Shown in pieces: positions 1-32,843 of a stretch of DNA of 32,843 nucleotides. A model generated the notes under the pieces. It was not told the origin of the DNA. It saw only the letters and a program-made list of their open reading frames with translations, and did no database searches. A program made the translations under genes and the position numbers. The DNA comes from an uncultured Prevotellaceae bacterium (lineage in GTDB: Bacteria > Bacteroidota > Bacteroidia > Bacteroidales > Bacteroidaceae), in assembly GCA_902784755.1 (NCBI GenBank), contig CACZVX010000021.1, positions 1 to 32,843 of the forward strand, written 5' to 3'. Position 1 is the stretch's first letter; every line of letters starts with the position of its first letter.

Positions 1-1
1 T

Positions 2-948
2 CCTCACCACTGTGAGATTTTCGCCAACAAGCCCCGTTCCTATAAGGATCTGCCCCTTCGTATTGCTGAGTTTGGTACGGTTTATCGTTATGAAAAGAGC
101 GGCGAGCTTCACGGACTCACACGAGTGCGCTCATTCACGCAGGATGATGCCCACATCTTCTGCCGTCCCGATCAGATCAAGACCGAGTTCATGCGCGTGA
201 TGGACATCATCAAGACCGTGTTCTCAACCTTTAATTTCGACAACTTCGAGGCTCAGATTTCACTCCGTGATCCTAACGACCACGAGAAGTATATCGGCAG
301 CGATGAGGTTTGGGCCGAGGCTGAGCAGGCCATCATTGATGCCTGTAAGGAGAAGGGGCTCGAAGCCAAGGTGGAATTGGGTGAGGCTGCCTTCTACGGA
401 CCAAAACTCGACTTCATGGTGAAGGATGCCATCGGTCGCCGTTGGCAGTTGGGTACTATTCAGGTGGATTACAATCTTCCTGTCCGTTTCAAATTGGAAT
501 ACACTGCTGAGGATAACACCAAGAAGACGCCTGTTATGATTCACCGAGCACCTTTCGGTTCTATGGAGCGTTTCACTGCAGTGCTTATCGAGCATACTGC
601 TGGACATTTTCCACTGTGGCTCACTCCTGATCAGGTGGTTATCCTGCCTATTTCGGAGAAGTTTAACACTATGCAAATGAGGTGCAGAACTATCTTGGTC
701 AACAAGGTATCCGTGCCAGTGTGGATAGCCGCAATGAGAAGATAGGACGAAAGATTCGCGACAACGAACTGAAGCGTATTCCTTATATGCTTGTAGTAGG
801 AGAAAAAGAACAGGCCGAAGGTCTGGTTAGTGTACGCAAGCAGGGTGGTGGCGATCAGGGTCAGATGAAGAAGGAAGACTTTGCCGGTAAACTGAACGCT
901 GAGGTTGCAGATATGCTGAAAGCTACGGATATCCGTCCGAAGGACTGA
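2..948 (+). pseudogene. thrS: Threonyl-tRNA synthetase, 3' part, with apparent 1-nt frameshift
   Basis: This is the C-terminal half of cytosolic ThrRS, which charges tRNA-Thr with threonine using ATP; the 5' end lies outside the window. Class II motif 2 ([18 protein letters not shown], then TQDDAHIFC) and motif 3 ([11 protein letters not shown]) are read in the frame starting at base 2. The anticodon-binding domain starts at [13 protein letters not shown]. After codon 665-667 the protein continues one base out of register, from TAT at 670: [19 protein letters not shown] through [20 protein letters not shown] to the stop at 946-948. Only two bases (668-669) lie between the conserved frames, so one base is missing relative to an expected FN-x-YA. 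Without correction the frame would end at 745 and lose most of the anticodon-binding domain. As thrS is normally essential, a sequencing or assembly error is the likeliest cause; a real mutation is possible. It precedes infC, as in many Bacteroidales. Confidence 0.9.
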
Positions 949-960
949 TGAAAATGAGTA

Positions 961-1067
961 GTTGAGAAAATGAGAGAATGAGAAATTATTGGGTAAAGCC
1001 ATTATTAATGGTTAAAAAAACATAAAACCCTTCATTTCTCATTTTCTCATTTTCTCATTCTCTCAAT
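961..1067. repeat. Long inverted repeat of degenerate GAGAATGA units (thrS-infC)
   Basis: The left arm (961-986) is a run of GAGAAAATGA-like units. The right arm (1034-1067) is TTTCTCATTTTCTCATT-like. The reverse complement of the left arm matches the right arm at 23 of 24 positions. The 47-nt spacer holds a small palindrome, CCATTATTAATGG (999-1011). The right arm runs almost directly into the infC promoter. There is no T-tract straight after the hairpin, so it is not a textbook terminator, although it could separate thrS from infC transcription. The same architecture recurs upstream of rpsF (21847-21982) and inside the U32 gene (12133-12252). Confidence 0.8.
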
Positions 1068-1072
1068 TTCTT

Positions 1073-1094
1073 AGTACCTTTGCAGCCGATTTCG
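1073..1094 (+). promoter_or_regulatory. infC promoter (-7 box) and start region
   Basis: TACCTTTG at 1075-1082 fits the Bacteroidota -7 consensus TAnnTTTG, placing the transcription start near 1086 and giving a leader of about 45 nt. No TTTG is found at the expected -33 position, which falls in the repeat arm. The 22-nt block AGTACCTTTGCAGCC plus GATTTCG is identical at the rpsF promoter (21986-22007). Confidence 0.75.
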
Positions 1095-1131
1095 AAATAA
1101 TACTCTAGAGTAAGAACTTTTAAAACAGTTA

Positions 1132-1830
1132 ATGAAGCAAGACAAAAAAGGTAATCAATACCGAATAAACGAGCAGATTCGTGTTCGTGAGGTAAGAATT
1201 GTGGGTGATAATGGTTCCACGGTAGTACCTACCCGTCAGGCATTGGATATGGCCCACGATCAAGGTGTGGATCTTGTAGAGATCTCTCCCAATGCCAATC
1301 CTCCTGTTTGCCGCCTCATTGACTATAGCAAGTTCTTATATCAGCAGAAGAAGCGTGCTAAGGAAATGAAGCAAAAGCAGGTGAAGCAGGAAGTAAAGGA
1401 AATCCGCTTCGGACCTCAGACCGATGAGCACGACTACAACTTTAAACTGAAACACGCCAAGGAGTTCCTCGAAGAGGGCAATAAGGTTCGTGCCTATGTG
1501 TTCTTCCGTGGTAGAAGCATCCTTTTCAAGGAACAAGGTGAAGTCCTGTTACTCAGATTCGCCAATGATTTGGAGGAATACGGAAAAGTAGACCAGATGC
1601 CGAGTCTGGAAGGCAAGAAAATGTTCCTCTATATGAGTCCTAAGAAAGCCGGTGTGGCGAAAAAGAGCCAACAAAAACGCGACCGAGAGCAGGCAGAAGC
1701 CGAAGCCAAGGAAGCAAACAGGCAGCAGAAAGAAATTGATGCAGAGGCTCCAGCTAATGGCGGAATGTTCGCCAATATAAAGAACGGTGAGGACATCCTG
1801 GCAAAACTGCAATCGAAAAACGAAGAATAG
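1132..1830 (+). CDS. infC: Translation initiation factor IF-3
   Basis: IF-3 binds the 30S subunit, prevents early 50S joining and proofreads the initiator tRNA. The N-terminal domain is clear ([19 protein letters not shown], then [20 protein letters not shown]), followed by a lysine-rich linker and the C-terminal domain ([21 protein letters not shown], then FFRGRSI). At 232 residues it is about 50 longer than the E. coli protein. The extra part is a charged C-terminal tail (K/Q/E-rich, with an Ala-Pro-Asn-Gly break) ending [18 protein letters not shown]. The start is ATG, not the AUU used for autoregulation in E. coli. No Shine-Dalgarno site precedes it, as usual for this phylum. It leads the infC-rpmI-rplT operon. 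Confidence 0.97.
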
Positions 1831-1877
1831 AGCATAATTGCTTTTTTTGTTATCGTTATCGTCAGAAGAACCCGAGT

Positions 1878-1907
1878 GCGCGTAACGTCTTGGTAATACG
1901 TTGCCGC
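1878..1907 (+). promoter_or_regulatory. Candidate leader hairpin upstream of rpmI
   Basis: In the 110-nt infC-rpmI gap, GCG + GTAACGT (1878-1888, bulged C at 1881) pairs with ACGTTGC + CGC (1898-1907). This gives a 10-bp stem with one G-U pair and a 9-nt loop. L20 represses its own operon through RNA structures near rpmI in other bacteria, so an autoregulatory site is plausible here. That role is inference; no known L20 leader motif was recognised by eye. Confidence 0.4.
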
Positions 1908-1940
1908 CTCATATTAATAAACAATTAAATAAAAAGAAAA

Positions 1941-2138
1941 ATGCCAAAAGTAAAGACAAACTCCGGTGCCAAGAAGCGCTTCAGCTTCACCGGAACAGGC
2001 AAGATTAAGCGTCACCACGCTTATCACAGCCACATCTTAACCAAGAAGACCAAGAAACAGAAGAGAAACCTGGTACACCAGGCTATTGTGGACAACAGCA
2101 ACTTGAAGCAGGTACGCGATCTGCTCTGCCTCCGTTAA
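1941..2138 (+). CDS. rpmI: 50S ribosomal protein bL35
   Basis: This 65-residue, very basic protein has the typical bL35 start ([20 protein letters not shown]) and core ([20 protein letters not shown]). bL35 is a small component of the large ribosomal subunit. It lies between infC and rplT in the order conserved across bacteria, 28 nt before rplT. The start follows an A-rich stretch (AAAAAGAAAA), not a Shine-Dalgarno site. Confidence 0.97.
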
Positions 2139-2166
2139 TTTAATCATTAAAGAAAGGAAAAGAACT

Positions 2167-2511
2167 ATGCCAAGATCAGTAAACCATGTTGCTTCAAGAG
2201 CAAAAAGAAAGAGAATTCTGAAACTTACACGCGGTTACTTCGGCGCACGTAAGAATGTTTGGACCGTAGCCAAGAACACCTATGAGAAAGGTCTCACCTA
2301 TGCATACCGCGACCGCCGTAACAAGAAGCGCAATTTCCGCGCTCTTTGGATACAGCGTATCAATGCCGCTGCACGTATTGAAGGTCTGAGCTATTCTCAG
2401 CTGATGGGTGCCCTTCATAAGGCAGGTATCGAGATTAACCGTAAAGTTCTCGCTGACCTCGCCATGAACAATCCTCAGGCATTCAAGGCCATCGTGGAGA
2501 AGGTGAAGTAA
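2167..2511 (+). CDS. rplT: 50S ribosomal protein bL20
   Basis: The 114-residue basic protein shows the bL20 signature: [34 protein letters not shown], and [19 protein letters not shown]. bL20 is an early assembly protein that binds 23S rRNA and, in several bacteria, represses its own operon. Its length is normal. An AAGAAAGGAAAAGA stretch precedes the ATG and may act as a weak ribosome-binding site. It is the last gene of the operon, followed by a strong terminator. Confidence 0.97.
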
Positions 2512-2535
2512 GAAATTAAATTCTTCGTAAAAAAG

Positions 2536-2572
2536 TTCCGCCCCGCAGGTTTTCTGTGGGGCGGAATTTTTA
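2536..2572 (+). terminator. Rho-independent terminator of infC-rpmI-rplT
   Basis: The stem TTCCGCCCCGCAG / CTGTGGGGCGGAA has one G-U pair and a four-T loop. It is followed by TTTTTATT, 24 nt after the rplT stop. Confidence 0.92.
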
Positions 2573-2641
2573 TTGTCATTTCTTTACGTAATTCAAACAT
2601 ACTTTTTCATAAGTTATTTAAATACTTTTTGCTAAAAAAGT

Positions 2642-2672
2642 TTTGCCGAGTAAAAAATTATATCTAAATTTG
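2642..2672 (+). promoter_or_regulatory. Consensus promoter ahead of a gene-free stretch
   Basis: TTTG (2642-2645), 19 nt, TAAATTTG (2665-2672) is a full match to the Bacteroidota housekeeping promoter. The transcript would start near 2676. No ORF of credible length follows, so a non-coding transcript is the likely product. Confidence 0.65.
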
Positions 2673-2675
2673 TAA

Positions 2676-2870
2676 CCGATAAAAAACGTTCATATCTGGA
2701 CGATTATTATATTTGTTTTAGCTGATTATCAGAACGGGAATCTGGACAGTTCCATGTAACTATCTACACAGATAAAAGGCAAAACGACACGTCTTAGGCG
2801 TGGGGTTTGCTTGCTAAGTGTAGATGGTAGTCCAGAACCTCTCGTTGAATAGTTCGCAAAATCTCACGCC
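2676..2870 (+). ncRNA. Candidate structured non-coding RNA (6S-like shape, unproven)
   Basis: No coding frame is supported, but a long irregular hairpin is. TCTGGAC (2741-2747) pairs with GTCCAGA (2830-2836). ATCTACAC (2762-2769) pairs with GTGTAGAT (2818-2825). GCAAA (2779-2783) pairs with TTTGC (2806-2810), and CACG (2788-2791) with CGTG (2799-2802) around the loop TCTTAGG. Upstream, CGTTC (2688-2692) can pair with GAACG (2732-2736). A second ATCTGGAC copy (2694-2701) could compete for the same 3' strand. A roughly 190-nt rod with internal loops and its own promoter resembles 6S RNA in shape, but no 6S sequence signature was recognised. The 3' end is uncertain; it may lie near the T-rich tract at 2871-2890. 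Confidence 0.42.
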
Positions 2871-2971
2871 TTCTTTATAGTTTCTTTTTTGCTCAAAATT
2901 CTTTTGTTTTATCTCAAAAGCAATGTTTCGTCATGTATGAGACCTGGAATGAAGCTAATGAGACGTTAGGA

Positions 2972-3003
2972 TTTGGAACGTTTCATTTTCCTCTGTATAT
3001 TTG
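2972..3003 (+). promoter_or_regulatory. Second consensus promoter in the rplT-tex gap
   Basis: TTTG (2972-2975), 20 nt, TATATTTG (2996-3003). The predicted start is near 3007, next to the ATG of a 20-codon frame and the base of a hairpin. Confidence 0.6.
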
Positions 3004-3005
3004 CA

Positions 3006-3069
3006 AATGAAAAGTGGAGGTGCAAATATTTCCTCCCCACTAAAGAAAGATTTTATCTGTTTTCATTGA
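3006..3069 (+). other. Candidate small RNA or leaderless 20-aa ORF
   Basis: AATGAAAA (3006-3013) pairs with TTTTCATT (3060-3067). It encloses a hairpin of GTGG+AGG (3014-3020) with CCT+CCAC (3032-3040). The same bases hold a short frame, 3007-3069, encoding MKSGGANISSPLKKDFICFH. Its ATG lies 4 nt after the -7 box, so it would be leaderless. The transcript could run to the hairpin at 3122-3154. Nothing distinguishes a regulatory RNA from a small peptide here. Confidence 0.3.
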
Positions 3070-3121
3070 TGCATAGATATGTTTAGGTTATTATTAGATA
3101 GTTATTAGTTAATTCATTACA

Positions 3122-3154
3122 CAACAGGACCCGTCGTGATGACGGGTCCTGTTG
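3122..3154. terminator. Strong hairpin between converging transcripts
   Basis: A perfect 14-bp stem, CAACAGGACCCGTC / GACGGGTCCTGTTG, with loop GTGAT. It lies 58 nt past the tex stop on the minus strand and downstream of the two plus-strand promoters. It has no clear T-tract on either side, so bidirectional termination is inferred from position and stability. Confidence 0.7.
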
Positions 3155-3212
3155 CGGTTATATGAATTTCAGGTTTTAAAGTCATTAAGGACTATAGGGA
3201 TTATTCTTTTAT

Positions 3213-5402
3213 TCAGATTCCTTTCATGGTTAGTGAGATTCGATTGCGGCGACGATCCACTTGCAGAACTTTTACACGAACATGCTGGTGAAGATGCACT
3301 ACGTCGTTGGGGTCCTTCACGTAACGGTTGGTTAGTTGTGATATATGGACTAGCCCATCCTGATGGACACCGATGTCAACAAAAGCTCCAAAGTTTGTGA
3401 TATTGGTGATAATACCTGGAAGAATCATCCCCTCTACCAAATCGTCAACCTCTTTTATGTTGGGGTCAAACTCAAATGCCTCTAGTTGTTCGCGTGGGTC
3501 ACGGCCTGGTTTTTCCAATTCCTTCATAATATCAGTAAGGGTGGGGATACCAACCGTATCAGAAACATAACGACGGATATCCACTTGCTGGCGCAGTTGG
3601 CTATTGCTGATAAGATCTGCCACATGACATCCTTGATCCTTGGCCATTCGTTCTACGACCTCATAACTCTCAGGATGGACAGCGGAATTGTCGAGAGGAT
3701 TTTTTGCTCCCGGAATACGGAGGAATCCTGCACACTGCTGATAGGCCACAGGTCCAAGGCGTGGAACCTTTTTCAATTGGGCACGTGAAGTGAAAGCCCC
3801 ATTTTCGCGTCGGTAGTCAACGATATTCTTTGCCAATATGGGGCCGAGTCCACTAACATAGGTGAGAAGATGTTGGGAAGCCGTATTGAGATTGACTCCC
3901 ACCTGATTGACACAACTTTCCACGATTTGATCTAGAGAGTGTTTCAGTTTTGTTTGGTCCACGTCGTGCTGATATTGTCCTACACCAATGCTCTTAGGAT
4001 CAATTTTAACCAGTTCTGCCAAAGGATCCATCAGCCTTCTTCCTATGCTGACTGCACCACGAACGGTGACATCTTCATCAGGGAATTCCTCACGGGCAGT
4101 TTTAGAGGCAGAATAGACAGATGCGCCGTCTTCGCTTACTACGAAAACCTCAGGAGAGCGTAGGGTGGAATTGGTGAAGGTATGTGATTTCTTGTTCTCA
4201 CGTTCTTCCGTTCCTTCATTTTCTTGTATCAGTTCCTTTATGAATTCTTTCGTCTCTCTTGAAGCGGTACCATTGCCAATAGCAATCGCCTCAATCTGAT
4301 AGTCTTCTATCATCTGGAGCACATGCATGGTAGCCTGCATGCGATGATTGACAGGAGGGTGAGGAAAAATGGCCTCATGATGGAGTAGGTTACCTTGTGC
4401 ATCCAGACACACTACCTTACATCCTGTACGGAATCCAGGGTCGATACCCATGACACGCTTTTGTCCCAATGGTGCGTCCATTAGCAACTGTCTTAAATTT
4501 TGCGTAAAGACATTGATGGCTTCTTCATCAGCCTTTTCTTTACTGGCTGCAGCCACTTCGGTTTCGATGCTGGGTTCTAAGAGTCTTTTGTATCCGTCCT
4601 CAACGGCCTCGCCGACAAGTTTCTGGCATTTCCCAAAGCCATGCACATAATGCCGTTGTAAGCGGCTGATACACTCTTCATCATCAGTCTCAATCTTCAC
4701 GCGCAGAAATCCTTCGTTCTCACCTCTGCGCATAGCTAACAGCCGATGGCTGGAACACCGGTTCAGGGGTTCTTCCCAATCAAAATAGTCGCTGTATTTT
4801 TGTGCTTCATCCTCATCCTTCTTCGCCTTTATGACTTTACTTATAATAAGGGCATCACGGTGAAACTGTTGTCGCACCAGATTACGAGACCTTTCATCCT
4901 CTGAAACTTGCTCGGCAATAATATCTTTTGCTCCTTGTATTGCCATTGCTACATCTTTCACATCGTCCTTTATAAACCGTTCCGCTACTTTCATGGGATT
5001 CTGCTCACGCTGCATCAATAAGATGGTAGCGAGAGGTTCCAGTCCTTGCTCACGGGCCACTTGGGCTCTTGTACGACGCTTGGGGCGGTAGGGCAAGTAG
5101 ATGTCTTCCAATTCCGTTGCATTCCAACATTCATTTATGCGGCTCTTCAGCTCGGGAGTCAGTTTGCCGAGTTCTGAGATAGTCTTGAGGATAGTTTCCT
5201 TGCGTTTGGCCGTTTCTTTCAATTTCTCGTTGAGGTCACTGATTTGTGCTATCTGCACTTCATTTAATCCTCCAGTGCGTTCCTTTCGATAACGTGAGAT
5301 GAATGGAATTGTACATCCTTCATCAAGCAGTTTCAGCGTATTATCAACACTGTCTTGTGGCAGTAAAAGTTGCTTGGCTATGATTTTTGTAAAGATGTTC
5401 AT
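3213..5402 (-). CDS. tex: Tex-family RNA-binding transcription accessory protein
   Basis: Tex proteins are cytosolic nucleic-acid-binding factors tied to transcription and stress fitness. In order, this one shows: the N-terminal helical region (TIPFISRYRKERTGGLNEVQ); the YqgF/RNase H-like fold (MGIDPGFRTGCKVVCLDAQG); the core RGAVSIGRRLMDPLAELVKI and GVGQYQHDVDQTKL; helix-hairpin-helix motifs (YVSGLGPILAKNIVDYRREN); and a C-terminal S1 domain (GIITNITNFGAFVDIGVHQD). I chose the ATG at 5402 (MNIFTKIIAKQLLL) over the one at 5447, because a -7 promoter box lies between them. This gives 729 residues, a normal length. A segment after KEFIKELIQENEG (EERENKKSHTF and NSTLRSP) looks inserted before the conserved EVFVVSEDGASVYSASK strand; see the repeat at 4151-4226. 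Confidence 0.95.
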   Translation of the reverse strand: MNIFTKIIAKQLLLPQDSVDNTLKLLDEGCTIPFISRYRKERTGGLNEVQIAQISDLNEKLKETAKRKETILKTISELGKLTPELKSRINECWNATELEDIYLPYRPKRRTRAQVAREQGLEPLATILLMQREQNPMKVAERFIKDDVKDVAMAIQGAKDIIAEQVSEDERSRNLVRQQFHRDALIISKVIKAKKDEDEAQKYSDYFDWEEPLNRCSSHRLLAMRRGENEGFLRVKIETDDEECISRLQRHYVHGFGKCQKLVGEAVEDGYKRLLEPSIETEVAAASKEKADEEAINVFTQNLRQLLMDAPLGQKRVMGIDPGFRTGCKVVCLDAQGNLLHHEAIFPHPPVNHRMQATMHVLQMIEDYQIEAIAIGNGTASRETKEFIKELIQENEGTEERENKKSHTFTNSTLRSPEVFVVSEDGASVYSASKTAREEFPDEDVTVRGAVSIGRRLMDPLAELVKIDPKSIGVGQYQHDVDQTKLKHSLDQIVESCVNQVGVNLNTASQHLLTYVSGLGPILAKNIVDYRRENGAFTSRAQLKKVPRLGPVAYQQCAGFLRIPGAKNPLDNSAVHPESYEVVERMAKDQGCHVADLISNSQLRQQVDIRRYVSDTVGIPTLTDIMKELEKPGRDPREQLEAFEFDPNIKEVDDLVEGMILPGIITNITNFGAFVDIGVHQDGLVHISQLTNRYVKDPNDVVHLHQHVRVKVLQVDRRRNRISLTMKGI
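4151..4226. repeat. Low-complexity tract inside tex, possible in-frame insertion
   Basis: The plus strand reads as degenerate GTTCTCACGTTCTTCCGTTCC units (4194 onward), preceded by GGTGAAGG (4173-4180), which is complementary to CCTTCATT (4213-4220). It encodes a polar stretch in Tex with no counterpart in the Bacteroides Tex sequences I recall, where the helix joins the next strand through a short loop. It resembles the repeat units elsewhere in the window, but the match is weak. Confidence 0.4.
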
Positions 5403-5422
5403 GGTCTGTTGCTTCTTTTCTG

Positions 5423-5430
5423 CAAAGATA
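5423..5430 (-). promoter_or_regulatory. tex promoter -7 box
   Basis: On the minus strand TATCTTTG precedes GCAGAAAAGAAGCAACAGACC and then the ATG at 5402. The predicted leader is about 17 nt. A TTTG at 5448-5445 is too close to be a normal -33 box. Confidence 0.6.
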
Positions 5431-5470
5431 ATCAAAAGTTGCGACAAATGACTGAAAAAACATAATTAGT

Positions 5471-5502
5471 TTTGGATTTATATAGAAAATAAATTAACTT
5501 TG
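5471..5502 (+). promoter_or_regulatory. Promoter of the ABC-F gene
   Basis: TTTG (5471-5474), 20 nt, TAACTTTG (5495-5502). Transcription should start near 5506, leaving a leader of about 8 nt before the ATG at 5514. Confidence 0.75.
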
Positions 5503-5513
5503 CACTCTAAATT

Positions 5514-7478
5514 ATGATATCAGTTGAAGGACTTAAGGTAGAATTTGGTGTCAAGCCTCTATTTCACGATGCGAATTTCGTGATTAATCAGCGTGACCGT
5601 ATTGCCTTGGTAGGCAAAAATGGTGCAGGGAAATCGACATTGCTCAAGATTCTCTGTGGCATGCAGAAAGCTACTGAGGGTGTGGTCAGTGTGCCCAACG
5701 ACACCACGATGGGTTATCTGCCTCAGGTAATGAAACTGGTAGACGAAACGACCGTACGTGAAGAGGCGCGTAAGGCTTTTGCTGATCATACGAAGATGGC
5801 AGAACGCTTGGAACGTATGAACCGTGAATTGTCGGAGCGTACTGATTATGAAACGGAAGAATATATGGACCTCGTGCAGCGTTACACTGAGGCCCATGAG
5901 CGCTATCAGATGATGGGGGCTGAAGGTTATGAGGCAGAGATTGAACGAACACTTACAGGCTTAGGTTTCGAGCGTACTGATTTTGAGCGTCCTACGAAAG
6001 AGTTCTCAGGTGGTTGGCGCATGCGTATCGAATTGGCAAAGATTCTTCTGCGTAAGCCTGATGTGCTGTTGCTTGACGAGCCGACTAACCATCTTGATAT
6101 TGAAAGTATCCAATGGTTGGAACAGTTTCTTGCAACGAGTGGTAGCGCAGTGGTGTTGGTAAGCCATGATCGTGCCTTTATTAACAATGTGACGAATCGC
6201 ACCATGGAAATCTCCTGCGGACAGATTATCGACTATCGGGTGAAATATGATGAGTATGTAGTGTTGCGCAAAGAGCGTCGCGAACAGCAGATTCGTGCCT
6301 ATGAGAATCAGCAGAAAGAGATAGCAGACATCCGTCAGTTCGTGGACCGTTTCCGCTATCAGGCAACCAAGGCCATACAGGTACAGCAGCGTCTTCGTCA
6401 ATTGGAGAAGATTGTCCCAATAGAAATTGATGAAGTGGATAATTCTACTTTACGCCTGAAATTCCCTCCATGTCTGAGAAGTGGTGACTATCCCGTCATT
6501 TGCGATGAAGTTGGGAAAAGCTATGGTGAGCATACTGTGTTTTCCCATGTTAATATGACAATAAAGCGTGGTGAGAAAGTTGCTTTTGTAGGAAAGAACG
6601 GAGAAGGAAAGTCAACACTGGTGAAATGCATCATGGGTGAAATTCCTTTTACCGGATATTTGAAAATTGGCCATAACGTGCAGATAGGCTATTTTGCACA
6701 AAACCAGGCACAGTTACTCGATGAGTCGCTAACTGTCTTTGACACGATAGACCGTGTGGCTACTGGGGATGTACGTCTACGCATCAATGATATTCTGGGT
6801 GCCTTTATGTTTGGCGGTGAGGAATCGGAGAAACGTGTAAGGGTGTTGAGTGGTGGTGAGCGTAGCCGTTTGGCCATGATAAAACTACTTTTGGAACCTG
6901 TAAACCTTCTCATTCTCGACGAGCCTACCAATCATTTGGATATGCCTTCCAAGGATGTGTTGAAGGAAGCGATTCGCGCATTCGATGGTACTGCTATCAT
7001 TGTAAGTCACGACCGTGAATTCCTCGATGGACTTGTTTCCAAAGTCTATGAGTTTGGTGGTGGTAAGGTGCGTGAACATCTGGGTGGTATTTATGATTGG
7101 ATAAATGCCCGTCCTCAATCCCTCCCGAAGGAAGGGAAGCCTGATATATCCCCAGCTCAGGAAAACATTGTGGGAAAGCAGTTGTCTAAAAGTAATAAAG
7201 GCACCATCCCTTCGGAAGGGCAGGGGGCTGGTTCCTACGCTGAGCGTAAAGAACGCTTGAAAAAGAAGTCCCGTTTGGAGAAAAGCATCAAGGAAATAGA
7301 GAAAAAGATAGAAACTCTTGAAAACCGGATTGCTGAGCTTGATGCTATTCTTTGTACACCCGAAGGTGCCTCAGATATGACTATAGTTACCGAATACACT
7401 TCAACGAAGAAAGTTATTGATCAAGAAACTGACCGATGGGCTCAGCTTTCTGAGGAATTAGAAGGTATTCAACTCTGA
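5514..7478 (+). CDS. ABC-F family ATPase (ribosome-associated type)
   Basis: Two ABC cassettes lie in one chain without membrane segments, which defines ABC-F; members act on the ribosome. Cassette 1 has Walker A GKNGAGKST, signature FSGGWRMRIELAK and Walker B VLLLDEPTNHLD. The linker (about residues 240-310) is helical and charged. Cassette 2 has GKNGEGKST, LSGGERSRLAMIK and LLILDEPTNHLD. Both catalytic glutamates are present. At 654 residues it ends in a charged coiled coil (KKSRLEKSIKEIEKKIETLE), as in Uup/YdiF-like members. Between cassette 2 and the coiled coil is a Pro/Gly/Ser-rich stretch (about residues 535-575) encoded by palindromic repeat DNA at 7114-7230. It diverges from tex and is followed closely by the M13 peptidase. 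Housekeeping translation factor is more likely than antibiotic resistance, but the sequence alone does not decide this. Confidence 0.93.
   Translation: MISVEGLKVEFGVKPLFHDANFVINQRDRIALVGKNGAGKSTLLKILCGMQKATEGVVSVPNDTTMGYLPQVMKLVDETTVREEARKAFADHTKMAERLERMNRELSERTDYETEEYMDLVQRYTEAHERYQMMGAEGYEAEIERTLTGLGFERTDFERPTKEFSGGWRMRIELAKILLRKPDVLLLDEPTNHLDIESIQWLEQFLATSGSAVVLVSHDRAFINNVTNRTMEISCGQIIDYRVKYDEYVVLRKERREQQIRAYENQQKEIADIRQFVDRFRYQATKAIQVQQRLRQLEKIVPIEIDEVDNSTLRLKFPPCLRSGDYPVICDEVGKSYGEHTVFSHVNMTIKRGEKVAFVGKNGEGKSTLVKCIMGEIPFTGYLKIGHNVQIGYFAQNQAQLLDESLTVFDTIDRVATGDVRLRINDILGAFMFGGEESEKRVRVLSGGERSRLAMIKLLLEPVNLLILDEPTNHLDMPSKDVLKEAIRAFDGTAIIVSHDREFLDGLVSKVYEFGGGKVREHLGGIYDWINARPQSLPKEGKPDISPAQENIVGKQLSKSNKGTIPSEGQGAGSYAERKERLKKKSRLEKSIKEIEKKIETLENRIAELDAILCTPEGASDMTIVTEYTSTKKVIDQETDRWAQLSEELEGIQL
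7114..7230. repeat. GC-rich palindromic repeat pair inside the ABC-F gene
   Basis: CCCTCCCGAAGGAAGGGA (7120-7137) and CATCCCTTCGGAAGGGCAGG (from 7206) are each near-palindromes, with an A-rich spacer between them. The stretch of about 117 nt is open in frame and adds roughly 39 residues (PKEGKPDISPAQ, then NKGTIPSEGQGAG) to a linker. Similar CCCTCCC palindromes occur in hemW and after metA. Confidence 0.65.
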
Positions 7479-7523
7479 GTAGAAATCAAGAAAACCATGA
7501 TACATTTTTTAAACATTAAAATT

Positions 7524-9560
7524 ATGAATTTTAAGACAATTATGACAACCGTACTGTTTGCATCGGTAGCTCTCGGCGCTGGTGCTCAGGATTTGAAGTC
7601 GGGTTTGAAAATGTCAAACCTTGACCAGAATGTTCGTCCACAGGATGATTTCTATGAGTATGCTTGTGGTGGTTGGATGAAAAACAATCCCTTGCCAGCA
7701 GCATATTCTCGTTATGGAAGTTTTGACCAGTTGCAGGAAGACAATGACAAGCGAATCAACGGAATTCTCGATGAGTTGAAAAATGGCACCTATACCCAAG
7801 GTACCATTGAGCAGAAACTCTCTGATTTTTACAAGCTTGCTATGGATCAGAAGCGTCGCAACAAGGAAGGTGTACAGCCTGTAATGCCTATTATCATGAG
7901 GATGGAGGCAGCTCAGACTAAAGAGGAACTCTTTAAGATTCAGCAGGACCTGATGATCTACGGTGATCAGCAGTTTATGTATATGGGTTTCGGTGCAGAC
8001 GACAAGAATGCCTCTCAGAATATCTTGAATATTTATCAGGGTGGACTTACTCTTGGACAAAAGGAGTACTATCTCGACAATGATGAGGCTACAGCAAAGA
8101 TCCGTGAAGCTTACAAGCAGCATGTGGTGAAGATGTTCCAGCTCTTTGGTTTCAAGAAGGGTATAGCTCAGAAGAAGATGGAACAGGTTCTGAAAATTGA
8201 GACTGCACTTGCCAAGGTTAGCAAGAACCGTACTGAGTTACGCGACGTGGAGGCCAATTATAACAAGATGACCTTGAAAGATTTTGAGCAGAAATACCCC
8301 CATATTCAGCTTTCCAAGCTGGCTCAGGCCGAAGGTGTTGATCTTAAACTTATTCAGGATATGGTTGTTGGTCAGCCTGATTTTGTAGCTGGTGCTGATA
8401 AGATGATTGCCGAAATGACTGCCGACGAATACCGTGCCTATATGGAGTGGGGCGAGATTACTGGGGCTGCTAGTTATCTGAGCGATAAAGTGGTTGCAGA
8501 AAGCTTCAATTTCTTTGGTAAGGTAATGCGTGGCCGTAAGGAGAACTTCCCCCTTTGGAAACGAGCTACAAGTCAGGTGGAAAGCCAGATGGGTGAGGCC
8601 CTCGGCCGTATCTATTGTGAACGCTATTTCCCCGCAACTTCCAAGGCCCGTATGGAGCGTCTTGTGAAGAATCTGCAGCTCTCTCTTGCAGAGCGCATTA
8701 TGGCACAGGATTGGATGGAGACCGACACCAAGCTGAATGCTCTTTCCAAGCTCTCTACATTCTATGTGAAGATAGGTTATCCCGATAAGTGGAAGGACCT
8801 CTCATCGCTTTCCATTGATCCTTCAAAGAGTTTCTATGAGAATGTGCTCGAATGCAACAAGTATCAGACCAAGCGTCATATTGAGGAGAAGGCCGGCAAG
8901 CCTGTTGACCGTGATGAATGGCACATGACCCCTCAGACTGTCAATGCCTATTATAATCCCACAACCAATGAGATTTGTTTCCCCGCAGGTATTCTGCAGT
9001 ATCCTTTCTTCGATCCTACAGCTGACGATGCCTTTAATTACGGTGCCATTGGTGTGGTTATCGGCCACGAAATGACTCACGGATTCGACGATCAGGGTCG
9101 TCATTATGATAAAGTTGGTAACATGACTGACTGGTGGACTGAGAGTGATGGTAAGAACTTTGAGGCTCGTACTGGTAAGTATGCTGACTTCTTCTCCGGC
9201 ATTGAGGTACTTCCTGGACTTAATGCGAATGGTAAGTTTACCCTTGGTGAGAATCTCGCTGACCACGGTGGTCTGCAGGTCGCTTATTACGCTTTCAAGA
9301 ATGCCACGAAGAATGCTCCTCTGAAGACTCTCGACGGACTGACTCCTGAGCAGCGCTTCTTCATTGCCTATGCGGGTGTATGGGCAGGTAATATCACTGA
9401 GGCTGAAATCCGTAACCGCACCAAGAGCGATCCGCATGCCCTTGGCCGCTGGCGTGTAAATGGTGCTCTGCCCCATATTGATATGTGGTATGAAGCCTTT
9501 GGCGTGAATCAAAACGACAAGATGTTCATTCCTAAGAGCGAACGCCTGCAGCTCTGGTAA
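7524..9560 (+). CDS. M13-family zinc metallopeptidase (PepO/neprilysin-like)
   Basis: M13 peptidases cleave oligopeptides on the outer side of the membrane. The N-terminus is a short signal peptide (MNFKTIMTTVLFASVALGAG, then AQ) with likely cleavage before Gln, so periplasmic or surface export is expected. The M13 N-terminal motif is present (VRPQDDFYEYACGGWMKNNP). The zinc site is HEMTH (His515, Glu516, His519 from this start), followed by GFDDQGRHYD. The third ligand lies in ENLADHGGLQVAYYAF (Glu576). The C-terminus (PHIDMWYEAFGV, then ERLQLW) is typical. The length of 678 residues is normal. An in-frame ATG at 7497 would add nine residues before the signal peptide. Only 45 nt separate it from the ABC-F stop and no promoter is seen, so co-transcription is likely. 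Confidence 0.95.
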   Translation: MNFKTIMTTVLFASVALGAGAQDLKSGLKMSNLDQNVRPQDDFYEYACGGWMKNNPLPAAYSRYGSFDQLQEDNDKRINGILDELKNGTYTQGTIEQKLSDFYKLAMDQKRRNKEGVQPVMPIIMRMEAAQTKEELFKIQQDLMIYGDQQFMYMGFGADDKNASQNILNIYQGGLTLGQKEYYLDNDEATAKIREAYKQHVVKMFQLFGFKKGIAQKKMEQVLKIETALAKVSKNRTELRDVEANYNKMTLKDFEQKYPHIQLSKLAQAEGVDLKLIQDMVVGQPDFVAGADKMIAEMTADEYRAYMEWGEITGAASYLSDKVVAESFNFFGKVMRGRKENFPLWKRATSQVESQMGEALGRIYCERYFPATSKARMERLVKNLQLSLAERIMAQDWMETDTKLNALSKLSTFYVKIGYPDKWKDLSSLSIDPSKSFYENVLECNKYQTKRHIEEKAGKPVDRDEWHMTPQTVNAYYNPTTNEICFPAGILQYPFFDPTADDAFNYGAIGVVIGHEMTHGFDDQGRHYDKVGNMTDWWTESDGKNFEARTGKYADFFSGIEVLPGLNANGKFTLGENLADHGGLQVAYYAFKNATKNAPLKTLDGLTPEQRFFIAYAGVWAGNITEAEIRNRTKSDPHALGRWRVNGALPHIDMWYEAFGVNQNDKMFIPKSERLQLW

Positions 9561-9584
9561 TCCAGAACTTTTATTCATTGTATG

Positions 9585-9632
9585 AAGAAAGGATGCTAAA
9601 ACATTGATTTTGGCATCCTTTCTTGCATTTTC
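9585..9632 (+). terminator. Terminator after the M13 peptidase
   Basis: AAGAAAGGATGC (9585-9596) pairs perfectly with GCATCCTTTCTT (9613-9624). The stem extends inward through TAAAA/TTTTG. GCATTTTCTG follows, a weak T-tract. Confidence 0.85.
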
Positions 9633-9653
9633 TGCAAAATAGTTGTAACTTTG
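9623..9653 (+). promoter_or_regulatory. metA promoter and short leader
   Basis: TTG (9623-9625), 20 nt, TAACTTTG (9646-9653). The -33 box overlaps the 3' side of the preceding terminator. The roughly 65-nt leader holds one small hairpin, TTCACG (9662-9667) with CGTGAA (9679-9684). It shows no SAM riboswitch that I can recognise. Confidence 0.75.
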
Positions 9654-9722
9654 CATCCAAATTCACGGATTCACTGCTCGTGAAGTTGTAAATAGTTAAC
9701 GGTCAAACAGTAAAATACTTAG

Positions 9723-10640
9723 ATGCCTTTAAGAATACCTGACAAACTGCCCGCTATTGACATCTTGAAGAAAGAGAACATCTTCGTGATGGATGATACC
9801 CGTGCCCACACACAGGATATCCGTCCGTTGAAAATTGTCGTTCTGAATTTGATGCCATTGAAGATTACGACAGAGACCGACTTGATCAGACTGTTGTCGA
9901 ATACACCGCTACAGTTGGACATCACGTTTATGAAACTGAAGAGCCATACGCCCAAGAATACGCCGATTGAACATATGATGATGTTCTATAAGGATTTCGA
10001 GGTGCTTCGCTCGCAGAAGTTTGATGGTATGATTATTACGGGTGCTCCGGTAGAATCCTTCGAATATGAGGACGTATTCTATTGGGATGAAATGAAGTGC
10101 ATTTTCGATTGGGCAAAGACCCATGTGCAGAGTACGCTCTATATCTGCTGGGCAGCGCAGGCGGGGCTCTATTATTATTATGGTATTCCCAAATATCCTT
10201 TGGAGAAGAAGAAGTTCGGCATTTTCCGACAGCATGTGCTACAGCCCCAACTGCCTATTTTCCGTGGCTTCGATGATTTCTTCTATATGCCTCACAGCCG
10301 TCATACGGAGATTCGCCGTGAAGACATAGATGCGAGTGAATATCTTTCCATTTTAGCAGAAGGAGAGGAGAGTGGCGTAAGTATGGTAGTAGCCCGCGGA
10401 GGCCGAGAGTTCTTTGTGACTGGTCACTTGGAGTATGCACCGAACACGCTTGATAAGGAATACCGACGCGATATAGGCAAGCGTGATGATGTAGAGCTCC
10501 CTAAGTATTACTATCTCGATGACAATCCTGATAAGGGACCTGTCGTGAAATGGAGAGCTCATGCCAATCTCTTTTTCCAGAATTGGGTAAACTACTATGT
10601 TTATCAGCAGACTCCTTACGACATTAATCTCATTGGATAA
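9723..10640 (+). CDS. metA: Homoserine O-acyltransferase MetA, predicted acetyl-CoA user
   Basis: MetA activates homoserine in the first committed step of methionine synthesis. The 305-residue protein has the family core (FVMDDTRAHTQDIRPLKIVV, LNLMPLKITTETDLIRLL) and the catalytic set at canonical positions: Cys142 in YICWAAQAGLYY, and His235 and Glu237 in GHLEYAP. MPHSRHTE is also present. Residue 111, in TGAPVES, is Glu. In the family, Glu111 (Bacillus cereus) goes with acetyl-CoA and Gly111 (E. coli) with succinyl-CoA, so this enzyme probably makes O-acetylhomoserine despite the metA name. It has its own promoter and is followed by a short repeat and the U32 gene. Confidence 0.97.
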   Translation: MPLRIPDKLPAIDILKKENIFVMDDTRAHTQDIRPLKIVVLNLMPLKITTETDLIRLLSNTPLQLDITFMKLKSHTPKNTPIEHMMMFYKDFEVLRSQKFDGMIITGAPVESFEYEDVFYWDEMKCIFDWAKTHVQSTLYICWAAQAGLYYYYGIPKYPLEKKKFGIFRQHVLQPQLPIFRGFDDFFYMPHSRHTEIRREDIDASEYLSILAEGEESGVSMVVARGGREFFVTGHLEYAPNTLDKEYRRDIGKRDDVELPKYYYLDDNPDKGPVVKWRAHANLFFQNWVNYYVYQQTPYDINLIG

Positions 10641-10671
10641 AGCCCCTCTAAATACCCCTGCATAGGGGAAC
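10641..10671. repeat. Short GC-rich repeat between metA and the U32 gene
   Basis: AGCCCCTCTAAATACCCC, then TGCATAGGGGAAC, directly after the metA stop. CCCCT (10654-10659 region) can pair with AGGGG (10664-10668). It resembles the CCCTCCC palindromes at 7120, 16644 and 16779 in composition and layout. It has no T-tract, so a terminator role is unlikely. Confidence 0.45.
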
Positions 10672-10704
10672 TTCTTGATTAAAGTTCGTAAACTCGATAT
10701 TTTT

Positions 10705-12564
10705 GTGAAACAAACCATAGAACTGTTGGCTCCTGCCAAAAATCTTGCATGCGGCATCGCGGCTATCGACCACGGTGCTGATGCCGTATATATAGGGGCA
10801 CAACGGTTTGGAGCTCGTGTGGCTGCAGGAAACCCTGTGGAGGATATCGCTGAACTTTGTCATTATGCTCATCAGTATGGTGCCAAAGTCTATGTTACTG
10901 TAAATACGATTATCTACGACAATGAACTGGAGGATATCCAGCAGCTGCTGAAAAAAATTGAAAAAGCAGGTGCCGATGCCATATTGGTACAGGATTCTTC
11001 ACTCTTCACTCTTCACTCTTCACTACCTCTTCATGCTTCTACTCAGACAGATAATCGCACGCCTGAAAAGGTGAGATGGCTTCGTTCCATGGGATTCAAG
11101 CGTGTCGTGCTAGCCCGTGAGCTCTCCGTTGAAGAGATTCGTAAGATTCATCAGGAAGTCCCAGATGTAGAACTGGAAGTGTTTGTGCATGGTGCCCTTT
11201 GTGTGAGTTACAGCGGACAGTGTTATGCCTCGCAGTATTGTTTCGGACGCAGCGCCAACCGTGGCGCTTGTGCTCAGTTCTGCCGTCTGCCATTTGATTT
11301 GGTAGATAGTGAAGGACGCATGATAGAGCGCGGACGTCATCTGTTGTCCCTGAAAGACCTTTGCCAGATAGACCATCTGGAGGAACTGATGGAAGCAGGA
11401 GCCGTTTCGTTCAAAATAGAGGGACGCCTTAAGGACGTTGACTATGTGAAGAATGTGACTGCAGCCTACAGTCAGCGGCTCAATCAGATTATTGCCCGTC
11501 ATCCTGAACGTTATCAGCGAGCCTCAAAAGGGCGCATTACTTACACTTTTGAGCCGAATCTGAAAAAGACTTTCAATCGCGGCTTTACCACTTATTTCCT
11601 GCATGGACGTCAGCCGAACATATTCTCTCCCGATACGCCTAAAGCCTTAGGGGAGTATGTTGGGAAGGTGAAGGAGATTCGGCGTGACTCTTTCAATGTG
11701 GCCGGAACAGCCAGTTTTGCCAATGGTGATGGACTCTGCTTCTTTAACGCGAAAGAACTGGTTGGTTTCCGTGTGAACCGTGCTGAAGGCAACAGGCTTT
11801 ATCCTTTCAAGATGCCCGTTGGACTGAAGCCCGGTATAGTGCTCTATCGGAATAATGATATGGAGTTCGAACGCTTGATGGCCGGACAGACTGCGGAGCG
11901 AAAGATCCCCATAACGATGACACTTGAAGCCGTTGATGGTGGATTTACATTGAATGGAAAGTTCTTTGCTGCTGAACACCAACAAGCGCAGAAACCTCAA
12001 CGTGAGAATATCGTGAGACAACTGTCGAAACTTGGCAGAACGCCTTATGTCTGCGAGCAAGTGAATCTGCTACCGGACGATTTCAACTATTTCATTCCGA
12101 GCAGCATGCTGGCGGAGTGGAGAAGGACAGTAATTGAGAATGCAGAATGTAGAATGGAGAATAATGAATACAATTTGAGGGACGATTCTGCATTTGATTC
12201 TGAAAAAGGTAATCATCATTCTACAATCTCCGATCTCCGATCTCCATTAAATACTCGTTTCCCTTACCTCTATAACGTATCCAATGCCAAGGCGCGCGCT
12301 TTCTATGCGGCTCAGGGCGTTCCCAATGCTACTTCCCTAGAATCCCCTATTACCACGGTTGAGAAAAAGGAAGAACCACTTCTTATGCAATGTCGTCATT
12401 GCTTAAGATATTCTTTTGGATATTGTGTGAAGAACGGCGGGGAAAGACCCGCATGGAAGGAACCGCTCTATCTCGTTTCTGATGACGGTCGCCGGTTCCG
12501 TCTGGAGTTTGATTGCAGAAACTGTCAGATGAACGTTTATGGCACTTCGATAAAAGACAAATGA
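10705..12564 (+). CDS. U32-family (peptidase U32 / RlhA-like) protein
   Basis: The N-terminal barrel starts IELLAPAKNLACGIAAIDHG and contains HASTQTDNRTPEKVRWLRSM and VVLARELSVEEI. The U32 signature is FVHGALCVSYSGQCYASQYC, followed by RGACAQFCRLPFDL. The C-terminus has further cysteines (MQCRHCLRYSFGYC and FDCRNCQMNVY). This full-length layout resembles E. coli RlhA, an iron-sulfur protein needed for 23S rRNA C2501 hydroxylation, more than the shorter TrhP. An RNA hydroxylation role is inference; the historical name is collagenase-like protease. I placed the start at GTG 10705 (VKQTIELLAPA), which fits where homologs begin; TTG 10675 is also in frame. Two stretches encoded by repeat-like DNA interrupt it: 10990-11035 and 12133-12252. 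It is probably co-transcribed with metA and the next gene. Confidence 0.9.
   Translation: MKQTIELLAPAKNLACGIAAIDHGADAVYIGAQRFGARVAAGNPVEDIAELCHYAHQYGAKVYVTVNTIIYDNELEDIQQLLKKIEKAGADAILVQDSSLFTLHSSLPLHASTQTDNRTPEKVRWLRSMGFKRVVLARELSVEEIRKIHQEVPDVELEVFVHGALCVSYSGQCYASQYCFGRSANRGACAQFCRLPFDLVDSEGRMIERGRHLLSLKDLCQIDHLEELMEAGAVSFKIEGRLKDVDYVKNVTAAYSQRLNQIIARHPERYQRASKGRITYTFEPNLKKTFNRGFTTYFLHGRQPNIFSPDTPKALGEYVGKVKEIRRDSFNVAGTASFANGDGLCFFNAKELVGFRVNRAEGNRLYPFKMPVGLKPGIVLYRNNDMEFERLMAGQTAERKIPITMTLEAVDGGFTLNGKFFAAEHQQAQKPQRENIVRQLSKLGRTPYVCEQVNLLPDDFNYFIPSSMLAEWRRTVIENAECRMENNEYNLRDDSAFDSEKGNHHSTISDLRSPLNTRFPYLYNVSNAKARAFYAAQGVPNATSLESPITTVEKKEEPLLMQCRHCLRYSFGYCVKNGGERPAWKEPLYLVSDDGRRFRLEFDCRNCQMNVYGTSIKDK
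10990..11035 (+). repeat. CTTCACT tandem tract inside the U32 gene
   Basis: Four CTTCACT units follow a GATTCTTCACTCT 13-mer (10993-11005). The same 13-mer begins the tract inside trmN6 (23669-23681). It encodes DSSLFTLHSSLPL between the conserved ILVQ strand and HASTQTD. Confidence 0.7.
12133..12252. repeat. Inverted-arm repeat element inside the U32 gene, in frame
   Basis: The left arm (12133-12169) is a run of GAGAATG/TAGAATGG units. The right arm (12211-12252) is TCTCCGATCTCCGATCTCC-like and ends in CTCCATTAAAT. Positions 12212-12251 match 21943-21982, upstream of rpsF, at 32 of 40 positions without gaps. The stretch is 120 nt, exactly 40 codons, and adds a polar segment (ENAECRMENNEYN, then DSEKGNHHSTISDLRSP) before the conserved NVSNAKARAFY. 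Confidence 0.75.
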
Positions 12565-12581
12565 TAAAGGATTAATGAGAT

Positions 12582-13532
12582 ATGAGGAAGATTCTTTTAG
12601 TGTTTTACCTTTTTACTTCTTTACTTTTACTGACGGGTTGCTATCGCAACAAGGCGCGTGAACTGCCTTCGGCAGATACCACTGCCGTGAAGTACGTGGC
12701 TCCGCAGATTGATACTGTGGCACTGAAACAGAAACGCGACTCACTGCTTTTTCTTGCCCAGCACCATTACACGGAGAATTTTAACTTTGTCGTGCGTGCT
12801 GATTCTCTGCCTCTTTTCAAGCAGCAGCCTGAGGAAATAATCAGTCAGATGGCAACCGATTCGTTCTATGTCTATAAGAATGAACCGCTCGTTGTAGCCG
12901 ACATTCGGGTAATGTCTATTGATCCTGTGGATTCTGTTTGGGTGCAATTGGCACGTGACCAGGTTACATTTGGATGGATTCACGAGTCAGAACTGCTCCC
13001 CAATGTAGATCCCAACGACCCCATTTCTCAGTTTATCACCACTTTTTCCAACAGCCATCTGCTCATCTTCCTGGTGGTATTCATTTTCATTGGCGTTGCC
13101 TATACGGGCCGCATAGCCATCAAACGCAATGCCAAGATTGTCCATTTCAATGATATCCCCACACCTTATCCGATGTCTCTGGCGCTGACTGTGGCTACCT
13201 CTGCCACGCTTTATGCCACTATCCAGAACTTTACCCCACAGTTATGGCGTCATTTCTATTTCCATCCCACAATGAACCCATTGCTGGCTCCCTTCCTGAT
13301 AGCTGTGTTTCTAGTTTCAGTATGGGCCATCATTATCGTCGGTTTGGCAGCTGTGGACGAAGTGCGCAGGAATCTTCCGCTTGATGAAGCTGTGCTTTAT
13401 CTCTTCGGTCTGGCGGGCGTCTGTGCGGTTGATTATATTGTCTTTACCTTCACTACCATATATTATATTGGCTATCCTTTGCTGGTTGCCTATTTCTGGT
13501 TTGCCATTAATAGGTATCGAAAATCCACATAA
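12582..13532 (+). CDS. Lipoprotein with SH3-like region and C-terminal membrane helices
   Basis: I do not recognise a named family. The N-terminus is a lipoprotein signal (KILLVFYLFTSLLLLTGC) with the lipobox cysteine at residue 20. Residues about 85-140 (FYVYKNEPLVVADIRVMSI, then VWVQLARDQVTFGWIHESEL) read like an SH3-type beta barrel. After it come about four or five hydrophobic segments: HLLIFLVVFIFIGVAYTG, MSLALTVATSATLYATI, LLAPFLIAVFLVSVWAIIIV, and two near the end. A lipid anchor together with several helices suggests an inner-membrane protein with its sensing domain outside. It starts 17 nt after the U32 stop and is probably the last gene of the metA transcript. A terminator follows at 13588. 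Confidence 0.75.
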   Translation: MRKILLVFYLFTSLLLLTGCYRNKARELPSADTTAVKYVAPQIDTVALKQKRDSLLFLAQHHYTENFNFVVRADSLPLFKQQPEEIISQMATDSFYVYKNEPLVVADIRVMSIDPVDSVWVQLARDQVTFGWIHESELLPNVDPNDPISQFITTFSNSHLLIFLVVFIFIGVAYTGRIAIKRNAKIVHFNDIPTPYPMSLALTVATSATLYATIQNFTPQLWRHFYFHPTMNPLLAPFLIAVFLVSVWAIIIVGLAAVDEVRRNLPLDEAVLYLFGLAGVCAVDYIVFTFTTIYYIGYPLLVAYFWFAINRYRKST

Positions 13533-13587
13533 ATATGGATTGCGAGGATGCGATGATCAGTAATCCATATTTAAATCAAAACAAGTT

Positions 13588-13621
13588 TCCTCCTAAGTCA
13601 ACACGCTTAGGGGGATTTTTT
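13588..13621 (+). terminator. Terminator of the metA-U32-lipoprotein unit
   Basis: The stem TCCTCCTAAG / CTTAGGGGGA (one G-U pair) is followed by six T. Just upstream, AAATATGGATT (13531-13541) pairs perfectly with AATCCATATTT (13562-13572), overlapping the stop codon. The lipoprotein mRNA end is therefore a double hairpin. Confidence 0.9.
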
Positions 13622-13678
13622 GTTTGTTGTCCGTATCTGCCTTGTCAGCTTTCTATGTTCTTCTGCCATGCTTCTACG

Positions 13679-13791
13679 CCTCAGAAGCATTGTAAGAAAG
13701 CCCCAGAAGTATTGTAATAATGCTCCAGAGACATTGTAAGAATGCCCCAGAGACATTGTAAGAATGCTCCAGAGGCATTGTAAGAATGCGC
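13679..13791. repeat. Five-copy 22-bp tandem repeat
   Basis: The unit CCAGAGACATTGTAAGAATGC(T/C) recurs with ATTGTAA at 13689, 13711, 13733, 13755 and 13777, an exact 22-nt period. The outer copies are more diverged. Each unit holds CATT-GTAAG-AATG, a short inverted repeat. The array lies in a 455-nt gene-free stretch (13533-13987) that otherwise holds only hairpins. The period is not a multiple of three and no credible ORF crosses it. Confidence 0.95.
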
Positions 13792-13850
13792 TGGAAACAA
13801 CGCTTCCACTACATTTAGGCAACTCTTCTATTTGTGGTTAGGCTACATGA

Positions 13851-13885
13851 AAGTGTCGAAGTGTCCACAAGACACTTCGACACTT
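13851..13885. terminator. Perfect 15-bp hairpin between converging genes
   Basis: AAGTGTCGAAGTGTC / GACACTTCGACACTT with loop CACAA, followed by an A/T-rich run (ATATATTTTATAAC). It lies between plus-strand and minus-strand transcripts. Termination is inferred; it could also be a protein-binding palindrome. Confidence 0.6.
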
Positions 13886-13923
13886 ATATATTTTATAACA
13901 CTTTTTCTGTTCGATAGTGGAAT

Positions 13924-13958
13924 AAAAAAGAAGGGGCATGCCTTAACAGGCACACCCC
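13924..13958 (-). terminator. Terminator of the lactate permease gene
   Basis: On the minus strand GGGGTGTGCC pairs with GGCATGCCCC (internal TG/CA mismatch) around TGTTAA. TTCTTTTTT follows. It lies 29 nt after the permease stop. Confidence 0.88.
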
Positions 13959-13987
13959 AAGTGTGGAAAGCAAACTGCTTTGTCTGC

Positions 13988-15589
13988 TTAGAATACGTGT
14001 AGGCCGAGGAAGACCATCAGACCGTTCATCAAAATCCAGAAGATTGCGAACGGCAGCGTCTTACGCATGATTTCGCCATCCTGGCCTTCCATGTCGCAGG
14101 CTGCCGTAGCAATGGCAATACTCTGAGGTGATAGCAGTTTACCGCCCTCAGAACCTGCACAGTTGGCTGCTGCCAGCCAGTTGGTCTCGTTTCCGGAAAC
14201 ACCAAAGAAGGTGGCATCGTTGACAAGCCCTAATTGTCCGGCCGCTGCTGCCTGCAGCTTACCGAAGAGGATGTTAGCTGAGGTGGCACTACCTGTGACG
14301 AAAGTACCGATAGATCCGATGAGTGGTGCAAAGAACGGGAAAGCAGAGCCTGTGAGGGCTACGAGTCCCGTTGCGATAGCCAGCGTCATACCCGTGTTGT
14401 TCATCAGCATGGCAAGCGCAACCAAGCAGCATATGGTAAGTGCGGTCTTCTGCAGGTTAATCGTTGTCTTTGCCAGCATCCTCATCAGTTTGCCGAAACT
14501 CAGACCCTGAATCATACCACCGATAACAGCACCGAGGAAAATCATCAGACCGGCATTCGACAACCAGCCGAACGAGAACGTATTGCCAACTACCGGCATG
14601 TTGAACTTCGTTACCAAGGTTGACTTAAGCAGTTCATTCATAGGAGGAATGATTTTGCTCGAAACCAGGATGAAGAAGATGATCAAGCCGTACACACTCC
14701 AGGCCTTAAGGGTCTTGGCGGTACCAAATTTCTTTTTCTCAACAATCACTTCGTCGGAAGGATTTTCATCATGGATGAATAGCTTGTTGTAGATAAGCAT
14801 GGCGATGATGGCTGCTACGGAGCCTAAAATAGCTGGAGTCTCCGGACCCAGGAAGTGGGCGCAGAGGAACTGCGTAATGATGGAAAATGTACCTACGAAG
14901 AGGGCAATGGCAATGTTCTTCATAACTTTCTTGCGGTCGGTCATCATCAAGATGAGGAACGGAGTGATGTAGAACATCAGGGAAAGCTGAATAATAATAA
15001 AGGTTGCAACCTCGCAGAGCATCTCATGAGAGGCTCCATCAACGGCTACTTGGTTAGCCAGTGTAGTGGCAGGCAGACCCACAGCTCCGAAACCTACGGC
15101 CACCGTGTTAGCTATCAAGCAGATGACAGCTGAGAACATAGGCTTGAATCCCAGTCCAATCAAAATAGCTGCAGGAATAGCCACAGCTGTTCCGAAACCA
15201 GCCATACCTTCAAGCACACCACCGAAGCCCCACGTAAGCAGGAGCACGAGCAGTCCCTTGTCGGCTGTAAGCTGGATGAACTGCGTCTTGATGGTCTCAA
15301 TCTCCTTAGTCTCACAAAGGACATTGTAACTGAAGATTGCACAGATAACAATAAGGATGATGGGGAAGCATGCCTTGAGGAGACCTTCAATTACCGACCA
15401 GAAGGTAACGCCATAAATGGATGCTTCCGCATACTTCTCGGGAATGATTCCCATAGCCGGTGCTGCGAACAATGCCAATAGGATGGTAACGCCAAGTGTG
15501 ATCAGCGCACTTTTGTAGCCAGGTACTTTGAAGCCCATCATGAGGATGAACAACAGCAGAATCGGAATGATTGAAACTAATGCGGACAT
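13988..15589 (-). CDS. L-lactate permease (LctP family)
   Basis: This inner-membrane transporter would move lactate, and possibly glycolate, with protons. The 533-residue protein is hydrophobic throughout, with about a dozen predicted helices (first: LVSIIPILLLFILMMGF). The family motifs are present: GGVLEGMAGFGTAVAIPAAI, GFGAVGLPATTLANQV and GSIGTFVTGSATSANILFG. The C-terminal conserved stretch is ANCAGSEGGKLLSPQSIAIA. Length is normal for the family. It is monocistronic on the minus strand, with a promoter-like box at 15656 and a terminator at 13924. No lactate-use genes adjoin it. The symbol could be lctP or lldP; I leave it blank. Confidence 0.93.
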   Translation of the reverse strand: MSALVSIIPILLLFILMMGFKVPGYKSALITLGVTILLALFAAPAMGIIPEKYAEASIYGVTFWSVIEGLLKACFPIILIVICAIFSYNVLCETKEIETIKTQFIQLTADKGLLVLLLTWGFGGVLEGMAGFGTAVAIPAAILIGLGFKPMFSAVICLIANTVAVGFGAVGLPATTLANQVAVDGASHEMLCEVATFIIIQLSLMFYITPFLILMMTDRKKVMKNIAIALFVGTFSIITQFLCAHFLGPETPAILGSVAAIIAMLIYNKLFIHDENPSDEVIVEKKKFGTAKTLKAWSVYGLIIFFILVSSKIIPPMNELLKSTLVTKFNMPVVGNTFSFGWLSNAGLMIFLGAVIGGMIQGLSFGKLMRMLAKTTINLQKTALTICCLVALAMLMNNTGMTLAIATGLVALTGSAFPFFAPLIGSIGTFVTGSATSANILFGKLQAAAAGQLGLVNDATFFGVSGNETNWLAAANCAGSEGGKLLSPQSIAIATAACDMEGQDGEIMRKTLPFAIFWILMNGLMVFLGLHVF

Positions 15590-15655
15590 AAATGTTTTTG
15601 TTTAAATTGTTATGATTATGTTATATAAGTTAGCTAATACAGATAGATTTGGCGT

Positions 15656-15663
15656 CAAATTTA
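15656..15663 (-). promoter_or_regulatory. Lactate permease promoter -7 box
   Basis: TAAATTTG on the minus strand gives a predicted leader of about 60 nt. A good -33 TTTG at the expected spacing is not seen. Confidence 0.45.
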
Positions 15664-15757
15664 AGAAAAAGTTTCCAAACGGGCGTAAATTTTTTTCAAA
15701 ACTTTTATAATTAGAGATAAATTTTCGATTTTTGAACAGAAATGACCACGGTAGGAC

Positions 15758-16924
15758 TTAGACGTACATCAAATCGGACATCACACTGTCGCTGACAAAC
15801 AATCCTTTACGTGTCAGTCTCAGATAATTGTTTTCCATTGTGAGGCGTCCTTCCTGTAGATGGGGGAGGGCATTGGTCATCAGGTATTCTTTCAGTTCCT
15901 GTCCGAATGAAGTTTCAACATCCTTGAGATACAGACCGCGTGAGGTTCTGAGAGCAGTCATTACAGCATCATCGTAGCGCGTGGTCTTGCTGAGAATCTC
16001 CTTTTCCTCGATGGGACTCTCACCTTGCTGGATACGGCGGATGTATTCCCTGACATCACTGATGTTCCACCAACGGCTGTCAATATCGTAGCTATGAGCA
16101 GCTGCTCCCAGTCCGAGGTAAGGCGTCCCGTCCCAATAGCTGCTGTTGTGGCGCGAGCGGAAACCTGGACGGGCAAAGTTGGATATTTCATAGTGCTCGT
16201 AGCCAGCAGCTGTCAGTCGGTCGATGAGTGTCTCATACATTTTCAGGTAGAGTTCCTCATCTGTTTCCTTCACTTTGCCTTCTTCCCGTAGTTTGTAAAG
16301 ACGTGTGCCCTCCTCGAACATCAGACTATAAGCCGAGATATGTTCCACCTGTAATTTTAGAGTCTCTTCAATGTCAGCCTCCCAGTCTTCGAGCGTTTCA
16401 CCCGGGAAACCGAACATGAGGTCGATGCTGATATTCTGGAATCCAGCCTTTCTCAGTCTTTCTACCGCTTCATTTACCTGTCGTGCTTGATGACGACGGT
16501 GCAAGAAATGCAACCGCTCGTCAGAGAATGTCTGGGCTCCCATGGAGATACGGTTAATGGGAAGGTTGCTCAGAACTGTTACATATTCGTCAGTCAGATC
16601 GTCGGGATTACATTCCATGGTGATTTCAAGACCCTCCCCTTTACCCCTCCCTATAAGGCGGGGAATGATTTGAATTTCTTCAAGATGACTGAAAAGTCGG
16701 TGAAGCAGGGCAGGGGAAAGTTGTGAAGGAGTTCCACCACCAAGATATACTGTCGATATTTCTCCAAAAGACTTTATTCCCTCCCTATAGGGAGGGCAGA
16801 GGAGAGTCTCATTACACACCGCCTCTACATAGGCTTCTTTCAGTTCCGTCAGCGTGGTGGAATAGAAGCCGCAATAGATGCATCTGCTTTGGCAAAACGG
16901 GATGTGAATGTAGAGTCCGGCCAT
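15758..16924 (-). CDS. hemW: Radical SAM heme chaperone HemW
   Basis: HemW is a radical-SAM-fold heme chaperone, formerly called oxygen-independent coproporphyrinogen oxidase-like. Residues 11-18 hold the CxxxCxxC cluster motif (IPFCQSRCIYCGFYS). YLGGGTPSQLS, MECNPDDLT, NRISMGAQTF, SIDLMFGFPGET and the heme-linked HNSSYW follow in family order. HNxxYW and the lack of HemN-specific sequence favour HemW. At 388 residues it is slightly long. The extra residues map to two GC-rich palindromes read in frame: LLCPPYREG (16779-16796) before the VYLGGG strand, and IPRLIGRGKGEGLE (16632-16665) before ITMECNP. A -7 box lies at 16962. Confidence 0.94.
   Translation of the reverse strand: MAGLYIHIPFCQSRCIYCGFYSTTLTELKEAYVEAVCNETLLCPPYREGIKSFGEISTVYLGGGTPSQLSPALLHRLFSHLEEIQIIPRLIGRGKGEGLEITMECNPDDLTDEYVTVLSNLPINRISMGAQTFSDERLHFLHRRHQARQVNEAVERLRKAGFQNISIDLMFGFPGETLEDWEADIEETLKLQVEHISAYSLMFEEGTRLYKLREEGKVKETDEELYLKMYETLIDRLTAAGYEHYEISNFARPGFRSRHNSSYWDGTPYLGLGAAAHSYDIDSRWWNISDVREYIRRIQQGESPIEEKEILSKTTRYDDAVMTALRTSRGLYLKDVETSFGQELKEYLMTNALPHLQEGRLTMENNYLRLTRKGLFVSDSVMSDLMYV
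16632..16665. repeat. GC-rich palindromic repeat in hemW, copy 1
   Basis: CCCCTCCCTATAAGGCGGGG (16644-16663) is a near-palindrome, preceded by CCCTCCCCTTTA. It shares CCCTCCCTATA with copy 2 at 16779. It encodes IPRLIGRGKGEGLE in the opposite (HemW) direction. Confidence 0.65.
16779..16796. repeat. GC-rich palindromic repeat in hemW, copy 2
   Basis: CCCTCCCTATAGGGAGGG is a perfect 18-bp palindrome inside the coding sequence. It encodes part of LLCPPYREG, a segment I do not recall in other HemW proteins at this place. Confidence 0.7.
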
Positions 16925-16961
16925 CGTGTATATTTATAAGGTGAAAAGTGATTCCAGATTG

Positions 16962-16969
16962 CAAAGATA
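16962..16969 (-). promoter_or_regulatory. hemW promoter -7 box
   Basis: TATCTTTG on the minus strand, followed by CAATCTGG. The predicted leader is about 34 nt. Confidence 0.5.
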
Positions 16970-17001
16970 CTGATTTTTCTGCAAAATAACGTTAAACAAA
17001 A

Positions 17002-17040
17002 CTTAAATCTTAAATCTTAATTCTTCATTCTTAATTTTAA
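17002..17040. repeat. Degenerate CTTAAAT/TTCTTAAT tandem tract upstream of EF-G2
   Basis: CTTAAATCTTAAATCTTAAT is followed by TCTTCATTCTTAATTTT. This is another run of short pyrimidine/A units like those at 1034 and 21943, here without an obvious inverted partner. It lies in the divergent hemW / EF-G2 intergenic region. No clean TAnnTTTG for EF-G2 was found; TAATTTTA at 17045-17052 is the nearest. Confidence 0.5.
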
Positions 17041-17102
17041 TGTGTAATTTTAGCCTCGATTTTTTTTATTACGCTAATATCAACAATTTAAACCTTAAAG
17101 AT

Positions 17103-19262
17103 ATGAAAGTATATCAGACAAATGAAATCAAGAACATTGCCTTGGTTGGCAGTGCGGGTAGCGGCAAGACTACTCTTGCCGAAAGTATGTTATTCGAAAG
17201 TGGCGTCATCAAGCGTCGTGGTACAGTAGAAGCCAAGAACACGGTGAGCGACTATTTCCCTGTTGAGCAGGAATATGGCTACTCAGTATTCCCAACAGTT
17301 TTCAACGTTGAGTGGAACAATAAAAAACTTAATATTATTGATTGCCCGGGTTCTGACGACTTCGTGGGAGGTGCTATTACAGCTCTCAACGTAACCGACC
17401 AGGCACTCGTGCTTGTCAATGGCCAGTATGGTCCTGAGGTAGGTACTCAGAACATTTTCCGTTACACCGAAAAACTGAAGAAACCGGTGATTTTCCTGGT
17501 GAATCAGCTTGACCGTGAGACTTGCGATTTCGACACCGTTCTTTCACAGATGAAGGAAATCTATGGTCCTAAGTGTGTGCCCGTTCAGTATCCCCTCAAT
17601 GCAGGTAGTAATTTCAATGCACTTATCGACGTGCTGCTGATGAAGAAGTACTCTTGGAAACCCGAGGGTGGCGCTCCTATCATCGAGGACATTCCTGCAG
17701 AAGAAATGGATAAGGCTATGGAACTGCATCAGGCTCTCGTGGAGGCAGCAGCTGAAAACGACGAGGCTCTGATGGATAAATTCTTCGAGACAGAATCACT
17801 TACCGAAGACGAGATGCGTGAAGGTATCCGCAAGGGTCTGGTAACCCGCAGCATCTTCCCCGTGTTCTGTGTTTGTGGTGGCCGTTCTATGGGCGTTCGC
17901 CGTCTGATGGAATTCCTTGGTAATGTGGTTCCCTTCGTGAGCGAAATGCCAAAGATTCACAACACCCGCGGTGAGGAAGTCGATCCTAATCCTGATGGTC
18001 CTACCTCTCTCTATTTCTTCAAGACCGGTATGGAACCTCATATTGGTGAGGTGTCTTATTTCAAGGTAATGAGTGGTGCTGTGAAGGCTGGTGACGACCT
18101 GACGAATGCAGATCGTGGTTCTAAGGAGCGTCTTGCTCAGCTCTACACTTGTGCTGGTGCCAACCGTCAGCCTGTTGATCAGCTCAATGCTGGTGATATT
18201 GGTTGTACCGTGAAGCTGAAGGACGTGAAGACAGGCAATACCCTCAATGGTAAGGACTGTGAGAACCGTTTCGACTTTATCAAGTATCCTAACTCTAAGT
18301 ATTCTCGTGCCGTGAAGGCTTTGAACGAGAGTGAGACTGAGAAGATGATGGCTGCCCTTACCAAGATGCGTCAGGAAGATCCCACATGGGTTGTCGAGCA
18401 ATCTAAGGAGCTCCGCCAGATCATTGTTCACGGACAGGGTGAGTTCCACCTTCGCACATTGAAGTGGCGTATGGAGAACAACGAGAAGATTATGATCAGC
18501 TATGAAGAGCCTAAGATTCCATACCGTGAGACTATCACAAAGGCTGCACGTGCCGATTATCGTCACAAGAAGCAGTCGGGTGGTGCCGGTCAGTTCGGTG
18601 AGGTTCATCTGATTGTGGAGCCTTATGCAGAAGGAATGCCCGATCCTACACTTTATAAGTTTGGTGGACAGGAGTTCCGTATGAACATCAAATCGAAGGA
18701 AGAAATCGACCTCGAATGGGGTGGAAAGCTCGTGTTCATGAACTCTGTGGTGGGTGGTGCTATTGATGCACGCTTCATGCCCGCTATCCTGAAAGGTGTG
18801 ATGGCTCGTATGGAGCAGGGACCTTTGACAGGTTCATATGCCCGTGACGTTCGCGTCATTGTTTACGATGGTAAGATGCACCCAGTTGACTCTAACGAAC
18901 TTTCGTTTATGCTGGCTGCCCGCCAGGCATTTGCCGAGGCCTTTAAGAACGCAGGCCCGAAGATTCTGGAGCCTATCTTCGATCTCGAAGTATTCGTTCC
19001 TGCCGACTACATGGGTGATGTGATGAGCGACCTGCAAGGTCGTCGTGCACTCATCATGGGTATGGACAGCGAGGCTGGTTATCAGAAGCTTTCAGCCAAG
19101 ATTCCTCAGAAAGAACTGGCTAACTACAGCATTACGCTGAGTTCCATCACCGGTGGACGTGCCAGCTTCACCACCAAGTTTGCTTCATATGAACTCGTTC
19201 CGACAGATGTTCAGAATGAGCTGATTAAGAAGCATGAGGCTGAAGCAGCTGAAGAGGATTAA
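17103..19262 (+). CDS. EF-G paralog of the Bacteroides EF-G2 type
   Basis: The 719-residue protein has full EF-G architecture (G domain, then domains II-V; domain IV GGAGQFGEVHLIVEPY; domain V ILEPIFDLEVFVPADYMGDV and GRRALIMGMDSEAG). The G motifs deviate. G1 is GSAGSGKTT (16-24). G3 is DCPGSDDF (80-87), with Ser84 where catalytic His occurs in DTPGH. G4 is NQLD (134-137) instead of NKMD. The switch region reads SDYFPVEQEYGYS. Bacteroides thetaiotaomicron EF-G2 is reported to support translocation without GTP hydrolysis and to matter in gut colonisation, and this looks like its ortholog; the functional claim is transferred. I chose the start at 17103 (MKVYQTNEIKNIALVGSAG), since the upstream ATG at 17040 lies in the repeat and adds unrelated residues. 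A terminator follows. Confidence 0.93.
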   Translation: MKVYQTNEIKNIALVGSAGSGKTTLAESMLFESGVIKRRGTVEAKNTVSDYFPVEQEYGYSVFPTVFNVEWNNKKLNIIDCPGSDDFVGGAITALNVTDQALVLVNGQYGPEVGTQNIFRYTEKLKKPVIFLVNQLDRETCDFDTVLSQMKEIYGPKCVPVQYPLNAGSNFNALIDVLLMKKYSWKPEGGAPIIEDIPAEEMDKAMELHQALVEAAAENDEALMDKFFETESLTEDEMREGIRKGLVTRSIFPVFCVCGGRSMGVRRLMEFLGNVVPFVSEMPKIHNTRGEEVDPNPDGPTSLYFFKTGMEPHIGEVSYFKVMSGAVKAGDDLTNADRGSKERLAQLYTCAGANRQPVDQLNAGDIGCTVKLKDVKTGNTLNGKDCENRFDFIKYPNSKYSRAVKALNESETEKMMAALTKMRQEDPTWVVEQSKELRQIIVHGQGEFHLRTLKWRMENNEKIMISYEEPKIPYRETITKAARADYRHKKQSGGAGQFGEVHLIVEPYAEGMPDPTLYKFGGQEFRMNIKSKEEIDLEWGGKLVFMNSVVGGAIDARFMPAILKGVMARMEQGPLTGSYARDVRVIVYDGKMHPVDSNELSFMLAARQAFAEAFKNAGPKILEPIFDLEVFVPADYMGDVMSDLQGRRALIMGMDSEAGYQKLSAKIPQKELANYSITLSSITGGRASFTTKFASYELVPTDVQNELIKKHEAEAAEED

Positions 19263-19279
19263 TCTTAACGTAAAGAATG

Positions 19280-19320
19280 AACTGCCCTTGTTGCTCTTAA
19301 GTATCAAGGGCAGTTTTTTT
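19280..19320 (+). terminator. Terminator of the EF-G2 gene
   Basis: AACTGCCCTTG (19280-19290) pairs with CAAGGGCAGTT (19305-19315), then T5-7. Confidence 0.93.
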
Positions 19321-19405
19321 GTTTGAGACAGATTACCGGAAATTTGGTAATAGCTATTCTTTTTTAGAAAGAGAGATTGTGTTTTTTTTTATTTAACAAT
19401 TATCA

Positions 19406-19464
19406 ATTAAAAATATTTTTAATAGTTAACTGAACTAAATTTAACCAAATTATTTAACTAAATT
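19406..19464. promoter_or_regulatory. AT-rich palindrome and direct repeats upstream of rprX
   Basis: ATTAAAAATATTTTTAAT (19406-19423) is a perfect 18-bp palindrome. Beyond it AACTAAATT occurs at 19433 and 19456, 23 nt apart, with TTAAC also at 19426, 19441 and 19454. The cluster ends about 25 nt before the -7 box. It could be an operator, for example for RprY itself, but AT-rich DNA yields such repeats by chance. Confidence 0.3.
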
Positions 19465-19488
19465 CCTTTTTAAAACCAGGAAAAGCAT

Positions 19489-19496
19489 TATCTTTG
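19489..19496 (+). promoter_or_regulatory. rprX promoter -7 box
   Basis: TATCTTTG is followed by CCGAC and then the rprX ATG. The expected start is at 19500-19502, so the mRNA should be leaderless. Confidence 0.65.
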
Positions 19497-19501
19497 CCGA
19501 C

Positions 19502-21079
19502 ATGAAAAAGAAAACCATTGGTACAATCGCAATTGTGATGGGACTTTCGTTCCTTGCGCTGCTGTTCCTTCAGCTGAAATACATGGAATCCATGGTGAAG
19601 ATGAAAAAGGAACAATTCGATGAGAGCGTAAACAAGGCACTCTACCAAACTTCCCGGAATCTGGAACTCAATGAGACATTGCGATTCCTGGAAAAGGATG
19701 TGAATGCCACGGAACGGAGGGCTGTCAAAGTTGATTCCATAGGTACGAGAACGGGTGAGCCTGACGGTTCGGTTCAGGAGTCTCACCAGTATTCAGTGGC
19801 TGGTCAGGATGGTACTATTTATTCTTCCTTTGAATTGAAAACCATAGCTACCAAGCCTGCCAATATGCCAAAGGCGATGATTCTGCGCAACGACAAGAAC
19901 TCCATTGATCAGGCTGCGAAGTCGATGAAGGAAATAGTAAAGAATCGTTATGTCTATCAGAAGGCTCTCCTTGATGAGGTGGTTTACAGCATTCTTTATA
20001 CTGCTTCTGAAAAACCTCTTCGCGAACGTATCAACTTCAAGTTGTTTGACTTGGATCTGAAGACAGAGCTGATGAACAACGGCATCAACATCCCTTACCA
20101 TTTCACGGTATCTACTCAAGATGGGCGCGAGGTCTATCGGTGTCCTGACTATACTGAGGAGGGAGAGGAATACACTTATTCACAGGTGCTTTTCCGTAAC
20201 GATCCGCAGAACAAAAGTGGGGTTGTGCGCATTCATTTCCCAGATATGAGTAGCTATATCTTCTCCTCCGTGCGCTTTATCATTCCTTCCATGGTGTTTA
20301 CGCTGATTCTGCTCATTACGTTTATCATCACTTTGGTGCTCGTCTTCCGACAGAAGAAACTCACTGAAATCAAGAATGACTTCATCAATAATATGACGCA
20401 TGAGCTGAAAACGCCTATCGCCAGCATTTCTCTGGCTGCTCAGATGCTCAACGATGAGTCTGTGAAGAAGAGCGAGGCTATGACGAAGCATCTTGGGGGC
20501 GTTATCAATGACGAGTCGAAGCGTCTGAGGTTCCTCGTAGAGAAAGTGCTGCAGATGTCTATGTTCGACCGTAAGAATGCGACATTCAAGAAGAAGATGC
20601 TCGACCTTAACGAGATGGTGGAGAACATCAGTCAGTCGTTTAGACTTCGCGTGGAGCACACGGGTGGAAAAATCTATACTGATATTGGAGCTGTTGATTC
20701 AGCCATTTATGTGGATGAGGTTCATTTCCAGAATGTTATCAATAATCTGATTGACAATGCCGTGAAGTATCGTAAACCTGATCAGCCTATAGACATCTGG
20801 CTTCGCACATGGAACGACAAGGAGAAACTTTACTTCTCAGTGCGCGATAATGGTATCGGCATCAAGAAAGAGAATCTGCGAAAGATATTCGATCAGTATT
20901 ATCGAGTTCCTACAGGTAATAAGCATGATGTCAAGGGCTTTGGTCTTGGACTGGCCTATGTGAAGAAAATCGTGGAGCTCCATAAAGGTGAGATACGTGC
21001 GGATGTCAGCAAGGAAGACGGTGGTGGCACCAAGTTCACTATCTCACTACCTATTATCCATGATAGCGTGGAAGAATAA
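19502..21079 (+). CDS. rprX: Sensor histidine kinase RprX
   Basis: Membrane sensor kinase of a two-component system. TM1 (about residues 5-24, IGTIAIVMGLSFLALLFLQL) and TM2 (about 258-280, SMVFTLILLITFIITLVLVF) flank a periplasmic domain of about 230 residues. The HisKA box is NNMTHELKTPIASISLAAQM with His300 as phosphoacceptor. The ATPase domain has the N box (NVINNLIDNAVKYRKP), VRDNGIGIKKENL, FDQYYRVPTG and GFGLGLAYVKKIVELHKG. Length (525) and the partner gene match the Bacteroides fragilis RprX/RprY pair, first found through effects on tetracycline resistance regulation; the natural signal is not clear from sequence. It forms an operon with rprY, 58 nt downstream. Confidence 0.9.
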   Translation: MKKKTIGTIAIVMGLSFLALLFLQLKYMESMVKMKKEQFDESVNKALYQTSRNLELNETLRFLEKDVNATERRAVKVDSIGTRTGEPDGSVQESHQYSVAGQDGTIYSSFELKTIATKPANMPKAMILRNDKNSIDQAAKSMKEIVKNRYVYQKALLDEVVYSILYTASEKPLRERINFKLFDLDLKTELMNNGINIPYHFTVSTQDGREVYRCPDYTEEGEEYTYSQVLFRNDPQNKSGVVRIHFPDMSSYIFSSVRFIIPSMVFTLILLITFIITLVLVFRQKKLTEIKNDFINNMTHELKTPIASISLAAQMLNDESVKKSEAMTKHLGGVINDESKRLRFLVEKVLQMSMFDRKNATFKKKMLDLNEMVENISQSFRLRVEHTGGKIYTDIGAVDSAIYVDEVHFQNVINNLIDNAVKYRKPDQPIDIWLRTWNDKEKLYFSVRDNGIGIKKENLRKIFDQYYRVPTGNKHDVKGFGLGLAYVKKIVELHKGEIRADVSKEDGGGTKFTISLPIIHDSVEE

Positions 21080-21137
21080 AAACTATAGAAATAAGAGTTA
21101 AAAAATAGAATTATAAACCATCTAAAGTAATAAGATT

Positions 21138-21836
21138 ATGGACGACAAGTTGAAAATCCTTTTGTGCGAAGACGACGAAAACCTCGGTATGCTGCTTCGC
21201 GAGTACCTCCAGGCCAAGAATTTTGAGGCTGAGCTCTGTGTTGACGGTGAGGCTGGCTACAAAGCCTTCCTGAAGTCTAAGTTCGACATTTGTGTACTCG
21301 ACGTGATGATGCCGAAGAAAGACGGCTTCACACTGGCACAGGAAATCCGTCAGGCTAACCCTGACATGCCTATTATTTTCCTTACCGCAAAGGTGCTCAA
21401 GGAAGATATACTTGAGGGCTTCAAGATTGGCGCCGACGACTATATCACCAAACCCTTCTCTATGGAGGAGCTCGTTTTCCGTATTGAGGCTATTCTTCGC
21501 CGCGTAAAAGGAAAGAAGAGCAAGGAAAGTACACTGTATCACATTGGCCGCTTCACATTCGACACTCAGAAGCAGTTGCTCACCATTGGTGACAAGCAAA
21601 CTAAGCTCACCACAAAGGAGAATGAACTGCTTGCCCTGCTCTGCAGCCATGCCAATGAGATTCTGCAGCGCGACTTTGCCCTGAAGACCATTTGGATTGA
21701 TGACAACTACTTCAATGCCCGTTCTATGGATGTTTACATCACCAAACTCCGCAAGCATCTTAAGGACGATGACCAGATTGAAATAATTAATATCCACGGT
21801 AAGGGCTATAAGCTCATCGCTCCGGAGAACGATTGA
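21138..21836 (+). CDS. rprY: Response regulator RprY (OmpR family)
   Basis: The receiver domain has the acidic pair in LLCEDDENLG, phosphoacceptor Asp55 in CVLDVMMPKKDG, Thr83 in FLTAK and Lys105 in YITKPFS. The C-terminal winged helix (LTTKENELLALLCSHANEIL, then RSMDVYITKLRKHLKDD and IHGKGYKLI) is OmpR/PhoB type. The 232-residue length is typical. RprX should phosphorylate it. It lies directly upstream of the repeat element and promoter of the rpsF operon; whether it regulates that operon is unknown. Confidence 0.93.
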   Translation: MDDKLKILLCEDDENLGMLLREYLQAKNFEAELCVDGEAGYKAFLKSKFDICVLDVMMPKKDGFTLAQEIRQANPDMPIIFLTAKVLKEDILEGFKIGADDYITKPFSMEELVFRIEAILRRVKGKKSKESTLYHIGRFTFDTQKQLLTIGDKQTKLTTKENELLALLCSHANEILQRDFALKTIWIDDNYFNARSMDVYITKLRKHLKDDDQIEIINIHGKGYKLIAPEND

Positions 21837-21846
21837 TTTCTTTGGA

Positions 21847-21982
21847 TGTAGAATGAAGAGTGGAGAATGTAGAATTATGATTACTTTTTGCGGGTGTCAA
21901 TTGGTGATAATCTGCAAGAAAGGTTAAAATCCTTTAAATCAAATCATAATTCTATATTCTCCATTCTCGATTCTCCATTAAA
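21847..21982. repeat. Long inverted repeat of degenerate TAGAATG units (rprY-rpsF)
   Basis: The left arm (21847-21882) has TGTAGAATGAAGAGTGGAGA-like units. The right arm (from 21942) has AATTCTATATTCTCCATTCT-like units. Over 36 nt the arms are complementary at 31 positions, with a 59-nt spacer. The right arm ends 5 nt before the rpsF -7 box. The layout mirrors 961-1067, and the right arm is a close relative of 12212-12251 in the U32 gene. Confidence 0.8.
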
Positions 21983-21985
21983 AGT

Positions 21986-22007
21986 AGTACCTTTGCAGCC
22001 GATTTCG
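21986..22007 (+). promoter_or_regulatory. rpsF operon promoter (-7 box) and start region
   Basis: TACCTTTG at 21988-21995 within a 22-nt block identical to the infC promoter block at 1073-1094. The predicted leader is about 44 nt, similar to infC. Confidence 0.75.
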
Positions 22008-22042
22008 CGATATTGCGGGTCATAATACATTATTTTATACAA

Positions 22043-22390
22043 ATGAATCAATACGAAACCGTTTTCATTCTGACTCCCGTTTTGTCTGATGAACAGACAA
22101 AGGAAACGGTCGCTAAATTCAAGAAAATTCTGACCGATAATGGTGCAGAGATTCTGAACGAAGAGGCCTGGGGACTGAAGAAGATGGCTTATGCTATCGA
22201 CAAGAAATCAACAGGTTTCTACAACCTCGTTGAGTTCAAGGCTGAGCCATCAGTAGTAAAAATTCTCGAAACTGGATTCCGCCGCGATGAGAAGGTAATC
22301 CGTTTCCTGACAGTTAAGCTCGACAAGTATGCAGCTGCTTATGCTGAGAAGCGTCGTGCTAAGTATGCAACTAAAAAAGAGGAGGCTTAA
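22043..22390 (+). CDS. rpsF: 30S ribosomal protein bS6
   Basis: The 115-residue bS6 begins [18 protein letters not shown] and has the typical [20 protein letters not shown] core and [17 protein letters not shown]. bS6 pairs with bS18 on the 30S platform. I set the start at ATG 22043; an in-frame TTG at 22013 lies in the leader near the transcription start and is rejected. It is first in rpsF-rpsR-rplI. Confidence 0.97.
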
Positions 22391-22393
22391 ACC

Positions 22394-22660
22394 ATGGCAC
22401 AAGATTCTGAAATCCGCTATCTCAACGCTCCTTCTATCGACACGAAGAAGAAGAAGTATTGCCGCTTCAAGAAGAGTGGTATCAAGTACATTGACTACAA
22501 GGATCCCGAGTTCCTTAAGAAGTTCCTCAACGAGCAGGGTAAGATTCTTCCCCGTCGTATCACCGGTACTTCTTTGAAGTATCAGCGCCGTGTGGCTCAG
22601 GCCGTTAAGCGTGCCCGCCAGATTGCACTGCTTCCTTATGTAACTGACATGATGAAATAA
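22394..22660 (+). CDS. rpsR: 30S ribosomal protein bS18
   Basis: 88 residues with the bS18 signature: [20 protein letters not shown] and [20 protein letters not shown], then [11 protein letters not shown]. It starts 3 nt after rpsF. A GAGGAGG stretch (22379-22385), also coding for the end of bS6, is 8 nt upstream of the ATG, a Shine-Dalgarno site that is uncommon in this phylum. Confidence 0.97.
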
Positions 22661-22678
22661 AACTAGGAGGATTACATT

Positions 22679-23218
22679 ATGGAGATTATACTGAAAGAAG
22701 ATATTATCGGCTTGGGTTACAAGAACGATATCGTGAACGTAAAGAACGGCTATGGCCGTAACTATCTTATTCCTTCAGGTAAGGGTGTCATTGCTTCTGA
22801 ATCTGCAAAGAAGGTACTCGCTGAGAACCTTAAACAGCAGGCTCACAAGCTGGCTGCTCAGAAGGCTGCTGCCGAGGAAAAGGCTGCTAAGCTCGAGGGC
22901 GTAGCTCTGACTATCGCTGCCAAGGTTTCAGCTACTGGTCAGCTCTATGGTTCAGTTAACGCTGCTACCGTTGCTGCAGAACTTGCTAAGCAGGGTATCG
23001 AGGTGGATCGCAAGATTATCACCATGCGCGATGCTAAGACTCTTGGTGATTTCGAGGCTACCGTACATTATCACAAGGAAGTTGAGGTGAAAGTTCCTGT
23101 GAAGGTTATCGCAGAGAATGAGCCTGCTCCTGCTCCCGTTGAAGAAGTTCCCGTTGAGGCTCCCGTAACAGAGGAAGAGGACTTTGAAGAGGAGTTGGAA
23201 GAAGCTACTGAGGCTTAA
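22679..23218 (+). CDS. rplI: 50S ribosomal protein bL9 with acidic C-terminal tail
   Basis: The N-terminal domain is MEIILKEDIIGLGYKNDIV, then GYGRNYLIPSGKGV, followed by the long connecting helix (KQQAHKLAAQKAAAEEKAAK) and the C-terminal domain (YGSVNAATVAAEL, then KTLGDFEATVHYHKEVEVKV). After about residue 148 comes an extra tail rich in Pro, Val and Glu (APAPVEEVPVEAP, then EEEDFEEELEEATEA), unusual for a basic ribosomal protein, making 179 residues. AGGAGG (22665-22670) is 8 nt upstream of the ATG. Confidence 0.97.
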   Translation: MEIILKEDIIGLGYKNDIVNVKNGYGRNYLIPSGKGVIASESAKKVLAENLKQQAHKLAAQKAAAEEKAAKLEGVALTIAAKVSATGQLYGSVNAATVAAELAKQGIEVDRKIITMRDAKTLGDFEATVHYHKEVEVKVPVKVIAENEPAPAPVEEVPVEAPVTEEEDFEEELEEATEA

Positions 23219-23271
23219 TCCTCGGAGCAAACAGTACTGGCAATTTTCGCACTGTAAAGCACATTTAGATA

Positions 23272-23304
23272 AATCCTGACTGTCTTATGATAGTCGGGAT
23301 TTTT
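23272..23304 (+). terminator. Terminator of rpsF-rpsR-rplI
   Basis: AATCCTGACT / AGTCGGGATT (one G-U pair) around GTCTTATGAT, then TTTT. Confidence 0.9.
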
Positions 23305-23318
23305 CACTTTTTCAAAAT

Positions 23319-23347
23319 CATAGTCATAGTCATCGTCATCGTCATCG
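23319..23347 (+). repeat. CATAGT/CATCGT tandem tract before trmN6
   Basis: CATAGTCATAGTCATCGTCA, then TCGTCATCG: five 6-nt units immediately upstream of the trmN6 start. TCGTCATCGTCAT recurs just after the gene (24093-24105), so trmN6 is bracketed by direct copies. Confidence 0.7.
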
Positions 23348-23353
23348 TTTATT

Positions 23354-24085
23354 ATGTCCAACTCCTATTTCTCATTCAAGCAATTCACAGTTCATCAGGA
23401 ACGATGCGCTATGAAAGTCGGAACTGATGGAACCTTACTCGGTGCATGGGCGAGGGGAGGGACCCATATCCTTGATATTGGAACTGGTACGGGATTGATA
23501 GCTTTGATGATGGCCCAGCGTTTCCCCGAAGCCTCGGTGGATGCTATTGACATCGATGCCGATGCATGTGAACAGGCCCGACAGAATGTTGCCGCTTCGC
23601 CCTTTGCTGCTCGCATTCAAGTCCATGAATCCTCCTTGCAAAACTACAAACTCTATTGCCCTTCCGAAGATTCTTCACTCTCCTCTCTCCTCACTCCTCT
23701 CTCCTCTTATTACGATTCCATTGTCTCTAATCCACCTTATTTTGAACAATCATTGAAAGCCCCAGATGTCCAGCGTTCTTTGGCGCGTCATACCGATAGT
23801 CTTTCTTATCGTGATTTGTTGCAGGGAGTCGTAAGTCATCTGGAGAGTGGGGGAGAGTTTTCCGTTATTATTCCCTTTGATTGCCGTTCGCGTTTTGAAG
23901 CGGAAGCCATTATAGTAGGACTCTACCCCTCCAGGGTCTGTGCTGTGAAAACCACTAATCGCAAATCTCCCCGACGCTATCTTCTAGCTTTCCGCAAGCA
24001 TCCGGGAGAAATAGAAACATCGGAACTCATAATGAATTCCGATGCCTATCATGATCTGGTGAAAGATTTCTATCTTAAAGGTTAA
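23354..24085 (+). CDS. trmN6: tRNA1(Val) adenine-37 N6-methyltransferase
   Basis: SAM-dependent methyltransferase that modifies A37 of tRNA-Val. The N-terminus is characteristic: FSFKQFTVHQERCAMKVGTD and GTLLGAWA. The SAM loop is DIGTGTGLIALMMAQRF, the acidic ribose-binding strand VDAIDIDADAC, and the catalytic adenine-methylase motif NPPYF. DVQRSLARHTDSLSYRDLL follows. At 243 residues it carries an extra serine-rich stretch (PSEDSSLSSLLTPLSS) just before the strand leading to NPPY, encoded by the repeat tract 23669-23713. No promoter was found between the rplI terminator and its ATG. Confidence 0.9.
   Translation: MSNSYFSFKQFTVHQERCAMKVGTDGTLLGAWARGGTHILDIGTGTGLIALMMAQRFPEASVDAIDIDADACEQARQNVAASPFAARIQVHESSLQNYKLYCPSEDSSLSSLLTPLSSYYDSIVSNPPYFEQSLKAPDVQRSLARHTDSLSYRDLLQGVVSHLESGGEFSVIIPFDCRSRFEAEAIIVGLYPSRVCAVKTTNRKSPRRYLLAFRKHPGEIETSELIMNSDAYHDLVKDFYLKG
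23669..23713 (+). repeat. CTCTCCTCACTCC tandem tract inside trmN6
   Basis: GATTCTTCACTCT (23669-23681) followed by CTCTCCTCACTCCTCTCTCC-type units. The same 13-mer opens the tract in the U32 gene at 10993. It codes for SSLSSLLTPLSS, in frame. Confidence 0.7.
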
Positions 24086-24092
24086 CGCCTTT

Positions 24093-24105
24093 TCGTCATC
24101 GTCAT
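24093..24105 (+). repeat. TCGTCATCGTCAT copy downstream of trmN6
   Basis: 13-nt identity with the tract upstream of trmN6 (23319-23347), lying 7 nt after the stop codon. Confidence 0.5.
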
Positions 24106-24145
24106 TGTTTTCGTTTCCCTCAAGGTGTTCTCTCACCTCTTTCCT

Positions 24146-25171
24146 CTAAATGTTATTCAGTTTCCTGAGTATTTTTTTGTTTAGTGCCTGGATATTCCGG
24201 CTTTGTTTCGTGATGTCCCCGCGCACGATGTTAATATCATTGAATAGCTGACTGAAGGCCGTCTGCATTTTGTTTGGTAGACGCTTGTTTTTGTCAGCAT
24301 CTGGGTTGACCACCATTTTGATTCCTCCAGGAATAAGCCTAATATCCACGTCGGCTTCTGTCATCACGGGGTCACCATCAAAATGAATTACGCCGGGTTT
24401 TTCGCGGTGGATACGAATATGCTGAGTACGGAAAGTCTTAATCTTCTGGTTCTTGTCAAGTGTTTTATTCAACAGTTCAATGGCCACCTGCGGAGCTTCC
24501 AATACATCGAAAGGCTCCATGATAATCACATCGAGCATACCATCACGCATCGAAGCTTGAGGGGCAATATAGGCGTTGTTTCCGTATTGTGACGCATTAG
24601 CACATGAAATTAAGAAAGCGCGATTAATGATGGTACCGTTTTCATCCTCAATGCGATAGGTCTCCGGCTTGTAGTTTAGTCCTTCTTTCAGCACGTTCTC
24701 CACATATGTGGCCAGTCCGCGTTTCCCTGCTTCTGCGAATTTCATGGAGATAAAAGCATCGAAACCCATTCCGCAAGTGCAGAAAAACGGATGTTCATTA
24801 ATAATACCGTAGTCGAGATCATGAATCTCGCATTTGTTGAGAATATCGATATCCTTCTTTATATCCATCGGTAGCATCAGATGACGCCCAAGTCCGTTTC
24901 CACTTCCACAGGGAATAATACCTAGGGCCGTATTTGAATGTGTGATAGAACGGGCGACTTCATTCACCGTACCGTCACCTCCTACAGCTACTACCACGTC
25001 AACCCCTTGCTCCTTACATTCGGTCGCGATCTTTGCAGCATGTCCGGCATATAGCGTTTCCCTTATTTCATAGGAGAACTTTTTCTTATCCAGCATCTGA
25101 TCAATAAGCTGCGGAATACCCGACTTACTAACAGTGCCCGATATGGGGTTGATTATGAACGTAATCTTCAT
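24146..25171 (-). CDS. Diacylglycerol kinase family lipid kinase (YegS/BmrU type)
   Basis: Phosphorylates a lipid hydroxyl using ATP; the substrate is not readable from sequence. Family motifs: ITFIINPISGTVSK at the N-terminus, AVGGDGTVNEVARSI (nucleotide-binding GGDGT), IPCGSGNGLGRHL and CTCGMGFDAFIS. The C-terminal beta domain includes MRDGMLDVIIMEPFDV and FDGDPVMTEADVDI. An added charged C-terminal tail (about the last 45 residues, QTAFSQLFNDINIVRGD onward) may form a coiled coil. I set the start at ATG 25171 (MKITFIINP); ATG 25186 is also possible and would be nearly leaderless, but 25237 is not, as it lies upstream of the promoter. It diverges from serine palmitoyltransferase, so a sphingoid base or ceramide is a candidate substrate (inference). 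Confidence 0.88.
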   Translation of the reverse strand: MKITFIINPISGTVSKSGIPQLIDQMLDKKKFSYEIRETLYAGHAAKIATECKEQGVDVVVAVGGDGTVNEVARSITHSNTALGIIPCGSGNGLGRHLMLPMDIKKDIDILNKCEIHDLDYGIINEHPFFCTCGMGFDAFISMKFAEAGKRGLATYVENVLKEGLNYKPETYRIEDENGTIINRAFLISCANASQYGNNAYIAPQASMRDGMLDVIIMEPFDVLEAPQVAIELLNKTLDKNQKIKTFRTQHIRIHREKPGVIHFDGDPVMTEADVDIRLIPGGIKMVVNPDADKNKRLPNKMQTAFSQLFNDINIVRGDITKQSRNIQALNKKILRKLNNI

Positions 25172-25193
25172 CTTTTCTGTTATCATTATTTTG

Positions 25194-25201
25194 CAAATAT
25201 A
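25194..25201 (-). promoter_or_regulatory. Lipid kinase promoter -7 box
   Basis: TATATTTG on the minus strand, followed by CAAAATAATG. The predicted start is near 25190. Confidence 0.55.
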
Positions 25202-25295
25202 CAAAATATCACTTATAAAACCGTTCAGTTTCTTCAAATATTTCTCAGAAAGAGAAGATTTCTCTAAAAATAGTGAAGAATTGCATATTTTTTTG

Positions 25296-25303
25296 TAACT
25301 TTG
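25296..25303 (+). promoter_or_regulatory. Serine palmitoyltransferase promoter -7 box
   Basis: TAACTTTG, then CAGCC. The leader is about 35 nt. No clear -33 TTTG at normal spacing. Confidence 0.6.
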
Positions 25304-25341
25304 CAGCCTAAATATAAAAAAAGTAATTTTACCTCACTAAA

Positions 25342-26529
25342 ATGGGACAGTTACAGGAAAGATATAAACATTATCGTGAGCCACAAAAGTATATGGAGGC
25401 TGACGTCTACCCGTACTTCCGCGCCATTGAAGGCAAGCAGGGTACAGAGGTGGAAATGGGTGGCCATAAAGTGCTAATGTTTGGTTCAAATGCCTATACC
25501 GGACTACCTGGTGACCAGCGTATTATTGATGCAGCCAAGAAGGCTCTCGACAAGTATGGATCAGGATGTGCAGGCAGCCGCTTCCTCAATGGAACGCTTG
25601 ATTTGCATGTCCAGCTCGAAAAGGAAATTTCTGAATTTATTGGTAAAGATGATTGTCTTTGTTTCTCCACAGGCTTCTCTGTCAATCAGGGAGTACTTGC
25701 CATGGTGGTAGGAAAGGACGATTATATCATCTGCGATGATCGTGACCATGCTTCTATTGTGGACGGTCGTCGTCTTTCTTTTGCCAAGCAGCTTCATTAC
25801 AAGCACAACGATATGGAAGACCTGGAGCGCGTTCTTCAGCGTCTGCCCCAGGAAGCTATTAAACTCATCGTTGTAGATGGCGTCTTCTCTATGGAAGGAG
25901 ATTTGGCCAAGCTTCCTCAGATTGTGGAACTTAAGCATAAGTACAACTGTTCTATTATGGTTGACGAAGCTCATGGCATTGGCGTTTTCGGAAAACAAGG
26001 ACGTGGCGTATGCGACTATTTCGGACTTACTGATGAGGTTGACCTGATCATGGGAACCTTCTCTAAATCACTTGCTAGTATTGGTGGATTCATAGCATCT
26101 GATTCTGACACGATTAACTTCCTACGCCATACGTGTCGCACCTATATCTTCTCTGCATCTAACACGCCCGCAGCCACTGCTGCCGCCATGGAAGCACTCC
26201 ACATTATCCAGCAGGAGCCCGAGCGTATACAGTCGCTTTGGAATGTAACCAATTATGCTTTGAAGCGTTTCCGCGAAGAAGGATTCGAAATTGGTGACAC
26301 CGAGAGTCCAATCATCCCACTCTATGTGCGCGATGTGGAAAAGACCTTCTTGGTGACAGCCCTTGCTTTTAAGGCTGGTGTGTTCATAAATCCTGTTATA
26401 CCTCCTGCCTGTGCACCACAAGACACTCTTGTACGCTTTGCCCTGATGGCTACACATACCAACGAGCAGGTTGACCGCGCCGTGAAAGCTCTGAAGAAAA
26501 TCTTTGTAGAGCAAGGTATCATAAAATAA
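25342..26529 (+). CDS. spt: Serine palmitoyltransferase (alpha-oxoamine synthase)
   Basis: This PLP enzyme condenses serine with a fatty acyl thioester to make 3-ketosphinganine, the first step of sphingolipid synthesis in Bacteroidales. The alpha-oxoamine synthase fold shows FGSNAYTGLPGDQRII, GSGCAGSRFLNGTLDLH, DRDHASIVDGRRLS, MVDEAHGIGVFG and the PLP lysine Lys242 in GTFSKSLASIGGF. The N-terminus (GQLQERYKHYREPQKYMEAD, then VYPYFRAIEG) matches the Bacteroides/Porphyromonas SPT type and not KBL or BioF. The length of 395 residues fits. Glycine C-acetyltransferase is the main alternative. It diverges from a lipid kinase and is followed by tRNA-Pro. Confidence 0.87.
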   Translation: MGQLQERYKHYREPQKYMEADVYPYFRAIEGKQGTEVEMGGHKVLMFGSNAYTGLPGDQRIIDAAKKALDKYGSGCAGSRFLNGTLDLHVQLEKEISEFIGKDDCLCFSTGFSVNQGVLAMVVGKDDYIICDDRDHASIVDGRRLSFAKQLHYKHNDMEDLERVLQRLPQEAIKLIVVDGVFSMEGDLAKLPQIVELKHKYNCSIMVDEAHGIGVFGKQGRGVCDYFGLTDEVDLIMGTFSKSLASIGGFIASDSDTINFLRHTCRTYIFSASNTPAATAAAMEALHIIQQEPERIQSLWNVTNYALKRFREEGFEIGDTESPIIPLYVRDVEKTFLVTALAFKAGVFINPVIPPACAPQDTLVRFALMATHTNEQVDRAVKALKKIFVEQGIIK

Positions 26530-26540
26530 ATGCGGAATAA

Positions 26541-26572
26541 TTTGCAAGGAACAAAAAAACTTTGTACCTTTG
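26541..26572 (+). promoter_or_regulatory. tRNA-Pro promoter
   Basis: TTTG (26541-26544), 20 nt, TACCTTTG (26565-26572), a full consensus match. The predicted start is about 10 nt before the tRNA 5' end. Confidence 0.75.
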
Positions 26573-26585
26573 CATCCGCAAAATT

Positions 26586-26661
26586 CGAGGTGTAGCGCAG
26601 TTGGTAGCGTTCCTGGTTTGGGACCAGGCTGTCGCAGGTTCGAGTCCTGTCACCTCGACCA
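26586..26661 (+). tRNA. tRNA-Pro (UGG)
   Basis: 76 nt including an encoded CCA. The acceptor stem CGAGGTG pairs with CACCTCG, discriminator A. The anticodon stem CCTGG/CCAGG holds loop TTTGGGA with anticodon TGG (26619-26621). The T arm is CAGGTTCGAGTCCTG. It should read proline CCN codons. Confidence 0.97.
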
Positions 26662-26673
26662 CCTACTCAGGTT

Positions 26674-26711
26674 AATCCGCTGATTCATAAAGAATTAGCG
26701 GATTTCTTTTT
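26674..26711 (+). terminator. Terminator of tRNA-Pro
   Basis: AATCCGCTGATTC (26674-26686) pairs with GAATTAGCGGATT (26692-26704) with one G-U pair, then TCTTTTT. Confidence 0.92.
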
Positions 26712-26712
26712 G

Positions 26713-26782
26713 CTCCATACTGTTTGGAGATTCTGGTTATGCCCTGATCACCGAATAGGTGAATTGGGCGGAACGGATGGAG
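26713..26782 (+). other. Foldable element between the tRNA terminator and the next gene
   Basis: CTCCAT (26713-26718) pairs with ATGGAG (26777-26782). Inside, GCCC (26741-26744) pairs with GGGC (26766-26769), and TCACC (26748-26752) with GGTGA (26758-26762) around a 3-nt by 3-nt internal loop. It lies upstream of the next promoter and has no promoter of its own that I can see. Function unknown. Confidence 0.35.
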
Positions 26783-26822
26783 GGTTTCTTTATCGGTTTA
26801 GGAACGAAAATACGAATAAAAT

Positions 26823-26853
26823 TTTGCTTTTCGTTCAGATTCATTTAATTTTG
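26823..26853 (+). promoter_or_regulatory. Promoter of the 26858 gene
   Basis: TTTG (26823-26826), 19 nt, TAATTTTG (26846-26853). The ATG follows 4 nt later, so the transcript is probably leaderless. Confidence 0.65.
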
Positions 26854-26857
26854 CACC

Positions 26858-27391
26858 ATGAACCAAAATTTTGAAAAACAACTGCAGCAGGATCTTTATG
26901 AGTACCTGCTTTCAAAAAGTGAAGTTGACGAGCGCTTCCCTGATTGTCCTGACGTTGAAGGGAAATGGGAGGAAATTGCCAGGGCATATCTTCCAGATGG
27001 CGTGCGTGAGTTCTATGACTTTCCTACAGCCTCACTCGGTTGGATGATGTATATTGGTATGGCCGTGGCTAAATTCTGGGATGATGAATGGGAGATTTAC
27101 GGTAACATTCCAGATCTGTACGGTTATCTTCGTAACAAGCGGGGATATGACAATCTCGATGATTATGTCCGTGAGGACGTCCTGCTGCTTCAAGGTGAAG
27201 AATCATCGGCATTGGAAAAATTGGCAGGTGACTGTGCATCAAGGGTATACAGTGCCTTGCGTCATCAGAACATTGAGCCGGGTACTACTGAGGCTTTCAA
27301 GGCATATGTGTCCTGCCTGCATGTGCTCTATCTTACCGGAGCTGCCATACAACTCAAGCGCATGGGATATCATATGGCAAAGATTAATTAG
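26858..27391 (+). CDS. Hypothetical protein, 177 aa, acidic and aromatic-rich
   Basis: No family recognised. It is a soluble protein without signal peptide, rich in Trp, Tyr, Asp and Glu (DVEGKWEEIARAYLPDGVRE, then FWDDEWEIYGNIPDLYGYL), with a mostly helical look. One moderately hydrophobic stretch (SLGWMMYIGMAVAKFW) is too polar at its end to be a sure membrane helix. A consensus promoter stands directly before the ATG. The next gene begins 3 nt after its stop, so it heads an operon with a DUF1294 protein and a Sel1-repeat protein. Coding use resembles its neighbours. Confidence 0.75.
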   Translation: MNQNFEKQLQQDLYEYLLSKSEVDERFPDCPDVEGKWEEIARAYLPDGVREFYDFPTASLGWMMYIGMAVAKFWDDEWEIYGNIPDLYGYLRNKRGYDNLDDYVREDVLLLQGEESSALEKLAGDCASRVYSALRHQNIEPGTTEAFKAYVSCLHVLYLTGAAIQLKRMGYHMAKIN

Positions 27392-27394
27392 ACC

Positions 27395-27667
27395 ATGAGC
27401 CCCCAAACAATCGTAATTCTTTGCTGTCTGATAGCCATAAACGCTGTTACCTTCATTTTCTTTGGAATTGACAAATGGAAGGCTGTACATGGCAAGTGGC
27501 GGATCTCGGAGGCAATGCTTCTGGGACTGGCCGTCTTAGGTGGAAGCATAGGCGCATGGCTGGGTATGATGGCGTGGCGACATAAGACGAAGCACAAGAT
27601 GTTCCAGTTAGGTGTACCAGTCATCATGATTATGCAGATAGCTTTGTTCGTCTATATCTATAGGTGA
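27395..27667 (+). CDS. DUF1294 family membrane protein
   Basis: The 90-residue protein has about three hydrophobic helices (TIVILCCLIAINAVTFIFF, MLLGLAVLGGSIGAWLGMM, VPVIMIMQIALFVYIY). It carries the DUF1294 pattern: FGIDKWKAVHGKWRISEAML, then GGSIGAWLGMMAWRHKTKH. The family's function is unknown. It sits 3 nt after the preceding stop, and its TGA overlaps the ATG of the next gene (TGATG), implying translational coupling. Confidence 0.85.
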   Translation: MSPQTIVILCCLIAINAVTFIFFGIDKWKAVHGKWRISEAMLLGLAVLGGSIGAWLGMMAWRHKTKHKMFQLGVPVIMIMQIALFVYIYR

Positions 27668-28311
27668 TGGATAAGGAACGTAATAAGGCTGACAGCTACC
27701 GTGAAGCTGCATATAGCGGTGATGCCAAGGCGATGAATAACCTAGGTGTCTGCTATGAACGTGGGGTGGGGGTGAAGGTTAATCTCCAACAGGCTTTCGA
27801 GTGGTATATGAAGGCCGCTTTGGCCGATGATGTCTATGGGAGCTACAATGTGGGCGAATGCTACTATCACGGGAAAGGGGTGGAAAAGGATCTGGAGAAG
27901 GCTTTCTTCTGGTTCTTACGGGCCGCACAGAAAGGAGATATGCGTTCTCAGGTGAACGTGGCGAATGCCTATTATCTGGGACAAGGAACGACAGCCGACC
28001 ATGAGAAAGCCTATAGGTGGTATCGCGAGGCGGCTTGGCAAGGTCATGTACTTGCACAGAAGAACGTGGGTGCTGCACATTGGAACGGTGACGGTGCGGA
28101 GAAGGATATCTCTGAGAGTGCCTTCTGGTATGAACTGGCTGCTCAGGCAGGTGATGCTCAGGCACAGTTTGCCATCGGCTGGTTCAATATGACAGGTACA
28201 GGTGTTCCTCAGAATGAGAAAAAGGGCTTACGATGGATTCACAAGGCAACAGCCCAAGGATATCAGCCAGCCATTGACTATTGCAAGGAACATGGGTATA
28301 AGGTTTACTGA
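27667..28311 (+). CDS. Sel1-repeat (SLR/TPR-like) protein
   Basis: Five or so Sel1-type repeats of about 36 residues make up nearly all of the 214 residues: AMNNLGVCYERGVGV, GSYNVGECYYHGKGV, SQVNVANAYYLGQGT, AQKNVGAAHWNGDGA and AQFAIGWFNMTGTGV, each followed by an A/W-rich helix. Such solenoids act as protein-binding scaffolds. There is no signal peptide, so it is likely cytosolic. I used the ATG at 27667, which overlaps the upstream stop; a GTG one codon earlier is possible. Client proteins cannot be inferred. Confidence 0.9.
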   Translation: MDKERNKADSYREAAYSGDAKAMNNLGVCYERGVGVKVNLQQAFEWYMKAALADDVYGSYNVGECYYHGKGVEKDLEKAFFWFLRAAQKGDMRSQVNVANAYYLGQGTTADHEKAYRWYREAAWQGHVLAQKNVGAAHWNGDGAEKDISESAFWYELAAQAGDAQAQFAIGWFNMTGTGVPQNEKKGLRWIHKATAQGYQPAIDYCKEHGYKVY

Positions 28312-28425
28312 ATAGTATTTTAAAGAACCAACGCTGCTGGCTGACAAGTTTATCATTTATTATGGTATTAAGGAATTCACCACAAGTGGCATCCGCGCCA
28401 CAGGTTCCACATCTCGCCCATACGA

Positions 28426-28947
28426 TTATTTCAGTTTGCCGCTCAGTATCTTGCTTCTGACACCTTTGACGGCTGGTTTATAATAGTCTATTTCCATCGC
28501 TTCAAGTGTGCGCTTCAGTTCATCCATCAGCTCAGGGTAGAATTTGCACATGTGGAAGGCGAGTTTCATGCAAACAGACTGGATTCCCGGAAATTCCTCG
28601 ATGCTGGCCATGTGCTCGAAACAAAAGTCCAGAAAATCCGTCCGCAGGTCTTCCTCTTCCATCCTCAGCCGTTCAATGATATTCAGTGTAAGCCGCCTCA
28701 CAGATGAGTTCTCCGTCTGCATGGACAGATTGATCAGTTCATTGAGAATGCCATGTAGTTCCGACAGTTCTTTATCACAAGCTTTCGTCAGTCCCCACAG
28801 GGCACTTCTGGCCACTCTATAGTCATCATCAAAGACATACCGCTGGGCGAAGCCAAGATAATCTCCCTCTGACTTCACAGCCTGATAAATCTCCTGGGCA
28901 CCGCCCTCGCTGAACGTCTGTCTCAGTCTCTCGCTCGTTATGGCCAT
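28426..28947 (-). CDS. HEAT/ARM-like helical repeat protein, hypothetical
   Basis: The 173-residue protein is predicted all-helical with repeat-like pairs (YRVARSALWGLTKACDKELS, SSVRRLTLNIIERLRMEEED, SVCMKLAFHMCKFYPELMDE). This suggests a small HEAT-type solenoid; DNA alkylation repair AlkD folds look similar, but no catalytic match was seen. No signal peptide. It starts 6 nt after the flavodoxin-family gene and is the last gene of the long minus-strand run. Confidence 0.7.
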   Translation of the reverse strand: MAITSERLRQTFSEGGAQEIYQAVKSEGDYLGFAQRYVFDDDYRVARSALWGLTKACDKELSELHGILNELINLSMQTENSSVRRLTLNIIERLRMEEEDLRTDFLDFCFEHMASIEEFPGIQSVCMKLAFHMCKFYPELMDELKRTLEAMEIDYYKPAVKGVRSKILSGKLK

Positions 28948-28953
28948 ACCTTT

Positions 28954-29490
28954 CTATTCTATGTTTTTTCCTAACTTATAAGCCTTGTTCAAGGCTTCAG
29001 TCTTTTCAATGTCACCCTTGTCTTTGACTCCGCGAACCAGTATATGGCCGATGTCCTCCAACCTGAAGAAATTCAGGCAGAGCTGATACTGGGTGAGGAT
29101 GCTGTCGAACAGTTCTGGAAGCGAAGCAGCACCTACAAGCAGGAGTGCCGTCTTTTTGATACGGAACGTGTCCCTGATAGGATTGTGGCAGCGGTCGATG
29201 ACGGCTTTCGACTGAGCACTCAGCCCGTAGAAGTACACTGGCGAAGCAATCACAAGCATATCCGAGACGAGCATCTTTTCATAGATACCGGCCATATCAT
29301 CTTTCTGCACACAAGACTGGCTATCACTCTTGAAACAGGCATTACAGCCCATGCACGGATTGACCTTGTAATCATGTACCGATACGACCTCTACACAGTG
29401 GTTCGGCGAAGCACCTTTGACAAATGCCTCTACAAGCAGGTCTGTATTGCCGCCCTTTCTTGGGCTTCCCGATAGAATAAGTATGTTCAT
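28954..29490 (-). CDS. Flavodoxin-family NAD(P)H-dependent FMN reductase
   Basis: The FMN phosphate loop is SGSPRKGGNTDLLVEAF at the N-terminus. NPCMGCNACFK carries closely spaced cysteines as in iron-sulfur flavoprotein relatives, and IASPVYFYGLSAQSKAVIDR is the usual flavin-contact segment. Cytosolic, 178 residues. The electron acceptor is unknown. It lies 13 nt after the AZL glycosylase homolog and is probably co-transcribed with it. Confidence 0.87.
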   Translation of the reverse strand: MNILILSGSPRKGGNTDLLVEAFVKGASPNHCVEVVSVHDYKVNPCMGCNACFKSDSQSCVQKDDMAGIYEKMLVSDMLVIASPVYFYGLSAQSKAVIDRCHNPIRDTFRIKKTALLLVGAASLPELFDSILTQYQLCLNFFRLEDIGHILVRGVKDKGDIEKTEALNKAYKLGKNIE

Positions 29491-29503
29491 ATCAAATCTG
29501 TTA

Positions 29504-30547
29504 TTACTTTTTTGAATCTCGAAATTGTTTGTATGCTTGCCAAGATACCTGTACGTCTTCAGAAGAAAAATTTTCTACAAAGAACGTCGCCTGACATTCA
29601 TCCTTGAAGGGTGACCAGTTGCCGCATATCTCTCCGTCGTAGGCGATGACAGGCTGGAAGATGCCGCTGTTGTTATGGGCATGGTGCCTGTGTTCAGGGG
29701 GAAGCGCGATGTCACGGCTTTTGTAACTGATAAGGTATTCATCGTAAGGAGGAATCAGAAGGAACCTGCCTCGTCGGAATCCACGGGTACGGCACTCGTC
29801 TGTCACGTAGAACTCTCGACCTTTCCACCTCTCCATATGGATTGAATCACGCAGGAGGGCTATACCCTTGCGACAGTCGCTGATGTTCAGTCCTGACCAC
29901 CACACAAAATCCTCTAGTGTGGCAGGTTGACGGCTTTGGAAGTATTTGCGCGTAAGCACCATCAGGGCTTCGTCTCTGTCCAGTTTTTCCGTCTGCTTCA
30001 CCTTATCGGCAGTAAGCGCGTATGTTGCTTTCATCGGCAACAGGTTTCCGCTACAGAGCGTTCCAGACATCTCAGCCATCCGAATATGATATGACAGACG
30101 ATGGTCATCCATCCGCAAATCTCTCTCTGCCAAAGCACTTACAAAGTCTTCCTTCGTCACGCTCCCCTTGTCGGCAGCAGTCTGGGCAAGGATGTCCCTG
30201 ACGTATATCAGTTCGTCATCAGGAATGGCAATCTTGTTGCTGCTCATCCATCCCTTGGTGACAGCAATCGCCTTGGGCGCACAGAGGTCTATCATCATCC
30301 AATAGTCCTCGGCAGACACCAGTTGCCATGTGCCTCGCATCAAGTGCAGACGGATAATCTGGCCCTCGTCAAAAGCTTTCTTGAATGCATAGTGTGAAGG
30401 CTTGTGTGTCCGCATCGCCACAGCCCATCGCATCATGCGATATTCCTGGGCTTGCATGGCACCCATGTAACTGACCACTTTTCCGGGCTGGCCGAATTGT
30501 GGCGCAACAAGCTGTTGATTGAGAAGTCGGATAGCTATTGGATTCAT
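29504..30547 (-). CDS. HTH_42 / AZL-family winged-helix protein, predicted DNA glycosylase
   Basis: The 347-residue protein shows the layout of the AlkZ/YcaQ (AZL, HTH_42) family: N-terminal winged helix with MGAMQAQEYRMMRWAVAMRT, then IIRLHLMRGTWQLVSAEDYW, and C-terminal RRGRFLLIPPYDEYLISYKS. Streptomyces AlkZ uses a Gln-x-Gln motif to excise bulky or crosslinked bases, and here Gln32-Ala-Gln34 (QAQ) fits that site. YcaQ/AlkX has Gln-x-Asp. An interstrand-crosslink or alkylated-base glycosylase is therefore predicted; function in this phylum is inference. A tiny ORF lies 3 nt upstream. Confidence 0.85.
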   Translation of the reverse strand: MNPIAIRLLNQQLVAPQFGQPGKVVSYMGAMQAQEYRMMRWAVAMRTHKPSHYAFKKAFDEGQIIRLHLMRGTWQLVSAEDYWMMIDLCAPKAIAVTKGWMSSNKIAIPDDELIYVRDILAQTAADKGSVTKEDFVSALAERDLRMDDHRLSYHIRMAEMSGTLCSGNLLPMKATYALTADKVKQTEKLDRDEALMVLTRKYFQSRQPATLEDFVWWSGLNISDCRKGIALLRDSIHMERWKGREFYVTDECRTRGFRRGRFLLIPPYDEYLISYKSRDIALPPEHRHHAHNNSGIFQPVIAYDGEICGNWSPFKDECQATFFVENFSSEDVQVSWQAYKQFRDSKK

Positions 30548-30550
30548 TTC

Positions 30551-30628
30551 CTAAATCTGTTGTTTCATGAATAACTGCTCGTAGGCTGAAAGCAAGAGAG
30601 TTACAGAGGCGAAAAGACCCCCGATCAT
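30551..30628 (-). CDS. Possible 25-aa single-helix small protein
   Basis: A frame of 25 codons fits exactly between two operon genes: its ATG is 1 nt after the HD-gene stop and its TAG ends 3 nt before the next ATG. It encodes MIGGLFASVTLLLSAY, then EQLFMKQQI, with a hydrophobic helix and a short basic tail. GGAGGTGAT, a strong Shine-Dalgarno match, ends 5 nt before its ATG, although it also codes for the last residues (MEVI) of the HD protein. Coding is plausible but not proven. Confidence 0.4.
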   Translation of the reverse strand: MIGGLFASVTLLLSAYEQLFMKQQI

Positions 30629-30629
30629 C

Positions 30630-31214
30630 TTAAATCACCTCCATTTCTCTTGATACCTGGGTTTCACAAGCCCTCATGGCATCGAGTGTCTTTTGCAAAA
30701 CCTCATCTAAGGGCCATCCCAGCATCTCTGCCCCTCGTTCAATCACTTCACGTGAGCATCCTGCGGCAAATCCTTTTGACTTGTACTTCTTTTTGAGGGA
30801 CTTCAGCTCCATGTCCTGGACGCTCTTTGACGGGCGCATCAGTGCTGCTGCCCATATCAGTCCTGTCAGTTCGTCAGTGGCATAGAGCACCTTTTCCATC
30901 AGGTGTTCAGGCTTGACGTCCACGTGAAGGCCATATGCGTGGCTGCATATTGCATGAATCATTTCTTCACCCACGCCTCCATCGCGTAAAAGTTCAGGTG
31001 CCTTGATGCAATGCTCCTCTGGAAACATCTCAAAGTCGATGTCGTGCAGCAATCCAACCATTCCCCAGAAATCCACTTCGTTGGCAAAACCCAGTTTCAT
31101 GGCATACCAACGCATGACACCTTCCACCGTCAGAGCGTGCTGCAGGTGAAACGAGTCTTTGTTGTACTCTCTCAGCAGTTCCCAAGCTGCCTCCCTTGTA
31201 ATTTGACTTTCCAT
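30630..31214 (-). CDS. HD-domain protein (putative hydrolase)
   Basis: The 194-residue protein has an HD-type metal site: an early histidine (His26 in FHLQHALTVEGVM), the HD pair His57-Asp58 in MVGLLHDIDFEMFPEEH, further histidines (MIHAICSHAYGLHV) and a later aspartate in YATDELTGLIWAA. Domain length and order match the HDIG/YpgQ-like group acting on phosphate esters or nucleotides; the substrate is unknown. There is a 103-nt gap upstream to thpR without a recognisable promoter. Confidence 0.85.
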   Translation of the reverse strand: MESQITREAAWELLREYNKDSFHLQHALTVEGVMRWYAMKLGFANEVDFWGMVGLLHDIDFEMFPEEHCIKAPELLRDGGVGEEMIHAICSHAYGLHVDVKPEHLMEKVLYATDELTGLIWAAALMRPSKSVQDMELKSLKKKYKSKGFAAGCSREVIERGAEMLGWPLDEVLQKTLDAMRACETQVSREMEVI

Positions 31215-31317
31215 TTTTACGAACTTGATTTATTTTTATTCTTCCTTTATTTACCAAATCGCGACTTGTTCTCAACAGTATTCAGATGTACCAATATCCC
31301 TTTGGGGCTCAATTCAC

Positions 31318-31809
31318 TTACAGTGCAGTATAGACAAGCCTACCACTGATCCGTTCCGATTTCATAACGGAGATTTCCTTTACGGTCATATTTGCGCTCT
31401 CAATGTCAATATCCAAAGGCATGTCAGATGGCTGTCGAACGAGGGTGATGTGAGGCTGAAACCTGCCTTTAGCATAATCAATCCCCCTTATATCAAGGTT
31501 CTTTCTCAGTTCTGCGGTAATCGCCTTCAACTTCTTCTCGCCGTCAATGCCAAGCCATATCACCTTACTGCGTCCGTTAAAGCAGCCAAGCCTGCCGGTT
31601 TTTATCTCAAAAGGTTCAAAGGCAACTTCTTTCACGGCAGCCTTGATGTCATCCACTCTGTCCGTTTCACCTATGAAAGCCAAAGTAAGGTGAAGATTCT
31701 CAGGCAGCGTGAAATTGCCTCTCACTCCGTTGTCACGCAGGGCATCCTGTGCCTCGAATATCGGTTCTTTGAATGCTTGCGTGAACCTAATTGCTATAAA
31801 TACTCTCAT
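31318..31809 (-). CDS. thpR: RNA 2',3'-cyclic phosphodiesterase / 2'-5' RNA ligase
   Basis: This 2H phosphoesterase opens 2',3'-cyclic phosphates on RNA ends. The two HxT motifs are present: His40-Leu-Thr42 in ENLHLTLAFIGE and His120-Ile-Thr122 in QPHITLVRQ. The N-terminus (MRVFIAIRF) is family-typical and the 163-residue length is normal. Its ATG overlaps the TGA of the DUF434 gene by 4 nt (ATGA), implying translational coupling and perhaps a joint RNA-related role. Confidence 0.92.
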   Translation of the reverse strand: MRVFIAIRFTQAFKEPIFEAQDALRDNGVRGNFTLPENLHLTLAFIGETDRVDDIKAAVKEVAFEPFEIKTGRLGCFNGRSKVIWLGIDGEKKLKAITAELRKNLDIRGIDYAKGRFQPHITLVRQPSDMPLDIDIESANMTVKEISVMKSERISGRLVYTAL

Positions 31810-32507
31810 AATTCAAAGTTAAATACCCATGTATAGGGAATCATATCCCTTACAATCATGGAGTTTAGATTAAACCAACTGGAACTTCTTAGTATCACAG
31901 GACCATCGGAACTGATAACATTCTCCTTATCAACAAATATCTGGTCTGGATTCATGTCGAGCTCTACCACCACTTTAAGATTGAAGTTCCGTGATATCTC
32001 CAGTATTAACTGTTTCAACGAGCCTGAGTTGGAAACGGGCTTATCAAGAATGAATGTCGCATTCCTTACATCGAGATTGGAAAGTGTCTGCAGAATCTGT
32101 TCTATAGCCTTTGCCGTCTTGTCTATAATGCGATAGGTGCCATGGAGCCCGGCAACATCACGCAAAACGCCATCGTCGCCACGCAGAACGAGGCTATGTG
32201 AAAGAGCTGTTTCCAACGTTATGATGATATTCAGACCATCTATCAATACTTCAGTACCTGGTTTTAGAATTTCCTTCTTAAGTCTTGTTGTCTTGTCCTC
32301 ATCAGGAAGGATGCTTCTGAAAATTGCCATCCTTTGTCTTGAAGTGAGAAGATAGTGATTAGAGGTGAATGTAATGGCTGACTCAGCACTATAGCCACGA
32401 TTCATCAGCCATCGAGCATCATTCGCGGCACTCAGAATCTTGGCTCTTTGGGAACCGCTGAACAATTCTTCGTCCTTATCTACGTAACCTCTTCTTATAC
32501 TCTTCAT
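31806..32507 (-). CDS. DUF434 domain-containing protein
   Basis: The N-terminal 60 residues carry the DUF434 pattern (ILSAANDARWLMNRGYSAES, then FTSNHYLLTSRQRMAIFRS). The rest (PGTEVLIDGLNIIITLETAL, then GVLRDVAGLHGTYR and RNATFILDKPVSNSG) has conserved Asp/Asn strands that look like a metal-dependent, PIN-like nuclease fold. That resemblance is my inference. It is cytosolic, 233 residues, overlaps thpR by 4 nt and lies 42 nt after the GNAT gene. Confidence 0.85.
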   Translation of the reverse strand: MKSIRRGYVDKDEELFSGSQRAKILSAANDARWLMNRGYSAESAITFTSNHYLLTSRQRMAIFRSILPDEDKTTRLKKEILKPGTEVLIDGLNIIITLETALSHSLVLRGDDGVLRDVAGLHGTYRIIDKTAKAIEQILQTLSNLDVRNATFILDKPVSNSGSLKQLILEISRNFNLKVVVELDMNPDQIFVDKENVISSDGPVILRSSSWFNLNSMIVRDMIPYTWVFNFEL

Positions 32508-32549
32508 ATTTGGCTATACAATATTATACCGAGAAAAACAAATCTCCTT

Positions 32550-32843
32550 TTATCTTTCAGATAGAAGACGTTCCAAAGCCGCAGCGTCCAGTCGGTAAAT
32601 TGTCCATTCCTTCATGGGCACGGCACCGAGCGACAGATAGAAGTCTATGCTGGGCTGGTTCCAGTTCAGACATGTCCATTCCATACGCCCACATTGATGC
32701 TCGCGTGCTATCTTAACTAGATGCAGCAGCAACGCTTTTCCGTAGCCCTTGCCACGGTCTTCAGGCCAAACGAACAAGTCTTCAAGATAGAGTCCCGAAT
32801 GTCCGATGAACGTTGAGAAGTTGTAGAAGTAGAGCGCAAAGCC
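32550..32843 (-). CDS. GNAT-family N-acetyltransferase, C-terminal part
   Basis: The visible 97 residues start GFALYFYNFSTF and contain the acetyl-CoA pyrophosphate loop PEDRGKGYGKALLLHL preceded by LYLEDLFV, then WTCLNWNQPSIDFYLSLGA. The 5' end lies beyond the window. GNAT enzymes move an acetyl group from acetyl-CoA to amines; this diamine-acetyltransferase-like pattern (GLYLEDLFV, NWN) is seen in a broad subgroup, so the substrate stays open. Confidence 0.92.
   Translation of the reverse strand, partial: GFALYFYNFSTFIGHSGLYLEDLFVWPEDRGKGYGKALLLHLVKIAREHQCGRMEWTCLNWNQPSIDFYLSLGAVPMKEWTIYRLDAAALERLLSER

Follow-up and report, generated by a model that had tools for sequence, protein, structure and literature searches.

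Most known cases of palindromic DNA that codes for protein come from Rickettsia and Wolbachia, both of which live inside host cells. Rickettsia palindromic elements (RPEs) are described as dispersed palindromic sequences of about 100-150 bp, found between genes and in frame inside unrelated genes, with a recurring peptide in exposed regions (PMC10969869, PMC3767692). BrickBuilt, a MITE of Porphyromonas gingivalis, combines inverted repeats with tandem repeats; its repeats are described as 23 nt long, its TIRs as resembling those of known IS elements and its location as always intergenic (PMC4596501). The heptamers of Xanthomonas and Nostoc (and the cyanobacterial STRR) are presented as tandem 7-nt units, some of them inverted; those of Xanthomonas and Nostoc form G-rich arrays that were studied for quadruplexes, with 7-11% reported as intragenic in Xanthomonas and 32% as not intergenic in Nostoc (PMC4692102). 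REP sequences are defined as palindromes of 20-40 bp with a GTAG or CGTC tag (PMC3733652). Here we describe a repeat family found in a window of 32,843 nucleotides, which is one complete contig of the genome of an uncultured Prevotellaceae bacterium (3.09 Mb, 147 contigs, 84% complete), referred to below as the host genome.

Elements in the U32 gene and upstream of rpsF

The U32 peptidase-family gene of the window (10675..12564, + strand; an ORF with the Pfam domains Peptidase_U32 and DUF3656) hosts two coding repeats, and its frame stays open over 629 aa from 10675, as a first-pass annotation of this DNA had stated. One of the repeats consists of a left arm with degenerate heptamers and an inner motif (12133..12171, - strand; outer limit set by eye), a spacer of 37 nt (12172..12208, + strand) and a right arm made of GTAATCATCATTCT and heptamers, coding for GNHHSTISDLRSPL (12209..12251, + strand). 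The two arms themselves were placed at 12151-12171 (-) and 12209-12229 (+), with 37 nt between them, and a period of 7 is found at 12137-12162 and 12226-12245. A second element lies upstream of rpsF, with a left arm at 21845..21884 (- strand), a spacer of 55 nt at 21885..21939 (+ strand) and a right arm at 21940..21982 (+ strand) directly 5' of TAGTACCTTTG, which we take to be a promoter-like site. The right arms of the two elements (12212-12251 and 21943-21982) are identical at 32 of 40 positions, on the same strand and without gaps, in agreement with the initial report. A related-looking hairpin, built of the 8-nt units TTTCTCAT, stands before infC (950..1071, unstranded) and is followed by the same promoter-like sequence.

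When folded as single-stranded DNA and compared with shuffles, the rpsF element (z -8.17), the infC hairpin (-7.1) and the intergenic copy L224 (-7.0) were matched by none of 200 shuffles each. The U32 copy had a z of -0.62, and 58 of 200 shuffles folded equally well. The inverted arms that had been claimed for U32 are present, as an inverted repeat of 28 nt with 75% identity, but they fold no better than shuffled sequence.

The rpsF site was compared with the loci of seven relatives, five of which yielded the interval between the upstream gene and rpsF. In the four nearest (L364-L367) this interval holds a different hairpin with TTTCTCAT-like 8-nt units, and in the fifth (L369) a CATTTCT array. 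The host copy has new arms, and its spacer keeps a middle, GGTTAAAA...AATCC, that resembles by eye the one in the older hairpin of L364-L367. Elsewhere in the window, an intergenic 22-nt tandem repeat occurs in five copies at 13678-13799, and a similar 22-nt array lies near L007.

A dispersed arm family and its range

The arms belong to a dispersed family in which an inner motif, GTAATCATAAYTCT, carries an outward array of degenerate 7-nt units; a common arrangement, established by reading matches individually, is arm, spacer and inverted arm, with the motif side facing the spacer. A pattern of the inner motif plus two 7-nt units, with at most 2 mismatches, matched the host genome 52 times, compared with once for the reversed pattern used as control. 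A looser pattern without the inner motif gave 39 matches against 21 for its control and was discarded as a measure of the family. The specificity is therefore due to the inner motif, and not to the 7-mers alone. Reading 34 stretches of the host genome together with the window gave 40 element entries, including 10 close inverted pairs, and 14 of the 40 entries fell within long ORFs. The proposal that one family is both intergenic, next to a promoter, and coding was thus borne out, and the genome search that had been suggested for further arm copies found many, genic as well as intergenic.

Spacers measured 27-41 nt in 8 of the 10 close pairs, 55 nt in the rpsF element and 204 nt in L225; a similar spacer recurs, as judged by eye, across several copies in two other genomes, G028 and G044. 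Two host elements (L231 and L247) keep the inner motif with units other than the usual ones, and the L225 element contains a further repeat with 8 matches in the host genome. The two arms of one element were more alike than arms of different elements: identity was 0.705 within elements and 0.638 after re-dealing arms within genomes (p 0.0004, 10,000 draws), for 24 arm pairs from three genomes (10 from the host, 8 from G028 and 6 from G044; G031 gave none), a figure dragged down by the pairs in L219 and L227, which were picked by script and look false. An 83-nt repeat, TTCTCGTGCAAACGAG...GATTAC (L061:1501-1583), has 8 matches in the host genome, some of them inside elements of the motif family. 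On the opposite strand, several solo arms of G031 and G636 resemble ATGATTACC starts of lipoprotein-like genes (L345, L346, L350, L351 and L362); by eye, the motif may supply start codons there.

In a sample of the phylum, 16 of 395 genomes had a match, 40 in the host and one or two in each of the remaining 15. The control pattern matched in 13 genomes of this sample (counted from the listing), so the sparse matches of the other 15 look like chance. Within the genus, matches were found in 91 of 249 genomes, at 0 to 83 per genome (83 in G522, 51 in G058, 43 in G031, 40 in the host and 33 in G028). In a sample of 201 genomes of the family, searched with a slightly stricter pattern than the genus, at least 4 matches were present in 6 of 13 genomes of the host's genus and one each in 4 of 188 genomes of other genera. 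At this sensitivity, the motif family is confined to the genus.

These counts bear on the view that the intergenic hairpins are regulatory parts under selection and the coding copies their side products. Hairpins do precede the rpsF and infC promoters in the window, and four near relatives retain the hairpin with 8-nt units at the rpsF place. We nevertheless give this view hardly any weight, because numbers vary from 0 to 83 within one genus, because more than a third of the entries (the 14 of 40 mentioned above) are in genes, and because an Rfam search of the window returned a tRNA as its sole match.

The 7-nt unit differed between genomes. Among the matches listed, it was TCTACA in G028 and G044, TCTGAA in G540, TCTCAA in G564, G530 and much of G636, and TCTTAA or TCTTCA in G031. 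Heptamer arrays as such do not set the genus apart. Across 950 kb of Prevotella-like loci, TRF detected 65 arrays of period 7 (compared with 1, 2 and 17 of periods 5, 6 and 8), and 8 Bacteroidaceae-type loci totalling 96 kb gave 6, a density about the same. This sample is biased: its 80 loci are the surroundings of U32, and U32 itself contained 29 of the 79 arrays of period 7 or 14. ORFs of at least 150 aa held 42 of these 79 arrays, with 37 outside; as such ORFs cover 91% of the sequence, genes contain fewer arrays than their share. A strict scan for inverted repeats, run on the window and the 80 loci, found 93, of which 9 were periodic (5 of period 7, 3 of period 8 and 1 of period 9), while one locally shuffled copy gave 1 and 0, respectively; the scan was too strict for diverged arms and was abandoned in favour of TRF.

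The abundance of such arrays, also in Bacteroidaceae-type loci, could mean that these are ordinary simple-sequence repeats generated by local 7-nt slippage and involving no movement. In most genomes, heptanucleotides are indeed reported to outnumber the other classes, and polymerase slippage has been proposed as the cause (PMC4679880). Slippage cannot, however, place one and the same non-repeated motif, with its spacer, at dozens of sites, and we consider this explanation very improbable.

Copies inside enzyme genes

Right arms were found inside genes at 13 sites in 12 unrelated genes, namely U32, GH2, GH31, GT2, lpd (twice), a LacZ-type beta-galactosidase, GH3, an arabinofuranosidase, a BT4734-like protein, RecQ (at the N-terminus), IspD and the CCA-adding enzyme. 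RecQ (L242) is the weakest of these, as its N-terminal element may supply the start codon; the GT2 ORF (L229) crosses a short run of undetermined bases from an adjacent gene, the element being within the GT2 part. All 13 right arms share one frame, (G/S)-N-H-(N/H)-S, which is notable as the motif leaves two frames open, although the left arm and the length of the spacer also constrain the frame, so that this count is no test. The fourteenth entry is the left arm in GH2, in frame and 440 nt from its right arm; it is also the exception among the 12 solo in-gene entries, the other 11 being right arms in gene sense. In GH2, conserved coding sequence lies between two inverted in-frame arms (L220:2716-3175).

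Alignments indicate homologs without the insert at four sites, twice in lpd and once each in IspD and the CCA-adding enzyme. The lpd inserts corresponded to gaps of 13 and 22 residues against 2eq7_A, and the IspD insert to a gap of 12 residues against 5ddt_A; in the CCA-adding enzyme, 33 residues were unmatched between chain residues 83 and 85 of 4wby_A. Inserts can be single arms of about 40 nt. Both lpd inserts, with peptides such as NHNSTLYTLHSTL, were absent from 29 of 29 other genus loci aligned (the best-scoring ones, out of matches in 67 of 80 genomes), and at the second site at least 2 of these 29 relatives (L302 and L321) had other repeat-like peptides. Judging position by alignment, the in-gene survivors appear to sit in loops and linkers. 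Insertion into conserved enzymes is shown in this way for lpd, IspD and the CCA-adding enzyme; for U32, where 40 added codons had been proposed, it does not hold in that simple form.

A U32 match was found in all 80 genomes searched, some with a distant paralog only. The nearest relatives were Prevotella or Prevotellaceae, the four best with 77-78% identity over the best segment and two of them linked to goat or sheep omasum. Among 81 proteins (that of the host and 80 others), the element-bearing linker, as cut from the alignment, ranged from 19 to 94 aa (median 37, host 49), and Bacteroides-type proteins hold a similar linker of 37 aa. The alignment with orthologs that had been proposed as a check, read by eye, showed the host peptide in none of the 80 other U32 proteins. 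As the arms also have many copies, neither of the two outcomes that the first-pass annotation had named as refuting was observed. As far as the alignment tells, the element has largely overwritten a hypervariable linker and is not a clean addition of 40 codons. Of the 81 proteins, 7 had TRF arrays of period 7 or 14 in this linker and 12 had them in loop 1. The array sequences varied, so that the same U32 loops carry different arrays in different species.

Loop 1 holds the second coding repeat of the host gene, a TCTTCAC array (10993..11024, + strand) that encodes DSSLFTLHSSL. Bacteroides-type proteins have a MGITRLNLPPIP-like sequence in this loop and the host has SSLFTLHSSLP, of similar length; L139, L140 and L141 have the host type and L138 differs. 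This repeat represents a second family, with 88 matches against 0 for the control, a number that includes many 7-nt offsets of one array. Of 30 loci read, 19 were in ORFs of at least 150 aa: 13 distinct arrays code for DSSLFTLHSSL or a close variant of it, while a duplicate, arrays in other registers and ORFs in antisense make up the remaining 6.

Several further coding repeats were seen along the way. One beta-galactosidase (L234:3-3122) has three copies of DSSLFTLHSSL, one of GNHNSTLYTLHSTF and two peptides that represent a third kind, similar to NPSLREG. IspD (L243:429-1349) has a second insert, NPSLREGH, also at a gap against 5ddt_A. NPSLREGH recurs close to the IspD N-terminus, a pointer to a third family of coding repeats. 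In the window, a CTCTCCT heptamer array at 23669-23707 lies in a methyltransferase-like ORF and codes for DSSLSSLLTPLSS. The SLPKEG...PSEG linker of the ABC-F gene (5514-7478) resembled a further coding repeat but gives no evidence of an insertion, as the linkers of three relatives are nearly equally long with another sequence.

Possible routes of spread and comparison with described systems

The most likely explanation, to which we give an even chance, is that these short dispersed hairpin elements of one Prevotella-like genus spread in the manner of MITEs by an enzyme acting in trans. Under this mechanism, the elements would move by means of the putative enzyme. Slippage by 7 nt, together with copying from one arm to the other, would then lengthen and rewrite the arms; in-gene copies would persist only where no stop arises, the survivors occupying loops and linkers. 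What has been observed of it is the dispersal, the in-frame presence, the empty sites at four places and the coupling of the arms. Two of the three frames are open in the right arm, and all three in its array. An ATTCTAC array reads ATT CTA CAT TCT ACA TTC TAC, without a stop in any frame; such a stop-free 7-mer array is open in all frames because 21 nt take it through each frame in turn. The complementary array carries a TAG per unit, and therefore one in all frames over three units, so that a standard left arm must be degenerate or absent in genes. This agrees with the predominance of right arms in gene sense among the solo in-gene entries. We think that the host proteins tolerate the encoded peptide and that it serves no purpose itself.

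The first-pass annotation had called the element mobile. Its dispersal suggests as much; no mobilising enzyme was identified, and the flanks, read by eye, displayed no consistent target duplication. RAYT (PF01797) was absent from the host genome (84% complete); among other genomes it occurred in 10 of 16 with high copy number and in 7 of 16 without copies. As it did not follow copy number, it was rejected as a general mover. Further observations run against this mechanism: the new rpsF arms enclose remains of an older hairpin, for which a simple insertion does not account; many in-gene copies show a right arm only; and the GH2 arms are 440 nt apart.

Template switching in place of transposition is an alternative. 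A growing strand would jump, during replication or repair, into an array elsewhere, copy part of it and return, so that the single arm is the unit and existing array sites are overwritten repeatedly. The single right arms in genes are in line with this, as are the replacement of MGITRLNLPPIP by SSLFTLHSSLP in U32 loop 1, the rpsF arms that differ from those of relatives around a partly retained middle, the different arrays in the same U32 loops, and the lack of relation between RAYT and copy number. Whole units with similar spacers nevertheless recur at unrelated sites, which looks like the movement of whole elements, and we regard template switching as rather unlikely.

A broader reading, which we put forward tentatively as possible but short of probable, is that an ongoing process overwrites protein loops and linkers with frame-tolerant cassettes. 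The 7-mers would be lineage-specific, the same loops would be refilled independently (counted here are two loops in U32 and one in lpd), the single arm, and not the entire palindrome, would be the moving coding unit, and the origin would be independent of Rickettsia. Since 7 is not a multiple of 3, a 7-mer array without stops is open in every frame and can act as a linker from the outset. Many genomes of this gut and rumen genus have been sequenced, with as many as 83 matches per genome; this would make it possible to watch repeats enter enzymes, and would also show which sites tolerate them and whether inserts ever gain a use. Repetitive peptides such as DSSLFTLHSSL and GNHNSTLYTLHSTL are suggested to be read as inserts first and as domains second. 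The genus offers another system for studying how repetitive DNA adds new stretches to proteins.

At the level of titles and abstracts, the open-access literature yielded no earlier description of such elements in Prevotella, and the part of the literature searched contained no system that joins a fixed inner motif to co-varying heptamer arms, units specific to each genome and coding copies in conserved enzymes. REPs and their RAYTs share with the present family the short dispersed palindromes; here RAYT is absent from the host genome and does not track copy number. The heptamers of Xanthomonas, Nostoc and STRR are likewise tandem 7-nt units, whereas the present unit adds a non-tandem motif and a spacer; in the parts consulted, the account of the Xanthomonas and Nostoc arrays describes no fixed inner motif with spacer. 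Porphyromonas gingivalis belongs to the same order of bacteria as the present host, and BrickBuilt is also an inverted-repeat element with tandem repeats inside; in contrast to it, the present family has many coding copies, and the search for a mover, which covered RAYT, turned up no IS with ends of this type. The RPEs resemble the present family in being dispersed, intergenic and in frame inside unrelated genes, where they code for a recurring peptide. The likeness drawn in the first-pass annotation thus stands for behaviour, which is all that supports it, and neither kinship nor membership is claimed. The RPE is a palindromic unit; here strong folding was seen for the intergenic copies but not for the U32 copy, and an in-gene insert may consist of one arm, about 40 nt long. 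Unlike RPEs, the present elements have periodic arms with 7-nt units that vary by genome, a single arm can serve as the coding insert, and the host is a member of a Prevotella-like genus.
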